Shown here one piece after another: positions 1 to 64,000 of a DNA stretch of 64,000 nucleotides. The stretch covers positions 496,001-560,000 of the forward strand of contig NZ_QWFZ01000003.1 of assembly GCF_003576315.1 (NCBI RefSeq). Direction: 5' to 3'. Both the position numbers and the translations under genes were made by a program. The stretch is from Henriciella mobilis (GTDB lineage Bacteria > Pseudomonadota > Alphaproteobacteria > Caulobacterales > Hyphomonadaceae). Positions within the stretch are counted from its first letter, which is position 1, and the number at the start of each line of letters is the position of its first letter. The notes under the pieces are model-generated. The model was not told the DNA's origin and ran no database searches. It saw only the letters and a list, made by a program, of their open reading frames with translations.

Positions 1-2
1 GC

Positions 3-140
3 CTCGACAAGCACACGCCGGAATTCGACGCCTGGCGCTGGGCCCGGTTGAACGAAGCTCCCGGCCTGATCGTCCCGTTCAAGCGGCCGGTCTATGAAGC
101 CGTTGCCGAGCGGTTCCGCCAGTGGACGGATGTTGCCTAG
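3..140 (+). CDS. rppH: RNA pyrophosphohydrolase RppH, C-terminal end (partial)
   Basis: The window opens inside this gene. The last 45 residues are readable in frame from base 3 and end at TAG 138-140. They contain EFDAWRW, an acidic stretch, then LIVPFKRPVYEAV, the characteristic C-terminus of Nudix-family RppH/IalA proteins of Alphaproteobacteria. These remove pyrophosphate from the 5' end of RNA and start its decay. The Nudix box itself lies outside the window, so catalytic competence cannot be judged. It converges on the pyruvate kinase gene with only 15 bases between the two stop codons. Confidence 0.8.
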   Translation, partial: LDKHTPEFDAWRWARLNEAPGLIVPFKRPVYEAVAERFRQWTDVA

Positions 141-155
141 CGCAGCCGCACCAGC

Positions 156-1562
156 CTAGCCGCGCCGCACGCCCATCTCCCAGGCCGCTTCATCATCATC
201 GCCCTTCCAGGCCGCATAGGCGACCGAACCGTCCAGTTCGGCGGTCTTCAGGAGGGTGACGGGCCAGTCGCCCGCCTCGATGTTTGCGACATGGATCGGA
301 TGCACGCCCCAGAGCAACTGCGCCTTGCGCAGGCGTGCCTCATCGGCAGACCCGTAAAGGATCATGTACCGCCCGCGATGCTTGGAGAACTGGGCAAGAC
401 GGAGCGCCGAGCCGGTCCGCAGCGCGAGGGCTGTTGCCTTTTCCGCATAGGCGAGCGACTGGGCGGCCCGTGCGATGACGTCCACCGTCAGTTCCACACT
501 CCGGTCGCCCATGAACTGTTTAAGCGAGTCGCGATAGTCCTCGGCATGCTCGGTCGCCTGGATGATCTTGCCCATGATGGCGACGGCGGTGGCCGGATGA
601 CGCCCAACCGCGGTTTCCGCCGACAGCATCACCGCATCGACGCCCTGATAAACGGCGGTAGCCACGTCGCCGGTCTCCGCGCGCGTCGGGGCGGCATTGT
701 CGATCATGGATTCCAGCATCTGGGTCGCGACGATGACGGGCTTCCCCTTGGAGCGCGCGGTTCGCACGATACGGCGCTGGATGATCGGGACTTCTTCGGC
801 GGGGAACTCGACGCCGAGATCGCCGCGCGCAACCATCACGCCATCGGCCGCCGCGACGACGGCATCCAGATCGGCAATAGCGGCGGGCTTTTCCAGCTTG
901 GCGATGAGCGGTGCGCGCCCCTGTATGATCGCATGGGCCTCGTTGAGGTCGGCCACGGACTGCACGAAGCTGAGCGCGATCAGGTCGGCGCCAATCTCCA
1001 GCGCATAGTCGAGATCCTCACGGTCCTTTTCCGTCAGCGCGGAGACGGGCAGTGCCTTGCCCTGGACGGTGAACCCCTTGCGATTGCCAAGTTCCCCCGG
1101 CAGGTCGGATTTCACGACCGGATGCTTCCCCGCCTTGATGACCTCAAGGATGATCATGCCGTCATTGCAGAGAATCCGGTCGCCGACGTCCAGCGCGCCG
1201 AGAATTTCCGGGTGGGGAACCGGAATGGTTTCCGGCTGGTCTGTCTCGCTCGCAGCAATGAGCGCGTAGGTGCCGCCAAATGTCAGCTTCAGCTTGCCGT
1301 CAGGAAAGTCCCCGACGCGGACCTTCGGGCCCTGCAGGTCCGCCAGCACCGCAAGCGGGCGGCCGATGGCCTTTTCCGCCATGCGCACCGCCTCAAGCGA
1401 GCGGCGATGGTCTTCATGGCTGCCATGGCTGAAGTTCAGCCGGAAAATATCCGCGCCCGCTTCAGCCAGGAGCTGTACGGTTCGCGCGCCCCGGCTGCCG
1501 GGTCCGAGCGTGGCGACGATCTTCGCATTTCGTCCACGAAGACGCGGCAATCCTGACGCCAT
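156..1562 (-). CDS. pyk: Pyruvate kinase
   Basis: Catalyses phosphoenolpyruvate + ADP to pyruvate + ATP, the last step of glycolysis, in the cytosol. The 468-residue product shows the family motifs in order: KIVATLGPGS at the N-terminus, RLNFSHG, LADLQGPKVRVG, IALSFVQS, IAKLEKPAAI with the catalytic lysine, MVARGDLGVE, VIVATQMLESM and AVMLSAETAVG. The start at 1562 (MASGLP) is preferred over an in-frame ATG 13 codons upstream because a strong GGAGGAGG ribosome site lies just before it. The C-terminal allosteric domain is on the short side. It is a single gene, convergent with rppH. Confidence 0.95.
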   Translation of the reverse strand: MASGLPRLRGRNAKIVATLGPGSRGARTVQLLAEAGADIFRLNFSHGSHEDHRRSLEAVRMAEKAIGRPLAVLADLQGPKVRVGDFPDGKLKLTFGGTYALIAASETDQPETIPVPHPEILGALDVGDRILCNDGMIILEVIKAGKHPVVKSDLPGELGNRKGFTVQGKALPVSALTEKDREDLDYALEIGADLIALSFVQSVADLNEAHAIIQGRAPLIAKLEKPAAIADLDAVVAAADGVMVARGDLGVEFPAEEVPIIQRRIVRTARSKGKPVIVATQMLESMIDNAAPTRAETGDVATAVYQGVDAVMLSAETAVGRHPATAVAIMGKIIQATEHAEDYRDSLKQFMGDRSVELTVDVIARAAQSLAYAEKATALALRTGSALRLAQFSKHRGRYMILYGSADEARLRKAQLLWGVHPIHVANIEAGDWPVTLLKTAELDGSVAYAAWKGDDDEAAWEMGVRRG

Positions 1563-1706
1563 GGGAGCCTCCTCCAGCTGTTCCGAAAGACCTAACCGCA
1601 TTCTCGGCGTTTAAAAAGGGAGCGCTACCATAAATTCTGTCAGTCCGGATAGCCCAGCCATGGCAGGCTATCTGGCAGCGCAGTCCCGAAACCCGTGTTG
1701 GCGACC

Positions 1707-1732
1707 GGAACACCGGCGGCGAGCTCTCCGTT
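1707..1732 (+). promoter_or_regulatory. EcfG-type (general stress response) promoter
   Basis: GGAAC at 1707-1711, a 17-base spacer, then CGTT at 1729-1732. This is an exact match to the -35/-10 consensus of the alphaproteobacterial general stress sigma factor EcfG. It sits 36 bases before the ATG at 1768, the right place for a short leader. That the motif works as a promoter is inferred. A PhyR-like regulator of this pathway is encoded at 38941. Confidence 0.6.
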
Positions 1733-1767
1733 AATCAAGTGAGCAGAAAGCTATAAGGAGACATGCC

Positions 1768-2205
1768 ATGAAACGGACATTGCTGAGCGCAACAACCGCC
1801 CTCGCCTTCGCCATGACACCGGCTGCCGCGCAGGTTGTCGGCGGAGAGGCGGAAATCGATACCGACACCAGTATCGAAACCGATTTTGCCAATGATGGCG
1901 CCGAAACCCGCACGGGTGTCAGTGCAGACATCAAGGTCGATCCGGGCCAGTACAACATGCCAGACAGCAAGACCGGTGCTGATACTCGCGCACAAACTCA
2001 GGCTGGCATGACCGTAGAGGACCGCACCGGCCAGAGCGCCGCGCTCGACGGCAAAGCCAGAATGGATGCCAGGTCATCGGCAAGGATCGAGGGCGATATC
2101 CCTGATGCCCTGACCAAATATGAGATCGGGCAGATCCGGAAGGCTGGGCCTGAGGCCGTCGCCGATATCGATACAATCTCAAAAAGTGACCTGACCTACG
2201 AATAA
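1768..2205 (+). CDS. Secreted acidic hypothetical protein
   Basis: A 145-residue protein that I do not recognise. Residues 1-22 form a classical signal peptide (MKR, a hydrophobic run, then AAAQ as a likely cleavage site). The mature part is strongly acidic and rich in Asp, Thr and Ala, with repeated short DTD/ETD-like segments and no cysteine, so it is probably a periplasmic or secreted soluble protein. A good ribosome site (AAGGAG) precedes the ATG. It is a single gene with its own stress-type promoter upstream and a strong terminator downstream, so it is probably an independently regulated envelope stress product. The function is unknown. Confidence 0.75.
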   Translation: MKRTLLSATTALAFAMTPAAAQVVGGEAEIDTDTSIETDFANDGAETRTGVSADIKVDPGQYNMPDSKTGADTRAQTQAGMTVEDRTGQSAALDGKARMDARSSARIEGDIPDALTKYEIGQIRKAGPEAVADIDTISKSDLTYE

Positions 2206-2222
2206 TACCGGCCAGACAGACG

Positions 2223-2258
2223 AAAGCCCCGCGCCTTCCCGGCGGCGGGGCTTTTTTT
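2223..2258 (+). terminator. Rho-independent terminator
   Basis: A perfect 10-base stem (2223-2232 with 2245-2254) rich in G and C, with a 12-base loop, running into seven T residues. It lies 17 bases after the stop of the secreted protein gene and ends 18 bases before the convergent HNH gene. Confidence 0.85.
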
Positions 2259-2275
2259 CGACGACCCAGGGCGGC

Positions 2276-2839
2276 CTACGGCTCCAGCTCGACGTCCCAA
2301 TAGAGATAATCCATCCAGGTCTCATGCAGGTGGTTGGGCGGGAAGCGCCGGCCGATCTCCTGCAGCTGGTAATTCGACGGCCGGACCGGTTTGCGCGTGA
2401 TGTGCATGCCCGATTCCGACAGCATCCGCCCGCCCTTCTTCAGGTTACAGGGCGAACAGGCCGTCGCGATATTGGTCCAGCTCGTGCGCCCGCCCTTGGA
2501 GCGCGGGACGACGTGATCGAAGGTCAGCTCCTCGCGTGAGCCGCAATAGACGCACTGGAAGCCGTCGCGCAGGAAGACGTTGAACCGTGTGAAGGCTGGC
2601 GAGCGGTCCTGGCGCACAAATTCGCGCAGCGCGATGACCGATGGCAGGCGCATCTCGAAACTGGGGGAGCGCACGACCGTATCGTATTCAGCGATGATAT
2701 CGACCCGGTCGAGGAAGACGGCCTTTACGACGTCCTGCCAGGGCCAGAGCGATAGCGGATAATAGGAGAGTGGGCGGTAGTCCGCGTTCAATACAAGGGC
2801 TGGCCGGCCCTGGGGCGGGCTCGTCAGGACCTCAGGCAT
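2276..2839 (-). CDS. HNH endonuclease family protein
   Basis: A 187-residue protein of a type widely conserved as a single gene in Alphaproteobacteria. The N-terminal part (LNADYRPLSYYPLSLW) is typical of this subfamily. The HNH core lies near residues 95-140: CVYCG, then FDHVVPRSKGG with the catalytic histidine, and CSPCN, giving the paired cysteines of the zinc-stabilised fold. The ribosome site GGAGGG supports the ATG at 2839. The cellular role is not established for this family; a housekeeping DNA-repair or processing role is more likely than restriction, since no methylase is nearby. Confidence 0.85.
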   Translation of the reverse strand: MPEVLTSPPQGRPALVLNADYRPLSYYPLSLWPWQDVVKAVFLDRVDIIAEYDTVVRSPSFEMRLPSVIALREFVRQDRSPAFTRFNVFLRDGFQCVYCGSREELTFDHVVPRSKGGRTSWTNIATACSPCNLKKGGRMLSESGMHITRKPVRPSNYQLQEIGRRFPPNHLHETWMDYLYWDVELEP

Positions 2840-3011
2840 ATCTCAGCCCTCCAATTGTCCTGCTCAATGGTTTTCGCACCTGGCTAGTGAACACGCACCT
2901 CCATTGATTTGAAAGGATCAATAATGATTCCTGACGAAGAGTTTATGACAGTTTCGGACTTTGGCTAGAGCTGGAGGGCATAAATCCCCGAACCTGTTGC
3001 CACTGCTGGGA

Positions 3012-3656
3012 TCAGCCACCGCCGTCAGCAGCATAATTCTTCGCCCGCTCGGCATTGATCCACGCCCAGAGCAGGTGCGCCGCGACACCGCGATAGGGCC
3101 GCCACGAATCAGCCAGCGTAGTGAAGGCCTTCGACTCCATGCGCTCATCGTGGTCACGCAACAGGCGATAGGCCTCCATCAGGCCGACATCGCCCGCCGG
3201 AAAAGCATCCAGCCGTCCGCACGCCATCAGGAACAAGTCCGCCGTCCACGGTCCGATCCCTTTCACCGCAACGAGTTCAGCACGCGCCTCGTCCATTTCG
3301 GCGGCGTGGACCCGTTCAAGGTCGAGGGCGCCGCTTTCGACGGCTTCGGCAATCGAGCGCAGATGCCGGATTTTCGGGCGTGACAGGCCGCAGGTGCGCA
3401 GGGCGTCTTCATCCTCGCCGAGCACAGCCTCGGTGCAGACCGTGCCAAGCTGCGCCTCGACCCGGTCCCAGATGGTCCGCGCGGCCTTGGTCGTGATCTG
3501 CTGGAAGGCAATCATGCGGGCAATGGTGGCATAGGCAGGCTCTGCCGTACGCCATGCAGGCACGCCATAGTCAGCAAAGGCACGCGCCAGCGCCGCATCG
3601 CGGGCAGACAGGTGTTCGCAGGCTTCAATCAAGGTCTCGCTGCTGGGTCCGGTCAT
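3012..3656 (-). CDS. DNA-3-methyladenine glycosylase II-like (AlkA/HhH-GPD family)
   Basis: A base-excision repair glycosylase of about 214 residues that would remove alkylated purines from DNA. The helix-hairpin-helix/GPD core is clear: IAFQQITTKAA, LVAVKGIGPWTADLFLM, and an aspartate in AGDVGLMEA where the catalytic residue is expected. It lacks the extra N-terminal domain of E. coli AlkA, like many short bacterial versions. The start is uncertain: ATG 3656 is given, and an in-frame ATG at 3680 would add eight residues; neither has a clear ribosome site. It is divergent from the HD-domain gene, with only 88 bases between the starts. Confidence 0.85.
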   Translation of the reverse strand: MTGPSSETLIEACEHLSARDAALARAFADYGVPAWRTAEPAYATIARMIAFQQITTKAARTIWDRVEAQLGTVCTEAVLGEDEDALRTCGLSRPKIRHLRSIAEAVESGALDLERVHAAEMDEARAELVAVKGIGPWTADLFLMACGRLDAFPAGDVGLMEAYRLLRDHDERMESKAFTTLADSWRPYRGVAAHLLWAWINAERAKNYAADGGG

Positions 3657-3744
3657 GTCGAAGGGCAGATCCCGTGTCATGGAGATTGAACAAGTTGCCA
3701 GAGACGGTATCCTGCCCGGCAGAACAGATAAACCGGAGGAAACC

Positions 3745-4338
3745 ATGGCTGACGGACACGCAGCAGGCGGGCGCGCCCAGTTCCGCGAAATGCTGGAAGG
3801 CACGAAGGAAGACTGGGAAATTATCGCGGAGCACTCGCGCATCTTCAACAAGGGGCTCGCCAAGCGCGTCCTCGACCACCTGCGCCTGCTCGATGGCGAC
3901 TTTGGCGGCTTTCCGGTCGATCGGCTGGAGCATTCGCTGCAGACCGCAACCCGCGCCCATCGCGACGGCCGGGACGAGGAATATGTCGTCTGCGCCCTGC
4001 TGCACGATATCGGCGACACACTCGGCAGCATGAACCATCCCGACGTCGCCGCCGCGATCTTGAAGCCCTTCGTGTCGGAGGAAAACCTCTGGATGGTCGC
4101 CAATCATGGCGTGTTCCAGGGCTATTACTTCTTCGAATATCTCGGCCTCGACAAGAATATGCGCGAGCAGTTCAAGGACCACCCCTATTACCAGCGGTGC
4201 GCCGAGTTCTGCCACAAATACGACCAGGCCGCCTTCGACCCGGAGTATGAAAGCGAACCGCTGGAATTCTTCGAACCGATGGTGGAGCGCGTCTTTTCCA
4301 AGCCGAAGAACTCGATCTACCTGCGCAACAAGGACTGA
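3745..4338 (+). CDS. HD-domain protein, possible mixed-valent diiron oxygenase
   Basis: A 197-residue soluble protein with an HD fold: HSLQTATRAHRDG, the HD pair in LLHDIGDTLG, then NHPDVAA, VANHGVFQGYYFF, and a late aspartate in KYDQAAFD. This set of histidines and aspartates resembles the metal ligands of the PhnZ/myo-inositol oxygenase branch of HD proteins, which use two irons to cleave C-C or C-P bonds, more than ordinary phosphohydrolases. No phosphonate or inositol genes are nearby, so the substrate is unknown. The ATG at 3745 has a strong GGAGGA ribosome site; longer in-frame starts upstream lack one. Confidence 0.75.
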   Translation: MADGHAAGGRAQFREMLEGTKEDWEIIAEHSRIFNKGLAKRVLDHLRLLDGDFGGFPVDRLEHSLQTATRAHRDGRDEEYVVCALLHDIGDTLGSMNHPDVAAAILKPFVSEENLWMVANHGVFQGYYFFEYLGLDKNMREQFKDHPYYQRCAEFCHKYDQAAFDPEYESEPLEFFEPMVERVFSKPKNSIYLRNKD

Positions 4339-4347
4339 ACGGCGGGC

Positions 4348-5100
4348 TTATCCAGCCAGGTCGTCCCGGGTGCGCCCCTGGACGGCGAGGCCCTCATCGA
4401 TCAGCGTGTTCGACGCCGCCTCAAGCTCCTCCTGCAAACGGGCGAACATGGTCTTGCGGTCGAGACCGGCTTCGAGCGGCGGCAGGGCTTCATAGACGAT
4501 GAGGCCCGGACGCCGGGTCAGGCCGCGCGCCTTCCAGCAGAGGCCTGAATTGGTCGCAAGCGGCAGGACGGGCACATTCATACGGTTGTAGAGCGCGGTG
4601 AGGCCGGCCGACTTGTAGTCCGGCGCATCGCCGGGCTTCGTGCGCGTACCTTCCGGATAGATGAGCAGCTGGCGGCCGGCTTTGGCGCAGGCCTCGCCCT
4701 GTTTCAGCATCATTTTCAGCGTCTTCGACGTACCCGCCCGGTCAATTGCGACCATCCGTGTCTTCAGCGCATACCAGCCGAGCGCCGGGTACCAGAGCAA
4801 TTCGCGCTTCATGATCACGGCCGGGTCACGGAACAGGATGAAGGGAATGAAGACGTCCAGCATGGACTGGTGCTTGCCGGCGACGAGGAGCGGCCCGTCC
4901 GGAATGTTCTCCCGCCCGCGCAGCTCGACACGGATGCCGCAGATGATCCGCAGGCCGACGCGAATATACTGCGCGTACAAGGCGATCGCACCCAGGGCGA
5001 TCCGGCGCGGCAGCAGCATGGTCGGCAGTGCACCGATGCCGATTACGGCCATACCGGCATACAGCCAGACAACGAAAACAATAGACCGGAGCGTGTTCAC
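4348..5100 (-). CDS. plsC: 1-acyl-sn-glycerol-3-phosphate acyltransferase
   Basis: Transfers an acyl chain to lysophosphatidic acid to give phosphatidic acid at the inner membrane. The 250-residue product has a hydrophobic N-terminal segment (about residues 7-30), the catalytic HX4D box as KHQSMLD near residue 78, and the substrate-binding YPEGTR motif near residue 150. It starts with GTG at 5100, overlapping the ftsX stop by four bases (GTGA), so it is the third gene of an ftsE-ftsX-plsC operon, a common arrangement in Alphaproteobacteria. Confidence 0.92.
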   Translation of the reverse strand: MNTLRSIVFVVWLYAGMAVIGIGALPTMLLPRRIALGAIALYAQYIRVGLRIICGIRVELRGRENIPDGPLLVAGKHQSMLDVFIPFILFRDPAVIMKRELLWYPALGWYALKTRMVAIDRAGTSKTLKMMLKQGEACAKAGRQLLIYPEGTRTKPGDAPDYKSAGLTALYNRMNVPVLPLATNSGLCWKARGLTRRPGLIVYEALPPLEAGLDRKTMFARLQEELEAASNTLIDEGLAVQGRTRDDLAG

Positions 5101-5966
5101 AACACCGCCTTTAGCGCGTGATTGACCGTTCCGCCAGCCGCCAGCCGCGCCGCGAGTCCCGCAGCAATTGGTGTGACGGCGAGAATGACGAGATCCCAGA
5201 AATCGAGCGATAATTGCGGCAGGAGCTGGTTCTGCGAAGCGCTGCTCTGGGCTGAGAAGATGATCAAGGCCGTCGCCGCGAGCGCCGCCACCGATCCGGC
5301 CGCGCCGGCCTTGAGGCCGAGCGTCCAGAACCGCCGCTCGAAGAGCTGGGCGATGAACCGGTCTTCCGCGCCCGCCAGGTGCAGCACGTCGACAATATCC
5401 TTGCGCGCCAGCAGGGCAGCATGGGTTGCAAAGGCAATGACTGCAATGGCGGTGGCGGTAAGCAGGACGACGATGCCGATGGCCGCGACCCGGAGTGTGC
5501 CCAAGGCACTCCTTGCTTCAGCGGCGTAGTCGGCGTGCGATTCGGCGACGGCGTTGAAGCCCTGCGCCGTCAGCGCATTGGTGATGGCGAGCGCGGTGGT
5601 GACGCTGTTGGGCGCGGTCTCGACGGCGATCAGCAAGGGCATCGGCACGCCGGCCGGGATGCCGCCCGGCCCGAAGCTCGGCTCCAGCAGCCGCTCCAGA
5701 TCCTCCTGCGAGAGCACGTCGGCCGAGCGGACCCCGCTCATCCCGCGAATGATAGTCGCCGCTTCTTCGGCCCCGCGCCGGTCAGTGTCGCTCAGGCGTA
5801 CTGTCATCTCGCCCTCGACCTGCGCCGACCAGGCCCGCGCGGCCGTATAGGTCCCACGAGCCGTCAGCGTGGCGAGCACCGCCAGGAAACACAGCGCGGC
5901 CACGACAAAAAACAGCGCCGCTTCCCGGGCATCGCTTTCCGGCAGGAGGGGTGTGGGCTTGGGCAT
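5097..5966 (-). CDS. ftsX: Cell division protein FtsX (permease-like)
   Basis: The membrane partner of FtsE. In other bacteria the complex couples ATP hydrolysis to activation of periplasmic cell-wall hydrolases at the septum. The 289 residues show one membrane segment near residues 18-38, a periplasmic domain of about 130 residues, and three more segments (about 158-182, 210-240 and 258-280), the FtsX four-helix plan. The fold is well matched though sequence motifs in this family are weak. The assignment is supported by tight coupling to ftsE: the TGATG junction makes the ftsE stop and ftsX start share one base. Confidence 0.88.
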   Translation of the reverse strand: MPKPTPLLPESDAREAALFFVVAALCFLAVLATLTARGTYTAARAWSAQVEGEMTVRLSDTDRRGAEEAATIIRGMSGVRSADVLSQEDLERLLEPSFGPGGIPAGVPMPLLIAVETAPNSVTTALAITNALTAQGFNAVAESHADYAAEARSALGTLRVAAIGIVVLLTATAIAVIAFATHAALLARKDIVDVLHLAGAEDRFIAQLFERRFWTLGLKAGAAGSVAALAATALIIFSAQSSASQNQLLPQLSLDFWDLVILAVTPIAAGLAARLAAGGTVNHALKAVL

Positions 5967-6679
5967 CAGGCTGGCTGGTGTTCCACGTCTTGAACGATAA
6001 GGCCATGCTGCAGGCGAAGGACCGGGGCTTCAAACTCCCGGATCAGTCCGAGATCATGGGTCGCAATGATGATCGTCGTGTTGAGGCGCCGATTAAGTTC
6101 GACGAACAGGCGGAAGATGCGTTTGCCCATTTCCGGGTCGACATTGCCGGTCGGCTCGTCGGCGACCAGCAGGTTGGGCTTGTTGATCAGGGCCCGCGCA
6201 ATCGACAGGCGCTGCTGCTCCCCGCCAGAGAGGGACTGCGGCAGCGCATGCATCCGTTCCCCGAGGCCGACCCAGCGCAACAGGTCGGCGACCTCGTCGC
6301 GGTACTGCTCCGGCTTCTGGCCGAGCACGCGAAGCGGCAGGGCGACATTCTCGAAACTCGTCAGGTGCTCCAGCAGGCGGAAGTCCTGAAAGACAACGCC
6401 GATCCGGCGCCGCAGTGCGGACAGCTGTCGGCGCTTCAGCATGCCGGTGGACTGGCCGAACAGGCGTACTTCCCCGCGCGTCGGCGCATGCGCGAGGTAG
6501 ATCAGCTTCAGCAGAGAGGACTTGCCGGCCCCCGATGCACCGGTCAGGAAGGTGAATGAGCCTGGCCGCAAGCGGATATTCACGTCACTGAGCACTTCGT
6601 CCGCCGTGTCGTAGCGAAGCGACACCGCATTGAGTTCGACCGCCGGCTCTCCGGTCATATCCGGGTTGAAACGGTTCAT
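5966..6679 (-). CDS. ftsE: Cell division ATP-binding protein FtsE
   Basis: The ATPase of the FtsEX divisome complex, 237 residues. It shows Walker A GASGAGKSS, the ABC signature SGGEQQRLSIARAL, Walker B LLVADEPTGNVDP and the H-loop IIATHD. The start at 6679 (MNRFNPD) has AAAGG eight bases upstream; a second in-frame ATG at 6658 would shorten the protein by seven residues. It is divergent from the zinc-ribbon protein gene, with 66 bases between the starts, so both promoters must lie in that gap. Confidence 0.93.
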   Translation of the reverse strand: MNRFNPDMTGEPAVELNAVSLRYDTADEVLSDVNIRLRPGSFTFLTGASGAGKSSLLKLIYLAHAPTRGEVRLFGQSTGMLKRRQLSALRRRIGVVFQDFRLLEHLTSFENVALPLRVLGQKPEQYRDEVADLLRWVGLGERMHALPQSLSGGEQQRLSIARALINKPNLLVADEPTGNVDPEMGKRIFRLFVELNRRLNTTIIIATHDLGLIREFEAPVLRLQHGLIVQDVEHQPA

Positions 6680-6745
6680 TAACGACCTTTCAATCCTGCA
6701 AGGTTGTAATCGACTATTCCAGCGAATTGCGCGAATGTCCAAGCC

Positions 6746-7459
6746 ATGATCCTCACCTGCCCGAACTGCGAGACACAGTATTTCGCCGATGAATCGACAA
6801 TTGGTGAATCGGGCCGCACGGTGAAGTGCGCTGCCTGCGATCACTCATGGTTTGTCGGGCCGGAAGGACAGGCCGAGGGCGAAAAGGGCCCGATTGCCGG
6901 GGCGCATGAGGCGTATCGTGAAAAAGTCCGCCAGCGGCGCCTGCGTGCCAGCCGCTCGGCCGCGGTCATGGCCTGGCTGATTGTTGGCAGCCTGTTCGGT
7001 GCAACGCTGGCCGGCGGTATCGTCTTCCGCGACCGGGTCGTGGAGGCTTGGCCGCAATCGGCGGCGACCTTCAAGGCCATTGGCCTCGACGTGAACCGGT
7101 TCGGACTGGAATTCCTCGAAACCGAAGCCGAGCGCTATTTCGACGGCACGACGCCGATCCTCGAAATCACCGGCCAGGTCGAGAACACGTCGGGCCGCGA
7201 GCGCCGGGCGCCCTTTGTGCGCGTGCTGCTTCTGGACGAGAACGGCGCGATGATCGGCGAATCCTTTGCTCCGATCACGCCGGGCCAGATCCCCGCCGGA
7301 CGCACCGCCAGCTTCTCGACCCGGGTCGAAAACCCGCCTTTCGAGGCATTCGAGCTTGAATTGCAGTTCGCAACAGAGGATGAAGCGAGCGGCGGCCCGC
7401 AATCTGTGGCGGACGCCGGGACTTCAGACGACGAGTTGCAAGCCGGAGTGGACGATTGA
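6746..7459 (+). CDS. Zinc-ribbon (MJ0042) membrane protein with DUF3426
   Basis: A 237-residue protein. The N-terminus holds a zinc ribbon with cysteines 5, 8, 28 and 31 (CPNC and CAAC). A charged linker follows, then one membrane segment near residues 70-92, then a C-terminal domain with the DUF3426 pattern (ITGQVENTSGRERRAPFVRV and a conserved PPF). This architecture is common in Alpha- and Betaproteobacteria and has no established function; a cytoplasmic zinc finger anchored to an envelope domain suggests sensing or assembly. It overlaps the start of the next gene by four bases and is divergent from ftsE. Confidence 0.82.
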   Translation: MILTCPNCETQYFADESTIGESGRTVKCAACDHSWFVGPEGQAEGEKGPIAGAHEAYREKVRQRRLRASRSAAVMAWLIVGSLFGATLAGGIVFRDRVVEAWPQSAATFKAIGLDVNRFGLEFLETEAERYFDGTTPILEITGQVENTSGRERRAPFVRVLLLDENGAMIGESFAPITPGQIPAGRTASFSTRVENPPFEAFELELQFATEDEASGGPQSVADAGTSDDELQAGVDD

Positions 7460-7992
7460 CTGCCAAGACCCTGCCGAAAATCGACGTTGTCCTGCCCGAA
7501 GACGAATTGATGGCGCGGGTGGACGACCTGGCCGAGCGGCTTGCGCCGCGCCTTCAGGGTGACTGGACGGCGATCAACATCCTGGTCGGGGCCACCCCGT
7601 TCACCAGCGACCTGATGAAGGCGCTCGCCCGGCGCGATATCCATCCGATGCTCGACGCGCTGTGGCTGGAAAGCTATCGCGATGAGCGCGAAAGCTCCGG
7701 CCGGGTGCTGGTGCGCGCTGATATTGTCCGGCCCGTCAAGGATCGCGGCGTCCTCCTGATCGACGATGTTTTCGATACCGGCCGCACACTCGCCTTTGCC
7801 CGCTCGCACCTCATGACGAAGGGCGCGCGCGAGGTGATCACGGTCGCCCTGGCGCGCAAGCCATGGGCCCCCAAAGGCGAGGACGATGTCGACTTCCACG
7901 CCTTCGATGCGCCGGGCCGGTTTCTTGTCGGCTATGGTATGGACGATGCCGGGCTCTATCGCGGCCTGCCCTATGTCGGCGCGCTGGACTAG
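7456..7992 (+). CDS. hpt: Phosphoribosyltransferase, hypoxanthine/purine salvage type
   Basis: A 178-residue enzyme with the PRPP-binding signature VLLIDDVFDTGRTL near residue 100 and the N-terminal INILVGATPF segment typical of hypoxanthine-guanine phosphoribosyltransferases. It would convert a free purine base and PRPP into the nucleotide. It starts with TTG at 7456, inside the stop region of the preceding gene, so translation is probably coupled. The exact base specificity cannot be read from the sequence. No terminator is obvious after the stop. Confidence 0.82.
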   Translation: MTAKTLPKIDVVLPEDELMARVDDLAERLAPRLQGDWTAINILVGATPFTSDLMKALARRDIHPMLDALWLESYRDERESSGRVLVRADIVRPVKDRGVLLIDDVFDTGRTLAFARSHLMTKGAREVITVALARKPWAPKGEDDVDFHAFDAPGRFLVGYGMDDAGLYRGLPYVGALD

Positions 7993-8389
7993 GAAAGGCT
8001 TTCCAAGTCGGGTCAGCCCTGAAGAGACCCCTTCCACGAGCCCGCCAAACGGCGACGAGAACAACAAAGCGTAAGAGCTTGGTGTCAGGCAGAAGTCTGG
8101 CCTGTAACAATTCGTGATGAGCCGTGGTTTGTGGGACTAAGTCCCAAAACCAAAAGTCTTATAGCGCACGGTTTTAATGGGCTTTTTTTCGATCCCTTAA
8201 GCATCTCGGTTTGTGGAGCAGGGTCACATAAGGCACGGAAAAAGATAGGAAATCTTTTGGAGAGCACCTGATTAAAAGTCAGCTGCCCAACCTTCATACC
8301 CTCCGTGCTTTCGCTTGACCTGCCCAAAAAAACCTGCCCCACATAACTAATCGGTTTTCTCGGTTTCATGATTTTGAAAGGAGAGAACC
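7993..8389. other. Gene-poor stretch of about 400 bases
   Basis: No credible gene on either strand. The longest open frame here (minus strand, 8085-8411) has no ribosome site, no family resemblance and atypical codon use. The stretch is visibly richer in A and T than its neighbours, contains a near-perfect dyad at 8126-8151 and a T7 run near 8185, and ends with the leader of the miniprotein gene at 8390. A small RNA is possible but not demonstrated. Confidence 0.5.
8126..8151. repeat. Near-perfect inverted repeat (operator-like or hairpin)
   Basis: TGGGACT at 8132-8138, one central base, and AGTCCCA at 8140-8146 are perfectly complementary. The outer bases GGTTT (8126-8130) and AAACC (8147-8151) extend the pairing with one bulged G. 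A one-base centre suits a protein-binding dyad better than an RNA hairpin. No T run follows, so it is not a typical terminator. Confidence 0.45.
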
Positions 8390-8491
8390 GTGAAATTTCC
8401 AAGCTTGTCAAAAGTCGAGAGCGTGGCGGTCATTGCAAGCAGCATCATTCTTAGCGCTGCCGCGATCATTGCTATTGTGCGGCATGGCTAA
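8390..8491 (+). CDS. 33-residue single-span membrane miniprotein
   Basis: A short open frame starting with GTG at 8390. The sequence AAGGAGAG, six bases before it, is one of the better ribosome sites in the window. The product has an amphipathic N-terminus (KFPSLSKVES), a hydrophobic span at about residues 12-30 made of Val, Ile, Ala and Leu, and a basic tail (RHG). It lies in otherwise empty DNA. I do not recognise it. The ribosome site and membrane span argue for a real gene, but length alone gives little statistical support. Confidence 0.5.
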   Translation: MKFPSLSKVESVAVIASSIILSAAAIIAIVRHG

Positions 8492-8617
8492 GTGCTCACT
8501 TCAACACGGTTTGCCCATGGTGCCCATCACCCGCCCTGTAATCTGCGGAGAAATTTGGGAATGGGCCCCGCGGCGAGGCCGAGGGGACGCATTTCAAAGA
8601 CGTTGGTCTGACAGCGC

Positions 8618-10159
8618 CTAGACGTCGAGCACCATACGCTCGGGATCTTCAAGCGCTTCCTTGACGCGGACCAGGAAGGTCACCGCTTCCTTGCCGTCCA
8701 CGATCCGGTGGTCATAGGAGAGCGCGAGATACATCATCGGGCGGATCTCGACCTTGCCATTGATCGCTACCGGACGCTGCTCGATGCGGTGCATCCCGAG
8801 CACACCCGATTGCGGCGGGTTGAGGATCGGCGTCGACATCAGCGAGCCATAGACGCCGCCATTGGTGATGGTGAAGGTGCCGCCCTGCATGTCGCCAATC
8901 GAGAGCGAGCCGTCGCGGGCCTTCTTGCCAAGCTCGCCGATCGCCTTCTCGACACCGGCCAGCGAGAGCTCGTCACAGTCGCGCACGACGGGCACAACAA
9001 GGCCTTTGTCGGTGCCGACCGCGATGCCCATGTCGTAGAAGTTCTTGTAGATGATGTCAGAGCCGTCGATCTCGGCATTGACCGCCGGGATTTCCTTCAG
9101 CGCATTGACGCAGGCCTTCACGAAAAAGCCCATGAAGCCGAGCTTCACACCGTGCTTTTCGAGGAAGACATCCTTGTAGCGCGAGCGCAGGTCCATCACG
9201 GCAGACATGTCCACATCGTTGAATGTGGTCAGCATGGCGGCGGTGTCCTGCGCCTCTTTCAGGCGCCGGGCGATGGTCTGGCGAAGGCGCGTCATCTTCA
9301 CGCGCTCCTCGCGCGGTCCAATCTCGCGCGGGGCTTTCGACTGCTGCGGCTGGGACCCGCCCGGCTGGGCCGCCTTGTTCACGAATTCCAGAGCATCGGC
9401 CTTGGTCGCGCGGCCATCGCGGCCGGAGCCGGGGATGTTCTGCGGATCGACACCGGCTTCGGATGAAATCCGGCGCACGGACGGGGAAACCGGGCGGTCA
9501 TCGGCGGTCGACTGTGCCGGCTTTGCCGATTCGGCAGCCGCGGCGGGCTTCGACCCGGAGGATGCGGCAGCTGCACCGCCCGCCCCGGCGCTGATCCGCG
9601 CAATGACGGAGCCCGGCGACACGGTGTCGCCTGCGCTGACGAGGATTTCGGCAATCGTGCCATCGGCGCTGGCGGGGACTTCAAGGGCGACCTTGTCGGT
9701 TTCGATCTCGGCGATGGTCTCATCCTTGGAGACGCTGTCGCCGACCTTCTTCAGGAACTCGCCGATCGTGCCTTCGGTCACGCTTTCGCCCATGGCCGGC
9801 ACGGCCACGTCGACCAGGTCACCACCGCCAGAGGCCTTGGCCGGTTCGGCTTTCGGCTTGGGCGCTTCTTCCTTGGTCTCTTCGCTTTTCTTGTCGTCGC
9901 TCTTGGCGGACTTTGCGGCGCCATTGCCGCTGCCAAGGCGGCCGAGGACAGCGCCAATCTCGACCGTGTCGCCTTCCTTGGCGACGATTTCCGACAGGGT
10001 GCCGTCTGCCGTTGCGGCAACCTCTACAGACACCTTGTCGGTTTCAAGCTCGACCAGGACTTCGTCCTTGGATACCGAATCGCCTGCCTTTTTGAGCCAC
10101 TGGCCGACGGTCGCCTCGGTGACGCTTTCGCCGAGCTGCGGCACGATAATGTCAGTCAT
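8618..10159 (-). CDS. sucB: 2-oxoglutarate dehydrogenase E2, dihydrolipoyl succinyltransferase, with two lipoyl domains
   Basis: E2 core of the 2-oxoglutarate dehydrogenase complex, transferring succinyl groups from lipoyl-lysine to CoA. The 513 residues hold a first lipoyl domain (about 1-76, lysine 42 in ETDKV), an acidic/Lys/Pro/Ala linker, a second lipoyl domain (about 114-190, lysine 156 in ETDKV), an E1/E3-binding domain ([15 protein letters not shown]) and the acyltransferase core ending in [12 protein letters not shown]. Typical SucB has one lipoyl domain and about 400 residues. The C-terminal core and the position after sucA identify it as the succinyl, not acetyl, enzyme. It lies 28 bases after sucA. 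Confidence 0.95.
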
Positions 10160-10187
10160 GTCTAGTCCGTTTCGTATCTTGTTCTGG

Positions 10188-13100
10188 TCAGGCGGAGACG
10201 ATGCTGTCTTCCACCGGCTGGTCACCCAGCGCAGCAGCGATGAGAGCATCTTTTTCCTTGTTATGTTGGGCGAGCAGGCCGGTCGCTGTTGCCGCCGATG
10301 GCGGGCGGCCCGCATATTTCGGGCGCGGATGCTTGCAGCCGGCCTGATTGCTGGTCCACTCGATCTCATCGCGCATGAACGTCCAGCCGCCCATATTGCG
10401 CGGCTCTTCCTGGCACCAGACCATCTCGGCGCCCTTGAACCGCTTCAGTTCCTGGATCAGCGACTTGCGCGGCACGGGGTAGAATTGCTCGACGCGTAGC
10501 AGGTAGATGTCGTCGGTGCCCTTTTCCTCGCGCGCCTCGAACAGGTCGTAATAGACCTTGCCCGAACACAGCACGACGCGGCGGATCTTCTCATCCTTGA
10601 CGAGTTTCACCTTGCCCTCGCGGCCCGGCGTCTCGGCATCGTCCCAGAGAACGCGGTGGAAGGAGGATTTGGTGTTCAGGTCGTCCAGCGAGGACACTGC
10701 CAGCTTGTGACGCAAAAGCGATTTCGGCGTCATGATGATCAGCGGCTTGCGGAAATCGCGGTGGATCTGGCGGCGCAGGGCGTGGAAATAGTTCGCCGGC
10801 GTCGTGAGATTGACCACCTGCATATTGTCTTCGGCACACATCTGCAGGAACCGCTCGAGCCGGGCAGACGAGTGCTCCGGACCCTGGCCCTCATAGCCAT
10901 GCGGCAGCAGGCAGACCAGGCCGCTCATCCGCAGCCATTTGCGCTCGGCCGAGGAGATGAACTGGTCGAAGAAGACCTGCGCGCCATTCGCGAAGTCGCC
11001 GAACTGCGCCTCCCAGAGGACAAGGCAGTTCGGATCGGCCAGCGAATAGCCATACTCATAGCCCAGCACCGCCTCCTCGGAGAGGAGCGAGTCGATCACT
11101 TCATAGTGCGCGGCGTCCGGCCCGAGATTGTTCAGCGGCGTGTAGCGGTCGCCGCTATGCTGGTCGACGAAGTGGCTGTGGCGCTGGGAGAAGGTGCCGC
11201 GGCCGGAATCCTGGCCCGACAGGCGAACCGGGAAACCCTCATCGAGCAGCGTGGCGAAGGCCAGGTGCTCGGCCGTGGCCCAGTCGAGACCATTGCCGGA
11301 GGTGATCGCCTCGCGGCGCGCATCGATCACCCGGCGCAGCGTCTTGTGGACATCGACATTGTCCGGGATCGTGGTGATCTTTTCACCGACTTCCTGGAGC
11401 TTCTTCTTCGCAACGCCGGTCTTGCCACGGCGCTCATCATCCTCAGGCAGGCCGAGGCCGGACCATTCACCGTCCAGCCAGTCGGCCTTCTCGGTCTTCA
11501 GTCCCTTGCCTTCCTCGAACGCCTTGTCGAGGAAATCCTCGAAATCCTTGATCTGCTGTTCGACTTCGTCAGCGGTGACCAGGCCCTCTTCAACAAGGCG
11601 CTTGGCATAGATCTCGCGGGTCGATTCATGGCCCTTGATCTTGGTGTACATGACCGGCTGGGTGAACATCGGTTCGTCACCCTCATTGTGGCCGAACCGG
11701 CGGTAGCAGAACATGTCGATGACGACGTCCTTGCCGAATTTCTGCCGGTACTCGGTCGCAACCTTGGCGACATAGGTCACCGCTTCGGGATCATCGCCGT
11801 TTACGTGGAAGATCGGCGCCTGCACCATCAGCGCAACGTCCGAGGGATAGGGCGAGGAGCGCGAATACATCGGGCTCGTCGTGAAGCCGATCTGGTTGTT
11901 GACGATAAAGTGGATCGTCCCGCCGGTGCGATAGCCTGCCAGGCCCGACAGCGCGAAGCATTCCGACACGACGCCCTGCCCGGCAAAGGCCGCATCGCCG
12001 TGCAGCAGCAATGGCAGCTTGTGCGAACGGTCCAGCGTGCCGGTCTCTTCGGCTTCCATCGCCTGCTTGGCGCGCGCGCGGCCGAGCACGACCGGATTCA
12101 CCGCCTCGAGGTGCGAGGGGTTGGCGTTCATGGTCAGGTGGACGTCATTGCCGTCGAAGGCGCGGTCGGAGGACGCGCCGAGGTGGTATTTCACGTCGCC
12201 GGAGCCGAAGCCTTCAGCGCCCTGCGTTGAGCCGCCCTGGAATTCGTGGAAGATCTTCTCGTACGGCTTGCCCATCACGGCGGCCAGCATGTTGAGGCGT
12301 CCGCGGTGCGGCATGCCGATGACGATCTCGTTCACGCCGAGCGCGCCACCGCGCTTGATGATCTGCTCCAGCGCCGGGACAGCTGCTTCGCCGCCATCAA
12401 GGCCGAAGCGCTTGGTGCCGGGATAGCGCCGGTGGAGGAAGCGCTCGAAGGTTTCCGCCTCGATCAGCTTGGCGAGGATCGCCTTCTTGCCTTCCGGCGT
12501 GAACGCCACGCCCTTGTCCGGGCCCTCGATCCGCTCCTGCAGCCAGGCCTTCTCGACCGGGTTGGAGATGTGCTGGAACTCGACACCGATGGTCGAGCAA
12601 TAGGTCCGCTTCAGGATGTCGACCATTTCTGGAATGGTCGCATAGTCGAGGCCAAGATAGCCGTCGATGAAGATGCGCCGGTCCATATCGGACGCAGTGA
12701 AACCATAGCTTGCCGGATCCAGCTCGGGCTGGGTGTCCTTGTTCTCCATGGCCAGCGGGTCGAGCTGGGCAGCCAGATGGCCGCGCACGCGGTAGGCGCG
12801 AATCATCTGCACGGCACGGATTGAATCCTTCACCGCGATCTCGAGATCGGCCTCCGAGGCGCCCGGCTTGTCAGCCTTGATCTTGTCACGAAGCTTCGGC
12901 TCAAGCGCGGCCCAGTTGCCGTCAAAGGCTGCGACCTGGTCGGCATCGGCCGGGGCCGGCCAGCGATCACGCTTCCAGCTTGCGCCATCGGCATTGCGTT
13001 CGGCTGCATCGCCGCCATCGCCGAGCTCGCGGAAGAAATCCCGCCAGCTTTCCGGCACCGAACCGGGATCACGGGCATAAGCGGCCTGCATCTTCTCGAT

Positions 13101-13196
13101 CCAGACCGCGCTGCCGCCATAAAGGAATGCCGTATCAAGCATGGCGCTGTTACGCGCGCTGCGCTTTCCGGTTACCGGTGATCCGTCATCTGCCAT
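10188..13196 (-). CDS. sucA: 2-oxoglutarate dehydrogenase E1 component
   Basis: Thiamine-diphosphate enzyme that decarboxylates 2-oxoglutarate and succinylates the lipoyl group of E2. The 1002-residue length is normal for the family. The N-terminal segment ([17 protein letters not shown]) matches the E2-contact region. The core shows [18 protein letters not shown], the cofactor motif [11 protein letters not shown] and [13 protein letters not shown]. It is the third gene of sucC-sucD-sucA-sucB, 89 bases after sucD. No lpd gene follows in the window, so E3 must be encoded elsewhere. Confidence 0.97.
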
Positions 13197-13285
13197 CTCA
13201 ACACCGTCCTGTTACTTGTGTGGACGGCCCGGCGGGGTCTTTTGGGCCTCGTCTGGCCGCCATCCGAACCTGATATAGTCCGGGA

Positions 13286-14188
13286 CTAACCTTTAAGAAC
13301 CTCTACCATGGTATCGCCGAGGCGCGCAGGGCTCGGTGACACCTTGATACCGGCTTCTTCCATTGCTGCGATCTTGGACGGGGCATCGCCCTTGCCGCCC
13401 GAAACAATGGCACCGGCATGGCCCATGGTGCGGCCCGGAGGCGCCGTGCGGCCAGCGATGAAGCCGACCATCGGCTTCTTGCGGCCCTTCTTCGCCTCGT
13501 CCTTCAGGAATTGTGCAGCTTCCTCTTCAGCCGAGCCGCCAATCTCACCGATCATGATGATCGATTCGGTGGCGTCATCGGCGAGGAACAGTTCCAGCAC
13601 GTCGATGAAGTTTGTGCCGTTGACCGGGTCACCGCCAATGCCGACCGCCGTCGTCTGGCCGAGGCCGACATTCGAGGTTTGGAAGACGGCTTCATAGGTC
13701 AGCGTGCCGGAACGCGAGACGACGCCGACAGAGCCTTTCTGGAAGATCTTGCCCGGCATGATGCCGATCTTGCACTCTTCCGGGGTGAGCACACCCGGGC
13801 AGTTCGGGCCGATGAGGCGCGACTTCGACTTCTCGAGTTTGGCCTTCACGCGCACCATGTCGAGAACCGGGACGCCTTCGGTGATGCAGACGATCAGCGG
13901 GATTTCCGCGTCAATGGCTTCCTCGATGGCGGCGGCTGCGCCGACCGGCGGCACATAGATGACCGACGCCGTGGCGCCGGTGGCTTCCTTGGCCTCGCCG
14001 GCATTGGCGTAGATCGGCAGCTCGACGCCTTTGTCGGACACCCATTTCTGGCCGGCCTTCTTGGGGTGCGTACCGGCAACCATCTTGGTGCCGTAATACT
14101 CAAGTGCCTGGTTGGTGTGGAACGAGCCGGTATTGCCGGTCAGGCCCTGCACGATGACTTTGGTGTTCTTGTCGATGAGAATGGACAT
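13286..14188 (-). CDS. sucD: Succinyl-CoA synthetase alpha subunit
   Basis: Forms the alpha subunit of succinyl-CoA ligase, which makes ATP or GTP from succinyl-CoA. The 300-residue protein has the CoA-binding Rossmann region ([12 protein letters not shown]) and the active-site phosphohistidine in TMGHAGAIV. The cysteine-proline CoA segment (GPNCPGV) is present. It lies 57 bases after sucC and shares its operon. Confidence 0.97.
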
Positions 14189-14245
14189 GAATGTGGTCCC
14201 TGAAATCTGTTCGCGCGCTGTTGAGGCGCGTCAATCCTGTTTGGC

Positions 14246-15439
14246 TTAGGCGCGGATGGCTTCGGTGATCTTCTTCGCCGCGTCGTCGAGGTCGTCGGCG
14301 GGGATCACGTTGAGGCCGGAATTGGCGATGATGGCCTTGCCCTCATCGACATTCGTGCCTTCGAGGCGAACAACCAGCGGCACGGCGAGGTTGGTTTCCT
14401 TCACCGCGGCGATCACACCCTCGGCAATGACGTCACACTTCATGATGCCGCCGAAGATGTTGACCAGGATGCCCTTCACATTCGGGTCCTTCATGATGAT
14501 CTTGAAGGCCGCTGCGACCTTCTCCTTGCCGGCGCCGCCGCCGACATCGCAGAAGTTCGCCGGCTCTTCGCCGTAGAGCTTGATGATGTCCATGGTCGCC
14601 ATGGCCAGGCCCGCACCGTTGACCATGCAGCCAATCGTGCCGTCGAGGGCGATGTAGGCGAGGTCCCATTCGGAGGCCTCGATTTCCTTCTCGTCTTCCT
14701 CGGTCTTGTCGCGCAGCTCCTGGATGTCCGGGTGGCGGAACAGGGCATTGCCGTCGAACGAAACCTTGGCGTCGAGGACGCGCAGATGGCCGTCCTCCAT
14801 GACGATGAGCGGATTGATCTCCAGCATCGACATGTCCTTCTCGGTGAAGGCCTTGTAGAGGATCGGGAAGAGCTTCATGCCGTCTTCGCGCGCCGAGCCT
14901 TCAAGCTTCAGCGCATCGCAGAGCTGGGCGCTGTCCTTGTCGGTGACGCCCGCCATCGGGTCGATCGGCAGGGTGAGGATCTTTTCCGGCGTGTCGTGCG
15001 CGACTTCCTCGATGTCCATGCCACCCTCGGTCGAGGCGACGAAGGCCGGCTTGCCGGTCGCGCGGTCGATCAGCAGGGAGAGATAAAGCTCGCGGTCGAT
15101 GTCGGCGCCGTCTTCAATATAGAGGCGGTTGACCTGCTTGCCGTCCTTGCCGGTCTGCGCGGTGACGAGGTGCTTGCCCAGCATCTGCTCGGCGAACTTG
15201 AAGACGTCTTCCTTGTTGAAGGCGAGGCGGACACCGCCCTTTTCGCCGGCTTCAGCCTCCACGAACTTGCCCTTGCCGCGTCCGCCTGCATGGATCTGGC
15301 TTTTGACGACCCAGAGCGGCCCCGGCAGCGTATCGACTGCCTTCTGGACATCGTCGAGCGAAAGGACCGGCACACCGGCAGCAACGGGCGCGCCATAGGA
15401 TTTCAGGACGGCTTTGGCCTGATATTCGTGAATGTTCAT
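14246..15439 (-). CDS. sucC: Succinyl-CoA synthetase beta subunit
   Basis: ATP-grasp subunit of succinyl-CoA ligase, 397 residues, full length. Recognisable segments are [16 protein letters not shown] at the start, [14 protein letters not shown] in the nucleotide-binding domain, EINPLIV and [14 protein letters not shown] in the centre, and [12 protein letters not shown] in the C-terminal domain. It is the first gene of the TCA operon; mdh, which often precedes sucC in this class, is absent, so the promoter should lie in 15440-15566. Confidence 0.97.
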
Positions 15440-15566
15440 GAGTGGAAATCGCCTCTTGGATCAATGGGCATTGCGGGCCCGGATGGCCCTGTAAAACTCG
15501 TCGCCTTATATCACCGCAAACTGCTGGTGCAACCGAATGGGTCCGTTAGATGAACCCAGCCTCCGT

Positions 15567-16805
15567 TTATTCCGTACGCGGGTCGATTTCGGCGACTTCT
15601 GCGGTGGACGGAAGCGCAATATTCCACGGTTCCTGATCTTCCTGGGGCACATCCTTGCGTGAGGCCCGTCGCCACAGCATTGAAAAGCTCAGCAGGGCGG
15701 ACAGAATTGCGGCCAGCAGGAAGAGGCCTCCCTGCGTAAAGGGCAGGTTGAAGGCGAAACCGGACAGCGGCGGACCGATCACCGAGCCGAAGGCCCAGAC
15801 AAAGAGCAGTCCCGCCATCACGCGCGCAATCTGCGGCGCCTCGGCCCGGTCGATCGCATGCGCGACACCGATGCCGTAGAAGGACAGCGACCCGGCGCCC
15901 CAGACCGCCAGTGCGACGAGAATGATGTTCGAGGGCAGGCCCGGCATCAGGCCCAGCACCAGGGCGGCGAGGCTTGCAATAGCGCCCATGGCCGCGATGA
16001 CGACCCTACGGTCGAAATGGTCCGATATACGTCCGGCCGGCCACTGACTGATCAGGCCGCCGATCCACGCAGCAGCGGCTGCCAGGGCGGCTGCCCCGGT
16101 CGCGCCGCCCGCCACATCCGGCAGCGCGACGCCAGCATAGATAGGCAGGAGGGCCATGGTGCCGCTATTGATGACACCCGCCAGGAACACCGAAATCACG
16201 GCAGCCGGCGCGAGCTTGAACAGGCGCGTCAGCCGGAAGGCTTCGGTGCCAGGCGGCGGCGGTTCGCCCCGGCGCGTCAGGCAGACCGGCAGCAGCGACA
16301 GGACCAGGAAGATCGCACACCACAGGTATGGCCGGAAATCGATGGGCGCGAGACCGGCGACGAAGAACGGGCCGAGCACGAGCGAGACCTTGGCGATCAG
16401 GTGGTAGAATCCGCTGACACTGCCCCGGCTCTTGGCCGACACCGTCGCGCCAAGCCAGGACTCGATGGAGGAAAACATCCAGGCAAACGCAGCGCCCTGG
16501 ATAATGCGGACAATGGTCCAGCCGATCGGGTCGAGCGCCAGCTGCATTGCGAGGACACTGGCCCCGCAGACGGCAGCCGCCGCCGAGAAGACGCGGATAT
16601 TGCCGAACAGGATAATGGCCGTGGAGGAGTACCAGGCCCCGACCATGAAGCCGACCGCATGACCCGCCGCGATCGCGCCGATCAGCCCTGGCGAGACGCC
16701 CAGCGTCTCCAGGCCAAGCGGGGTCACCACGCCAAGGATGCCGCCGCCCAGCTGCAGGAACGCCGCTGCCGCGATCAGCGCCCAGACATTGCGATAGTCA
16801 GCCAT
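15567..16805 (-). CDS. MFS transporter
   Basis: A 412-residue inner-membrane protein with twelve predicted spans in two six-helix halves. The overall plan resembles the YcaD/UMF1-like major facilitator group often annotated as drug or sugar efflux. The segment QWPAGRISDHFDRRVVI after the seventh span is the repeated loop motif of the family. The C-terminus is a charged cytoplasmic tail. The substrate cannot be inferred. It has its own start 51 bases after the end of the PhoD-like gene and may be cotranscribed with it. Confidence 0.85.
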   Translation of the reverse strand: MADYRNVWALIAAAAFLQLGGGILGVVTPLGLETLGVSPGLIGAIAAGHAVGFMVGAWYSSTAIILFGNIRVFSAAAAVCGASVLAMQLALDPIGWTIVRIIQGAAFAWMFSSIESWLGATVSAKSRGSVSGFYHLIAKVSLVLGPFFVAGLAPIDFRPYLWCAIFLVLSLLPVCLTRRGEPPPPGTEAFRLTRLFKLAPAAVISVFLAGVINSGTMALLPIYAGVALPDVAGGATGAAALAAAAAWIGGLISQWPAGRISDHFDRRVVIAAMGAIASLAALVLGLMPGLPSNIILVALAVWGAGSLSFYGIGVAHAIDRAEAPQIARVMAGLLFVWAFGSVIGPPLSGFAFNLPFTQGGLFLLAAILSALLSFSMLWRRASRKDVPQEDQEPWNIALPSTAEVAEIDPRTE

Positions 16806-16856
16806 GGCCGTTCCTCAACGCTACGCGGCGCGAATCGGCGCCGGTCTTCCTGCGGT

Positions 16857-18053
16857 CTAGTCTACCCCAATGTCCGAAAAGGCAATGTCGTTGCGCCGTG
16901 CCGTCTTACCTTCGCCATCCTTGAGGATGAGCGAGACGGTCTTGCCGGCCCAGTCGATCTCGACGGCGCCATAATTCTCCGGCGGGAAGGCCGCGCCGAT
17001 CTGGCGCGTATCGCGCTCATCGCTTTCGGTTGCAAAGGAAAGGTTCAGCGAGGAGGCTGTCAGCTCATTGGCCGCATAGGGCAGCGCGCCGCGCTCTTCA
17101 TAAACGAAGCCGCTATGGCGGTCACCGGACAGGAAGACGACGCCGCCGGCCTCGGTGGACTTCACCAGGTCGAACAAGCGCTGGCGCTCGACCGGCATGG
17201 TCGACCAGGCCTCCCAGCCGTGCACGGTCGGCATCACCTGGATGGATGAGACGATGAAGCGGATATCAGCCGGGTCCTGCAGCCGGTTTTCCAGCCAGGT
17301 CCACTGTTCGGTGCCGAGCATGTCCTGCGGCTCATCGGCTGGGGTGGGGATGTAACGCTCCTTGCCGGGCGCACCGTACTCGTCGGTCGGCGTCAGGTCG
17401 GAGCGGAAGAAGCGCGTGTCGAGCACGATGACCTGCACGCGCTGACCCTCGGGGCCGAAGCTGCGCGCATAATAGGTGCCGGGCCACTGACCGACATCCT
17501 CGCCGTCGAGGCCCCAGAAGGTCTCGTGAATGCGTTCGGCGAAAGCCTTGAAAGGAAAGTTCTTGCCGGAATCATTGGCGCCATAGTCGTGGTCGTCCCA
17601 GGCCACCATCATCGGGAATTTCTCGCGTGCGGCGATGAATTCCTCGCGGGTGGCCAGCTCCGCGAAGCTCTCGCGCAATTCGTCCAGCTCCGGCTCATTG
17701 ATCGAATAGGCGCGCCCGTCGCGGTCGCCATAGACATTGTCGCCAATCATCAGGAAAAGGTCGGCCTCTTCGCTGGCGAGCTGCGCCAGGGTCGGGCTTT
17801 CCAGCTCCTCATCATTGCAGGAGGCCACGAGAATGCGGCTGATGACGGCATCCTCGCCGGGCAGCGCCACGCCCTCCGGCGCGCGCGGCAGGCTTGAGGC
17901 GGGGACATCATCATAATAGCGATTCAGCGCCTCGACGGCGGATTTCGGGGCCGGTTCGAAGATGTTTGGCAGGACAGACCCGCCTTCCTGCGTCACACAG
18001 GCCGACAGCATCAGTGCGCCCGCCAATAGTCCCGTTACCGCCCTGACCGCCAT
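16857..18053 (-). CDS. PhoD-like alkaline phosphatase/phosphodiesterase lipoprotein
   Basis: A metal-dependent phosphoesterase of the PhoD family, 398 residues. The N-terminus is a lipoprotein signal with lipobox LSAC near residue 18, so the enzyme should be membrane-anchored on the periplasmic side. Metal and active-site motifs appear in order: MIGDNVYGDRDG, AWDDHDYGANDSG, LDTRFFRSDL, SSIQVMPTVHGWEAW and LSGDRHSGFVYEE. The start at 18053 is fixed by an AGGGAGG ribosome site; a longer in-frame start lacks one. The true substrate (phosphodiester, teichoic or phospholipid) is unknown. Confidence 0.88.
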   Translation of the reverse strand: MAVRAVTGLLAGALMLSACVTQEGGSVLPNIFEPAPKSAVEALNRYYDDVPASSLPRAPEGVALPGEDAVISRILVASCNDEELESPTLAQLASEEADLFLMIGDNVYGDRDGRAYSINEPELDELRESFAELATREEFIAAREKFPMMVAWDDHDYGANDSGKNFPFKAFAERIHETFWGLDGEDVGQWPGTYYARSFGPEGQRVQVIVLDTRFFRSDLTPTDEYGAPGKERYIPTPADEPQDMLGTEQWTWLENRLQDPADIRFIVSSIQVMPTVHGWEAWSTMPVERQRLFDLVKSTEAGGVVFLSGDRHSGFVYEERGALPYAANELTASSLNLSFATESDERDTRQIGAAFPPENYGAVEIDWAGKTVSLILKDGEGKTARRNDIAFSDIGVD

Positions 18054-18076
18054 GAATGCCTCCCTCGAAAATGACA

Positions 18077-18100
18077 ACGCCCGGCCTTTATGCCGGGCGT
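18077..18100. terminator. Hairpin between DUF2306 gene and PhoD-like gene
   Basis: A perfect 9-base G+C-rich stem, 18077-18085 with 18092-18100, and a 6-base loop, 28 bases past the stop of the DUF2306 gene and just upstream of the PhoD-like ribosome site. There is no clean T run, so it could be a weak terminator, an RNA-stabilising hairpin or a leader structure for the downstream gene. Confidence 0.4.
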
Positions 18101-18128
18101 CGCCGATGTCCGAAAGGGTCCAACTGGC

Positions 18129-18677
18129 TCAGGTGGTAAAGAAAACCTCCCACATCAGCCGGCCGGGGAGCATCGAGAACAGGCCGGCAATCAGCATCGC
18201 GCCGACGAACATGCCCGTCATCTCCTTGCGGTGCTTGGCGACATCGCGCCGGCGGATGGCGGCGATGCCCATGGGCAGACCGATCATCGTCCAGGCCGAG
18301 AGCGCATGGATCGGGCTGAAATGGGTCTCGAAGATCATGGTGATGAAGAAGGACGAGCCGGCCGTTACGGCCATGGCGACGACCCAGGTCCAGCCGAGCG
18401 TACGGTGCAGGCGGAAGCCCTTCGGCGCGAACATCAGCACCGTGCCGACCAGCAGCGTCGTTACCGCGGCTGCCACGTGGATCTGGACCGCCGTCTCCGA
18501 GCGCAGCAGTGGCGACAGGTCGATCCGGAAGCGCGGCACCGCCTGGAAATGCATCAGGATCGCGATGCTCAGCGCGGCGTAGACCACCAGCGCGATCGAG
18601 ATCATCCACGTATTCTTTGATATCCGGCCAAGGCGGGATTTAAGCGTGGGTTGGGAGGAAACGTCTGTGAGGCTCAT
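18129..18677 (-). CDS. DUF2306 family membrane protein
   Basis: A 182-residue protein with four hydrophobic spans and the DUF2306 pattern: HVAAAVTTLLVGTVLMF, HRTLGWTWV, and HALSAWTMIGLPMG, each with a conserved histidine that might bind haem or a quinone-like cofactor. The function is not established. It is downstream of the DUF2141 gene on the same strand, 36 bases after its stop, so the two are probably one operon divergent from a LytTR regulator. Confidence 0.8.
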   Translation of the reverse strand: MSLTDVSSQPTLKSRLGRISKNTWMISIALVVYAALSIAILMHFQAVPRFRIDLSPLLRSETAVQIHVAAAVTTLLVGTVLMFAPKGFRLHRTLGWTWVVAMAVTAGSSFFITMIFETHFSPIHALSAWTMIGLPMGIAAIRRRDVAKHRKEMTGMFVGAMLIAGLFSMLPGRLMWEVFFTT

Positions 18678-18713
18678 GATTTTATCTCCGCAAGAGGGTG
18701 TCGCGGCTGCGGC

Positions 18714-19130
18714 CTAGCGCAGCTTGATCGTGTGGGTGTTGGCGCCGTCGCCGAGCGTGAACTTCGCCTTCTTCCAGCCGGGTGGGCCGAAACGCACCGG
18801 CGCGTCATTGGAAAAGCCATAGGGCTCTGACGGTATGCCGAAGCTGCGCGTGTCGAGGTCTCCGTCGCCATCGACATCGTGATAGAGCTTGATGCCGATC
18901 TCGCCGGGCGCGAGGCCATCGATTGTCAGCGTGACGCTGCCGGTCGCGGCATCGACGACGGCACCTTCGACCGCGCTGTTGGACTTCCAGCCATTCTGGC
19001 TGTCGAACACGGCCACATGAACCGCGCCATCGGCGGTTTCGACATTGGTGACGGTCAGCTCAAGACTGGCGCCCCAGGCGGCCGGTGAGAGGCAGGCCGC
19101 GAGGCCGAGGACAGTCGCGATACGTTTCAT
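18714..19130 (-). CDS. DUF2141 family secreted protein
   Basis: A 138-residue exported protein. The signal peptide ends near residue 20 (PAAWGA). The mature domain is the beta-rich DUF2141 fold (LELTVTNVETADGAVHVAVF, then YHDVDGDGDLDTRSFGIPSEPYG). The DVDGDGDLD loop looks like a calcium-binding acidic loop. The start at 19130 has an AAGGGAG ribosome site. The function is unknown; the neighbours are DUF2306 downstream and the divergent LytTR regulator. Confidence 0.85.
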   Translation of the reverse strand: MKRIATVLGLAACLSPAAWGASLELTVTNVETADGAVHVAVFDSQNGWKSNSAVEGAVVDAATGSVTLTIDGLAPGEIGIKLYHDVDGDGDLDTRSFGIPSEPYGFSNDAPVRFGPPGWKKAKFTLGDGANTHTIKLR

Positions 19131-19295
19131 GGGGATCTCCCTTGATCTGTTGAACAGGCGGCAGGTCGCTGCCGACAGGGAGAGACTGGCGCGGCCCTCT
19201 GGACGCTTCGAGCCGGAATGCGCCAAATGGCTGGAATCCTTCGCCAAATGACGTCAATGTCATTCGCGAAGCGTGAATGGAAAAGGGAGTTCCGC

Positions 19296-20063
19296 TTGCG
19301 TATCGCGATTGACTGGAAGAAGCGGCTGCGCGAACTCGCCATTCTGAGCGGCATTGCCCTGTTCCTGGCTTTCCTGCGGCCATTCGGCACCAGCCTGAAC
19401 GCGCCGCTCTGGGTCATATTCGGTTTCTGGTGGTTGCTGATCATTGCCGGCTCGATCTTCGGCGAGACGACTGTCTGGGCCTATTACAAGCTGAGACCGA
19501 ATGGGCCGGCCTGGCTGATGATCATCATCACATCGCTGGTCACGGCCGCTGGCGTCACGCTGGTCATGCTGGGCATGCAATACGTGTCGGGTGGCTATAT
19601 CAGCGTGACAGCCGGTCCGATCTTCATCCTCTACGGCTACGTACTGGTGATTTCCACCGCGATGACCCTACTCGGCTATACGCTGTCAAAGGCCTTCAAC
19701 ATGGCCGGGCCGGACTTCGCACACCGGGTGAACGATCGCGACGCGATGGCTGCCTTCCTTGAGCGCATGCCGGTGAAGTTCCGCACAGCCGAACTCTGGG
19801 CGATCTCCTCGGAAGACCATTACCTGCGCGTCCACACCAATCTTGGCAGCGACCTCATCCTGATGCGGCTGTCAGACGCCGAACGGGAGCTTGAGAGCGT
19901 CGACGGCCTGCGGGTCCACCGGTCCTGGTGGGTGTCCCGAAGCGGGATCAAATCGGCACGCCGGGAGGGCGCAAAAGTCTTGCTTCAGTTGAAGTCGGGC
20001 GAAGATGTTCCCGTCTCACGATCCTATCAGGGCGCGGTCAAAGATGCCGGACTTGCTCCGTAA
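19296..20063 (+). CDS. LytTR-family transcription regulator with membrane sensor
   Basis: A 255-residue one-component regulator. Four hydrophobic spans occupy about residues 12-140, and the C-terminal 100 residues form a LytTR DNA-binding domain (AISSEDHYLRVHT, then GLRVHRSWWVSRSGI and VPVSRSY). The start given is TTG at 19296, with GGGAG seven bases upstream; in-frame ATG codons at 19218 and 19251 are possible but lack ribosome sites. It is divergent from the DUF2141-DUF2306 operon across about 165 bases, so these genes are its most likely targets. No receiver domain is present; the membrane part presumably senses the signal. Confidence 0.8.
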   Translation: MRIAIDWKKRLRELAILSGIALFLAFLRPFGTSLNAPLWVIFGFWWLLIIAGSIFGETTVWAYYKLRPNGPAWLMIIITSLVTAAGVTLVMLGMQYVSGGYISVTAGPIFILYGYVLVISTAMTLLGYTLSKAFNMAGPDFAHRVNDRDAMAAFLERMPVKFRTAELWAISSEDHYLRVHTNLGSDLILMRLSDAERELESVDGLRVHRSWWVSRSGIKSARREGAKVLLQLKSGEDVPVSRSYQGAVKDAGLAP

Positions 20064-20123
20064 GGCATCCGGTCATTTACTTATTGTTAACTGCCCGGAA
20101 ACGGCCTCATTCTCGCCTGACAT

Positions 20124-20149
20124 GGAACCTATTCCGAACTGAGCATGTT
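20124..20149 (+). promoter_or_regulatory. EcfG-type promoter, one mismatch
   Basis: GGAAC at 20124-20128, a 17-base spacer, then TGTT at 20146-20149, one base from the CGTT consensus of the general stress sigma factor. It would give a leader of about 75 bases before the miniprotein at 20233. It is weaker evidence than the perfect copy at 1707. Confidence 0.4.
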
Positions 20150-20232
20150 GCTTGCAGGACAAGTTCCTATCTGAAGGGCCGCAACAAGAATGGCCCCCGG
20201 AAGGGTTCAGACACGCAGGAAGCGACAATAAA

Positions 20233-20352
20233 ATGACAACGCACATCACACAGCTCCTCGCAAAGGGTTTCAGTCTCGCCGTCCTCGGCTTTCTCGCCGC
20301 AGTGACCATGATCATGGCCTTTGCACCGGCAGGTTCGATCTATAACGGCTAG
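20233..20352 (+). CDS. 39-residue single-span membrane miniprotein
   Basis: The frame begins at ATG 20233 (MTTHITQLLAKG), has a hydrophobic span at about residues 13-33 and ends FAPAGSIYNG. An AGGAAG ribosome site lies 10 bases before the ATG; an in-frame upstream ATG (20152) gives a longer, unconvincing protein. The gene is isolated between the LytTR regulator and folK. A possible stem (GGCCCG 20352-20357 with CGGGCC 20373-20378) follows the stop. A stress-type promoter motif lies upstream. Small proteins ending this way occur in related bacteria as far as I recall, but no function is known. Confidence 0.6.
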   Translation: MTTHITQLLAKGFSLAVLGFLAAVTMIMAFAPAGSIYNG

Positions 20353-20441
20353 GCCCGGCGCTCCGCTGTAGGCGGGCCGGAGAATTTTCAGGACAATCAG
20401 GTCAGGCGCAACGCCTTCGGGCGAACGCTTGGCCTGTACCT

Positions 20442-20927
20442 CTATTCCAGGGCAATCACGGCATCGCGATCATCGGCTTTCAAACGGGCAAGGTGCGCCT
20501 GCACGCGCGCACCGCCGATCTCAAGGTCCGGCGCAATTTCCGCCAGCGGCACCAGGACGAAGGCCCGCTCGGTCAGGCGCGGATGCGGCAGGGAGAGGAT
20601 GGCGGTATCGCGCGTCTCGCCCGCCATCCAGAGCACGTCCACATCGATGAGGCGCGGGCCCCAGCGCGTGGCGTCCTCGCGGCCAAGCGCCTTTTCGATA
20701 TCCTTGCAGGCCGCCAGCAGCGCTTCTGGCGAGTAGCTCGTCTCGACCAGCGCGCAGGCATTGATGAAATCCGGCTGGTCTTCGACGCCCCAGGGCGGCG
20801 TTCGGTAAAAGCTGGAAATCCGCGTTACACGAACCGCCGCCATTTCGCCGAGCACGGCGATGGCCCGCTCGATCATGGCGCGGCTGTCGCCCAGATTGGA
20901 GCCGAAGGCGAGGGCGGCTTCCTTCAT
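20442..20927 (-). CDS. folK: 2-amino-4-hydroxy-6-hydroxymethyldihydropteridine pyrophosphokinase
   Basis: HPPK transfers pyrophosphate from ATP to the pterin, giving the substrate of dihydropteroate synthase in folate synthesis. The 161-residue enzyme has the N-terminal LAFGSNLGDS motif, the signature RWGPRLIDVDVLWMAGE with catalytic aspartates, and LPHPRLTERAFVLVPL. It overlaps the end of folB by four bases and closes the folP-folB-folK operon. Confidence 0.95.
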   Translation of the reverse strand: MKEAALAFGSNLGDSRAMIERAIAVLGEMAAVRVTRISSFYRTPPWGVEDQPDFINACALVETSYSPEALLAACKDIEKALGREDATRWGPRLIDVDVLWMAGETRDTAILSLPHPRLTERAFVLVPLAEIAPDLEIGGARVQAHLARLKADDRDAVIALE

Positions 20928-21307
20928 ACCGGTGAGGGGGCATCCCGCTCCAGCGTGATCTCGACACCGACATTGTCGAGGAAGTGCCGGATCGGCGCCT
21001 TCGGCTTGCGGATGCGTACCCGCACGCTTTTCACCAGCGGGAAGTTTTCCATCACGCCATGGCCGATGCGTTCGGCCAGCGTCTCGACCAGGTTGAACGG
21101 TCCGCTGGCGGAAATGTCATGAGCGAGGTCGCACAGCTTGCCGTAATCGACCGCATCCTTCATCGCATCCGATGGCGGTTCGGTCCGCGCGATCAGGCAT
21201 TCGATGTCGGCATAGAATTTCTGGCCGAGGGTCTTTTCCTCGCTGAAAAGGCCGTGAAAGCCGTGAATGCCGAGATTTTCGACAAAGACCCGCTCAGTGC
21301 GCCGCAT
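20924..21307 (-). CDS. folB: Dihydroneopterin aldolase
   Basis: Converts dihydroneopterin to the hydroxymethyl pterin and glycolaldehyde. The 127-residue protein shows VFVENLGIHGFHGLFSEE with the pterin-binding region, VDYGKLCDLAHD, NLVETLAERI and the catalytic-type lysine in RIRKPKAPI. The start at 21307 (MRRTERV) lies within the folP reading frame, a 14-base overlap. The order folP-folB-folK matches the three consecutive pathway steps. Confidence 0.93.
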   Translation of the reverse strand: MRRTERVFVENLGIHGFHGLFSEEKTLGQKFYADIECLIARTEPPSDAMKDAVDYGKLCDLAHDISASGPFNLVETLAERIGHGVMENFPLVKSVRVRIRKPKAPIRHFLDNVGVEITLERDAPSPV

Positions 21308-22088
21308 TTTCGATTGCCTCCCACATCTGGATCGCCTGTCTGTGCTGGGCGACATCATGGACGCGCAGCATATGGGCGCCCCGGCGCACGCTGTCGAGCC
21401 CGGCGGCCAGTGAGCCGGTCAGCCGGTCGCCGACATCCGCGCCATAGAGTTTGCCGATAAAGGATTTCCGCGACACGCCGATGAGGACCGGAAGACCGGT
21501 GCGCACAAGGCCGTCGACCGCGCCGAGCACCTGGAAATTCTGCTCATAGGTCTTCGCAAAACCGACGCCAGGATCGAGGATGATATGATCGCGCGGCAGG
21601 CCGTCGGCCTCGCATTGGGCGATGGCTTTCTCGAAGAAGGTGAGCATGTCCCTGGCCGCATTGACCTCAGGATCCGTTGCTCCGCGATGATAGGTCAGCA
21701 CATAGGCGGCGCCGGCCTCTGCAGCCGCAGGGACGATGCCAGGATCGGAGGCGCCGGTCACATCATTGATGATGACCGCGCCCGCTTCGCAGGCCGCTCG
21801 CGCGACACCCGCCTTGTAGGTATCGATGGAGACGGGCGCGCGGTCTGCCCCGGCAATCGCTTCGATGACCCGGATCGTGCGGGCGAGCTCTTCTTCCTCG
21901 CTGACCTTTTCAGCGCCCGGCCGGGTCGATTCCCCGCCGACATCGATGATGTCAGCGCCCTCGCTCGCCATCAGGCAGGCATGGGCGAGCGCCTCCTCGA
22001 AGCCGTCATGCTGGCCGCCATCGGAGAAGCTGTCCGGCGTCACATTCAGGATGCCCATGATGAGCGTCCGCCGTTTGGCTTCGGCCAA
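21294..22088 (-). CDS. folP: Dihydropteroate synthase
   Basis: Joins the pterin pyrophosphate with p-aminobenzoate; the target of sulfonamides. The 264-residue enzyme has MGILNVTPDSFSDGG at its N-terminus, IIDVGGESTRPGA, IINDVTG, and near the C-terminus GVSRKSFIG with substrate-binding lysine and RVHDV. No ATG lies before the conserved core; TTG at 22088 is the likely start, with GAGAG upstream. The frame continues upstream unbroken to the stop of the RNA methyltransferase gene, 42 bases earlier, so translation may be reinitiated from that gene. Confidence 0.93.
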   Translation of the reverse strand: MAEAKRRTLIMGILNVTPDSFSDGGQHDGFEEALAHACLMASEGADIIDVGGESTRPGAEKVSEEEELARTIRVIEAIAGADRAPVSIDTYKAGVARAACEAGAVIINDVTGASDPGIVPAAAEAGAAYVLTYHRGATDPEVNAARDMLTFFEKAIAQCEADGLPRDHIILDPGVGFAKTYEQNFQVLGAVDGLVRTGLPVLIGVSRKSFIGKLYGADVGDRLTGSLAAGLDSVRRGAHMLRVHDVAQHRQAIQMWEAIENAAH

Positions 22089-22130
22089 TAGTTCGTCTCT
22101 CAGGCGGATGCGGTCTTCGCGTCTGATGAC

Positions 22131-22622
22131 CTAGCCCTCCTTCGGCCCGCCGGGCATGACGGGGCGGTCGCGGAAGCTGCCCATGGACAGCACCCGGTCA
22201 TACATCACCAGCGCCCCGGCGAGGCTGACATTGATGCAGAACTTGGTCGGGATCTTCACGACATGGTCGCACCTGGCGAGCATCTCCGGGCTGAGGTCTC
22301 CCCGCTCGCGCCCAAGCACATAGGCCGCCGCCTTGGGGTGGCGGAACTCCGGCAGCTCCACCGCGTCGTCGGTCAGCTCGATGCCGACCAGCTGACAGCC
22401 CTTGGGCAGCGCCATGTCGGAAATCGCATCCCACTGATAATAGGGCACGCTCTCGAACGTCTTCGATGTGTCGGCCTTGTAGGCGACTTTCAGCTTCGGC
22501 TCGGCGCCGACCGAGAAGACGAAGCTCGCCCCGAACGCATTCGCCGTGCGCATCAGCGCACCAAGGTTCATCGGCTTGGAAATGCCCTCCGCCCCGATTG
22601 CGAAATAACCACGCATCGCCAT
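22131..22622 (-). CDS. TrmH-family (SpoU) RNA 2'-O-methyltransferase
   Basis: A 163-residue SPOUT-class RNA methyltransferase with the three knot motifs: NLGALMRTANAFGASFVF, YVLGRERGDLSPEML and KIPTKFCINVSLAGALVMYD. The target nucleotide cannot be deduced. The start at 22622 shares one base with the stop of the upstream membrane protein gene (TGATG). It belongs to one string with the peptidase gene upstream and the fol genes downstream. Confidence 0.87.
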   Translation of the reverse strand: MAMRGYFAIGAEGISKPMNLGALMRTANAFGASFVFSVGAEPKLKVAYKADTSKTFESVPYYQWDAISDMALPKGCQLVGIELTDDAVELPEFRHPKAAAYVLGRERGDLSPEMLARCDHVVKIPTKFCINVSLAGALVMYDRVLSMGSFRDRPVMPGGPKEG

Positions 22623-22966
22623 CAGTCCGCGCCTCCCGTAAACCTCCAAGCCGCGACAACGCCGAGGAACAGCCCGCCCAGCATGATACTCGCCTTGCGC
22701 GCCAGCCGGAGGTGGCCAATGGCGCGCGGATATTCCGAGGCCAGCCAGGCCGCCGCATCGCCTGCAACATCACCGCCCTCCAGCGCCTGCTCCCGCGATG
22801 CCGCCACGACGGCAAAGCGCGCCGGGCCCTCTTCGAGGCCCTCGAACTTCGCCTTCGCCGCCCGCTTCAGGACGATGCCGGTCATGATCCGCATCTGCAC
22901 GGCCAGCGCAAAGACGAAAAAGACGAGCAGCCCCGCTATGAAGAAACCGAGATCGCGTCCACTCAT
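22622..22966 (-). CDS. Small membrane protein of unknown function
   Basis: A 114-residue protein with one hydrophobic segment near residues 8-30, a charged middle (KRAAKAKFEGLEEGPA), and a second segment near residues 90-110. I do not recognise a family. It is coupled on both sides: its start overlaps the end of the isoaspartyl peptidase gene by four bases, and its stop shares one base with the RNA methyltransferase start. Overlaps and codon use argue that it is a real gene. Confidence 0.7.
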   Translation of the reverse strand: MSGRDLGFFIAGLLVFFVFALAVQMRIMTGIVLKRAAKAKFEGLEEGPARFAVVAASREQALEGGDVAGDAAAWLASEYPRAIGHLRLARKASIMLGGLFLGVVAAWRFTGGAD

Positions 22967-23835
22967 CGCTTCGTCGCCACCTCGAACCGGCCATTGCTGG
23001 TGACCACACCGCGCTTCATCGTCTCGGCATTGAACACGACCTCGACATGGCCGAGCACGTCAATGCCGATCATGCCGCCATCCCCGCCGAGCAGATTGAG
23101 GTCTTCCAGCGACCCGGAAATCGCCTCGCTCAGCCCCTGACGGGCATAGCGCAAGCGTGAGGAGACGTCGGCGGCGGCATTCGTGCGCAGGAAGTACTCG
23201 CCCTGGCCGGTACAGCAGACCGCAACGCGCTCGTCGGCCCAGAGGCCCGCGCCAATGATCGGCGTATCGCCGACCCGGCCCGGCGTCTTGCCGAGCAGGC
23301 CGCCCGTGGAGGTGGCCGCCGCCAGCCGTCCGTGCTGGTCAAGCGCCACCGCGCCGACCGTGCCATGCGCCAGCTCGCCCTTCTTGACCGGCCGCGTGAT
23401 GACGGGCGTGTAGTATTGCTTGGGGCTATGAACGCGCTCCAGCTTGTGCTCACGCGCAATCGCTGCCGCGCCCTTGCCGACGATCAGCACGTGCGGGGTC
23501 TTTTCCATGACCAGCCGCGCTGCGGTGATCGGGCTCTTGTAGCCGCGCAGCGAGGCAACCGCCCCGGCATTGCGCGAGCGCCCGTCCATGATCGCGGCAT
23601 CCAGCTCCCACTGGCCGATGGCATTCGGTGACGAGCCCTTGCCCGCAATGTGCAGGCCGCAGGCTTCCAGCGCCTCGACCAGCCGGTGCACCACTTCAAG
23701 CGCCGCCTCGCCGCGCGCCAGGCGCGTCTCGCCCTCGCGCAGCAGGCCGGCCATATGCCGCTCGGCGCGCGCATGGTCGAGGTTGCGAAGCGGCCCCGCC
23801 CCACCATGCAATGCCAGCGCCCAGTTCTTCGCCAT
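22963..23835 (-). CDS. Isoaspartyl peptidase/L-asparaginase (Ntn hydrolase)
   Basis: A 290-residue type 2 asparaginase-like enzyme that matures by self-cleavage. ALHGGAG at the N-terminus and the cleavage site HGTVGAVALD, with nucleophile Thr159, are both present, followed by ATSTGGLLGKTPGRVGDTPIIGAG, broken only by family variation. It probably removes isoaspartyl residues from damaged peptides or hydrolyses asparagine. The start at 23835 (MAKNWALALHGG) fits the family; longer starts do not. It is the first gene of the run to folK. Confidence 0.9.
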   Translation of the reverse strand: MAKNWALALHGGAGPLRNLDHARAERHMAGLLREGETRLARGEAALEVVHRLVEALEACGLHIAGKGSSPNAIGQWELDAAIMDGRSRNAGAVASLRGYKSPITAARLVMEKTPHVLIVGKGAAAIAREHKLERVHSPKQYYTPVITRPVKKGELAHGTVGAVALDQHGRLAAATSTGGLLGKTPGRVGDTPIIGAGLWADERVAVCCTGQGEYFLRTNAAADVSSRLRYARQGLSEAISGSLEDLNLLGGDGGMIGIDVLGHVEVVFNAETMKRGVVTSNGRFEVATKR

Positions 23836-23970
23836 TCTACATCCTTGTACTAGCGCGATTGTTTTCGCCGCGTCATGCTTCACAGCGCGCGGTGCCATGG
23901 ATAGGTTTGCGCCGTCAAATACAAGTCCCACACGACAGTGCCAAGAGACACCAGCAAGAGGAACACGCTC

Positions 23971-24963
23971 ATGAAAGCCCTTCTATCCAAGACCCCCGGC
24001 GGCCCCGATAGCCTCGTGCTTGAAGATGTGCCCAGCCCGACCCCCGGCGCGGACGATGTCGTCATCGATGTAAAGGCGATCGGCGTGAACTATCCCGACG
24101 TGCTGATCATCCAGGACAAGTACCAGTTCAAGCCCGAGCGGCCCTTCTCACCCGGCGGGGAAATCTCCGGCATCGTGAAGGCGGTCGGCGACAAGGTGAC
24201 CAAGGTCAAGGTCGGCGACCGGGTGATGGGCTCGATCGGCTGGGGCGGCATGGCCGAGGAGGTCGTCACCGACCAGAACCGCGTGCGCCCCTTCCCGGAA
24301 AGCATGTCCTTCGAGGAAGGCGCGGCCCTGCTGATGACCTACGGCACCTCCTATTACGCGCTGAAGGATCGCGGCCAGTGCAAGCCCGGCGAGACGCTGC
24401 TCGTGCTCGGCGCAGCCGGCGGCGTGGGCCTTGCAGCTGTCGAGCTCGGCAAGGCGATGGGCATGGAAGTCATCGCGGCCGCCTCCAGCCAGGACAAGGT
24501 CGACCTCGCCAAGGAAAAGGGCGCGGCCCACGGCATCGTCTATCCGCGCGGCCCGCTCGACCGGGACCAGCAGAAAGCCTTCTCCGACAAGATCAAGGAG
24601 CTTGGCGGCGGCGGCGTCGACGTCATCTATGACGGGGTGGGCGGGGACTATGCCGAGCCGGCCCTGCGCGCGATGAACTGGGATGGCCGCTTCCTTGTCA
24701 TCGGTTTCCCGGCCGGTATTCCGAAGATGCCGCTGAACCTGACGCTGCTGAAGTCCTGCAACATTGTCGGCGTCTTCTGGGGCGCGGCCGTGGCCCGCGA
24801 TCCGAAGGCCAATGAAGAGAACATCAAGGAACTCTTCGCGATGTATGAAGCCGGCAAGATCAAGCCGCACGTCTCCAACACCTACCCGCTCGAAAAGGCC
24901 CCGGACGCCATCACCGAACTGATGGAACGCAAGGCCAAGGGCAAGGTGGTCGTGACGGTTTAG
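23971..24963 (+). CDS. NADPH:quinone oxidoreductase (zinc-free medium-chain dehydrogenase)
   Basis: A 330-residue enzyme of the QOR group of the MDR superfamily. It shows VNYPDVLIIQDKYQ, the nucleotide-binding GAAGGVGLAAVELGKAMG and VIYDGVGGDYAEPALRA. The zinc-ligand cysteines of alcohol dehydrogenases are absent, as expected for this group. It would reduce quinones or enoyl compounds with NADPH. The ATG at 23971 has an AGAGGAA site; a longer in-frame start at 23938 lacks support. It is a single gene, followed by palindromic repeats. Confidence 0.88.
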   Translation: MKALLSKTPGGPDSLVLEDVPSPTPGADDVVIDVKAIGVNYPDVLIIQDKYQFKPERPFSPGGEISGIVKAVGDKVTKVKVGDRVMGSIGWGGMAEEVVTDQNRVRPFPESMSFEEGAALLMTYGTSYYALKDRGQCKPGETLLVLGAAGGVGLAAVELGKAMGMEVIAAASSQDKVDLAKEKGAAHGIVYPRGPLDRDQQKAFSDKIKELGGGGVDVIYDGVGGDYAEPALRAMNWDGRFLVIGFPAGIPKMPLNLTLLKSCNIVGVFWGAAVARDPKANEENIKELFAMYEAGKIKPHVSNTYPLEKAPDAITELMERKAKGKVVVTV

Positions 24964-24990
24964 ATGGCTGGTCTCCCCATCTAACGTCGT

Positions 24991-25030
24991 CGCCCTCACC
25001 CCTGCCCCTCTCCCGAACCCGGGAGAGGGG
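24991..25030. repeat. Palindromic repeat unit 1 (forward)
   Basis: A CCCTCACCCC-type lead followed by a perfect 11-base stem, 25005-25015 with 25020-25030, and a 4-base loop. It is the mirror-oriented partner of the unit at 25075-25117. It lies downstream of the quinone oxidoreductase gene, where it may also end transcription, but no T run follows. Confidence 0.7.
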
Positions 25031-25074
25031 AAAGCGCCCGCCTTAACGTGCCACACAAACCTGGCCGCCATCGC

Positions 25075-25117
25075 CCCCTTCTCCCGAGAGCGGGAGAAGG
25101 GTCGGGGATGAGGGCTG
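25075..25117. repeat. Palindromic repeat unit 2 (inverted relative to unit 1)
   Basis: A perfect 11-base stem, 25076-25086 with 25091-25101, with a 4-base loop, then a GGGGATGAGGG tail. Read on the minus strand it matches unit 1 in both the lead and the stem, so units 1 and 2 form an inverted pair separated by about 45 bases, immediately upstream of the DUF559 gene. Confidence 0.7.
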
Positions 25118-25157
25118 GTCGCTAGCCAAACAAGCGCGCGGATGTATTCTGGGGACC

Positions 25158-25511
25158 ATGCCCGACTATACCGAGATTCAGCGCGCCCGGCGCCTACGGC
25201 GGTCGGCTAACCTACCGGAGCGCAAAGCCTGGGAAACATTGCGCCAGCTACGCCGCGAAGGCTTTGCCGTCCGGCGGCAAGTTCCGATCGCCGGGCTGAC
25301 CGTAGACTTTGCCATTCGCTCAATTCGCCTCGTGATCGAAGTCGACGGCAGTATTCATGATCTCGAAGCTGTAAAGCTCAATGACGCGGAGCGCGATGCA
25401 CGCCTTGTCAATGAAGGATGGAGGGTCCTCCGGCTTTCCGCGGAGATCGCAATGAGTCCGGATCATCTTCTGACCGCCATACAAGATGAAATCGAAAGGT
25501 TGCAGCAATAG
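25158..25511 (+). CDS. DUF559 family protein, PD-(D/E)XK endonuclease-like
   Basis: A 117-residue protein of the DUF559 family, whose fold is related to very-short-patch repair (Vsr) endonucleases. The family pattern is complete: ARRLRRSANLPERKAWETLR, FAVRRQVPI, TVDFAIRSIRLVIEVDGSIHD with the predicted metal-binding Asp and Glu, and a C-terminal DDxR-like ERDARLVNEGWRVLR. The biological role is not established. It is flanked by palindromic repeats on both sides (24991-25117 and 25515-25540), and its start region resembles that of the next gene, suggesting that the unit moved here as a block. Confidence 0.85.
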   Translation: MPDYTEIQRARRLRRSANLPERKAWETLRQLRREGFAVRRQVPIAGLTVDFAIRSIRLVIEVDGSIHDLEAVKLNDAERDARLVNEGWRVLRLSAEIAMSPDHLLTAIQDEIERLQQ

Positions 25512-25514
25512 TCC

Positions 25515-25540
25515 TCCCTTTCCCCTGACCCGGGAGAGGG
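25515..25540. repeat. Palindromic repeat unit 3, degenerate
   Basis: The sequence beginning four bases after the DUF559 stop pairs imperfectly with itself (CCCTTTCCC against GGGAGAGGG) and shares the CCCGGGAGAGGG half of unit 1. It lies on the other side of the DUF559 gene from units 1 and 2. Confidence 0.55.
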
Positions 25541-25605
25541 CCGCGACACATCCGTCCCAGCAAAAATATCCCACAGCCAGCCCATAAATGTACTCTGGCG
25601 AGACC

Positions 25606-26361
25606 ATGACGGGACTCGACAGACACCTTCAGGGCGCCATGGCCCAAGCCTGGCCGCTTTTGCGGCGGATGGTGCTGGTCATGGCCGGCATGCTGGGCAT
25701 GGATGAGGACAGCGCGCCCGAGCGCGTCAGCCGCGGCGTGCGCATCGCCGTCCTTCGCATCCTGCGCCCGGCCGAAGCGTTGACCCGGCACCTCATCGTG
25801 CTGATAGCGCGGGAGATGGACGTCACCGAAGCCCTGAACAAACCCTGTCGCGAAGCTGCGCGCAGCGGTGGCCAAACCATGGGCTCAGCCTTGAGCCCGA
25901 TTCATCGCAAGGCCCAGCCCCGCGGGGATCAGCCCAAGAACCACTTCATCCTCTTCGAACCGCTGCGCATCCCCCGCTCCATCTTTGCTGACACGGCCGT
26001 GCCCGCGCGCCCGAAACCCAAAGGCGCCGGCCCGCGCATCCTGTCTTTCGACCGGCCCTTTCCTGTAACACCTGCACCAGCACCGGACGTCAGTGCCAGC
26101 TCCCTGACGGGTCGCATCCGGGCGCTGGAAAAAGCGCTCGCAGCACCGGAAAAGATCGCCAGGCGCCATGCCATTTTCCTTGAGCGTGATCGCCGCTCCA
26201 ACCAGCTGCCCGGGCGGATCAACCCGATCCGTCCCGGCCCGGCGCCGGGGATGCGCAGCCACCATACCCCGCCGGACCTGAAGGAACTGCTGCTGTTTAT
26301 CGGCATCGAAGCCCAGCGCGGGCCGCCGAGGCCCACGCCTGCCCGGCTCACACTATCCTGA
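25606..26361 (+). CDS. Hypothetical protein
   Basis: A 251-residue basic protein that I do not recognise. The N-terminal 90 residues are helical and fairly hydrophobic (LLRRMVLVMAGMLGMD, then IAVLRILRPAEALTRHLIVLIARE), followed by a Pro/Arg-rich region with segments such as ILFEPLRIPRSIF, LTGRIRALEKAL and DLKELLLFIGIEAQRG. An in-frame ATG at 25588 is an alternative start. Codon use looks native. The gene stands alone between the DUF559 unit and the metal transporter. A role in the envelope is only a guess. Confidence 0.65.
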   Translation: MTGLDRHLQGAMAQAWPLLRRMVLVMAGMLGMDEDSAPERVSRGVRIAVLRILRPAEALTRHLIVLIAREMDVTEALNKPCREAARSGGQTMGSALSPIHRKAQPRGDQPKNHFILFEPLRIPRSIFADTAVPARPKPKGAGPRILSFDRPFPVTPAPAPDVSASSLTGRIRALEKALAAPEKIARRHAIFLERDRRSNQLPGRINPIRPGPAPGMRSHHTPPDLKELLLFIGIEAQRGPPRPTPARLTLS

Positions 26362-26448
26362 CGACAGGCTTGCCCGCCCCATGTGCGGGGAAGTACGGAT
26401 AGGCTGTGGGGATGAAACGGTTAGAGGTGGGTGAAAAGGGCAAAGCGC

Positions 26449-27159
26449 ATGACAGAAGTCGCCTCTTATTCAGGCCATGAAGAACATCATAACGTGCACC
26501 GCGTCGGCTGGCTGCGCGCCGCCGTGCTGGGCGCCAATGACGGGATCGTCTCGACCGCGAGCCTCGTCGTCGGTTTTGCCTCGGCCTCGGCCGGGCGGGC
26601 CGACATCATGCTCGCCGGGTTTGCCGGTCTCGCGGCGGGCGCCATGTCCATGGCTGCCGGCGAATATGTCTCCGTCAGCTCGCAGAGCGACACCGAAAAG
26701 GCCGACCTCGCCAAGGAAGCCAAGGCGCTACGCGAAATGCCGGAAGAGGAGCTGGAAGAACTCACTAATATCTATGTCGCCCGCGGCGTGCGCCGGGACA
26801 CTGCGCGCGAGGTCGCCGAACAGCTGATGGAGAAAGATCCGCTGAAGGCCCATGCGCGCGACGAACTCGGCCTGTCGGAGATCGTCGAGGCGAGACCCGT
26901 GCAGGCGGCCGTCTCGTCGGCGGCGAGCTTTTCCGTCGGCGCGGCCCTGCCGCTCGTCGCCGCCGCGTTTGCCCCGCTGGCCTATGTGGCGCCATCCGTG
27001 GTCGCTGCATCGCTGGCCAGCCTCGCCCTGCTCGGTGCTGTGTCCGCACGGGCGGGCGGGGCGAAGAAGACCCGCTCGGTGATCCGTGTCGTCGTCTGGG
27101 GCGCTGCGGCCATGGCGCTGACAGCCGGTGTCGGACGGCTGTTCGGAGGCGTGGTTTGA
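26449..27159 (+). CDS. VIT1/CCC1 family iron/manganese transporter
   Basis: A 236-residue membrane protein of the VIT family, which moves Fe2+ or Mn2+ out of the cytosol. It shows LGANDGIVSTASLVVGFASA in the first span, AGAMSMAAGEYVSVSSQSD at the end of the second, a cytoplasmic region rich in Glu and Asp (the metal-binding loop), and three C-terminal spans. The ATG at 26449 is preferred over an upstream in-frame GTG (26431). It overlaps the next gene by four bases (TTGA). Confidence 0.92.
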   Translation: MTEVASYSGHEEHHNVHRVGWLRAAVLGANDGIVSTASLVVGFASASAGRADIMLAGFAGLAAGAMSMAAGEYVSVSSQSDTEKADLAKEAKALREMPEEELEELTNIYVARGVRRDTAREVAEQLMEKDPLKAHARDELGLSEIVEARPVQAAVSSAASFSVGAALPLVAAAFAPLAYVAPSVVAASLASLALLGAVSARAGGAKKTRSVIRVVVWGAAAMALTAGVGRLFGGVV

Positions 27160-27779
27160 GCGGGCCGGGCGACACGATCACCTTCTATTTCGATTGCTCC
27201 AGCCCGTGGACCTGGCTCGGCTTTCACAACACCCAGCCGCTCGCGGAGGAGCTGGATGTGGAGGTGGACTGGCGGCCCATCCTGGTTGGCGGCGTCTTCA
27301 ATGCGGTGAACCAGAGCGTCTACGAGGCCCGCAAGGCCGGGCCGAACCCCAAGGCGCGCTATCACGGCAAGGATTTGCAGGACTGGGCGCGTTATTCAGG
27401 CCTTGAGATCAAGATGCCGCCAAGCGTCTTCCCGGTGAACAGCGTGAAAGTGATGCGCGCCTGTATCCTGTTGAAACCACAAGGGAAACTTGTCGATTTC
27501 GCCACGGCCGCCTTCAAGGCCTACTGGACCGATGATCTCGACATTTCTCAGGACGAAGTCGTCCGCGAAGTCTGCGCGCGGGCCGGTGTCGATGCTAACG
27601 CCGTGATGGCCGGGATACAGGACCCGGCGATCAAGGACGCCCTCCGCGCCAACACAGATGAACTGATCGCGCGTGGCGGCTTCGGCTCGCCGACCATGTT
27701 TGTCGGCGACGACATGTATTTCGGGAATGACCGGCTGGTCCTGGTCGCCGACGCTGTGAAGCGGGCGCGCGCCAAATAA
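27156..27779 (+). CDS. DsbA-like 2-hydroxychromene-2-carboxylate isomerase family protein
   Basis: A 207-residue thioredoxin-fold enzyme of the DsbA/HCCA isomerase (kappa GST) group. It shows FYFDCSSPWTWLG at the N-terminus with the active-site serine, and GGFGSPTMFVGDDMYFGNDRL near the C-terminus. It probably acts on glutathione conjugates or as an isomerase of aromatic breakdown; no such pathway is nearby. It starts with TTG overlapping the transporter stop. A second member of the same family is encoded at 39675-40277. Confidence 0.85.
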   Translation: MSGPGDTITFYFDCSSPWTWLGFHNTQPLAEELDVEVDWRPILVGGVFNAVNQSVYEARKAGPNPKARYHGKDLQDWARYSGLEIKMPPSVFPVNSVKVMRACILLKPQGKLVDFATAAFKAYWTDDLDISQDEVVREVCARAGVDANAVMAGIQDPAIKDALRANTDELIARGGFGSPTMFVGDDMYFGNDRLVLVADAVKRARAK

Positions 27780-27806
27780 AAAGCCGGGCTCTGGGGCCCG
27801 GCTTTT
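27779..27806. terminator. Terminator, probably bidirectional
   Basis: A perfect 11-base stem, 27779-27789 with 27796-27806, and a 6-base loop, with A residues on one side and T residues on the other. It begins at the stop of the isomerase gene and lies between two convergent genes, so it could end transcription from both, including the sdh operon. Confidence 0.85.
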
Positions 27807-27832
27807 CTGATGTCTGGTTTGTACTGCGCCGA

Positions 27833-28615
27833 TCAGGCAACCCGCTCGACCATCATGTGCTTGATCTTGGCGATGGCCTTGGCCGGGTTCAGCCCCTTCG
27901 GACAGACCTGGGCGCAGTTCATGATGGTGTGGCAGCGATAGAGCTTGAAGGGATCTTCAAGGTCGTCGAGCCGCTCACCGGTCGCCTCGTCGCGCGAGTC
28001 GATCAGCCAGCGATAGGCCTGCAGCAGCGCGGCCGGGCCGAGATACTTGTCGCCGTTCCACCAGTAGGACGGGCAGGAGGTCGAGCAGCAGGCGCACAGG
28101 ATGCACTCATAGAGGCCGTTCAGCTCGTTGCGCTGGTCCTCGGATTGCTTCCACTCCTTCTCAGGCTCCGGCGTGTCGGTCTTGAGGAAGGGCTGCACAT
28201 AGGCGTGCTGGGCGTAGAAATTGGTGAGGTCCGGGATCAGGTCCTTCACCACCGGCAGGTGCGGCAGCGGGGCGATGGTGATGGTGCGTCCGGCCACCTC
28301 GTCCCAGCCCTTGGTGCAGGCGATGGAGTTCTGGCCGCCAATGTTCATCGAGCAGGACCCGCAGACGCCTTCACGGCAGGAGCGGCGGAAGGCGAGGGTC
28401 GGGTCGACATTGTTCTTGATCCAGATGAGGACGTCGAGAACCATCGGACCGCAGCGGTCCATGTCGACATGATAGGTGTCCCAGCGCGGGTTGCCGCCCT
28501 CTTCGGGCGAGTAGCGGTAGACCTTGAACGCGCGGGTGTTCTTGGCGCCTTCGGGCTTCGGCCACTCCTTGCCCTTCTTGGGCGCGGAACCTTTCGGGAG
28601 GGTGAGCTGTACCAT
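27833..28615 (-). CDS. sdhB: Succinate dehydrogenase iron-sulfur subunit
   Basis: Carries electrons from the flavin to ubiquinone in complex II. The 260-residue subunit has the three cysteine groups for the [2Fe-2S] centre ([12 protein letters not shown] and a following cysteine), the [4Fe-4S] centre ([18 protein letters not shown]) and the [3Fe-4S] centre ([11 protein letters not shown]). It is the last gene of sdhC-sdhD-sdhA-sdhB, 9 bases after sdhA. Confidence 0.97.
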
Positions 28616-28624
28616 GATGAGTTC

Positions 28625-30412
28625 CTAGTAAACGCGGGCCTTGGGCTCGATGTACTCGATGTCGTTGGACATGGTGTACTCGTGCACCGGACGGTAATCG
28701 ATGGTGACCTTGCCGGCCTCGTCGACCCAGGCAAGCGTGTGCTTCATCCATTCCTTGTCGTCGCGGTCGGAGAAGTCCTCGCGGGCGTGCGCGCCGCGGC
28801 TTTCCTTGCGGTTGGCCGCACTGTTCACGGTCACGGCGGCCTGGCCGATCAGGTTGTCGAACTCCAGCGCCTCGATCAGGTCGGTGTTCCAGATCATGCC
28901 GCGATCCTTCACATCGATCCCGCCAAGCTTGGAGTAGACGTCCTCGATCTTCTTGACGCCTTCCTCCAGGACTTCGCCGGTACGGAAGACGGCGCAGTTG
29001 GTCTGCATCGACCGCTGCATCTCCAGGCGGAGCTTTGCGACCGGCTGGTCACCCGAGGCGTTGCGGATACGGTCGAAGCGGGCGAGGTGCGAATCGGTCT
29101 GCGCATCGCGAACCTCCGGCTGGCTCGCGCCGGCATCGACTGTGTCGCCACAGCGCAGGCCGGCAGCACGACCGAAGACAACCAGGTCGATCAGCGAGTT
29201 GGACCCGAGACGGTTGGCGCCATGCACCGACACACAGGCCGCTTCGCCGACGGCCATCAGGCCCGGCACGACGCTGTCCGGGTCGGCGCCCTTCTTGGTC
29301 AGGACTTCGCCATGATAATTGGTCGGGATGCCGCCCATATTGTAGTGGACGGTCGGCAGGACCGGGATCGGCTCCTTGGTAACGTCGACGCCCGAGAAGA
29401 CCCGTGCGGTCTCAGAGATGCCCGGCAGGCGCTCGGCAAGCGTCTCTGGCGGCAGGTGTTCCAAGTGAAGGTGAATATGGTCGCTCTCCTCGCCGACGCC
29501 GCGGCCTTCGCGAATCTCCACGGTCATGGCGCGGGAGACCACGTCGCGCGATGCGAGGTCCTTGGCCGATGGCGCATAGCGCTCCATGAAGCGCTCGCCT
29601 TCGGAATTGGTGAGATAGCCGCCTTCCCCGCGTGCCCCCTCGGTGATCAGGCAGCCTGCGCCATAGATGCCGGTCGGGTGGAACTGGACGAACTCCATGT
29701 CCTGCAGTGGCAGGCCGGCGCGCAGCACCATGGCGTTGCCATCGCCCGTACAGGTGTGGGCAGACGTACAGGAGAAGAAGGCCCGGCCATAGCCGCCGGT
29801 CGCCAGGATGGTGCGCTGGGCGCGGAACCGGTGAAGCGTGCCGTCATCGAGCTTCCACGCGGTCACGCCGCGGCAGGCGCCTTCCTCATCCATGATGAGA
29901 TCGAGCGCGAAATACTCGATGAAGAACTCGGTATCGTTCTTGAGCGCCTGACCATACAGCGTGTGCAGCATGGCGTGGCCGGTCCGGTCGGCCGCGGCAC
30001 AGGTCCGCTGGACCGGACCTTCGCCGAAATTCTTGGTCATGCCGCCAAAGGCGCGCTGATAGATCTTGCCTTCCTCGGTGCGCGAGAAAGGCATGCCCCA
30101 GTGCTCAAGCTCGTAAACGGCCTGAGGGGCGTTGCGGCAGAGATATTCGATGGAGTCCTGGTCGCCGAGCCAGTCAGAGCCCTTCACCGTGTCGTACATG
30201 TGCCAGCGCCAGTCGTCCTGGGACATGTTGCCGAGCGAGGCGGCGATACCCCCCTGGGCGGCAACTGTGTGCGAGCGGGTCGGGAAAACCTTGGTGATGC
30301 AAGCGGTCCGGAGGCCGGCCTGGGCCGCGCCGAGCGCCGCACGAAGGCCGGAGCCGCCGGCGCCGACAACGACAACGTCATAAGTGTGATCGACGAATTT
30401 GTAGTCAGACAT
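28625..30412 (-). CDS. sdhA: Succinate dehydrogenase flavoprotein subunit
   Basis: Oxidises succinate to fumarate using covalently bound FAD at the cytoplasmic face of the inner membrane. The 595 residues show the FAD-binding [31 protein letters not shown] including the histidine for flavin attachment, [13 protein letters not shown] and [18 protein letters not shown]. The length is normal. It lies 27 bases after sdhD. Confidence 0.97.
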
Positions 30413-30439
30413 GATGCCTTACCTTTCGGGGGCCGCGCC

Positions 30440-30832
30440 TCAAACGCTGGCCGTAATCCAGATCTTCAGGACCGAGAGCGCCGTAGCGGCGAACAGCCCG
30501 ACACAGACAAATGTGTTCAGGATGAGCAGGCCCTGCTTCATCCCTGCCTTACCGAGATAGTCCTCGACGACGACCTGCATACCGAGGCGCATATGATAGA
30601 ACGCCGCACCCAGTGTCAGGATCATCAGGATGGCGTTCCATGGTTGTGCGAAAAAGGCCGTTGCGCCGTCGAAACCGGACCGGCTAGCCGCGATAACAGC
30701 GAACAGAAACCACGGCACGAGCAAGGCAAGCGCGATAGCGGAGACGCGCTGGCGGATATGATGCTCCGTACCAGACTTGGCCGATCCGAGGCCCCGGGCG
30801 GCGGCGGTGGGTGTCTTGAAGTCAGTGCTCAT
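30440..30832 (-). CDS. sdhD: Succinate dehydrogenase membrane anchor subunit D
   Basis: A 130-residue subunit with three membrane spans. It ends its first span at VPWFLFAVIAASRSG, has a histidine in FYHMRLGMQVVVEDY that can act as haem ligand, and a third span at LLILNTFVCVGLFAATALSVL. Together with SdhC it anchors SdhAB and binds haem b and ubiquinone. It lies 9 bases after sdhC. Confidence 0.93.
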   Translation of the reverse strand: MSTDFKTPTAAARGLGSAKSGTEHHIRQRVSAIALALLVPWFLFAVIAASRSGFDGATAFFAQPWNAILMILTLGAAFYHMRLGMQVVVEDYLGKAGMKQGLLILNTFVCVGLFAATALSVLKIWITASV

Positions 30833-30841
30833 CCTCGCCCC

Positions 30842-31243
30842 CTAGAACAGATTGGTCGCGAGCGACCAGATCGTTGCTGCTGCCACAATGGCAAAGGCAA
30901 AGTTGAAAACCGACCAGGCACTCGCCGTCTTGGGGTTGAACCCGGCCTTCGGGCCGTCCCAGATCATGTGCCGTATGCCATTTGCAAAATGAAAGAGAAG
31001 CGAGGTCAGCCAGAAGAAGAGGAGAATTTGCCCGACCGGCGAGAGCATGATGCCCTCGACGACACCGTAGGCTTCCGGGCCTGCGGCGATCGATATGACC
31101 CACACACTGATAAGGAAGGCGCCAAGATAATTGCCGACGCCCGTCACCCGATGAAAAATCGATGCGGCCATCGTCCAGTGCCACTTCCAGATCTGGAGGT
31201 GGGGTGACATTGGACGGGGATCCGTCCACTCTGAGCCTGACAT
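30842..31243 (-). CDS. sdhC: Succinate dehydrogenase cytochrome b556 subunit
   Basis: The 133-residue cytochrome b subunit: SPHLQIWKWHWTMAASIFHRVTG, with the quinone-site serine and arginine in SIFHRVTGVG, three membrane spans, and the haem-ligand histidine region LLFHFANGIRHMIWD. It is the first gene of the operon. The operon promoter should lie in the 88-base gap to the divergent DUF885 gene. I place the start at 31243, keeping the N-terminus MSGSEWTDPRPMSPH; a shorter start at the second Met is possible. Confidence 0.95.
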   Translation of the reverse strand: MSGSEWTDPRPMSPHLQIWKWHWTMAASIFHRVTGVGNYLGAFLISVWVISIAAGPEAYGVVEGIMLSPVGQILLFFWLTSLLFHFANGIRHMIWDGPKAGFNPKTASAWSVFNFAFAIVAAATIWSLATNLF

Positions 31244-31331
31244 TAAGCCTCTCCCGAATCCTGCTGGTTTGCTATGCGGGTTCTAGAATTGTGCGCCGCC
31301 GTGTCAACGCGACAAGAAGGGCCTTCATGCG

Positions 31332-33137
31332 ATGAAGCCAGTCATTTCAGCGCTTCTGGGCATATTTGCCCTTACGTCAGCTGCGTCCGCACAGGATTTC
31401 CGTCCTTCGTCCGCCGGAGAACAGGCCAATGCCGAGGAGGCCGCGCCGCTCGCCTCCATCATTGCTGAATACGAAGCCATGGTCTCGGCCGTCAGCCCGG
31501 GCGAGCGCGCCGAGATGGAAGATCGTGCGCCGAGGCGCTGGCCTGATGTCTCGCGCACGCGTGTAGCTCAGCTTGCCAATCACGCCCGCCTCCTCAAGGG
31601 GCGGCTTGCGGCGCTGGGGCAACCGGATTCCATCGACACGAAAATCCTCGACGCCCTGCTCGACGAACTGATCATGCAGGATACTTTCGATACCGCCCGC
31701 ATCCCGTTCACCGGAGATTGGGGCTTCCATGCTGAGCCCTTCTTTGCAGCCAGCAGTCTGCGGCTGAATACTGTCGAAGATGCGGAGGCGTGGATTGCCA
31801 GGCTCAATGACCTGCCGCGCTATTTCGACCAGAACATCCATAACATGCGCCGCGGCCTTCGGACGGGATGGGTATCGCATACTGACCCACTTGAAACCGT
31901 GATGGAGCAAGTCGCTGCGCAGATTGTCGACCACCCCGAGGACAGCGGCCTCTGGGCGCCATTCGAGACGCTACCTCCCGGACTGGACGGATCGACCAAG
32001 GAAGGGCTGCGCGCGGCTGGCCGCAAGGCCGTGACCCGCGCCGTCGAGGCGACCCGGAGGCTTCAACGCTTCCTGGAAGATGAATACGCCGGGCAGGCTC
32101 GTCCCGAACCCGGTATCGGCAGCCTGCCGGATGGCAAGGCCTACTACGTCGCCGCCATCGCCCATCACACGGCCGGGGCCGGGTATACACCAGAAGCGAT
32201 CCATGCGCTCGGCGAGGCCGAAGTCGCCCGCATCCGGGCGGAGATGCACGACGTCATGGAAGCTGTGAATTATCCGGGAACGTTCGAGGAGTTCCTGGTC
32301 TTCCTGCGTAGCGATCCTCAGTTCTACGCGAAGTCGCCGGAAGACCTGCTAGAGAAGGCGGCCCTGATTGCCAAACGGCTGGACGCGATCCTGCCTGCCT
32401 ATTTTGGAAAGCTGCCCCGCCTGACCTATGGCGTCGAACCCGTGCCGGCATCGATAGCGCCGGGCTATACCACAGGGCGTTATTCAGGCGGTGATCCGGC
32501 GCGGGGAATTCCGGGCACTTATCTCGTCAACACTTATGCTCTGGACCAGCGGCCGCTCTACGAGCTTCCAGCGCTGTCAGCCCATGAGGCCGTGCCCGGC
32601 CATCACCTGCAGATCGCGCTTGCTCAGGAGATGGAGGACATGCCCCGGTTCCGCCGTAGCTATTACGCAACAGCCTTCGGGGAGGGCTGGGGGCTGTATG
32701 CCGAGACGCTGGCTGGAGAAGCTGGCATCTATCGCACGCCCTACGAAAAATTCGGGGCGCTCTCCTACGAGATGTGGCGCGCCTGCCGGCTCGTCGCAGA
32801 TACCGGCATGCACTGGTATGGATGGTCGCGCGAGGAGGCCGAAGCCTGCTTCAAGGAAAACTCAGCGCTCGCGCCGCTGAACATCCAGACGGAAGTCACC
32901 CGGTATATCGGCTGGCCCGGCCAGGCGACGGCCTACAAGGTGGGCGAGCTGAAGATTTTAGAGCTGCGCGCCCGCGCGAAAGACGCGCTAGGTGAGGACT
33001 TCGACATTCGCGCCTTTCACGACGTGCTCCTTGGAGCCGGCTCCATGCCGCTCGATGCGCTTGAGGACAGGATCGATACGTGGATCGAGCAAACGCCGGA
33101 TGGCCAGTCACCGCTGGCAGGAAACAGCGCCCCCTGA
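31332..33137 (+). CDS. DUF885 family periplasmic peptidase-like protein
   Basis: A 601-residue exported protein with a signal peptide of about 20 residues (ALTSAASA). It belongs to DUF885, with the zinc-peptidase-like motif SAHEAVPGHHLQIALAQE near residue 418 and AFGEGWGLYAETL about 35 residues later. The HExxxGHH arrangement suggests a metal-dependent carboxypeptidase or aminopeptidase, but no substrate is established. Length is typical. It is divergent from sdhC and 56 bases ahead of the amidotransferase gene. Confidence 0.87.
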   Translation: MKPVISALLGIFALTSAASAQDFRPSSAGEQANAEEAAPLASIIAEYEAMVSAVSPGERAEMEDRAPRRWPDVSRTRVAQLANHARLLKGRLAALGQPDSIDTKILDALLDELIMQDTFDTARIPFTGDWGFHAEPFFAASSLRLNTVEDAEAWIARLNDLPRYFDQNIHNMRRGLRTGWVSHTDPLETVMEQVAAQIVDHPEDSGLWAPFETLPPGLDGSTKEGLRAAGRKAVTRAVEATRRLQRFLEDEYAGQARPEPGIGSLPDGKAYYVAAIAHHTAGAGYTPEAIHALGEAEVARIRAEMHDVMEAVNYPGTFEEFLVFLRSDPQFYAKSPEDLLEKAALIAKRLDAILPAYFGKLPRLTYGVEPVPASIAPGYTTGRYSGGDPARGIPGTYLVNTYALDQRPLYELPALSAHEAVPGHHLQIALAQEMEDMPRFRRSYYATAFGEGWGLYAETLAGEAGIYRTPYEKFGALSYEMWRACRLVADTGMHWYGWSREEAEACFKENSALAPLNIQTEVTRYIGWPGQATAYKVGELKILELRARAKDALGEDFDIRAFHDVLLGAGSMPLDALEDRIDTWIEQTPDGQSPLAGNSAP

Positions 33138-33193
33138 CTGGCGACAATCTTCGCCGCTTTTACAGCTTCCGGAATTCGGCTAACGCAAGCGCC

Positions 33194-33913
33194 ATGAAGC
33201 TAACCATCATTGAAACAGGCCTTCCGCCGCAGGCGATCCGGGCTGACTGGCCTCGTTATCCGGCCATGTTCGAGAGCCTGATTGGCCCGCACTTGCCGGA
33301 CATCACCTTTGAGAGCGCCCCGGTTGTCGAAGGCGCGCCCTTTCCGTCGCTCGACACCGTCGAAGCCGTGCTCGTCACCGGGTCCGCGGCGGGGGTCTAT
33401 GAAGACCATGAGTGGATGGCGCCGCTCTTCGACTTCATTCGCCGGGCGGGCGATGCGAAGATCCCGCAGATTGGCGTCTGCTTCGGACACCAGGCCATCG
33501 CTGCCGCCATGGGTGCGCGGGTTGAGAAATCTGACAAGGGCTGGGGCCTTGGACGGCACATCTATGATGTTTGCCACCAGCCGGACTGGATGACCGGTCT
33601 TAATGGCAAGACTTTCTCGCTCGGGGTCAGCCACCAGGACCAGGTGCTGAGCCTGCCTGACGGTGCGAAAGTCGTCGCACGCTCTGATTTTACCCCCTTC
33701 GCCGCGCTCGACTATGGTGACACGCCCGCGATCAGCTTTCAGGGCCACCCGGAATTCTCTTCAGGCTTTTGCTGCGCGCTCTACAATGTCCGCCGGGGCA
33801 CCGCGTTCAGCGCTGAGCGCGTCGATGAGGCGTGTGACAGTTTGGAAGTGCCGGTGGACAATGCCCTGGTCGGCCGTTGGATGGCACAATTCCTGTCGCA
33901 ATCGGCTCGCTGA
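33194..33913 (+). CDS. Class I glutamine amidotransferase-like protein
   Basis: A 239-residue GATase. It shows GVCFGHQAIAAAMGARV with the catalytic cysteine, and ISFQGHPEFS with the histidine and glutamate that complete the triad. The fold matches the stand-alone amidotransferases often annotated as GMP synthase-like, without an attached synthetase domain. The acceptor is unknown. The ATG at 33194 matches the family start. It is followed at 33997 by a phosphomannomutase-type gene on the same strand. Confidence 0.88.
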   Translation: MKLTIIETGLPPQAIRADWPRYPAMFESLIGPHLPDITFESAPVVEGAPFPSLDTVEAVLVTGSAAGVYEDHEWMAPLFDFIRRAGDAKIPQIGVCFGHQAIAAAMGARVEKSDKGWGLGRHIYDVCHQPDWMTGLNGKTFSLGVSHQDQVLSLPDGAKVVARSDFTPFAALDYGDTPAISFQGHPEFSSGFCCALYNVRRGTAFSAERVDEACDSLEVPVDNALVGRWMAQFLSQSAR

Positions 33914-33996
33914 CGGAAATAAGTCCCGCCGGGGCTGGAAATTGTTCACGCTTCCGTGCAAATCCACACGCACAGGATTAAAGGAGCTGACCGCCC

Positions 33997-35514
33997 ATGA
34001 TGCCGAAACCGCGCGCCGACATCGCCCCGAACACAATCGAGTTCGAGACCTTGCCGCTCGTCAAACCGACCGGTTTTCGCGAATATGATGCGCGCTGGTG
34101 GTTCGGCATCCCCGATAACCCCAAGGCACCTGATCTGAACCTGCTTGGCGCCGAAGCGCTCGGCCTGGGCATGGCAACGCTGTTTCACGAGCTGGGCGTC
34201 ACGCCGAAAGTGGTGACCGGCCACGACTTCCGGTCCATTTCCCTGCCAATCAAGAACGCGCTGAAGCTCGGCCTCGTCGCGGGCGGGTGTGAGGTCCTGG
34301 ATGTTGGCCTTGCGCTTAGCCCGATGGTCTACTGGTCGCAATTTGAGCTCGACGCCGACTGCTGCGCGATGGTCACCGCAAGCCACAATGAGAATGGCTG
34401 GACCGGCGTGAAGATGGGGGCCAACAAACCGCTTACATTCGGGCCGGACGAAATGGGCCGCCTCAAGGAAATCGTCCTGAACGGTGACTTCCAGCCCCGC
34501 GCAGGCGGCGGTACGTTTCGCGTGGACGGACTGCGAGAGAAGTACATCGCCTCGGTGGCCGAAGGCATCAGCCTGAAGCGGAAGATCAAGGTCATCGCGG
34601 CCTGCGGCAACGGGACGGCCGGGGCGTTTGCGCCGGAAGCGCTGCGGGCTATGGGCGCCGAAGTGATCGAGATGGATTGCGACCTCGACAATACCTTCCC
34701 GAAGTACAACCCCAACCCCGAAGACAGCGAGATGCTGCACGCCATGGCAAAGGCCGTGAAGGAACACGGCGCGGACGTTGCGCTCGGCTTCGACGGCGAT
34801 GGCGACCGCTGCGGCGTGGTCGACAATACGGGCGAGGAAATCTTCGCCGACAAGATTGGCCTGATGCTCGCGCGTGACCTCTCACGCGTTCATCCCGGCG
34901 CGAACTTCGTCGTCGACGTGAAGTCGACAGGCCTCTACAAGACCGATCCCGTTCTCAAAGAAAACGGATCGACGGTCGACTATTACAAGACCGGCCACTC
35001 CTATATCAAACGCCGCACGACCGATCTTGGCGCCCTGGCCGGCTTCGAGAAATCGGGCCACTTCTTCTTCCGCCCCCCGATCGGGCTAGGCTACGATGAT
35101 GGCCTGGTCGCGGCGGGTGCGATCCTGCAGATGCTCGACCGCAATCCGGACAAGACGATGGCTGACCTGCGCGACGAACTCGGAACAGCCTATACCTCGC
35201 TCACCATGTCGCCGCATTGCGATGACGAGCTCAAGTATGGCGTGATCGACAAGATGGTTGCCGAATATGAAGGCATGGCCGGCGGCGAAATTCTTGGCCG
35301 CAAGGTTGTCGATGTGAACACGGTCAACGGTGCCCGTGTAACGCTGGATGACGGCTCATGGGTGCTGGTGCGCGCGTCTTCGAACAAGCCGGAGCTGGTC
35401 GTGGTCGTAGAAAGCCTGCAGTCGGCCGATGACATGCGTGACCTCTTCCACAAGGAGGTCAAACCGCGCCTAGGCAAGCACAAGGAAGTCGGCGCCTACA
35501 ATCAGGAAATCTGA
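33997..35514 (+). CDS. Phosphomannomutase/phosphoglucomutase
   Basis: An alpha-D-phosphohexomutase of 505 residues, interconverting 1- and 6-phosphates of mannose or glucose for envelope sugar synthesis. The catalytic phosphoserine motif is MVTASHNENGWTGVKMG, the magnesium motif is GFDGDGDRCGVVDNTG, the sugar loop is FEKSGHFFF, and the phosphate site lies in RASSNKPELVVVVES. Which sugar it prefers cannot be read. It follows the amidotransferase gene on the same strand after 83 bases. Confidence 0.92.
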   Translation: MMPKPRADIAPNTIEFETLPLVKPTGFREYDARWWFGIPDNPKAPDLNLLGAEALGLGMATLFHELGVTPKVVTGHDFRSISLPIKNALKLGLVAGGCEVLDVGLALSPMVYWSQFELDADCCAMVTASHNENGWTGVKMGANKPLTFGPDEMGRLKEIVLNGDFQPRAGGGTFRVDGLREKYIASVAEGISLKRKIKVIAACGNGTAGAFAPEALRAMGAEVIEMDCDLDNTFPKYNPNPEDSEMLHAMAKAVKEHGADVALGFDGDGDRCGVVDNTGEEIFADKIGLMLARDLSRVHPGANFVVDVKSTGLYKTDPVLKENGSTVDYYKTGHSYIKRRTTDLGALAGFEKSGHFFFRPPIGLGYDDGLVAAGAILQMLDRNPDKTMADLRDELGTAYTSLTMSPHCDDELKYGVIDKMVAEYEGMAGGEILGRKVVDVNTVNGARVTLDDGSWVLVRASSNKPELVVVVESLQSADDMRDLFHKEVKPRLGKHKEVGAYNQEI

Positions 35515-35578
35515 TCGCGCCCGGCGTCCGCATCGCCTGACGTAGGGCGACTGCAGCAATCACAGGAAGGAAGCGTCG

Positions 35579-36103
35579 ATGCGCCTGAAAGTCCTCGCCC
35601 TCTCCAGCTTTGCCGGCCTTGCAACCGCCTGTGGCGGTGGAGGCGAAACCGAAACTTCCGTCTGCCAGCGTACCGAACAGGAACCGCGATCAACGCTTCA
35701 GGAAGTGGAGATTTCGCAGTCCTGTGCCACAACGCCCAGTGACGGCCTGACGATCAGGTTTGCCGCTCTTCCAGGCGACGACAGCGCGCGCTGCACTGTC
35801 GCAGCGGTATTCGTCGCACCCCTTGGCTTCGAGAGGCCGCGCATAACCTTTGGCGCCGTGACGGATGAAGGCCGTCTTGTCAGTTCCAGCGTGTCTGTCC
35901 GGGATTTCCTGTTCGTCGACCGCCTGACCAATGCCACAGAGCTTCGCCTCTCTCCGGATACCAATTGCGCGGAAGTTTCACTGCGCGTTCAGGACCTGCG
36001 CTGCCAGGCTTCGGCCGAGACCGGTGCGGAGGACCAGGATTGCGGCAGTGTCGCCTTCGAAGGTACTGGCCTGTTTGCCAGTTTCGAGCCGCTTGCCAAC
36101 TGA
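35579..36103 (+). CDS. Hypothetical lipoprotein
   Basis: A 174-residue protein. The N-terminus MRLKVLALSSFAGLATAC followed by glycines is a lipoprotein signal with cysteine 18 as the lipidation site. The mature domain has several cysteines (CQRTEQ, QSCATT, ARCTV, DTNCAEV, RCQ, QDCGSV), probably in disulfide bonds, and a beta-strand-like pattern. I do not recognise the family. It has a good AGGAAGG ribosome site and stands between the mutase gene and the aldolase gene. Confidence 0.72.
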   Translation: MRLKVLALSSFAGLATACGGGGETETSVCQRTEQEPRSTLQEVEISQSCATTPSDGLTIRFAALPGDDSARCTVAAVFVAPLGFERPRITFGAVTDEGRLVSSSVSVRDFLFVDRLTNATELRLSPDTNCAEVSLRVQDLRCQASAETGAEDQDCGSVAFEGTGLFASFEPLAN

Positions 36104-36179
36104 GCAGGAAACCGCTCCGGCCTAGCGGCGGCGCCGGCATCTTGATATGACCCGCCACTGAAATTTCGAGGAGCCTGAC

Positions 36180-36830
36180 ATGAAATTCTTCGTCGACACC
36201 GCCGACACCAGTGAAATCAAGGAGCTGGCTGAAGCCGGTTTGATCGATGGTGTGACCACAAACCCGTCACTGGTGGCTAAGTCGGGCCGCAAATTTTCCG
36301 ACGTCATTGCCGAAATCTGTGAGCTGACACCCGGGCATGTCAGCGCCGAAGTTGTTGCGACAGAGTATGACGCCATGGTGAGCGAAGGCAGGACGCTGCA
36401 GAAGATCGCGCCCAATGTCGCGGTCAAGTTGCCCCTCACCATGGATGGGCTGAAAGCCTGCCGGACGCTGACGAATGAAGGCACTGCCGTGAATGTCACC
36501 TTGTGCTTTTCAGCCAACCAGGCGCTGCTCGCTGCCAAGGCCGGCGCTACCTACATCTCGCCGTTCATTGGCCGGCTCGACGATCTCAACATCGATGGCA
36601 TGGAGCTGATAGAGGATATTCGAACCATCTACGATAATTACATGTTCGAGACACAGATCCTCGCCGCCTCGATCCGCAATGCCAATCACGTGAAAGACTC
36701 CGCGCTGGCGGGCGCAGACGTCGCAACCGTGCCGCCTAGCGTACTGCGCGGGCTGATCAACCACCCGCTGACGGACAAGGGGCTTGCCGCCTTCCTGGCC
36801 GACGCGGAAAAGGCCGGCATTTCGGTCTAG
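36180..36830 (+). CDS. fsa: Transaldolase/fructose-6-phosphate aldolase (TalC type)
   Basis: A 216-residue short transaldolase. It opens with [20 protein letters not shown] and [13 protein letters not shown], has the Schiff-base lysine in NVAVKLPLT near residue 83, and continues [29 protein letters not shown]. Enzymes of this class cleave fructose-6-phosphate or exchange dihydroxyacetone units in the pentose phosphate pathway; which activity applies here is not clear. It converges with the ATP-grasp gene, the two stop codons overlapping by four bases. Confidence 0.9.
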
Positions 36831-37693
36831 AGCCGCTTCATCAGGGCGTCGGCCATCATTCGCCCGACGCCCGGGCCCTCCTGCGGATAGAGATAAGGCT
36901 CGATGAGTTCGAGTTCCATCAGCAGGAGTTTCCCGTCATTGCCGCGGAGCATGTCGACCCGTGCGTAAAGCGGCAACTGATCCAGGGTTTCGAGTATTCC
37001 TCGGGCTGCGTTCACATCGGCATTGTTGGCTTCGATCGCCGTCTCCGTGCCGCCATAGAGCGACTGGATTCGATAATCGCCCGGTGCAGCCCGCTTGAGA
37101 AGCGCATGGGAGAGCTGCCCATCTATGAAAATGAAGCTGAGCTCGCCCTCGCGTTCAATGGTCTGCAGATAGGGCTGGACCATCATGGGTTGGGTCATTT
37201 GGGGAAGCGCCTCGCCGCGCCTCAGCCTGAATTGGCCATGTGCACCGCCTCCGGTCTGCCGCTTGAAAACCAGCCTGTCGGTGTCGAGCGCATCAAACAG
37301 TCCTGCCGCATCAACGCCGGACGGGTCGTCCAGCCAAACCGTCGGTATCAGATCCGCCCCGCGTTCTTCCAGTGTCCTCAGATAAGTCTTTCGGCAGTTC
37401 CAGCGAATAATTTCAGCTGAATTGAAAAGCGGGATTGCTGCCCCGATCCAGTCGAGCGCGTTGAGAAACTCGTTGACCCGGTCCCAGTAATCCCAGGCCG
37501 TCCCGACAAGCGCGGCATCGTAAGCCTTCCATTGGGAAATCGGCCCATCCCAAGCAACCGCTGTGATCTCAGCACCATGGCCGCCAAACCCCTCCCTCAT
37601 TCGCGCCACGATCAGGTCATGCTCGAACGCATCAGCCCGCCGGTCGGGAGAGCCGGGTAAAGTGTCCTGGGAGCAAAGATAGGCGATCTTCAT
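36827..37693 (-). CDS. ATP-grasp domain protein (glutathione synthetase-like)
   Basis: A 288-residue protein with an ATP-grasp fold: N-terminal [30 protein letters not shown], then [28 protein letters not shown] (nucleotide lysine and glycine loop), and [17 protein letters not shown] with magnesium-binding glutamates. The family joins a carboxylate to an amine. The closest recognised relatives are RimK/glutathione synthetase-like enzymes of unknown specificity. It is a single gene, convergent with fsa. Confidence 0.78.
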
Positions 37694-37783
37694 CGCGAAG
37701 GGCGATATATGACGACTTGGCTTGCGTCCATGGTCTATGTTTGCGAAGCCAGCGAGGGTTTAAAGTAGCGAAGCGAGGCATGT

Positions 37784-38782
37784 GTGTCTGATACCGAGTT
37801 CGACGTCGTTGGTCTGGGAAATGCGATCGTTGATGTCATCGCCCCCGTGGAAGAGACATTCCTGACGGAGTATGAGATTCGCAAGGAAGGTATGACCCTG
37901 GTCGATGAACCGCGTGCCGACGAGCTGACTCGCGCGGTTTCCAATGCCCATCAAACGTCGGGCGGGTCCGGCGCGAACACGATTGCCGGACTCGCAAGCT
38001 TCGGCGCACGCGCTGGCTATATTGGCAAGGTCGCTGATGACGCCCTTGGACAGGTATTCCGCAAGGACATGAACGATAGCGGCATTCCGTTCACCACGTC
38101 ACCGCTTCTCGACGGTCCAGCCACCGCTCGGTCGATCATCTTCGTGACGCCTGATGGCGCTCGCAGCATGAACACTTTTCTCGGAGCGTCAGTCATGTTC
38201 TCGCCTGAAGACGTTCAGGAAGACATGGTCCGCAAGGCGTCGATCCTTTACCTGGAAGGCTACCTTTTCGATCAGGAGCCGGCCAAGGCGGCCTTTGTCC
38301 ACGCCTCGGAGATCTCGAAGGCTGCGGGGAGGCGTGTTGCGCTGACCCTGTCAGACAGTTTCTGCGTTGAACGTCACCGCGACAGCTTTCTCCACCTCAT
38401 CCGCAATCACGTGGATATCCTGTTCGCCAACGAAGACGAGCTCCTCTTCCTGTACGAGACAGAAGACTTTGACGACGCGGTGTCCCGGCTTCGCGGCGAT
38501 ATCGCGCTCGCGGCGGTGACCCGGTCCGAGAAAGGATCTGTGGTGATTGGCGACGGCGATCCAGTATCCGTCGCCGCCGAGCCCGTCGACAAAGTCGTCG
38601 ATACGACGGGTGCTGGTGACCAGTACGCGGCTGGCTTCCTGTTCGGACTGTCAAAGGGCCTTCCGCTGACCATGTGCGCAAAGCTGGGTCACATCGCCGC
38701 CGCCGAGGTTATCTCCCACTACGGACCAAGACCTGAAACGCCATATGCTGAGCTTGCCCGGAAAGCGGCGATTTCGGTTTGA
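37784..38782 (+). CDS. PfkB family carbohydrate or adenosine kinase
   Basis: A 332-residue sugar/nucleoside kinase. It has VVGLGNAIVDVIA at the N-terminus, SGGSGANTIAGLASFGARAGYIGKVADD in the substrate-binding lid, and the catalytic signature DTTGAGDQYAAGFLFGL near the C-terminus. The N-terminus and the YIGKV region resemble adenosine kinase-like members of Alphaproteobacteria. It starts with GTG at 37784. The true substrate may be adenosine, ribose or a nucleoside analogue. Confidence 0.85.
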   Translation: MSDTEFDVVGLGNAIVDVIAPVEETFLTEYEIRKEGMTLVDEPRADELTRAVSNAHQTSGGSGANTIAGLASFGARAGYIGKVADDALGQVFRKDMNDSGIPFTTSPLLDGPATARSIIFVTPDGARSMNTFLGASVMFSPEDVQEDMVRKASILYLEGYLFDQEPAKAAFVHASEISKAAGRRVALTLSDSFCVERHRDSFLHLIRNHVDILFANEDELLFLYETEDFDDAVSRLRGDIALAAVTRSEKGSVVIGDGDPVSVAAEPVDKVVDTTGAGDQYAAGFLFGLSKGLPLTMCAKLGHIAAAEVISHYGPRPETPYAELARKAAISV

Positions 38783-38940
38783 GCCCGTGCCTGGCCCGAT
38801 AGGCTGCGGCGGCAGATGATTTCGCGGTCCAACTGCAATTTCATGACCGCACACTGCGTGCAAAACGCAGACTTTGCTGGCGACTGAGCCTATATCTTTT
38901 CCGGTCCCTCGCCTCCGGCAAAGTAGACAAGAGAAGTGTT

Positions 38941-39678
38941 GTGAAACACGCAGACTACATCGATTCAGAGCTTCCCGGTCTGCGGCGCTACGCCAGGGCC
39001 GCCACGGGGTGCCAGGAAACCGGCGATGCAATCGTCAAGGAAGCACTGAAACCGTTCGAAGCCGACAATGCCCCATCTTCTCTTGAACGACTCGATCTGT
39101 TTCGATCCATCGAGCAGGTGCTGGCTCGTTCGGGAAACAGCGGACCGTTCGAAGGGGTGGCGCCGCTTCCCAGCCGCGCGCAACTCCTGACGAGTATTGC
39201 AGGGCTTTCAGCCTCGGACGCCGCCAGCCTTTCCGGTATGACAGAAAGCGAAATCCGGAATTTGCTGGAAACCTCTCGCTCTGGCGATGCAAGCTCCGAT
39301 CCCGCGGACATTTTCATTATTGAGGACGAACCGATGATCGCTGCTCATTTAGCGGAAATTGCGCGGGAGATGGGCCACAATGTGATAGGGACGACAGGTA
39401 TTGCCAGCGACGCGATACGTGCATGCCGGGAGCGCCGGCCAGACCTGCTTCTGTCGGATGTTATGCTCGGCGACGAAAGGCGGGGCGCTGACGCTGCCCA
39501 TGACATTGCCAGCATGTACGGTATTCCTGTGATTTTCATCACGGCCTTTCCCCAGTCACTGCTTCGGGGCGAGAAGGGTGAGCCGGCTTACCTTATTGAA
39601 AAGCCGTTCCGGGCAGATTCGGTGCGCGTCATGATCTCCAGGGCGCTGGGCAAAAGCCGAAGCCGGCCCGGGGCCTAG
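38941..39678 (+). CDS. PhyR-like general stress response regulator
   Basis: A 245-residue protein with an N-terminal sigma-factor-like domain (about 1-120: region-2-like YIDSELPGLRRYARAATG and region-4-like PSRAQLLTSIAGLSASDAASLSGMTESE) and a C-terminal receiver (about 122-240). The receiver has DEP acid residues, phosphorylation site Asp173 and Lys221 in EKPF, and the FITAFP motif of the FATGUY class. PhyR works by binding the anti-sigma factor NepR when phosphorylated, freeing the sigma factor EcfG. Here nepR, ecfG and a histidine kinase are not adjacent, unlike in most relatives. It begins with GTG at 38941 and overlaps the next gene's end. Confidence 0.8.
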   Translation: MKHADYIDSELPGLRRYARAATGCQETGDAIVKEALKPFEADNAPSSLERLDLFRSIEQVLARSGNSGPFEGVAPLPSRAQLLTSIAGLSASDAASLSGMTESEIRNLLETSRSGDASSDPADIFIIEDEPMIAAHLAEIAREMGHNVIGTTGIASDAIRACRERRPDLLLSDVMLGDERRGADAAHDIASMYGIPVIFITAFPQSLLRGEKGEPAYLIEKPFRADSVRVMISRALGKSRSRPGA

Positions 39679-40277
39679 GCGGAAACCGCAGCCTCGACCG
39701 CATAGTCCAGCCGGTCGTGACCAAAGAACAGCTCGTCACCAACGAACATGCTCGGCGCCCCGAAAGCGCCGCGCGCGATCGCTTGATCGGTATTTTGTAC
39801 CAGTAGCGCCTTCGCCTCAGCGCCATCAGCAAGCGAAACCAATCTCTCAGCATCCAGTCCGGCCGCGCGGCAGGCAGCACCAATCTGCTCGAGATCGTCG
39901 GTTTCGAGCGGTTCGGGCGCCGCCCACACACCGTGGAACACAGCCCGGATGAAGTCTGACTGATCCGACGGAGAGCCGGCCAGAGCGCAGGCTATGCGTA
40001 ACGCCGGTCGGGTATTCATCATGGGAAAGCTGGGATGCATACGAAATCCAATTCCATAGCGCCGGCAGCTCCGCTGAATATCTGTCTGCATGTACGCATT
40101 CTTCGCTGGCACGAAACCGGGAGGACGGTTGTCTGTGCCCCTCATGATCGCGCCTAGAAAGACGGGTTTGTATACCACGTCGATGTCTTTTCCTTCGACA
40201 AAGCGCGGAAGTGCATGCAACGCGATGTAGGAGTATGGGCTTATGAAGTCGAAGCAGAATTCGAGCGGTCGTGACAT
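39675..40277 (-). CDS. DsbA-like 2-hydroxychromene-2-carboxylate isomerase family protein
   Basis: A 200-residue member of the HCCA isomerase/kappa GST group: FCFDFISPYSYIALHAL with the active-site SPYS motif, and GAFGAPSMFVGDELFFGHDRLDY near the C-terminus. It probably isomerises or conjugates an aromatic or glutathione substrate. It is 24 bases downstream of the SDR gene and likely cotranscribed with it; the divergent HxlR regulator at 41079 probably controls both. It converges with the PhyR-like gene, with a four-base overlap of the stops. Confidence 0.85.
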   Translation of the reverse strand: MSRPLEFCFDFISPYSYIALHALPRFVEGKDIDVVYKPVFLGAIMRGTDNRPPGFVPAKNAYMQTDIQRSCRRYGIGFRMHPSFPMMNTRPALRIACALAGSPSDQSDFIRAVFHGVWAAPEPLETDDLEQIGAACRAAGLDAERLVSLADGAEAKALLVQNTDQAIARGAFGAPSMFVGDELFFGHDRLDYAVEAAVSA

Positions 40278-40301
40278 GATGCAGACCCTTTCAGTTTCGT
40301 T

Positions 40302-41024
40302 TTAGAACTTTTCTATCCACGGGCGCAGGTCAAGCTCATGGGTCCAGGCGGACCGGGGTTGATTGTGTAGAACCCAGTAATTCTCGGCGATGGCTTCGGG
40401 ATCAAGAATGCCGTCTTTTTCCTTGAGGGCATAGCGGTCAGGAAAATTGTCCCTGATGAAGGCTGTATCAATCGCGCCATCAATGACGGTATGCGCCACA
40501 TGGATGCCCTGAGGCCCAAGCTCCCGGGCCATGGACTGGGCAAGCGCACGCAGGGCAAACTTAGCGCCAGCAAACGCCGAGAAGCCCGCCCCGCCGCGCA
40601 GCGACGCCGTCGCACCGGTAAAAATTATCGTTCCCGCCTGGCGTGGTAGCATCACTCGTGCAGCTTCCCGACCCGTCAGAAAGCCCGCAAACGCCGCCAT
40701 CTCCCAGACCTTCCGATAAGTCCTGCTTGTCATTTCAGAGATCGGGTAGTTCACATTGGCGCCAATATTGAAGACAACCGCCTGAACCGCTCCGATGTCA
40801 GCCTCTACCTTGTCGAACAGGGCGATCACCTCTTCTTCGGAGCGGGCATCGCACCCAAATCCTTCGGCCTCACGGCCTGCGTTTCGGATCTCTTCGACCA
40901 GAGGCTGGACCATCTCTTTGGTCCGGCGAACGCAAACTGCGGTCAATCCGCCGCGCGCAAACCGCCTTGCAATTGCCCCGCCTGTCGCGTCTCCTGCGCC
41001 AATGATAACTGCTGCCTGCTTCAT
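40302..41024 (-). CDS. Short-chain dehydrogenase/reductase
   Basis: A 240-residue NAD(P)-dependent SDR with nucleotide motif IIGAGDATGGAIARRFA, VVFNIGANVNYP, a serine-containing segment, and the final TVIDGAIDTAF region. The usual YxxxK catalytic pair is not obvious: the segment FSAFAGAKFALRALAQSMA has F where the tyrosine is expected. That suggests altered or lost activity. The start at 41024 (MKQAAVII) has GGAA upstream; 41036 is possible. The operon includes the isomerase gene downstream. Confidence 0.82.
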   Translation of the reverse strand: MKQAAVIIGAGDATGGAIARRFARGGLTAVCVRRTKEMVQPLVEEIRNAGREAEGFGCDARSEEEVIALFDKVEADIGAVQAVVFNIGANVNYPISEMTSRTYRKVWEMAAFAGFLTGREAARVMLPRQAGTIIFTGATASLRGGAGFSAFAGAKFALRALAQSMARELGPQGIHVAHTVIDGAIDTAFIRDNFPDRYALKEKDGILDPEAIAENYWVLHNQPRSAWTHELDLRPWIEKF

Positions 41025-41052
41025 GCCAATTTCCATTCCATTTTGGAACTTT

Positions 41053-41070
41053 ACCAAATCAGTATATGGT
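41053..41070. promoter_or_regulatory. Candidate HxlR operator
   Basis: An 18-base imperfect dyad, ACCA-n-AT, four bases, AT-n-TGGT, in the 54-base gap between the divergent SDR and HxlR genes. Its position, nine bases before the HxlR start, suits self-repression and control of the divergent operon. Only pattern and position support it. Confidence 0.45.
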
Positions 41071-41078
41071 TTGTCATC

Positions 41079-41426
41079 ATGAAATGGTCCGAGCTTGACG
41101 AAAACTGGTGCCCTGTCGCCCGCACGCTGACCCTGGTCGGCGATCGGTGGACACTGCTTATCCTGAGGGACTGCTTCCTTGGCAGTTCCAAGTTTGAAGA
41201 GTTTGCCGCCAGCACCGGTGCAACCCGGCACATCATCTCAAGCCGGCTCAAGCGGCTGGTGGACGCCGGAATCCTCGAGCGCAAGCTCTATGTCGAACGC
41301 CCCAAGCGCTATGAGTATCTTCTGACCGAGAAGGGCAGAGAGTTTGCGCCGGCCCTGGTCACCTTCCGGGACTGGGGAAAGAAGCACCTGCCGGTTCGCC
41401 GTTCTGTCATCGCCGCTAAAGGATGA
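41079..41426 (+). CDS. HxlR family transcription regulator
   Basis: A 115-residue winged-helix regulator. It shows [21 protein letters not shown], an N-terminal cysteine typical of redox or electrophile sensing in this family, [22 protein letters not shown] as recognition helix, and [15 protein letters not shown] wing. It is divergent from the SDR-isomerase pair and likely their regulator. Its stop lies 11 bases inside the 3' end of the convergent hslU gene. The Cys near residue 9 (ENWCPV) is the usual sensor position. Confidence 0.88.
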
Positions 41427-42720
41427 ATTTCGAGAGATCCGTATTGCCGGCAAGATCGGAAAGCTGGGCTTCGACATAATCCTGTGTGATCGTCACCGTC
41501 TCGCCTGAACGATCGGGCGCGGTGAAACTGATCTCGTCAAGCAACCGCTCAAGGACGGTCTGCAGACGCCGCGCGCCGATATTCTCAACCGTATCATTCA
41601 CGCGCACGGCAATATCGGCCAGCGCATCGATCGCAGCATCCTCGAATTTCAGTTCGATGCCCTCGGAACTCATCAACGCCTCATGCTGGCGAATGAGCGA
41701 GGCCTCGGGTTCGACCAGGATCCGCCGCATGTCGTCGCGCGTCAGGGCCTTCAGTTCGACACGAATTGGCAAGCGACCCTGCAACTCCGGCAGCAGGTCC
41801 GATGGCTTGGCAACATGGAAGGCCCCGGACGCGATAAACAGGATGTGGTCGGTCCGGACCGGTCCGCGCCGTGTCGACACGGTCGTTCCTTCGATCAGGG
41901 GCAACAGGTCGCGCTGGACACCCTCGCGGCTAACATCTGCGCCACTTCTCTGGTTCGCGCCGGCGACCTTGTCGATCTCATCAAGGAAAACAATGCCATC
42001 GGATTCGACAAGCCGTATCGCCTCACGCGTGACACTCTCCTCATCGATCAGCTTGTCAGCCTCCTCGCCGATAAGTGGCTTGTAGGCGTCGCGGACAGTT
42101 GTCCGTACCCTTTTGGTACGTCCGCCCATGGCCTTTCCAAGGAGGTCGCCGAGATTGACCATGCCCATCGAACCGTTGCCGCCAGGAAGGTCCATCATCG
42201 GCATCGACCCGCCTGTATCAGCGAGTTCGATGTCAATATCCTTGTCGTCCAGCTCCCCGTCGCGGAGTTTGCGTCGGAAAACTTCACGGGTGGAGCTCTG
42301 GGCCGTTTCCCCAACGAGAGAGTCCAGTAGCCGGTCCTCGGCTGCTTCGCGGGCCTGGTCTTCAACCGCCTTTCGGCGCTGCGACTTGACCATGCTCACA
42401 GCTGACTCAACGAGGTCACGAACGATTTGCTCGACATCGCGCCCAACATAACCAACCTCAGTGAACTTCGTCGCTTCAACTTTCAGGAAAGGTGCGTTGG
42501 CAAGTTTTGCCAGACGGCGCGAGACCTCCGTCTTCCCGACGCCCGTAGGGCCGATCATCAAGATGTTCTTCGGCGTTATCTCATCGCGCAGCTCTTCCGG
42601 CGCCTGCTTGCGCCGCCAGCGATTGCGCAGCGCCAGAGCCACGGCCCGTTTGGCATCGGCCTGACCGACAATGTGGCGATCCAGCTCGGCAACGATTTCC
42701 TTTGGGGTCAGCATGTCCAT
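41416..42720 (-). CDS. hslU: ATP-dependent protease ATPase subunit HslU
   Basis: The AAA+ unfoldase of the HslUV protease, 434 residues. It shows [22 protein letters not shown], Walker [18 protein letters not shown], Walker [11 protein letters not shown], and the C-terminal tail ending LSKFIL that inserts into HslV. It follows hslV with a one-base overlap (TGATG). In the cytosol it unfolds damaged and regulatory proteins. Confidence 0.97.
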
Positions 42721-43289
42721 CAGGCTTTCAGGTCCAATGTCTCAATCGTGAAATTCGAGTTTGTGTAGACGCAGATGTCGGCAGCTATTTCCATTGCCTG
42801 CCGACCAAGCGTCTCAGCATCCTTTTCATAAGGATAAAGGGCTCGCGCTGCCGCCAAGGCATAATTTCCGCCCGATCCGACCGCGACGACATTATGCTCC
42901 GGTTCTAGCACATCGCCTGCGCCTGTAATGACGAGTGTCACGTCCTTGTCGGCAACAATCAGAAGCGCCTCTAGCTTTTGCAGGTACTTCTCGGTGCGCC
43001 AGTCCTTGGCCAGCTCAACGGCGGCACGCTGGAGTTGGCCAGGGTGACGCTCGAGCTTCTGTTCGAGGCGTTCGAACAAGGTGAAAGCATCGGCGGTTGC
43101 ACCTGCAAAGCCGGCCAGGATTGCGTTGTCGCTGCCAAGGCGGCGCACCTTGCGGGCATTTCCTTTCATGACGGTCTGGCCCATGGAGACCTGACCATCA
43201 CTCAGGATGACAACTTTATCTTCGGTGCGCACGGCGAGAATTGTCGTGCCATGCCAAAGCGGGGAGCGGGAAGTTTCGTTATCTGTCAC
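42720..43289 (-). CDS. hslV: ATP-dependent protease peptidase subunit HslV
   Basis: The proteolytic subunit of HslUV. The nucleophile threonine opens the conserved [20 protein letters not shown] segment (residues 13-32 here), with [16 protein letters not shown] and [15 protein letters not shown] following. The mature protein begins at that threonine after removal of the propeptide. The start is uncertain: GTG at 43289 gives 189 residues, closest to family length, while TTG at 43325 would add twelve. Neither has a strong ribosome site. Confidence 0.93.
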
Positions 43290-43339
43290 GGCAGGTGATG
43301 TGGCGCACGCGGCGCCAAATCGCAAGGGCCGTGCGGCCT

Positions 43340-45343
43340 TTAGCCAGCCTGGCTTGCAGCACCGGCCCGGTCTGCCGCCAGCATCTGGATGAATTTTTCA
43401 AGGGAGACCGGAGGACTGTAATAAAAGCCCTGATACTGGTCGCAGCCCCTCTGGCGCAGGAAGGATTCCTGCGCTTCGGTCTCAACGCCTTCGGCAACCG
43501 TCTCCATGCCCAGGGTTTCAGCCATGCCGAGAATCATTTCGACAATGGCGGGTGCCTGCTTGTCTGTGTACAGACTGGAAATGAAGGCGCGGTCGATCTT
43601 GAAGACGTCGAATGGCAAACGGCCCAGCATGGACAGGTTGGAATGACCCGTGCCGAAATCGTCGATGGCCAGTCGAACACCCATCGTCTTTAGAGGTCCG
43701 ATGACGTCCTTGAGACGTTCCGGGTCGGACACTGCAACGCTTTCCGTGATCTCGAGCTGCAGCAGACGAGGCGGAAGGCCCGCTTCGCTCATCGCACGAA
43801 TGAGCATTGCACCGAGATCATCATCCTCGAACTGCAGGGGCGAGACGTTCACCGCAACCGATACGTCGCGAAAACCGCGGCTGTGCCACATGGCGGCCGC
43901 TCGACAAGCTTGTTCGGTAATCTGCATACCGATTTCACCGATCAGACCCGTTGACTCGGCGACCGGGATGAACACGCCCGGAGAGACAATGCGGCCGCTT
44001 TCGAGTTTCCAGCGCGCCAGGGCTTCAGCGCCAGCAATGCGACCTGTTCGCAGATCGATCTTGGGCTGGAAGACGGGGATGAACCGGCGCTGCTCAACGG
44101 CGGCGCGCACTTCAGACTCGAGGCGCTTTCGCGCAGCCGTCTGGCGATCAAGCTTGGGAGAGTAGAACTGAATATCGAGGTCATCCGCGCGCCTTGACTG
44201 GTAAAGCGCCGACTCGGCCCGCTTCCTGATCTCTTGCGGCGCCTGACCATCCTCGGGGATGATCACGATCCCGGCGCGCGCCGGGAGCCGGATGCTCTGA
44301 CCTGCGATCTCGTATGGCTGACGGAGCGCATCGAGAACGGCGCGCACAAAACGCATGACTTCGGCACGCCCACCGATACGATCAACCAGAATTGCGAATT
44401 CATCAGACTGGAGCGAAAACACCGGCCAGCTGCCGAGCGGCATGGAGTAGTCTTTTTCCTGTGCTGACACAAAATGGGTCAGCCGCTTGGCGATGGCGGT
44501 ATGGACCTCGTTAGGAAGCAGGGTACCATGGCCCTCGGAAAACTGTTGAAGCCCCTCGGCTTCAAGCAAGACATAGGCTGCCGGTTCCTCGAAGGAGCTC
44601 GCGGCGATCGTTTCCGTCAATTCCTGCGTCAGCCTCGCGGAATTGCCGAGCCCGGTGCGCTCATCGGTGAAAGCGGCCTGCAGCAAACGCTCATTGTCTG
44701 CCCGCAGCTTGCGGATGGTTCGGACGATCACGACCTGGAGCCTACGGAACTCCTCGAAAACAATATTCGGGGAACTCGTCCGCGACAGGCGCCCTTCCGC
44801 CGTCTGGCGCAGCGTCTCTGCCAGACCTTCCACTTGCCCACTCGTGGTGCGTGAAAAATAACTGGCCAACCAATAGGCGATTCCCACTACAATCAGTGTT
44901 GTACTGAGCATGATTGGCAGCGGTATGAGCAGACCGCGCGGTACAATGTTGCCCGCATACAAGGTCGCGATGCGCTCACCATTCGGGCCGAGCACAGGAA
45001 ATGCATCTCCGCGCCGGATCAACTTTTCGGGGGCACTTCCCGCAAGAACATTACCGCCAGCATCAGCAACGAGCGCCGCGTCCGGAGCCATTTGCGCCAT
45101 GATCCGGGTCGCTTCTTCCATATCGCCCGTGGCGATTTCCGGCCCTACCAGCTTCGCAAGCCGCTCTGCAACCTGCGCATTCTGTGCATCCATCCGCGAA
45201 CCGGATGCAGACAGATAGGCAAGGTCGAACAGCATCGACAACCCCAAAGCCGCAATGGCGGCGCTGGCGGGCAAAAGGATTGCAAATCGGGCCTTGGAAA
45301 GCAGGCGGGAGAGATTTACGAGTCCTCGCAGGGTCGGCCTCAA
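43340..45343 (-). CDS. GGDEF/EAL protein with degenerate GGDEF domain, probable cyclic-di-GMP phosphodiesterase
   Basis: A 667-residue membrane protein. Two hydrophobic segments (about 20-45 and 142-165) bracket a periplasmic sensor domain of about 100 residues, followed by a HAMP-like linker, a GGDEF-type domain (about 220-400) and an EAL domain (about 405-655). The GGDEF active site is replaced by LQSDEF, so cyclase activity is unlikely. The EAL domain keeps [16 protein letters not shown] and [10 protein letters not shown], so it probably degrades cyclic-di-GMP. It lies near hslVU but on an independent unit; the divergent neighbour is hisB. Confidence 0.9.
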
Positions 45344-45458
45344 TGGTTCTGAAACTAAAACTAAAGTATCTCGACCTCATCCGTCCCACTGAAACTTTAG
45401 AATTCCGTGAATGAATCTGTTGTAGCTGAATACTTCTCGACACCTTATTTGGGACGAC

Positions 45459-46055
45459 ATGACTGATCATCGAACCGCCACCGTTACGCGCACAACGCGC
45501 GAAACAGACATCGCTGTGACCGTCGATCTCGACGGAACCGGAAAGTCCGACATCGAAACTGGTGTGGGCTTTTTCGATCACATGCTGGACTCGCTGTCGC
45601 GCCACAGCTTCATCGACCTAACCGTCAAGGCCAAAGGCGACCTGCACATCGACTTCCACCACACCGTCGAGGATACGGGGATTGTGATTGGCCAGGCGAT
45701 CAAGAAGGCGCTTGGCGATTTTGCCGGCATCAATCGGTTCGGGCACGCCTACATTCCTATGGACGAGACTCTTAGCCGGGCCTCGATCGACCTCTGCAAG
45801 CGTCCGTACTTGATCTGGAAGGTAGATTTCCTGCGCGACAAGATCGGTGAAATGGATACCGAACTCTTCAAGGAGTTCTTCCATGCCCTGGCCGGCAATG
45901 GCGGCATGTGCCTTCACGTTGAAAATCTTTACGGTGAGAACAATCACCACATCGCCGAAAGCTGCTTCAAGGCGACGGCCCGTGCCCTCCGGATGGCAGT
46001 CGCCCCCGACCCGCGCCTCCAGGGTAAGCCCGCCAGCACCAAAGGAAGCCTTTAA
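45459..46055 (+). CDS. hisB: Imidazoleglycerol-phosphate dehydratase
   Basis: Removes water from imidazoleglycerol phosphate in histidine synthesis, using a manganese cluster. The 198-residue enzyme contains [32 protein letters not shown], and [25 protein letters not shown]. Those histidine-rich segments bind the metals. It stands 2.2 kb before hisH, on the same strand but separated from it by two unrelated genes, whereas hisB and hisH are usually adjacent in Alphaproteobacteria. Confidence 0.96.
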
Positions 46056-46234
46056 ATTCGGCACAAGAACCATCGTCGACTGGCCGATCATCGGACATCT
46101 CGGTGCCGAAGCCTTTTTGTCGTGCACGCGGCAGTCTACTGGCGGACCGGTGACGCCTGTCTGACGTGGTCCTGGCAGGGTTTTCGAGCCACTCTCGGCC
46201 CGCACAATAGATTAATGCCGAGGAGAAGCAGGGC

Positions 46235-46690
46235 ATGCGACTGAACCCGGATGCAGCGAAAATAAGAAGGTGGCGGGATGAACGCCACTGGTCCCAGGAA
46301 CATCTGGCGGACCTGGCCGGGATTGGCGTGAGGACAATCCAGCGCATCGAGAATGGAGAGGCCGCCTCGAGGGAATCGCTGATGGCTTTGGCTGCCGCTT
46401 TTAATGTCGATGTGTATGTGCTGACGGCAGACACGAAGGCCGACGCCGCCCGGAAACGAAAAGAAAAACAGAGGAAGGGGCTCGCCGCGCTCCGGCTTTC
46501 TTTCTGGATCAGTCTCGCAAGCTACGTGTTCGGCATGATCCTGTTTGCCGGGATCAGCATAGGTGCTGGCGGCGGGACGTATCTAATGCTTTGGCCCTCG
46601 ATCTGGTGGACCGTGGGCGTGGCGGGCCACGCCCTCACCCTTGTCATTGTCGAGCTTGTGACACGCTACCAGCAGACCGAAAGCGTGTGA
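46235..46690 (+). CDS. XRE-family HTH protein with 2TM domain
   Basis: A 151-residue protein. The N-terminal 65 residues form an XRE helix-turn-helix (KIRRWRDERHWSQEHLADLA and GVRTIQRIENGEAAS). A charged Lys/Arg stretch follows, then two membrane spans (about 88-110 and 118-140), the 2TM domain found in several bacterial regulators. The regulator is therefore tethered to the inner membrane. It lies between hisB and the M20 gene, and it could regulate the latter. The function is unknown. Confidence 0.82.
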   Translation: MRLNPDAAKIRRWRDERHWSQEHLADLAGIGVRTIQRIENGEAASRESLMALAAAFNVDVYVLTADTKADAARKRKEKQRKGLAALRLSFWISLASYVFGMILFAGISIGAGGGTYLMLWPSIWWTVGVAGHALTLVIVELVTRYQQTESV

Positions 46691-46724
46691 CAAAGCTTCG
46701 TTGCAAAGCCCGCAATCGCCAGGC

Positions 46725-48158
46725 TTATTTTCGATAATCAAGGGGTGGGTCGCGATCACCCAGGAGGGACCTGTACTCATAGTCCGGTCCGCGCTTGTCT
46801 TCGAACTCCGTCCAGGCAGATTCGATAAGGTCCTCGTTTTGGTAAAGCTCGATCGCTGCTGCTGTCAGGGTTTCGGCGGCGAGCTGAGCACCCTTGTGGC
46901 CAATGGACATCCCACTCGCGGCCACCGCCTGCCAGCTGTGGGCCGATGTTCCTGGTACCCAGGTTGCGGTCCTCAGGCCCACGGTCGGCACTGCCCAGGA
47001 AACATCACCAACATCAGTCGAGCCATAACCAAGTGAGATCTCGAATGGTTGGATTTCTTCCTGTGAGCCAAGGCTGAGGTCAGGCTTGTCAAAGCTCGCT
47101 GCGATCTGTTCAGCATAGGCCTGTTCTTCGGCAGTGTAGGAAATCCCGCCCATTTCGCGCAGTTTTCTGTCCATCATGCGGGCCAGCGTCTCGTTCACGA
47201 GAAGCGGGTTGTTGCCATGGATGACCTCCCAGTCGACGGTCGTGCCCGTGCCCATCGCTGCGCCTTCAGCGGCCTTTTCGAGGCGGGCCCAGATTTCGTC
47301 CACGCCATCTGCCTCGGGGTGACGCACATAGTAAAACACTTCGGCAAAATCCGGCACTACATTGGGAGCATTGCCGCCGGCCGTGATGACATAATGCATC
47401 CGCGCATCCTGCGGCATGTGCTCATGCATCATGTTGGCCATCATGTTGAACGCCTCGACGCCATCCAGTGCTGAGCGTCCACGCTCTGGCGCGCCGGCTG
47501 CATGAGCCGAAATGCCGTGAAACCGGAATTTGGCAGAGCGGTTGGCAAGCGATGTGTTCGCCGCAGCGGAGTTCTGATCGTCCGGATGCCAGTGCATCGC
47601 GATATCGACATCGTCGAAAAGACCGGCGCGCGTCATATAGACCTTGCCGCTTCCGCCTTCCTCTGCCGGTGTACCGTAGACGCGGATCGTGCCCTCGGTG
47701 CCTGTGCTCTCCAACCAGTGGCGGACTGCGATGGCGGCAGAAACAGATCCGGCGCCAAAGAGATTATGGCCACAGGCTTGTCCGGCATGTTTTCCTTCAA
47801 CGGGGTCACGCGTAGGCGCGCTACTCTGATTGATACCGGGCAGGGCATCAAATTCTGCGAGTATGGCGATAACGGGTTCGCCCGTTCCATATTCAGCCAC
47901 GAATGCCGTCGGAATTCCGGCTACGCCCGCTTCCACGTCAAAACCCTCACCCGCAAGCGTATCTTGAAGCAATCCAGAGGATTTCGTTTCCTGGTAGCCA
48001 ACTTCCGCCCAGTCCCAGAGTTTGGTCGCGACATTGGCTGTGAGGCCTGAACGTTGTTCGACCAGACTTGTCGCCTGGTTCGTGGATGGGTCGGCCGTTG
48101 CACAAGCGGGCAAAAGGGCAACGCACGTAGCTAGGCATATTGAAGGAAAGGCACGCAT
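46725..48158 (-). CDS. M20 family amidohydrolase lipoprotein (AbgB-like)
   Basis: A 477-residue exported zinc amidohydrolase. The N-terminus MRAFPSICLATCVALLPACA is a lipoprotein signal with the lipidation cysteine in LPAC. Core segments are LAEFDALPGINQSS, KHAGQACGHNLFGAGS, GTPAEEGGSGKVYM and HWHPDDQNS, matching the metal ligands and catalytic Glu of p-aminobenzoyl-glutamate hydrolase-like (AbgB/amidohydrolase) enzymes. It interrupts the histidine gene cluster, on the opposite strand. The substrate in the periplasm is unknown. Confidence 0.88.
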   Translation of the reverse strand: MRAFPSICLATCVALLPACATADPSTNQATSLVEQRSGLTANVATKLWDWAEVGYQETKSSGLLQDTLAGEGFDVEAGVAGIPTAFVAEYGTGEPVIAILAEFDALPGINQSSAPTRDPVEGKHAGQACGHNLFGAGSVSAAIAVRHWLESTGTEGTIRVYGTPAEEGGSGKVYMTRAGLFDDVDIAMHWHPDDQNSAAANTSLANRSAKFRFHGISAHAAGAPERGRSALDGVEAFNMMANMMHEHMPQDARMHYVITAGGNAPNVVPDFAEVFYYVRHPEADGVDEIWARLEKAAEGAAMGTGTTVDWEVIHGNNPLLVNETLARMMDRKLREMGGISYTAEEQAYAEQIAASFDKPDLSLGSQEEIQPFEISLGYGSTDVGDVSWAVPTVGLRTATWVPGTSAHSWQAVAASGMSIGHKGAQLAAETLTAAAIELYQNEDLIESAWTEFEDKRGPDYEYRSLLGDRDPPLDYRK

Positions 48159-48267
48159 GAGGGGGCTCCTGAGGGTCTTTTATTGCGGCAGCTTGCTGCA
48201 GTGAAATCATCTGATCAAGGTAGCAGCCTCTTTCCACGCGTCGCCGCCGCCGCTATGAGCGCGCGTG

Positions 48268-48912
48268 ATGACCACGCTTGCCCTTATCGATTACGGCTCC
48301 GGTAACTTGCACTCTGCCGAACGTGCACTGCGCGCAGCCGCGTCGCTTGCCGGTTCAGATATCGTGATTGATGTGACCAGCAATGCCGGCCGGGTCGCGC
48401 GAGCAGACCGCATCGTCCTTCCCGGCGTCGGACACTTTGCCGATTGCGCTGCAGGTTTGCGGGCTGTCGATGGCATGACGGATGCCTTGGAAGCTGCTGT
48501 AATTTCGGGGGGCAAACCGTTTCTCGGGATTTGTGTCGGCATGCAGCTCATGGCCGAGTGGGGCCTAGAGGACGGCAAAACGCGCGGGCTTGGCTGGATT
48601 GCTGGCGACGTTCGACGAATAGAGCCAGACGAAGGCCTTGCGGTTCCGCATATGGGATGGAACGGCCTTGTGCTGCAACAGGATCATCCGGTTTTGAAGA
48701 ATCTTGGCGATGACCCTCACGTCTATTTCACGCATTCCTATGCGATGGTCCCTGCCAATCAGGCAGACATTGCTGCCACGGCAGACTACGGCGGGCCCAT
48801 CACGGCAGCCGTTGCGCGAGATAATCTTTTTGGCACTCAGTTTCACCCGGAAAAGAGCCAGCGGGTCGGCTTGCGGCTGCTTGCAAATTTCCTGAACTGG
48901 GACCCGTCATGA
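48268..48912 (+). CDS. hisH: Imidazole glycerol phosphate synthase, glutamine amidotransferase subunit
   Basis: Provides ammonia from glutamine to HisF. The 214-residue protein has [26 protein letters not shown], the catalytic cysteine in [14 protein letters not shown], and the His-Glu pair in [10 protein letters not shown]. The start codon ATG at 48268 is used; a GTG immediately before it is also in frame. Its end overlaps the start of hisA by four bases. Confidence 0.96.
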
Positions 48913-49649
48913 ATACCGCGTTTAATCTCTATCCTGCGATCGACCTGAAGGACGGCCAGTGTGTCCGCTTGCTGCGGGGCGAGATGGATAAAGCGACGGC
49001 GTTCAATCCGGACCCGGCAGACCAGGCGTCCCGCTTCAGGGAAATCGGGTTTGACCGCCTCCATGTGGTTGATCTCAATGGCGCTTTCGCGGGTAACAGC
49101 GCCAATGGAGAGGCCGTCCGCGACATCCTCAGGGCGACCGATGTCCCGGTCCAGCTGGGAGGAGGCATCCGCACGCGCGCTCAGATCGACGCCTGGCTGG
49201 AAGCCGGCATCTCGCGGGTGATCCTCGGTACGGCCGCGCTGCGCGATCCGGATCTCGTGAAGTCGTCAGCGCGTGAATTGCCAGGACGCATTGTCGTCGG
49301 CATCGACGCGAAAGACGGCTATGTCGCCGTTGAGGGCTGGGCCGAAACATCGGATATGAAAGCCGTTGAGCTCGCCAGGGTCTTTGAGGGATGCGGCGTT
49401 GCCGGTCTCGTCGTCACAGATATTTCTCGGGACGGGATGAAAACCGGGGTTAACGTCGCTTTCACCAGTGAGATAGCCGACGCTGTTTCGATTCCCGTGA
49501 TCGCGTCCGGCGGCGTTGCCAGCGTAAAAGATATAGAATCGTTGCGTCGCGCTGGCGGAAAACGCCCAATTGCCGGCACGATACTGGGTCGCGCACTTTA
49601 TGACGGAGACATCCTGCCCGCCGAAGCCATTGCGGCGGCGAAGGCCTGA
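48909..49649 (+). CDS. hisA: Phosphoribosylformimino-5-aminoimidazole carboxamide ribotide isomerase
   Basis: A (beta/alpha)8 barrel isomerase of histidine synthesis, 246 residues. It shows [21 protein letters not shown] with the catalytic acid, [43 protein letters not shown], and [14 protein letters not shown], the two phosphate-binding repeats of the family. It overlaps hisH and is followed six bases later by hisF. Confidence 0.96.
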
Positions 49650-49655
49650 CGTGCC

Positions 49656-50420
49656 ATGCTGAAAACCCGCATCATTCCCTGCCTCGATGTGAAAGACGGA
49701 CGCACCGTCAAAGGCATCAACTTTGTGGACTTGCGCGATGCGGGAGACCCGGTTGCGCTTGCAAAGGCTTACGACGCGCAGGGCGCTGACGAGCTCTGCT
49801 TTCTGGATATCACCGCCAGTCACGAAGGCCGCGGAACAATGCTGGACGTTGTGCGGCGAACCGCTGAGCAGTGCTTCATGCCGCTGACCGTGGGCGGCGG
49901 AGTGCGATCGGCGGCAGACCTTGTTCAACTGCTCCGGTCCGGCGCCGACAAGGTCGCGATCAATTCCGCGGCAGTTGCAAACCCGGCGGTTATTGCCGAA
50001 TGCGCCGCCAAAGGCGGCAGCCAGGCGGTTGTGGTGGCGATCGATGCCCGCAAATCCGGCGATAGCTGGGAAATCTTCACGCATGGCGGTCGCCAGCCAA
50101 CCGGTATCGATGCGGTAGAGTTTGCAGCAGAAGCCGAGCGGCGCGGTGCCGGCGAAATCCTGCTTACCAGCATGGACAAGGACGGGACGAAGTCGGGCTA
50201 CGACATACCCTTGCTCAAGGCGATCACAGAGACAGTGTCCATTCCGGTTGTGGCCTCGGGCGGCGCTGGCTCAGCGCAGGATCTTGCACCAGCCGTGCTT
50301 GAAGGCGGCGCGAATGCTGTTCTTGCGGCCTCGATTTTCCACTTCGGAGAGGTGACACTTGCTGAAGCACGCCAAGCGCTCGCAGATGCGGGCGCTCCGG
50401 TCAGACCTTTCGAGACTTGA
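49656..50420 (+). CDS. hisF: Imidazole glycerol phosphate synthase, cyclase subunit
   Basis: The barrel subunit that forms the imidazole ring using ammonia from HisH. The 254 residues include [57 protein letters not shown] and [13 protein letters not shown], with the catalytic aspartates at the start of strands 1 and 5. It follows hisA directly and precedes hisE. Confidence 0.96.
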
Positions 50421-50431
50421 GGCAGACAAAC

Positions 50432-50788
50432 ATGGCTAAACAACCACTTGGCTCCGCCGACCGCCTGACAGGCCTTGTCGCCAAACTGGCTGAGACCGTC
50501 GACAGCCGTGCTGGCGGGAACCCCGAAAAGTCATATACGGCCAAACTGCTCAACAGCGGTGAACTACGTTGCGGCAAAAAAATCGCCGAAGAAGCAGCCG
50601 AAGTTGCGCTCGCAATTGCTGCAGAGGGGCGCAAGGAAACGGCGTCTGAAGCGGCCGATCTGATCTTCCACCTGCTTGTCGGATTGAGGGCGAAGGGCGT
50701 ACCGCTCGACATGGTGGCCGACGCCCTGGCCGAACGGCGCGGCGTGTCGGGCCTGGCCGAGAAGGCTGCCCGGCAAACGAAAGCCTAA
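50432..50788 (+). CDS. hisE: Phosphoribosyl-ATP pyrophosphatase
   Basis: Hydrolyses phosphoribosyl-ATP to the AMP form, the second step of histidine synthesis. The 118-residue all-helical enzyme shows SYTAKLLNSGELRCGKKIAEEAAEVALA, the metal-binding EExxE set, then ETASEAADLIFHLLVGL. The ATG at 50432, 11 bases past the hisF stop, has GAGG upstream. It is the last his gene in the cluster and converges with the Smr gene, the stops overlapping by four bases. Confidence 0.94.
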   Translation: MAKQPLGSADRLTGLVAKLAETVDSRAGGNPEKSYTAKLLNSGELRCGKKIAEEAAEVALAIAAEGRKETASEAADLIFHLLVGLRAKGVPLDMVADALAERRGVSGLAEKAARQTKA

Positions 50789-51312
50789 CGCCGGCGGATG
50801 AACACGTAGAACGCTCCTTTTCCTCCATGGCGCGGGTGCGCCTGCGCATAGCCAGAAACAAGGCGCCTCGCTTCTGGCATGTCCAGCCAATGCAGGAAGT
50901 TCCGGCGTAGAACGCCCTCGCCGAGCTTTCCCTTGCCCGTAATAACGATAACGCAGCGCGAACCGCGCGCTTGCTCCCGGATGAGGAATGCCGGGAGGGC
51001 AGACCAGGCCGATTCCTGAGTATGACCATGAAGGTCGAAGCTTGCTGATACTTCCATTTTGCCGCGCCGGATCTTCTTCTCTGAGCCACGGTCTTGAGGC
51101 ACTGGCGCGCTTCGCTTCGGTTCAGTCGGCCCCGTGGAGCCTTCCCTCGTCGATGAAAGTGCCGCTGGCGCAGAGCGGGACCGCTTCAGCAAGCCGGGAT
51201 CTCCCGGGTCCTGAATGGCTTTGGCTGGCCGGCCGGGTTTTAGCGGGCGAACGGATTTTCGGACCCGGTCCCAGACCTTCTGTTCTTCCTCGGAAAGTCG
51301 CCGCTTGCTCAT
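50785..51312 (-). CDS. Smr-domain protein
   Basis: A 175-residue protein with a disordered, basic N-terminal half (about 1-85) and a C-terminal Smr domain: FDLHGHTQESAWSALPAFL and CVIVITGKGKLGEGVLRRNFL, then SGYAQAHPRHGGKGAFYVFIRR. Small MutS-related domains nick DNA or RNA; in Alphaproteobacteria such proteins usually lie next to mltA, as here. The role is not settled. It starts 9 bases after the mltA stop. Confidence 0.88.
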   Translation of the reverse strand: MSKRRLSEEEQKVWDRVRKSVRPLKPGRPAKAIQDPGDPGLLKRSRSAPAALSSTREGSTGPTEPKRSAPVPQDRGSEKKIRRGKMEVSASFDLHGHTQESAWSALPAFLIREQARGSRCVIVITGKGKLGEGVLRRNFLHWLDMPEARRLVSGYAQAHPRHGGKGAFYVFIRRR

Positions 51313-51321
51313 TCGTGCGAT

Positions 51322-52548
51322 TTAAGGCGCGCTGGTCTTCGGACCAAGGCCGGCTTGTGCACTGGGCCCGGCCAAGCGGGCTGCGACAGCCCGTGGAAGC
51401 AAGACCCAAAGCCGGCCGGGCGCATTCATGGTACCAGCCCGGTCACCTGCAGCGGGGCCAGTACCAAAATAGATATCACCGCGAACAGCACCCTTGATCG
51501 CGCCGCCGGTGTCCTGCGCGTTCAGCAGCCCCGACCACTCGCCGCCAAGACCCGGTGCTTTCGTCTTCACAAAGACAGGGACTCCGAGCGGGTGGTGCGA
51601 GCGATCAACCGCCATGGATCCCAGCGGGGTCAAAGGAACGCTCATCGCGCCTTTCGGCCCACTGGCATTGTTGTCAGCCGGTTCCAGTTTGAAAAACACA
51701 AAGCGCGGATTGGCATTCATCGCCTGGCGGACGCGCTCCGGACTCGACCGGTCCATCCAGGCGCGTATGCCTTGCATTGAACGTTCGCCGCTCGAGATCC
51801 AGCCGCGCTCAAAAAGCCAATTGGCCGTGGACTTGAATGGCTGCCCGTTGTGGGCGGCATAGGCGGCTTTCACTGTGCGCCCATCGGGAAATACGAGTTT
51901 CCCCGACCCCTGGATCTGCAGAAAAAAGACGTCCGCCGGGTGCGCATAGGCCAGCGGGGTGACGCCGCGCTGCGTAATCTCCTTGCGCGCCGGATACGGC
52001 CTGCGCCCGCCTCTGGAAAGCTTTTGATATACGCGGTTTCCGCCCTCGGAGACGAGGTCGCCAGGAAGCGCTGGCACCGGTTCGGTAAATGGATACTGCG
52101 GGCTGTAGCGGGCCTCATAGACCGGTTCGAAGTAGCCTGTGAAACGCGACTCGCCATTCGCACTCCGAATTTCCACCGGTTGAAACAATGCCTGCATCAC
52201 GGCACGGGCACTCTCCGAGTCCATCGCGACATCCAAGGTCGCGCAGGCAGGCAACCAATCCTCTACGCGGCCAGCCCATTGTGCGGAATCTGATAGATAG
52301 GAAGCACTGTTTCTCCCTTCGAACTGCTCGCAGCTTTTGCGGAAAGCGGACAGGCCCGGCATCAGGTCAGCAGACTGCCAGCCGGGAAGGGCCGCAAATG
52401 CCGCCGGGACTGGCGCCCGCATGGGAGTGTAGGTTTCATCCGCAGGGCCTCTTCCATTCGGTCCTGACGGGAAGGAAGGTGGTTCAGGCGCGGATGCGCA
52501 AGCCGATACAAGAAGCAGCGATGCGAGAAAGACGAGGGTAGCACGCAT
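51322..52548 (-). CDS. mltA: Membrane-bound lytic murein transglycosylase A
   Basis: An outer-membrane lipoprotein that cleaves peptidoglycan glycan strands. The 408 residues begin with a lipoprotein signal (lipobox SACAS), contain the MltA core (TGYFEPVYEARYSPQYPF) and the C-terminal 3D domain with its three aspartates (LNAQDTGGAIKGAVRGDIYFG). The length matches the family. It sits with smr downstream and a GST gene upstream. Confidence 0.93.
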   Translation of the reverse strand: MRATLVFLASLLLVSACASAPEPPSFPSGPNGRGPADETYTPMRAPVPAAFAALPGWQSADLMPGLSAFRKSCEQFEGRNSASYLSDSAQWAGRVEDWLPACATLDVAMDSESARAVMQALFQPVEIRSANGESRFTGYFEPVYEARYSPQYPFTEPVPALPGDLVSEGGNRVYQKLSRGGRRPYPARKEITQRGVTPLAYAHPADVFFLQIQGSGKLVFPDGRTVKAAYAAHNGQPFKSTANWLFERGWISSGERSMQGIRAWMDRSSPERVRQAMNANPRFVFFKLEPADNNASGPKGAMSVPLTPLGSMAVDRSHHPLGVPVFVKTKAPGLGGEWSGLLNAQDTGGAIKGAVRGDIYFGTGPAAGDRAGTMNAPGRLWVLLPRAVAARLAGPSAQAGLGPKTSAP

Positions 52549-52620
52549 GAGCAGAGAGTGCCCAGCTTCTGCGACGCCGACAACCGCAAATCGCGGTCCT
52601 TTTTTTCTTGGTTCAGAGGG

Positions 52621-53235
52621 TCAGTTCGGAACCAGTGCGTCATCGAGTTCATCGGCGCGAACCTTTGCCGGCCGGTAACTCAACCGATCCCAATAGTCGA
52701 TGAAGGCCTGTCGCTTTTCGAGCGTCCCGAACTGCAGGCCCCATCCGATCTGGGATCCCGCATAAACATCGACTGCCGAGAAGTCGCTTCCTGCAAGGTA
52801 CGGTGTATCCTTTACCGCCGCCTCAAGCGTATCAAGCACGGTTTCAAGACGATCATAACCAACCATCCTGCGCTGTTCATCCGTCGGAACGACACCCAGA
52901 GTCTTGTTCATTGTGGCGGCTTCGACAGGCCCCGCAGCAAAAAAGAACCAGCGATAATAAGCCGCCCTTCTATCGATCGGGGGCGCAAGCCCTGCATTGG
53001 GGAAAATGTCGGCCAGATACGCACATATAGCTGCACACTCTGTGACAATCGAACTCTTGTGCCGAATTGCGGGCACTTTGCCCATCGGGTTGATTCGTAA
53101 AAAGTCCGGCGCCTTCATCGCATCACCATACTCAACCACGATGGTTTCGTATGGTACGCCGACCTCCTCGAGCATCCATCGGACGATCCGGCCACGCGAC
53201 ATGGGATTGGTGTAGAATTTGAGATCCGAGCTCAT
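52621..53235 (-). CDS. Glutathione S-transferase family protein
   Basis: A 204-residue GST with an N-terminal thioredoxin-like half: LKFYTNPMSRGRIVRWMLEEVGVPYET, NPMGKVPAI, and a C-terminal helical half. The substrate is unknown. It sits between mltA and the Tim44-like gene; in the usual alphaproteobacterial arrangement as I know it, those two are neighbours, so the GST may have been inserted. It has its own 67-base upstream gap. Confidence 0.87.
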   Translation of the reverse strand: MSSDLKFYTNPMSRGRIVRWMLEEVGVPYETIVVEYGDAMKAPDFLRINPMGKVPAIRHKSSIVTECAAICAYLADIFPNAGLAPPIDRRAAYYRWFFFAAGPVEAATMNKTLGVVPTDEQRRMVGYDRLETVLDTLEAAVKDTPYLAGSDFSAVDVYAGSQIGWGLQFGTLEKRQAFIDYWDRLSYRPAKVRADELDDALVPN

Positions 53236-53302
53236 CGGGCGCCTCCAAGGTAGCGCGCCGCAGAATGCGCTGATTGCGGCCCCGAGTCACCGCAATTCCG
53301 GA

Positions 53303-53908
53303 TCAGCCCGCAATATCAACGTCGTCGAGCAACCAGTTTGGGTCATCGGAAGAAATATTGCGCATGAAGGTCCAGTACTCCTCGGACTTTCGCGTCAGGT
53401 CCCCATCACCGAGTTCAGCTTCAAAACGGACCGTGACGCGCGCAATGTCTCCATCAAGACGGGCTTCCTCGATTTCACTGTGGCGAATACGCAGGAGCTG
53501 AGGCGCTTCGGCCCCGGTTTTTTCGCGCTCCGAGATCGCTCCATCCCATGCTTCGTACACATCGGTATCGAGCCACGGCTTCAGCGTATCACGGTCCCCG
53601 CGAGCAAAGGCGCCGGCCAGCATTTCGTATGCACCGCGGGCGCCCTGAATGAATTCATTCGGGTCGAAAGAGGGGTCTGCAGCATGAATGGCCTCAAGCC
53701 CAGCGGCTGCCGGTCCCGTGAAGGCCGGGCGCAGCGGGCTATCCGCTGGGCGGCGCGGCGTTTCGTTGACCGGACGCGGCGATGGTGCCTCAGAGCGCGC
53801 ACGCCCGTCGGGTGCGCCATTGTCGCTGCCAAGCGTCGTATACAGGCGCCAGCCTACAAATGCAGCAATCGCAGCCAAAAGGGCCAGTTCTATGATCGAG
53901 GACGACAT
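53303..53908 (-). CDS. Tim44/TimA-like membrane protein
   Basis: A 201-residue protein with an N-terminal membrane anchor (about residues 5-25), a Pro/Ala/Arg-rich linker, and a C-terminal Tim44-like domain (FIQGARGAYEMLAGAFARGDRDTLKPWLDTDVYEAW and EYWTFMRN). The bacterial relatives are thought to assist protein assembly or export in the inner membrane; this is uncertain. It is divergent from secB across 125 bases, in a neighbourhood typical of the class. Confidence 0.87.
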   Translation of the reverse strand: MSSSIIELALLAAIAAFVGWRLYTTLGSDNGAPDGRARSEAPSPRPVNETPRRPADSPLRPAFTGPAAAGLEAIHAADPSFDPNEFIQGARGAYEMLAGAFARGDRDTLKPWLDTDVYEAWDGAISEREKTGAEAPQLLRIRHSEIEEARLDGDIARVTVRFEAELGDGDLTRKSEEYWTFMRNISSDDPNWLLDDVDIAG

Positions 53909-54033
53909 GCAGTCTCCGAAAGCGTTATGTTACTCTTCCCATATAGGGGACTTTTCCGCTGTGCCACCCAGTGTTGCGCAAGTATTGGGCACATGGTAGG
54001 CGCCACACCCAGATTGTAGAGGAAAATCTGCTC

Positions 54034-54585
54034 ATGAGCGACACGTCGGACGCAGCACCACAACCGCAGCAGCCAACAGGACCCAGCCTGCGGGTTCTCA
54101 ATCAGTATATCAAGGACCTGTCCTTCGAAAATCCTGGCGTCCGCGTCAACGAGCAGCCGAATGTCGACCTCGGGATCGATGTCCAGGCGATACCGCAGAA
54201 TCAACAGGATGGCGTCTTCGAGGTCATCCTCAAACTGAATGCTCGCGCTGGAACGCAGGACCATGCCCTTTTCCTGATCGAGCTTCAGTATGCCGGTATG
54301 TTCCAGGTGCGTGGCGCTTCCCAGGCTGACATGGAGGCGATGCTCCTGATTGAATGCCCGCGGCTCTTGTTCCCCTTTGCGCGGCGAATTGTTGCAGACC
54401 TCACGCAAGAGGGCGGATTCCCGGCCCTTCGTATCGATCCAGTCGACTTCACTGCTCTTTATCGTCAGCAGCGTCAGCAGGGTACCGCCGCGCAAGCTGC
54501 TGGCCAGCCTCAGCCGACTGAGCCGCAGCCGCAATCAGGTCCGGCCGAGACGCTGCCGGAAAACGGCGGCGGAAACCAGTTCTGA
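54034..54585 (+). CDS. secB: Protein-export chaperone SecB
   Basis: A cytosolic chaperone that keeps preproteins unfolded for SecA. The 183-residue sequence contains LRVLNQYIKDLSFENPG, the conserved core and LLIECPRLLFPFARRIVADLTQEGGFP. The C-terminal tail (GTAAQAAG onward) is Pro/Gln-rich and longer than usual. The ATG at 54034 has AGAGGAA upstream; a longer in-frame start has no ribosome site. It converges with dnaQ, with four bases between the stops. Confidence 0.95.
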   Translation: MSDTSDAAPQPQQPTGPSLRVLNQYIKDLSFENPGVRVNEQPNVDLGIDVQAIPQNQQDGVFEVILKLNARAGTQDHALFLIELQYAGMFQVRGASQADMEAMLLIECPRLLFPFARRIVADLTQEGGFPALRIDPVDFTALYRQQRQQGTAAQAAGQPQPTEPQPQSGPAETLPENGGGNQF

Positions 54586-54589
54586 TCGG

Positions 54590-55294
54590 TTAGCGATTGT
54601 AGCGCGACCAGATCGCGCTTTCGCCAAGCTCGGAAACGAACGCAGCGTGCTTTTCGGCCTCTGCTGAGGTGATCAAAGAGGCGAGCGGCTGCGGACGCTG
54701 TCGTGCCGATCGGAAACGCGCACGCTCGCCGTCGGACATACCATCAGAGAAATCGAAACTGCGCGCCCTTCCTCCGCGAAGCTCAAGGTAGACTTCAGCC
54801 AGAAGTTGGCTGTCGAGCAGAGCGCCATGGAGTGAGCGCGCTTCAAGGCCAATATCAAACCGTTTGCAGAGCGCATCCAGAGAAGCAGGCGCGCCGGGAT
54901 AGCGCTTCTTGGCAATATCGAGCGTGTCGACCCACCGCTCATCCGGAAAGATGGGCCTTTCGCAGCGGGTCAGCTCGGCATTGAGAAACCCGCGGTCGAA
55001 GGCCGCGTTGTGCGCGACGATGAGCGAATCTCCGATGAATTCGATCAGCGCATCAGCGATTCGGGGGTCCTCAAAGTAGGGTTTGTCCACCAGCATGTCG
55101 TCGGTGATACCGGTAATCTCAATCGTCTTCGCCGAAACGGACCGGCGCGGATTGATCCGCTCATGGAACGTCCGGCCCGTCGGGACATGGTTGATGAGTT
55201 CCACCGCACCGACCTCAATGATGCGGTCTTCGCCCGCCCAGTCCAGACCAGTTGTTTCCGTATCAAAGGCGATTTCGCGCAGAAGAGTCGTCAT
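54590..55294 (-). CDS. dnaQ: DNA polymerase III epsilon subunit (3'-5' proofreading exonuclease)
   Basis: Proofreading subunit of the replicase, 234 residues. It has the three DEDD-family exonuclease motifs: IAFDTETTGLDW (Exo I), LIVAHNAAFDRGFLNAE (Exo II) and LHGALLDSQLLAEVYLEL (Exo III). It is the last gene of the ppsR-maf-aroE-coaE-dnaQ operon and overlaps the coaE stop by four bases (ATGA). Confidence 0.94.
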   Translation of the reverse strand: MTTLLREIAFDTETTGLDWAGEDRIIEVGAVELINHVPTGRTFHERINPRRSVSAKTIEITGITDDMLVDKPYFEDPRIADALIEFIGDSLIVAHNAAFDRGFLNAELTRCERPIFPDERWVDTLDIAKKRYPGAPASLDALCKRFDIGLEARSLHGALLDSQLLAEVYLELRGGRARSFDFSDGMSDGERARFRSARQRPQPLASLITSAEAEKHAAFVSELGESAIWSRYNR

Positions 55295-55896
55295 CGCTCG
55301 TCATGCTCCATCCGGGTCAGCAATTCTATGATTGCGTGTACATGGGTTCGCGTGAATTCGAAACCGAAGGCTGTAGAGATAACGAAATCCGCTCGGGCCC
55401 GCTTTTCGGCATCGGGTACTTGCTTGGCGACGATCTTCTCGAAATCCGACTCACTCATTTCGTTCCGCGCCATCACACGCGCCCTCTGCACTTCGGGCGG
55501 GGCGGTCACGACGGCTACATAGTCGCAACGCTGGTCGCCGCCCGTCTCAAAAAGAAGCGGGATATCCAGAACCGCCAGAGCGGCTCCCGAATGAACCGCA
55601 TCCCTTCGAAAGCGCGCCTGAGTTTCGCCAACAAGAGGATGAACGATGGCTTCAAGTGCCTTCATTGCCTCCGGATCTTCCATTACGAAGTCCCGCAGGC
55701 GCTGACGATTGATCGCCCCGTCGACGACGACTCCGGGAAAGCGCTCGCCGAGCGGTTCGACCGCAAGTCCGCCCTTCTGGTAAATCGAGTGGACCGCCGC
55801 GTCCGCATCATAAACAGGTATGCCGGCCTCAGCGAACATGGCCGCTGTAGCGCTTTTCCCCATGCCTATGGATCCGGTCAGACCGAGAATGATCAT
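55291..55896 (-). CDS. coaE: Dephospho-CoA kinase
   Basis: Phosphorylates the ribose of dephospho-CoA in the last step of CoA synthesis. The 201-residue enzyme has the P-loop LGLTGSIGMGKSATAAMFAEAG, then the acidic catalytic segment (VYDADAAVH) and VLDIPLLFETG. It overlaps both neighbours by four bases, consistent with translational coupling. Confidence 0.95.
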   Translation of the reverse strand: MIILGLTGSIGMGKSATAAMFAEAGIPVYDADAAVHSIYQKGGLAVEPLGERFPGVVVDGAINRQRLRDFVMEDPEAMKALEAIVHPLVGETQARFRRDAVHSGAALAVLDIPLLFETGGDQRCDYVAVVTAPPEVQRARVMARNEMSESDFEKIVAKQVPDAEKRARADFVISTAFGFEFTRTHVHAIIELLTRMEHDER

Positions 55897-56717
55897 TCGT
55901 TCAGTTTCAGCGTTTCACGGCAAGCTTCAAGGGCGATTTCGACATCTGGCAATGCGCAATCGAACCAGATGGCGAAGCTTTCTGCGGCTTGGCAGACCAG
56001 CATGCCCAGCCCATCTTCCGCAATCCAATCCATACGTCTGGCTTGCGCGAGCTGAGCTTTCGCTGGCGCGCCGTAACTCATTTCGAAAAATAGACGGCCT
56101 TTTCCTTCAGGTAGATCGAGAAACTCCCCGCCGTGACCGGCGCTTGTTGTATTGATTATGAAGTCAGCTTTGACTGCATGTAGCGCGAGGTCCTCTAATG
56201 GACCGAAACGATGGGACCGACGGCAACACGCTCCAATCACCTTGCCTGCCTTTTCAACCGTCCGGTTAAGGACGATCAGGTTTGCCCTACCCCGGTCGAG
56301 CGCATAGAGCGCCGCGCGCGCAGCCCCGCCCGCGCCAAGAACAAGAACGGTCTTGTCTGACACGTCGCCAATGCCCGCGCGCCGCAGTGCCGCCATTAGT
56401 CCGGGTGCGTCAGTATTGTCAGCCCGCCAGCTTCCGTCCGTGTTCCTGGTCAAGGTATTGGCGGCGCCGATGGCCGCAACGGCCGGCGAAGTGTCGATAA
56501 CGGTTTCCAGTACGGCTTCCTTGTGCGGCAAGGTGACGTTCAGACCGCGGAATTTCTTTCGGGAAAAATCCGCGAGTGCCGCCGCGGTTTCGCCCCTTGG
56601 TACACGGATGGATTCGTAGGAGGCCTTGCGTCCTTGCGCGTCAATCCAGGTCATATGGATTTGCGGCGACAAGGAGTGCCCGACAGGATCTCCGATGACG
56701 GCTAAACGCTGCATCAT
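55893..56717 (-). CDS. aroE: Shikimate dehydrogenase
   Basis: Reduces 3-dehydroshikimate to shikimate with NADPH in aromatic synthesis. The 274-residue protein has VIGDPVGHSLSPQIH, GLNVTLPHKEAVL with the catalytic lysine, the aspartate of NTDAPGLMAAL, and the NADP-binding VLGAGGAARAALYAL. Four-base overlaps join it to maf upstream and coaE downstream. Confidence 0.95.
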   Translation of the reverse strand: MMQRLAVIGDPVGHSLSPQIHMTWIDAQGRKASYESIRVPRGETAAALADFSRKKFRGLNVTLPHKEAVLETVIDTSPAVAAIGAANTLTRNTDGSWRADNTDAPGLMAALRRAGIGDVSDKTVLVLGAGGAARAALYALDRGRANLIVLNRTVEKAGKVIGACCRRSHRFGPLEDLALHAVKADFIINTTSAGHGGEFLDLPEGKGRLFFEMSYGAPAKAQLAQARRMDWIAEDGLGMLVCQAAESFAIWFDCALPDVEIALEACRETLKLNE

Positions 56718-57313
56718 GCTGCTATTACGCCTCGAACACGCAAATAATCCAGTAAAGGCAGCAGGGGCAGCCCAAGGATCGAAAAATAGTCACCTTCGAT
56801 TCTGCTGAACAGTTGTGCTCCCACACCTTCCAGCTGGTAGGCACCGACCGTGTTCAGGATATCCGGTCCTGCAGCCTTGAGATAGTGATCGATGAAGGTG
56901 TCATCCAGCGGGCGAACCGTCAGTTTTGGAGACGTCAGATGCCGCCAGACGGGCTCGCCGTTCTCTGCAATAACAATTGCCGTTTCCAACCGATGAACCT
57001 TGCCCGAGAACCGCCGAAGATGACGGGCCGCCTCGGCCATGTCGGCAGGCTTGTCGAGCGGCTCGCCGTCCAAGTTCAGCATCTGGTCGCCGCCAATGAC
57101 GAGACCTGAATGATTGCGGGACACCTTTATGGCCTTTAGCTCGGCCAGGCGCAGCGCCTGGTCAGCGACACGCATGCCCTCCGCCCGAAAAGCCGCTTTG
57201 GCGGCGTCTTCGTCGACATTGGGTTTAATGCCTGTTGCTTCGACACCCGCATTTGCGAGCAGGCTTCGTCGACTGGCGCTGCCAGACGCCAGAATCACAG
57301 AAAGTTTGTTCAT
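56714..57313 (-). CDS. maf: Maf-family nucleotide pyrophosphatase
   Basis: Hydrolyses non-canonical or UTP/dTTP nucleotides to monophosphates. The 199 residues show LASGSASRRSLLANAGV at the N-terminus, GGDQMLNLDGEPLDKPADMAEA, RFSGKVHRLETAIV and GAYQLEGVGAQLF, which form the nucleotide and metal site. It overlaps ppsR and aroE by four bases on each side. Confidence 0.92.
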   Translation of the reverse strand: MNKLSVILASGSASRRSLLANAGVEATGIKPNVDEDAAKAAFRAEGMRVADQALRLAELKAIKVSRNHSGLVIGGDQMLNLDGEPLDKPADMAEAARHLRRFSGKVHRLETAIVIAENGEPVWRHLTSPKLTVRPLDDTFIDHYLKAAGPDILNTVGAYQLEGVGAQLFSRIEGDYFSILGLPLLPLLDYLRVRGVIAA

Positions 57314-58143
57314 CCCTGTCCCCGGCGCTCATTGAGTTTGTTCAGAATGGCGGCGGCCGTTTCTTCGACGCTTCGCCGGGAAACGTCGATCATCGTCCAC
57401 TTCTTGCGCTGGAAAAGGCGGCTCGCTTCGGTCACTTCGGACCTGACGGCTTCTTCGTCCGTGTAATCGGTTGTTGAAGTCTCATTGAGGGCGATAAGCC
57501 GCTGGCTACGAATCTGGACGAGGCGCTCAACGCCAATCTTGAGACCGATCACAAGCGGTCCATTCACTGGATCAATCTGATCGAGAACAGCAGGCGGCGG
57601 CACGCCCGGCACAAGCGGAATGTTTCCGGCCTTTACGCCCCGATTGGCGAGATAGACGCAGGTTGGGGTTTTTGACGTACGACTGACACCTACAAGAATC
57701 ACGTCAGCATGGATGAGGCCCTGCAGGTTTTGGCCATCATCATGTGCGAGTGCAAAGTTAATTGCCTCGATGCGCTCAAAATATTCCTGATTCAGCGCGT
57801 GTTGACCAGCCACCCGGTCGGTTGCTGCGACGCCGAGATGTCGGCTCAGCAGATGGATCGAAGCGTCGAGTACGGCCAGCACTGGTACCTGCTTGGCCCG
57901 GCAGAATTGCTCCAGCTTCATTCGAAGCGCCTCGTCCGAAATGGTGAACCAGACGACCCCCGGTGCCGCTTCGATATCACGCATGACCCTTTCCAGCTGG
58001 CGCTCGGAACGAACCAGGTAGTAATTGTGTTCAAGCGGAATAACATTTTCAAACTGCGCAGCAGCCGCACGCATGACTGCGTTCAGCGTTTCGCCAGTTG
58101 AATCCGAAACAAGGTGGACATTGAAGTATATGCTCGGGCGCAT
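57310..58143 (-). CDS. ppsR: Pyruvate, water dikinase regulatory protein (PpsR/DUF299)
   Basis: A bifunctional kinase and phosphorylase that switches phosphoenolpyruvate synthase or pyruvate dikinase. The 277-residue protein opens with YFNVHLVSDSTGETLNAV and contains the P-loop-like ILVGVSRTSKTPTCVYLANRG near residue 150 and IPLVPGV. The start at 58143 has GGAGA upstream; a longer frame exists but runs into the origin region. It is the first gene of the operon and the left flank of the replication origin. Confidence 0.92.
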   Translation of the reverse strand: MRPSIYFNVHLVSDSTGETLNAVMRAAAAQFENVIPLEHNYYLVRSERQLERVMRDIEAAPGVVWFTISDEALRMKLEQFCRAKQVPVLAVLDASIHLLSRHLGVAATDRVAGQHALNQEYFERIEAINFALAHDDGQNLQGLIHADVILVGVSRTSKTPTCVYLANRGVKAGNIPLVPGVPPPAVLDQIDPVNGPLVIGLKIGVERLVQIRSQRLIALNETSTTDYTDEEAVRSEVTEASRLFQRKKWTMIDVSRRSVEETAAAILNKLNERRGQG

Positions 58144-58323
58144 TGATTCTCCGGACCATGAGGTTCGCGCGAAACTGCCGGGAAGCGATGAAATCGACAA
58201 CCCCTGTGGACACGTTGTGGGAGAATCATTTTGCCCACTATTGTTCACCGGCAATCCACATGCAGCTGATTCCAACAGGCTGGAGTCTCATCCTGTTCCA
58301 AGCGGTGGACCGCGCCTAAATGG

Positions 58324-58339
58324 TTAAGCAAAAATTAAC
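58324..58339. promoter_or_regulatory. CtrA-binding box, perfect consensus
   Basis: TTAA at 58324-58327, a 7-base spacer, and TTAAC at 58335-58339: an exact match to the CtrA consensus TTAA-N7-TTAAC. Phosphorylated CtrA bound here would be expected to block initiation and regulate the hemE-side promoter, as in Caulobacter. Confidence 0.8.
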
Positions 58340-58354
58340 GGCGATTCCAAAGGT

Positions 58355-58369
58355 TTAATGAAGGGTAAA
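58355..58369. promoter_or_regulatory. CtrA-like box, one mismatch
   Basis: TTAA at 58355-58358, a 7-base spacer, then TAAA at 58366-58369, one base from TTAA-N7-TTAA. It lies 15 bases after the perfect box, in the AT-rich block. Paired sites are common in the Caulobacter origin, so it is likely a second CtrA site. Confidence 0.55.
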
Positions 58370-58498
58370 TTTCTAGCACCGCCGTTGGACTCGCTGTGGA
58401 ATTCATGCTGACAACACCGCCTGAGACGGTTTGTCCACGATTTCCAGTGGCTAAGAGTGATAAGAGCCGAATCTAATGGAAAGTTTGAAGGGAGCCAG

Positions 58499-59542
58499 AT
58501 GGCTAACGACGTGACAAAACCTCTGCTGGACGTACTGCTTGGCAACAGACATGACCCCGTTCCCGTCTGGATGATGAGGCAGGCGGGCAGACATCTTCCA
58601 GAATATCTAGAGCTAAGATCACGCGCGAAGAATTTTCTTGATTTCTGTTACACGCCATCGCTGGCGACAGAAGCTACCCTTCAGCCGATTGAACGCTATG
58701 ACATGGATGGTGCAATTCTGTTCGCGGACATTCTTTTGGTGCTCGACGCGCTCGGACAGGGCGTGCGGTTTGAAAAAGGTGTGGGACCAATCGTTGAACC
58801 TGTTGAGCCTGGCGGCCGGCTCAACAAGGTTCCTGTACAGACAGCCAAAGAAAGGTTGTCACCTGTCTATGAAACGGTGTCGCGTGTGCGGGACAAGCTC
58901 GATCAGTCAAAGACGTTGATTGGCTTTGCCGGTGCGCCGTGGACCGTCGGGCTATATGCAATTGAAGGAAGAGGCGGGACCGACAAGAATACGGCTCGGC
59001 TCTGGGCGCATGAAAACCCGGCAGGGCTCGATCTTCTACTGGACGATCTCGTCGAAGTGACCGCTCATTACATGGCTGCGCAGGCGGAAGCTGGCGTTGA
59101 TGCCTTGATGATGTTCGAATCCTGGGCGGAGGGTCTAGCGAATGACGTATTCGAACAGATTATTGTACAACCCAATCGCAAGCTTGTATCGCGCCTGCGT
59201 GAGCTTGGTGTCGACGTGCCCATCATTGGCTTTCCGCGTGGGGCAGGGACGATGCTGCCCGCCTATGTCGATGCGACCGCCGTCAATGCCGTTGGCCTGG
59301 ACACGGCGATTTCTCCTGGCTTTGTAAATCGGGAACTGCCGGACAGATTTCCTGTTCAAGGTCATCTGGATCCTCTGCTGCTCCTCGCAGGCGGGGAAAA
59401 GATGGATCGGCGCGTCATTGAGTTGATCGAGGCCTATCGTGACCGGCCCCATATATTTAATCTGGGCCACGGTGTCCTGCCAGAAACCCCGATCAAGAAT
59501 GTTGAAAGGGTGCTGGAGATAATCCGAAACCGGGCGAAATGA
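58499..59542 (+). CDS. hemE: Uroporphyrinogen decarboxylase
   Basis: Decarboxylates uroporphyrinogen III to coproporphyrinogen III in haem synthesis. The 347-residue enzyme contains PVWMMRQAGRHLPEYLELR, DGAILFADILLVLDALG, and GFAGAPWTVGLYAIEG, then GFPRGAGTML and HGVLPETP, the family's substrate-pocket residues. The ATG at 58499 has GGGAG upstream. It is transcribed away from the predicted origin. Confidence 0.96.
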   Translation: MANDVTKPLLDVLLGNRHDPVPVWMMRQAGRHLPEYLELRSRAKNFLDFCYTPSLATEATLQPIERYDMDGAILFADILLVLDALGQGVRFEKGVGPIVEPVEPGGRLNKVPVQTAKERLSPVYETVSRVRDKLDQSKTLIGFAGAPWTVGLYAIEGRGGTDKNTARLWAHENPAGLDLLLDDLVEVTAHYMAAQAEAGVDALMMFESWAEGLANDVFEQIIVQPNRKLVSRLRELGVDVPIIGFPRGAGTMLPAYVDATAVNAVGLDTAISPGFVNRELPDRFPVQGHLDPLLLLAGGEKMDRRVIELIEAYRDRPHIFNLGHGVLPETPIKNVERVLEIIRNRAK

Positions 59543-59569
59543 ACGTCATTCAGTATACGGATTAAATTA

Positions 59570-59995
59570 ATGACATACCTCTGGCTGAAGGCATTCCACC
59601 TTATTTTTGTGATCGCTTTTATGGCGGGCATGTTGATTTATCCGCGTTACAAGTTGCATCAGCTGACAGCGAAGGCCGGAGATCCGCTTTTCGAGACGAT
59701 GAAGTCTGCTTCCAACAAGTTGCGGATAATTATTCTGAATCCGTCCGTGATCCTCGTATGGGTCCTGGGAATTGCGATGGTGGCTATGAATCACGGGTTG
59801 CTATCGCAAGGATGGTTTCACGTGAAACTCCTCTTTGTCCTGATCCTGACCGGATTGCACGGCTACTTTATCTCGATGGGAAAGAAGATCGACAACGGCG
59901 AGACGCTGCCGGCAAAGCAACTGAAATTGCTGAATGAAGTCCCGTTTCTGTTAATGATTGTCATCGTTGTTATGGTGATCGTCCGGCCGTTCTGA
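59570..59995 (+). CDS. hemJ: Protoporphyrinogen IX oxidase HemJ (membrane)
   Basis: A 141-residue four-span protein of the UPF0093/HemJ family, the oxygen-using protoporphyrinogen oxidase of many bacteria lacking hemG or hemY. It shows YLWLKAFHLIFVIAFMAGMLIYPRYKLHQ with the conserved histidine of the first span, and WFHVKLLFVLILTGLHGYF with the second. It follows hemE directly, supporting haem synthesis. A parS-like site lies inside its coding sequence. Confidence 0.88.
   Translation: MTYLWLKAFHLIFVIAFMAGMLIYPRYKLHQLTAKAGDPLFETMKSASNKLRIIILNPSVILVWVLGIAMVAMNHGLLSQGWFHVKLLFVLILTGLHGYFISMGKKIDNGETLPAKQLKLLNEVPFLLMIVIVVMVIVRPF
59814..59829. other. parS: parS centromere site, 14 of 16 bases
   Basis: A 16-base palindrome whose central 14 bases, GTTTCACGTGAAAC, exactly match the ParB-binding parS consensus; only the two end bases differ. 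It lies within hemJ, encoding the residues WFHVKL, and is 1.3 kb from the predicted origin. Confidence 0.7.
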
Positions 59996-60144
59996 GGACG
60001 GGCATGCTGCTGGCGATGACGTCTTGACGCGGCGGTTGTCAGAGATCATAAGCAGGCAGATAAAGTCCCTGCCCGTCCTGGGCCCTTGCGACTTATGATT
60101 TCCCTGTTCCAGCCTATCGGCCGGTATCCCCATACAGAGTGTCC

Positions 60145-61446
60145 ATGTCCGACATCGTCATTGAATCTGAAACCGACTCCCAACGCCACGTTTATCTTCG
60201 CGATCTCAAAGCAAAGAGCCCGACTGAGCTACTCGCTTATGCCGAGAGTCTCGAAGTGGAAAATGCGTCGTCACTGCGAACGCAAGACATGCTCTATGCG
60301 ATCTTGCGCGAGCTCGCAGAGCGCGACATTGTTATTATCGGGCGGGGTGTCCTTGAGGTTCTGATTGATGGGTTTGGTTTCCTGCGGTCGCCAGAGTCCA
60401 ACTATCTTCCCGGCCCGGACGACATCTATGTAAATCCGAAGCTTTTGAAGCAGGCCGGTCTGAAAACCGGTGATACGGTTGAGGGCCCGATCAAGGAGCC
60501 GGGCGATGGCGAGCGCTATTTCGCGCTGATGAGTGTTAACTCGGTGAACTTTGAGGAACCCGAAAAGGCTCGCCAGAAAGTTCACTTTGACAATCTCGTG
60601 CCTCTTTATCCAGAAGAGCGCCTTCAGATGGAGAGCCAGGATCCGACTAAGAAGGACCGGACCGGACGCGTAATCGATATCGTTGCTCCGATTGGTAAGG
60701 GTCAGCGCGCACTGATCGTCGCTCCGCCGCGCACCGGTAAGACCGTTATCCTCCAGAACGTGGCTGCGTCGATCGAGGAGAACCATCCGGAATGTTATCT
60801 CATCGTTCTTCTGATTGATGAGCGTCCGGAAGAAGTGACTGACATGAAGCGGTCTGTGAAGGGCGAGGTTATCTCGTCAACCTTCGACGAACCCGCAACA
60901 CGTCACGTGGCAGTCGCGGAAATGGTGATCGAGAAAGCCAAACGTCTTGTCGAGCATGGACGTGATGTCGTCATCCTGCTCGATTCGATTACGCGTCTTG
61001 GTCGCGCCTATAACACAACGGTGCCAAGTTCAGGGAAAGTCCTGACAGGTGGTGTAGACGCCAATGCGCTCCAGCGTCCGAAACGGTTTTTCGGTGCAGC
61101 TCGGAATGTCGAACACGGTGGCTCACTAACCATCATTGCGACAGCGCTGATCGAAACCGGCTCGCGCATGGACGAGGTTATCTTCGAAGAATTCAAGGGT
61201 ACGGGTAACTCTGAAATCGTTCTAGACCGGAAGATTGCCGACAAACGGACTTTCCCGGCCATGGATATCATGAAGTCGGGTACCCGGAAGGAAGAGCTCA
61301 TTACGCCGAAGGAGCAGCTGCAGAAAGTCTATATCTTGCGCCGCATCCTCAATCCCATGGGGACGTCAGATGCTATGGACTTCCTGCTCGACAAGCTTCG
61401 TCAGACCAAGACGAACGACGAATTCTTCGAGGCAATGAAGAACTAG
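60145..61446 (+). CDS. rho: Transcription termination factor Rho
   Basis: RNA-dependent helicase that ends transcription. The 433-residue protein has an N-terminal Rho domain ([22 protein letters not shown]), an RNA-binding cold-shock-like domain ([21 protein letters not shown]), the P-loop [14 protein letters not shown], the Q-loop/R-loop [20 protein letters not shown] and [12 protein letters not shown]. The ATG at 60145 is used; GTG at 60139 is in frame. It is likely cotranscribed with mnmE, the gap being three bases. Confidence 0.97.
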
Positions 61447-61449
61447 GCG

Positions 61450-62778
61450 ATGACGGCTGCGCGCGACACGATCTGCGCGCTCGCTTCCGGGCCGCCGCCA
61501 TCCGCGATCGCGATCATTCGCATCAGTGGTCCTGGCGTTCGTGTCATATGCAACCAATTACTTGTGCCTGGATGGACTGCGCCGCGAAAGGCAGTCTATG
61601 GCCGTATTCGGGACAGATCCGGTGAAGTGATCGATGAAGGACTGGCGGTCTTCATGCCCGGGCCTGCGTCGTACACCGGAGAAGATACCGCGGAACTCTA
61701 TCTGCATGGTGGCGCTGCGGTTATTGAACATGCGCTCGACGCTATTTGCAGTTTCGAGGATACCCGGCTTGCGGAAGCCGGCGAGTTCACCCGGCGTGCG
61801 TTTGAGAATGGAAAGCTTGACCTGGTAGAAGCTGAAGGCGTTGCGGACCTGATCGATGCGGAGACCCGCGCGCAAAAGCACTTAGCCCTCGATCAACTCG
61901 ACGGCCGATTGTCCAGGCAATATGAGGTCTGGCGATCGTCGCTTCTAAACGCTCTAGCGTTGCTGGAAGTGAGCATCGATTTTCCCGACGAAGACGATGC
62001 GCCCGATGAAACCAGAGAACCAGTTGCGCGGACACTTCGCGAGATGGAGGCGAGTCTCGAGAAGGCGTTGGCCGATGACTCGGTCGGTGAACGAATTCGG
62101 GATGGCTTTCATATCGCGATCGTTGGTCCGCCGAATGCAGGAAAATCGTCATTATTGAACAAGCTCGCGCGCCGGGAGGCAGCCATTGTCTCCGATATTC
62201 CGGGGACGACTCGGGATGTGGTTGAGGTTCGGTTGAAAATCGGTGGTCAGATCGCCTGGGTTGCGGATACCGCAGGCCTGAGGGAGGCTGCCGACGTGAT
62301 CGAAGCCGAGGGCGTTCGGAGAGCACAGCAAAGGGCGGCCTCCGCAGATCTCCGGATCCAGGTTCGCGCTGCCGACGATCGCACGGACTTTTCCGAGTGT
62401 GGAGAAGACGACCTTCTCGTGGTCAACAAAATCGATCTGGCGGGTGAAAACGCTAAGTGGCCCGATAGTGCCATGGTGATCTCCGCGATAACAGGAGATG
62501 GGATCCGTGAATTGGAGCGCATAATTGCAAACATAATCTGCGCAAAGGCCGGATCAGTTGGGGCGCCCCTTATTACACGGCGCCGGCATAGGCTGGCTCT
62601 GGAATCCGCACTGTTTCACGTGAAACAGGCAAGCGACCTGATAACGCGCGGGGGTGGGGCGGAATTGGTGGCGGAAGATGTGCGGCTAGCATCCCGGCAG
62701 CTTTCCGGGCTTATTGGAGAAATCGGCGTAGAAGAGATTCTTGGCGCCGTATTCTCGTCCTTCTGTATTGGGAAATGA
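61450..62778 (+). CDS. mnmE: tRNA modification GTPase MnmE
   Basis: With MnmG it installs the carboxymethylaminomethyl group at the wobble uridine of several tRNAs. The 442-residue protein has an N-terminal tetrahydrofolate-binding domain, a GTPase domain (VGPPNAGKSSLLNKLARREA, DIPGTTRD, VADTAGLREA, VVNKIDL) and the C-terminal cysteine motif ending CIGK. It is next to mnmG, a common pairing. A perfect parS site lies within its C-terminal coding sequence. Confidence 0.96.
   Translation: MTAARDTICALASGPPPSAIAIIRISGPGVRVICNQLLVPGWTAPRKAVYGRIRDRSGEVIDEGLAVFMPGPASYTGEDTAELYLHGGAAVIEHALDAICSFEDTRLAEAGEFTRRAFENGKLDLVEAEGVADLIDAETRAQKHLALDQLDGRLSRQYEVWRSSLLNALALLEVSIDFPDEDDAPDETREPVARTLREMEASLEKALADDSVGERIRDGFHIAIVGPPNAGKSSLLNKLARREAAIVSDIPGTTRDVVEVRLKIGGQIAWVADTAGLREAADVIEAEGVRRAQQRAASADLRIQVRAADDRTDFSECGEDDLLVVNKIDLAGENAKWPDSAMVISAITGDGIRELERIIANIICAKAGSVGAPLITRRRHRLALESALFHVKQASDLITRGGGAELVAEDVRLASRQLSGLIGEIGVEEILGAVFSSFCIGK
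62612..62627. other. parS: parS centromere site, perfect 16-mer
   Basis: The full palindrome TGTTTCACGTGAAACA, an exact match to the ParB-binding consensus, lies within mnmE and encodes part of the residues LFHVKQ. It is 4.1 kb from the predicted origin. Confidence 0.85.
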
Positions 62779-62856
62779 GTCGCGCCCCTGTGTTTCGACG
62801 ATTAGATGTTGTATAGCGGCCCGCTCATCGATCTTTGCAATTTAGCGGAGCCGCGA

Positions 62857-64000
62857 ATGCCAGGCGCATTTGATTTTGATGTTATTGTAGTGGGGGGCGG
62901 GCATGCCGGATGTGAAGCTGCGGCTGCGGCTGCGCGTACCGGGGCGAACACGGCACTCATCACTCACAAGCTTTCGACGATTGGAGAGATGTCCTGCAAT
63001 CCGGCGATTGGCGGTCTTGGTAAAGGCCATCTCGTTCGCGAGATCGATGCACTCGACGGTCTCATGGGACGAATGGCGGACCAGTCGGGTATACAGTTTC
63101 GACTGCTGAATCGTTCGAAGGGCCCAGCGGTATGGGGACCAAGAGCTCAAATTGACCGGAAACTCTATCGAGAGGCCATGCAGTCAGAGCTGGCTGATTA
63201 CGGGAATCTCACTCTTGTCGAAGATGGCGTGGAAGATCTGATCGTTGAGGGCGGTAAGGCGGGTGGAGTGGTTGGACAGACCGGCAAGCGCTACCGGGCC
63301 TCTGCTGTTGTGATTACGACAGGAACCTTCCTTAAGGGAGTAATCCACCGGGGCGAGGAGAGAATCGAGGCCGGAAGGATTGGCGAGAAGCCCGCAATTG
63401 GGTTGTCCGACCGGCTTTACGCGATGGACCTACCCATGGGCCGCCTAAAGACCGGCACGCCTGCCCGCCTGGACGGAAAGACGATCGACTGGAGCCAGCT
63501 TGAGTTACAGCCGGCTGATGATGAGCCAACACCGTTTTCTTTCGCTAGCGAGCGTATCGGCGTTCCTCAGATTTCGTGCGGCATTACCTTTACCAACCCC
63601 GAAACGCACAAGGTCATCGCGGACAATATCCACCGTTCTGCCGTTTATTCAGGGGCGATTGCGGGGCGCGGCCCCCGGTATTGCCCGTCAATTGAGGATA
63701 AGGTTCATCGGTTTGCTTCCAAAGATCGTCATCAGGTTTTTCTCGAACCCGAAGGACTGGACGACAACACTGTTTATCCGAACGGAATATCGACGTCCTT
63801 GCCGACCGAGACTCAGGAGGCCTTTATCCGCACAATTGTTGGTCTTGAGAATGTGCGGATCATACAGCCGGGATATGCGATCGAATATGATTATGTCGAT
63901 CCGCGCGCTCTTACTCACGGTCTTCAAGTCAAATCCATGCCGGGCCTGTTTCTCGCCGGCCAGATCAACGGGACAACAGGGTATGAAGAGGCCGGTGCAC
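62857..64000 (+). CDS. mnmG: tRNA modification FAD-dependent protein MnmG, N-terminal part (truncated by window end)
   Basis: Partner of MnmE in wobble-uridine modification. The first 381 codons are visible, unbroken to the window end. The FAD-binding [10 protein letters not shown], the [26 protein letters not shown] region, [35 protein letters not shown] and [12 protein letters not shown] are all present and correct. The start at 62857 (MPGAFDF) has GGAG upstream. The C-terminal domain lies outside the window. Confidence 0.95.

Follow-up and report, generated by a model that had tools for sequence, protein, structure and literature searches.

The window analysed here is a stretch of 64,000 bases (bases 496001–560000 of a 949-kb contig, in an assembly of 3.97 Mb and 39 contigs), and the locus of interest is a gap of 355 bp between two divergent genes in it. 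The left neighbour encodes a ppsR-type regulator that falls short of the threshold set by NF049928, a narrower PpsR model; the right neighbour is hemE, whose relatives among 17 named loci include two Henriciella MAGs (88 and 86% identity), H. aquimarina (83%) and H. pelagia (80%). Neither the ORF list nor the profile matches placed a recognised gene within 58144–58498, and both flanks were identified by profile, in agreement with the preliminary description, which had called the ppsR/hemE gap gene-free. The ORFs that protrude into this non-coding region are start-extended forms of both flanking ORFs and a 100-codon ORF (58025–58327) that is partly antisense to ppsR. Among the nearest identified genes, transcription is directed away from the gap, with maf and ppsR running leftward and hemE, hemJ, rho and mnmG rightward.

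The features are listed below in window coordinates. Conservation refers to the 29 genomes of the window's genus (g1, window included), and mismatches of DnaA-like boxes are counted against the DnaA consensus TTATCCACA.

57310..58143, minus strand: ppsR-type regulator (PPDK/PEP synthase regulator family), left flank (NF003742, 317 bits)
58144..58498, no strand: predicted chromosomal replication origin, the intergenic ppsR–hemE gap, 355 bp
58145..58473, no strand: seven GANTC (CcrM) sites, starting at 58145, 58223, 58268, 58283, 58343, 58388 and 58469
58205..58213, minus strand: DnaA-like box A1, 2 mismatches; TGTGGA core in 29/29
58216..58224, minus strand: DnaA-like box A2, 3 mismatches here; TGTGGA in 22/29
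58252..58260, plus strand: DnaA-like box B, 2 mismatches; TCCACA in this column in 14/29
58317..58376, no strand: AT-rich block, candidate unwinding region, 68% AT, spanning both CtrA boxes
58324..58338, plus strand: predicted CtrA box 1, perfect TTAA-N7-TTAA; at most 1 mismatch in the same column in 25/29
58355..58369, plus strand: predicted CtrA box 2, 7/8 bases; at most 1 mismatch in the same column in 28/29
58395..58403, minus strand: DnaA-like box C1, 3 mismatches; TGTGGA in 24/29
58431..58439, plus strand: DnaA-like box D, 2 mismatches; TCCAC core (58434) in 29/29
58458..58464, plus strand: TGATAAG element, kept in 26/29
58499..59542, plus strand: hemE, uroporphyrinogen decarboxylase, right flank (TIGR01464, 350 bits)
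59815..59828, no strand: parS core GTTTCACGTGAAAC inside hemJ (contig C23, 555815–555828)
62613..62626, no strand: parS core inside ORF 61450–62778, probably mnmE as judged by eye (contig C23, 558613–558626)

Sequence elements of the gap

Motif frequencies were compared with a control of 168,645 bases from the same genome, composed of 19 sampled stretches and the remainder of the window. The seven GANTC sites of the gap stand against 0.62 expected per 355 bases from the control mean, and the control maximum was five per 355-base window (5-base steps; Poisson P ~4e-6 for the gap). The single GANTC positions of the window are partly conserved, each recurring in 1 to 20 of the 29 g1 genomes. The perfect TTAA-N7-TTAA at 58324 is the sole one in the 64-kb window, and the entire control contains one; every one of the 29 g1 gaps has at least one predicted CtrA box within one mismatch. 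Both boxes of the window fall in the AT-rich block, the top 60-mer by AT content, equalled at one other place, and the gap as a whole has 50% GC vs 61% for the window.

The DnaA-like boxes are weak. No 9-mer of the gap lies within one mismatch of TTATCCACA; four have two mismatches (58205, 58252, 58431 and 58446) and several more have three. Across the whole window 91 sites have two mismatches or fewer, and taken one by one the boxes exceed chance only modestly. If boxes of any affinity are admitted, the gap holds predicted DnaA boxes, all of them weak. These counts bear out what the preliminary description had listed for the gap, namely clustered GANTC sites, CtrA boxes, an AT-rich block and weak DnaA-like boxes with two to three mismatches each. 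An IHF site overlapping a CtrA box is a mark of Cori in the strict sense; in the window's gap, no match to the E. coli IHF consensus WATCAANNNNTTR was found at up to one mismatch. The conserved TGATAAG element sits ~35 bp upstream of hemE and is a candidate for a promoter or for a part of the unwinding region; genus g4, treated below, has another conserved block at a similar position.

An 11-bp pitch of DnaA-like cores among relatives

We fetched 150 regions upstream of hemE, 90 from the 103 matches in the family and 60 from the 156 order-level matches outside it; they were hand-picked with long contigs favoured and cover five families. The ppsR-type/hemE arrangement with a gap of less than 700 bp was present in 146 of the 150, and these gaps, i.e., the window's own and those of 145 relatives, were kept (the 17 named hemE loci stand outside the counts). 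Two of the four dropped regions were cut by contig ends, one was without the ppsR motif and one had a gap of more than 700 bases. Gap length is nearly constant within g1, at 349–363 bp in all 29 genomes.

When the spacing of same-strand TGTG[GA] cores was counted between 6 and 40 bp, 11 bp was dominant (78 of the 107 gaps of the first set; the next spacing reached 17). Altogether, 81 of the 146 gaps contain a TGTG[GA] pair at 11 bp, vs a mean of 0.4 and a maximum of 2 in 30 rounds of shuffling. The pair was present in 28/29 gaps of g1, 39/39 of g4, 4/4 of g7, 6/16 of f3, 2/3 of g9, 1/2 of g2 and 1/1 of g6. It was found in none of the gaps of f2 (0/24), f4 (0/15), g10 (0/5), g3 (0/3), f5 (0/3), g5 (0/1) and g8 (0/1), which rules it out as a universal trait. 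Because of the kinship among the genomes of each group, the counts do not stand for independent events. Adding TGGGGA (W-box-like) cores yielded an 11-bp pair in one gap each of g10 and f4, and left 11 bp outside the commonest spacings of f2. As side observations, the commonest TGTG[GA] spacing in f4 (15 genomes) is 12 rather than 11 bp (7/15), and g10 (5 genomes) and g5 (1 genome) have dense GANTC, 9.4 and 12 per gap, without an 11-bp TGTG[GA] pair.

The pairing was not seen outside the gaps: no 11-bp pair occurs in the flanking ppsR sequence of g1 or g4, TGTGG-N6-TGTGG is absent from the 168,645-base control, and the pair at 58205 is the only TGTG[GA] pair at 11 bp in the window. It is formed by A1 and A2, which share their orientation; A2 comes to within 0–1 mismatch of TTATCCACA in 14 of the 29 g1 genomes. 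A scan of gap positions 58150–58479 on both strands gave the lowest mean mismatch to TTATCCACA across g1 for A2, A1, D and C1, in this order. The g1 consensus also shows a neighbour 11 bp ahead of C1 (58384), which is degenerate in the window. A third candidate beside this pair, C2 at 58406, was discounted with a mean of 3.4 mismatches across g1.

This pitch has a parallel in E. coli oriC, where the low-affinity DnaA sites of an array are described as lying exactly two base pairs apart, i.e., at an 11-bp pitch (excerpt of PMC4451416). Unlike oriC, the window's gap has no near-consensus anchor, and CtrA and CcrM take the place of Dam and SeqA. The likeness to Cori of Caulobacter crescentus is of another kind. 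According to excerpts of PMC4468827 and PMC4285127, both have TTAA-N7-TTAA CtrA boxes, weak DnaA boxes, GANTC sites and hemE alongside; Cori has five CtrA boxes vs two clear ones here, and its two G-boxes TGATCCACA and five W-boxes TCCCCA contrast with the TCCACA-type pairs at 11 bp. GATCCACA, which stands for the Cori G-box, occurs 0 times per gap in the 29 g1 gaps, that of the window included. From its TCCCCA-type words we infer that f2 is the Caulobacter family, and its 24 gaps without a pair are built differently. The label "Caulobacter-type" given in the preliminary description is therefore apt for gene context, CtrA and GANTC but does not fit the geometry of the boxes. What is new here is the fixed 11-bp pairing of DnaA-like cores, which gives the likely initiator sites a regular spacing that can be put to the test; gene context, CtrA and GANTC were to be expected from Caulobacter and Hyphomonas.

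GANTC sites inside the paired boxes of genus g4

Genus g4, probably Hyphomonas, combines the pairs with the methylation motif: in 107 of its 109 11-bp pairs, one box or both contain GANTC (TGTGANTC). Its 39 gaps contain 162 GANTCACA/TGTGANTC sites vs none in 23,734 flank bases, and these account for 162 of the 312 GANTC sites in the gaps. None of the 109 pairs has the TGTGG+TGTGG form that is usual in g1; thus, one member of the pair has seemingly been swapped for a methylatable box. That a T at position 5 is tolerated elsewhere is shown by the Helicobacter pylori DnaA box TCATTCACA (excerpt of PMC4285127). G041, a record of 3,705,021 bases whose gap was delimited roughly and which is not among the 39, has three GANTC-bearing pairs and no perfect CtrA box.

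For g1 the idea of GANTC inside DnaA-like boxes was rejected, as GANTCACA occurs once in 29 gaps and twice in 29,374 flank bases. The window's GANTC at 58223 overlaps the last two bases of A2 and is kept in one of the 29 g1 genomes. The GANTC cluster of g1 is strong but lies mostly outside the boxes, which makes g1, with its pairs mostly free of GANTC, the natural contrast to g4 with its GANTC-bearing pairs.

The TGTG[GA] pairs at 11 bp might belong to another protein, such as a nucleoid protein or a GANTC reader like GcrA, which would account for the deviation of the boxes from the DnaA consensus and for the GANTC in nearly every g4 pair. We consider this unlikely, given that the TCCACA core, the 11-bp pitch and the place beside an AT-rich block fit known DnaA arrays, and that A2 approaches TTATCCACA so closely in about half of g1.

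If the pairs are taken as DnaA sites, it is conceivable, and we propose it tentatively, that in g4 one box per pair was rebuilt around a CcrM site, such that hemimethylation could alter the affinity for DnaA and block re-initiation. This would be an alphaproteobacterial counterpart of the Dam/SeqA control of E. coli oriC, with a block lasting until CcrM acts. For Caulobacter the role of origin methylation is disputed. A model of 2008 made a fully methylated Cori a condition for initiation (excerpt of PMC2217572). A study of 2014, as excerpted, reported that in minimal medium cells lacking CcrM keep a normal DNA-content profile, concluded that CcrM is dispensable, extended this to Alphaproteobacteria and noted extra chromosomes upon over-expression of CcrM (PMC3973325). 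Should DnaA bind the boxes of g4, methylation gating may turn out differently in this clade, and the g4 pattern offers a place to test directly whether origin methylation gates re-initiation. A limited literature search, with PMC2217572, PMC6090056 and PMC8116508 in excerpt, found no GANTC inside the DnaA boxes of a chromosomal origin.

Strand asymmetry, partition sites and the reading of the gap as an origin

GC skew was computed from sampled stretches of the window's contig and 19 stretches of one complete congener. On the own contig, sampled at 19 stretches, the skew of 21 stretches in all is negative in 10 of the 11 to the left of the gap and positive in 9 of the 10 to its right. The preliminary description had put forward the cumulative skew over the complete genome as a check; within a contiguous piece of 79 kb, the skew changes in the 1-kb bin that begins at 58001 and its cumulative minimum falls at 57460, 0.7 kb short of the gap. 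The skew thus switches at the gap in sampled stretches of one contig, with a weak signal and a broad minimum (the lowest value is -323, and both 48 and 56 kb are at about -280). The complete congener is noisy: 7 of 10 stretches right of the gap are positive and 6 of 9 left of it negative, the cumulative minimum beside the gap (-0.190, counting 10 kb of each stretch) is matched by another at a distance of a quarter chromosome (-0.188), and the distant one becomes lower when the whole 20-kb stretch beside the gap is used. Its skew fits an origin in the gap weakly and only roughly, being too noisy to place the minimum.

The perfect 14-base parS core GTTTCACGTGAAAC occurs four times in the 3.97-Mb assembly, and all four copies lie 1.3–6.3 kb right of the gap, two within the window and two just outside it at contig positions 560248 and 560776. 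Measured against the consensus of 16 bases, the hemJ copy has a deviating base at each end. parAB adjoins these sites, with a ParB gene (TIGR00180) and a ParA-like gene called by eye, for which no NCBIfam match was found at E < 1e-40.

Hyphomonas neptunium presumably belongs to the same family as the window's organism. Within the literature covered, partly in excerpt, it is the only member of the clade in which initiation has been measured. Excerpts of PMC6650430 state that GC skew, DnaA sites and other bioinformatic markers gave no clear origin, that the marker-frequency maximum lies close to hemE on a plot that marks both hemE and dnaA, and that parAB is ~7 kb from hemE, with two parS sites; CtrA ChIP-seq found binding beside the origin (excerpt of PMC7200025). 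The window resembles this arrangement in an origin close to hemE with parAB nearby, CtrA being bound there and its boxes predicted here. It differs in four 14-base parS cores vs two sites of the published consensus, counts that follow different criteria. Weak boxes, their 11-bp pairing and, in g4, GANTC within the core may explain why DnaA-site searches in H. neptunium were unclear.

The best explanation is that the gap is, very probably, the chromosomal origin (oriC) of a Henriciella-like alphaproteobacterium, as the preliminary description had proposed; the skew switch, parS and parAB to the right and the H. neptunium peak close to hemE support this reading, and we infer binding, unwinding and regulatory order as set out below. 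Points against it are the absence of a near-consensus DnaA box and of an IHF match within one mismatch, the weak skew with its broad minimum, the rough agreement of the congener, the distance of dnaA and the scores of DnaA and CcrM under their model cut-offs. DnaA would load cooperatively on the weak boxes, which form head-to-tail pairs spaced by one helical turn: A1/A2 stand on the left side of the AT-rich block and C1 with its degenerate neighbour on the right side, and B and D are in opposed orientation. Loaded DnaA would melt the AT-rich block between the pairs, while phosphorylated CtrA on the two boxes in the block may hold the origin shut in non-replicating cells. CcrM would re-methylate the GANTC cluster once the fork has passed, and ParB on the nearby parS sites could then move the newly copied origin away.

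The same elements could instead mark a divergent ppsR/hemE promoter under the control of CtrA and GANTC methylation, with replication starting nearby, e.g., at parAB. Promoters, too, use CtrA boxes and GANTC as elements, hemE must have its promoter in this place with the conserved TGATAAG just upstream of the gene, and a broad skew minimum cannot resolve sites a few kb apart. This is nevertheless very unlikely, as such a promoter leaves unexplained the conserved 11-bp pairs, which are missing from the ppsR flanks in both g1 and g4 and, in their TGTGG-N6-TGTGG form, from the control, and the peak close to hemE measured in H. neptunium (in excerpt). The roles of promoter and origin are compatible and not exclusive. 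An origin near dnaA, as in many bacteria, can practically be dismissed: dnaA is on the same contig, at 926 kb and ~372 kb from the gap, but of the eight stretches sampled between 600 and 949 kb, which lie to either side of dnaA, seven have positive skew, and the excerpted H. neptunium plot places the maximum close to hemE with dnaA marked as well.

With the gap read as oriC, this report places the origin for a Henriciella-like genus; a limited literature search (Henriciella and replication origin) found no origin paper on Henriciella. The genome encodes DnaA (TIGR00362, 323 bits, under the cut-off of 344), CtrA (NF045991, 405 bits, over the cut-off of 350), a CcrM relative (NF050803, 609 bits, under the cut-off of 830) and a GcrA relative (PF07750, over its cut-off). 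Four further DnaA-family matches of identical score, in 285-aa open frames on contigs C10, C24 and C32 (L003–L006), each lie within ~2.3 kb of a contig end. They resemble IstB-type helpers from a repeated insertion element, one that may break the assembly.
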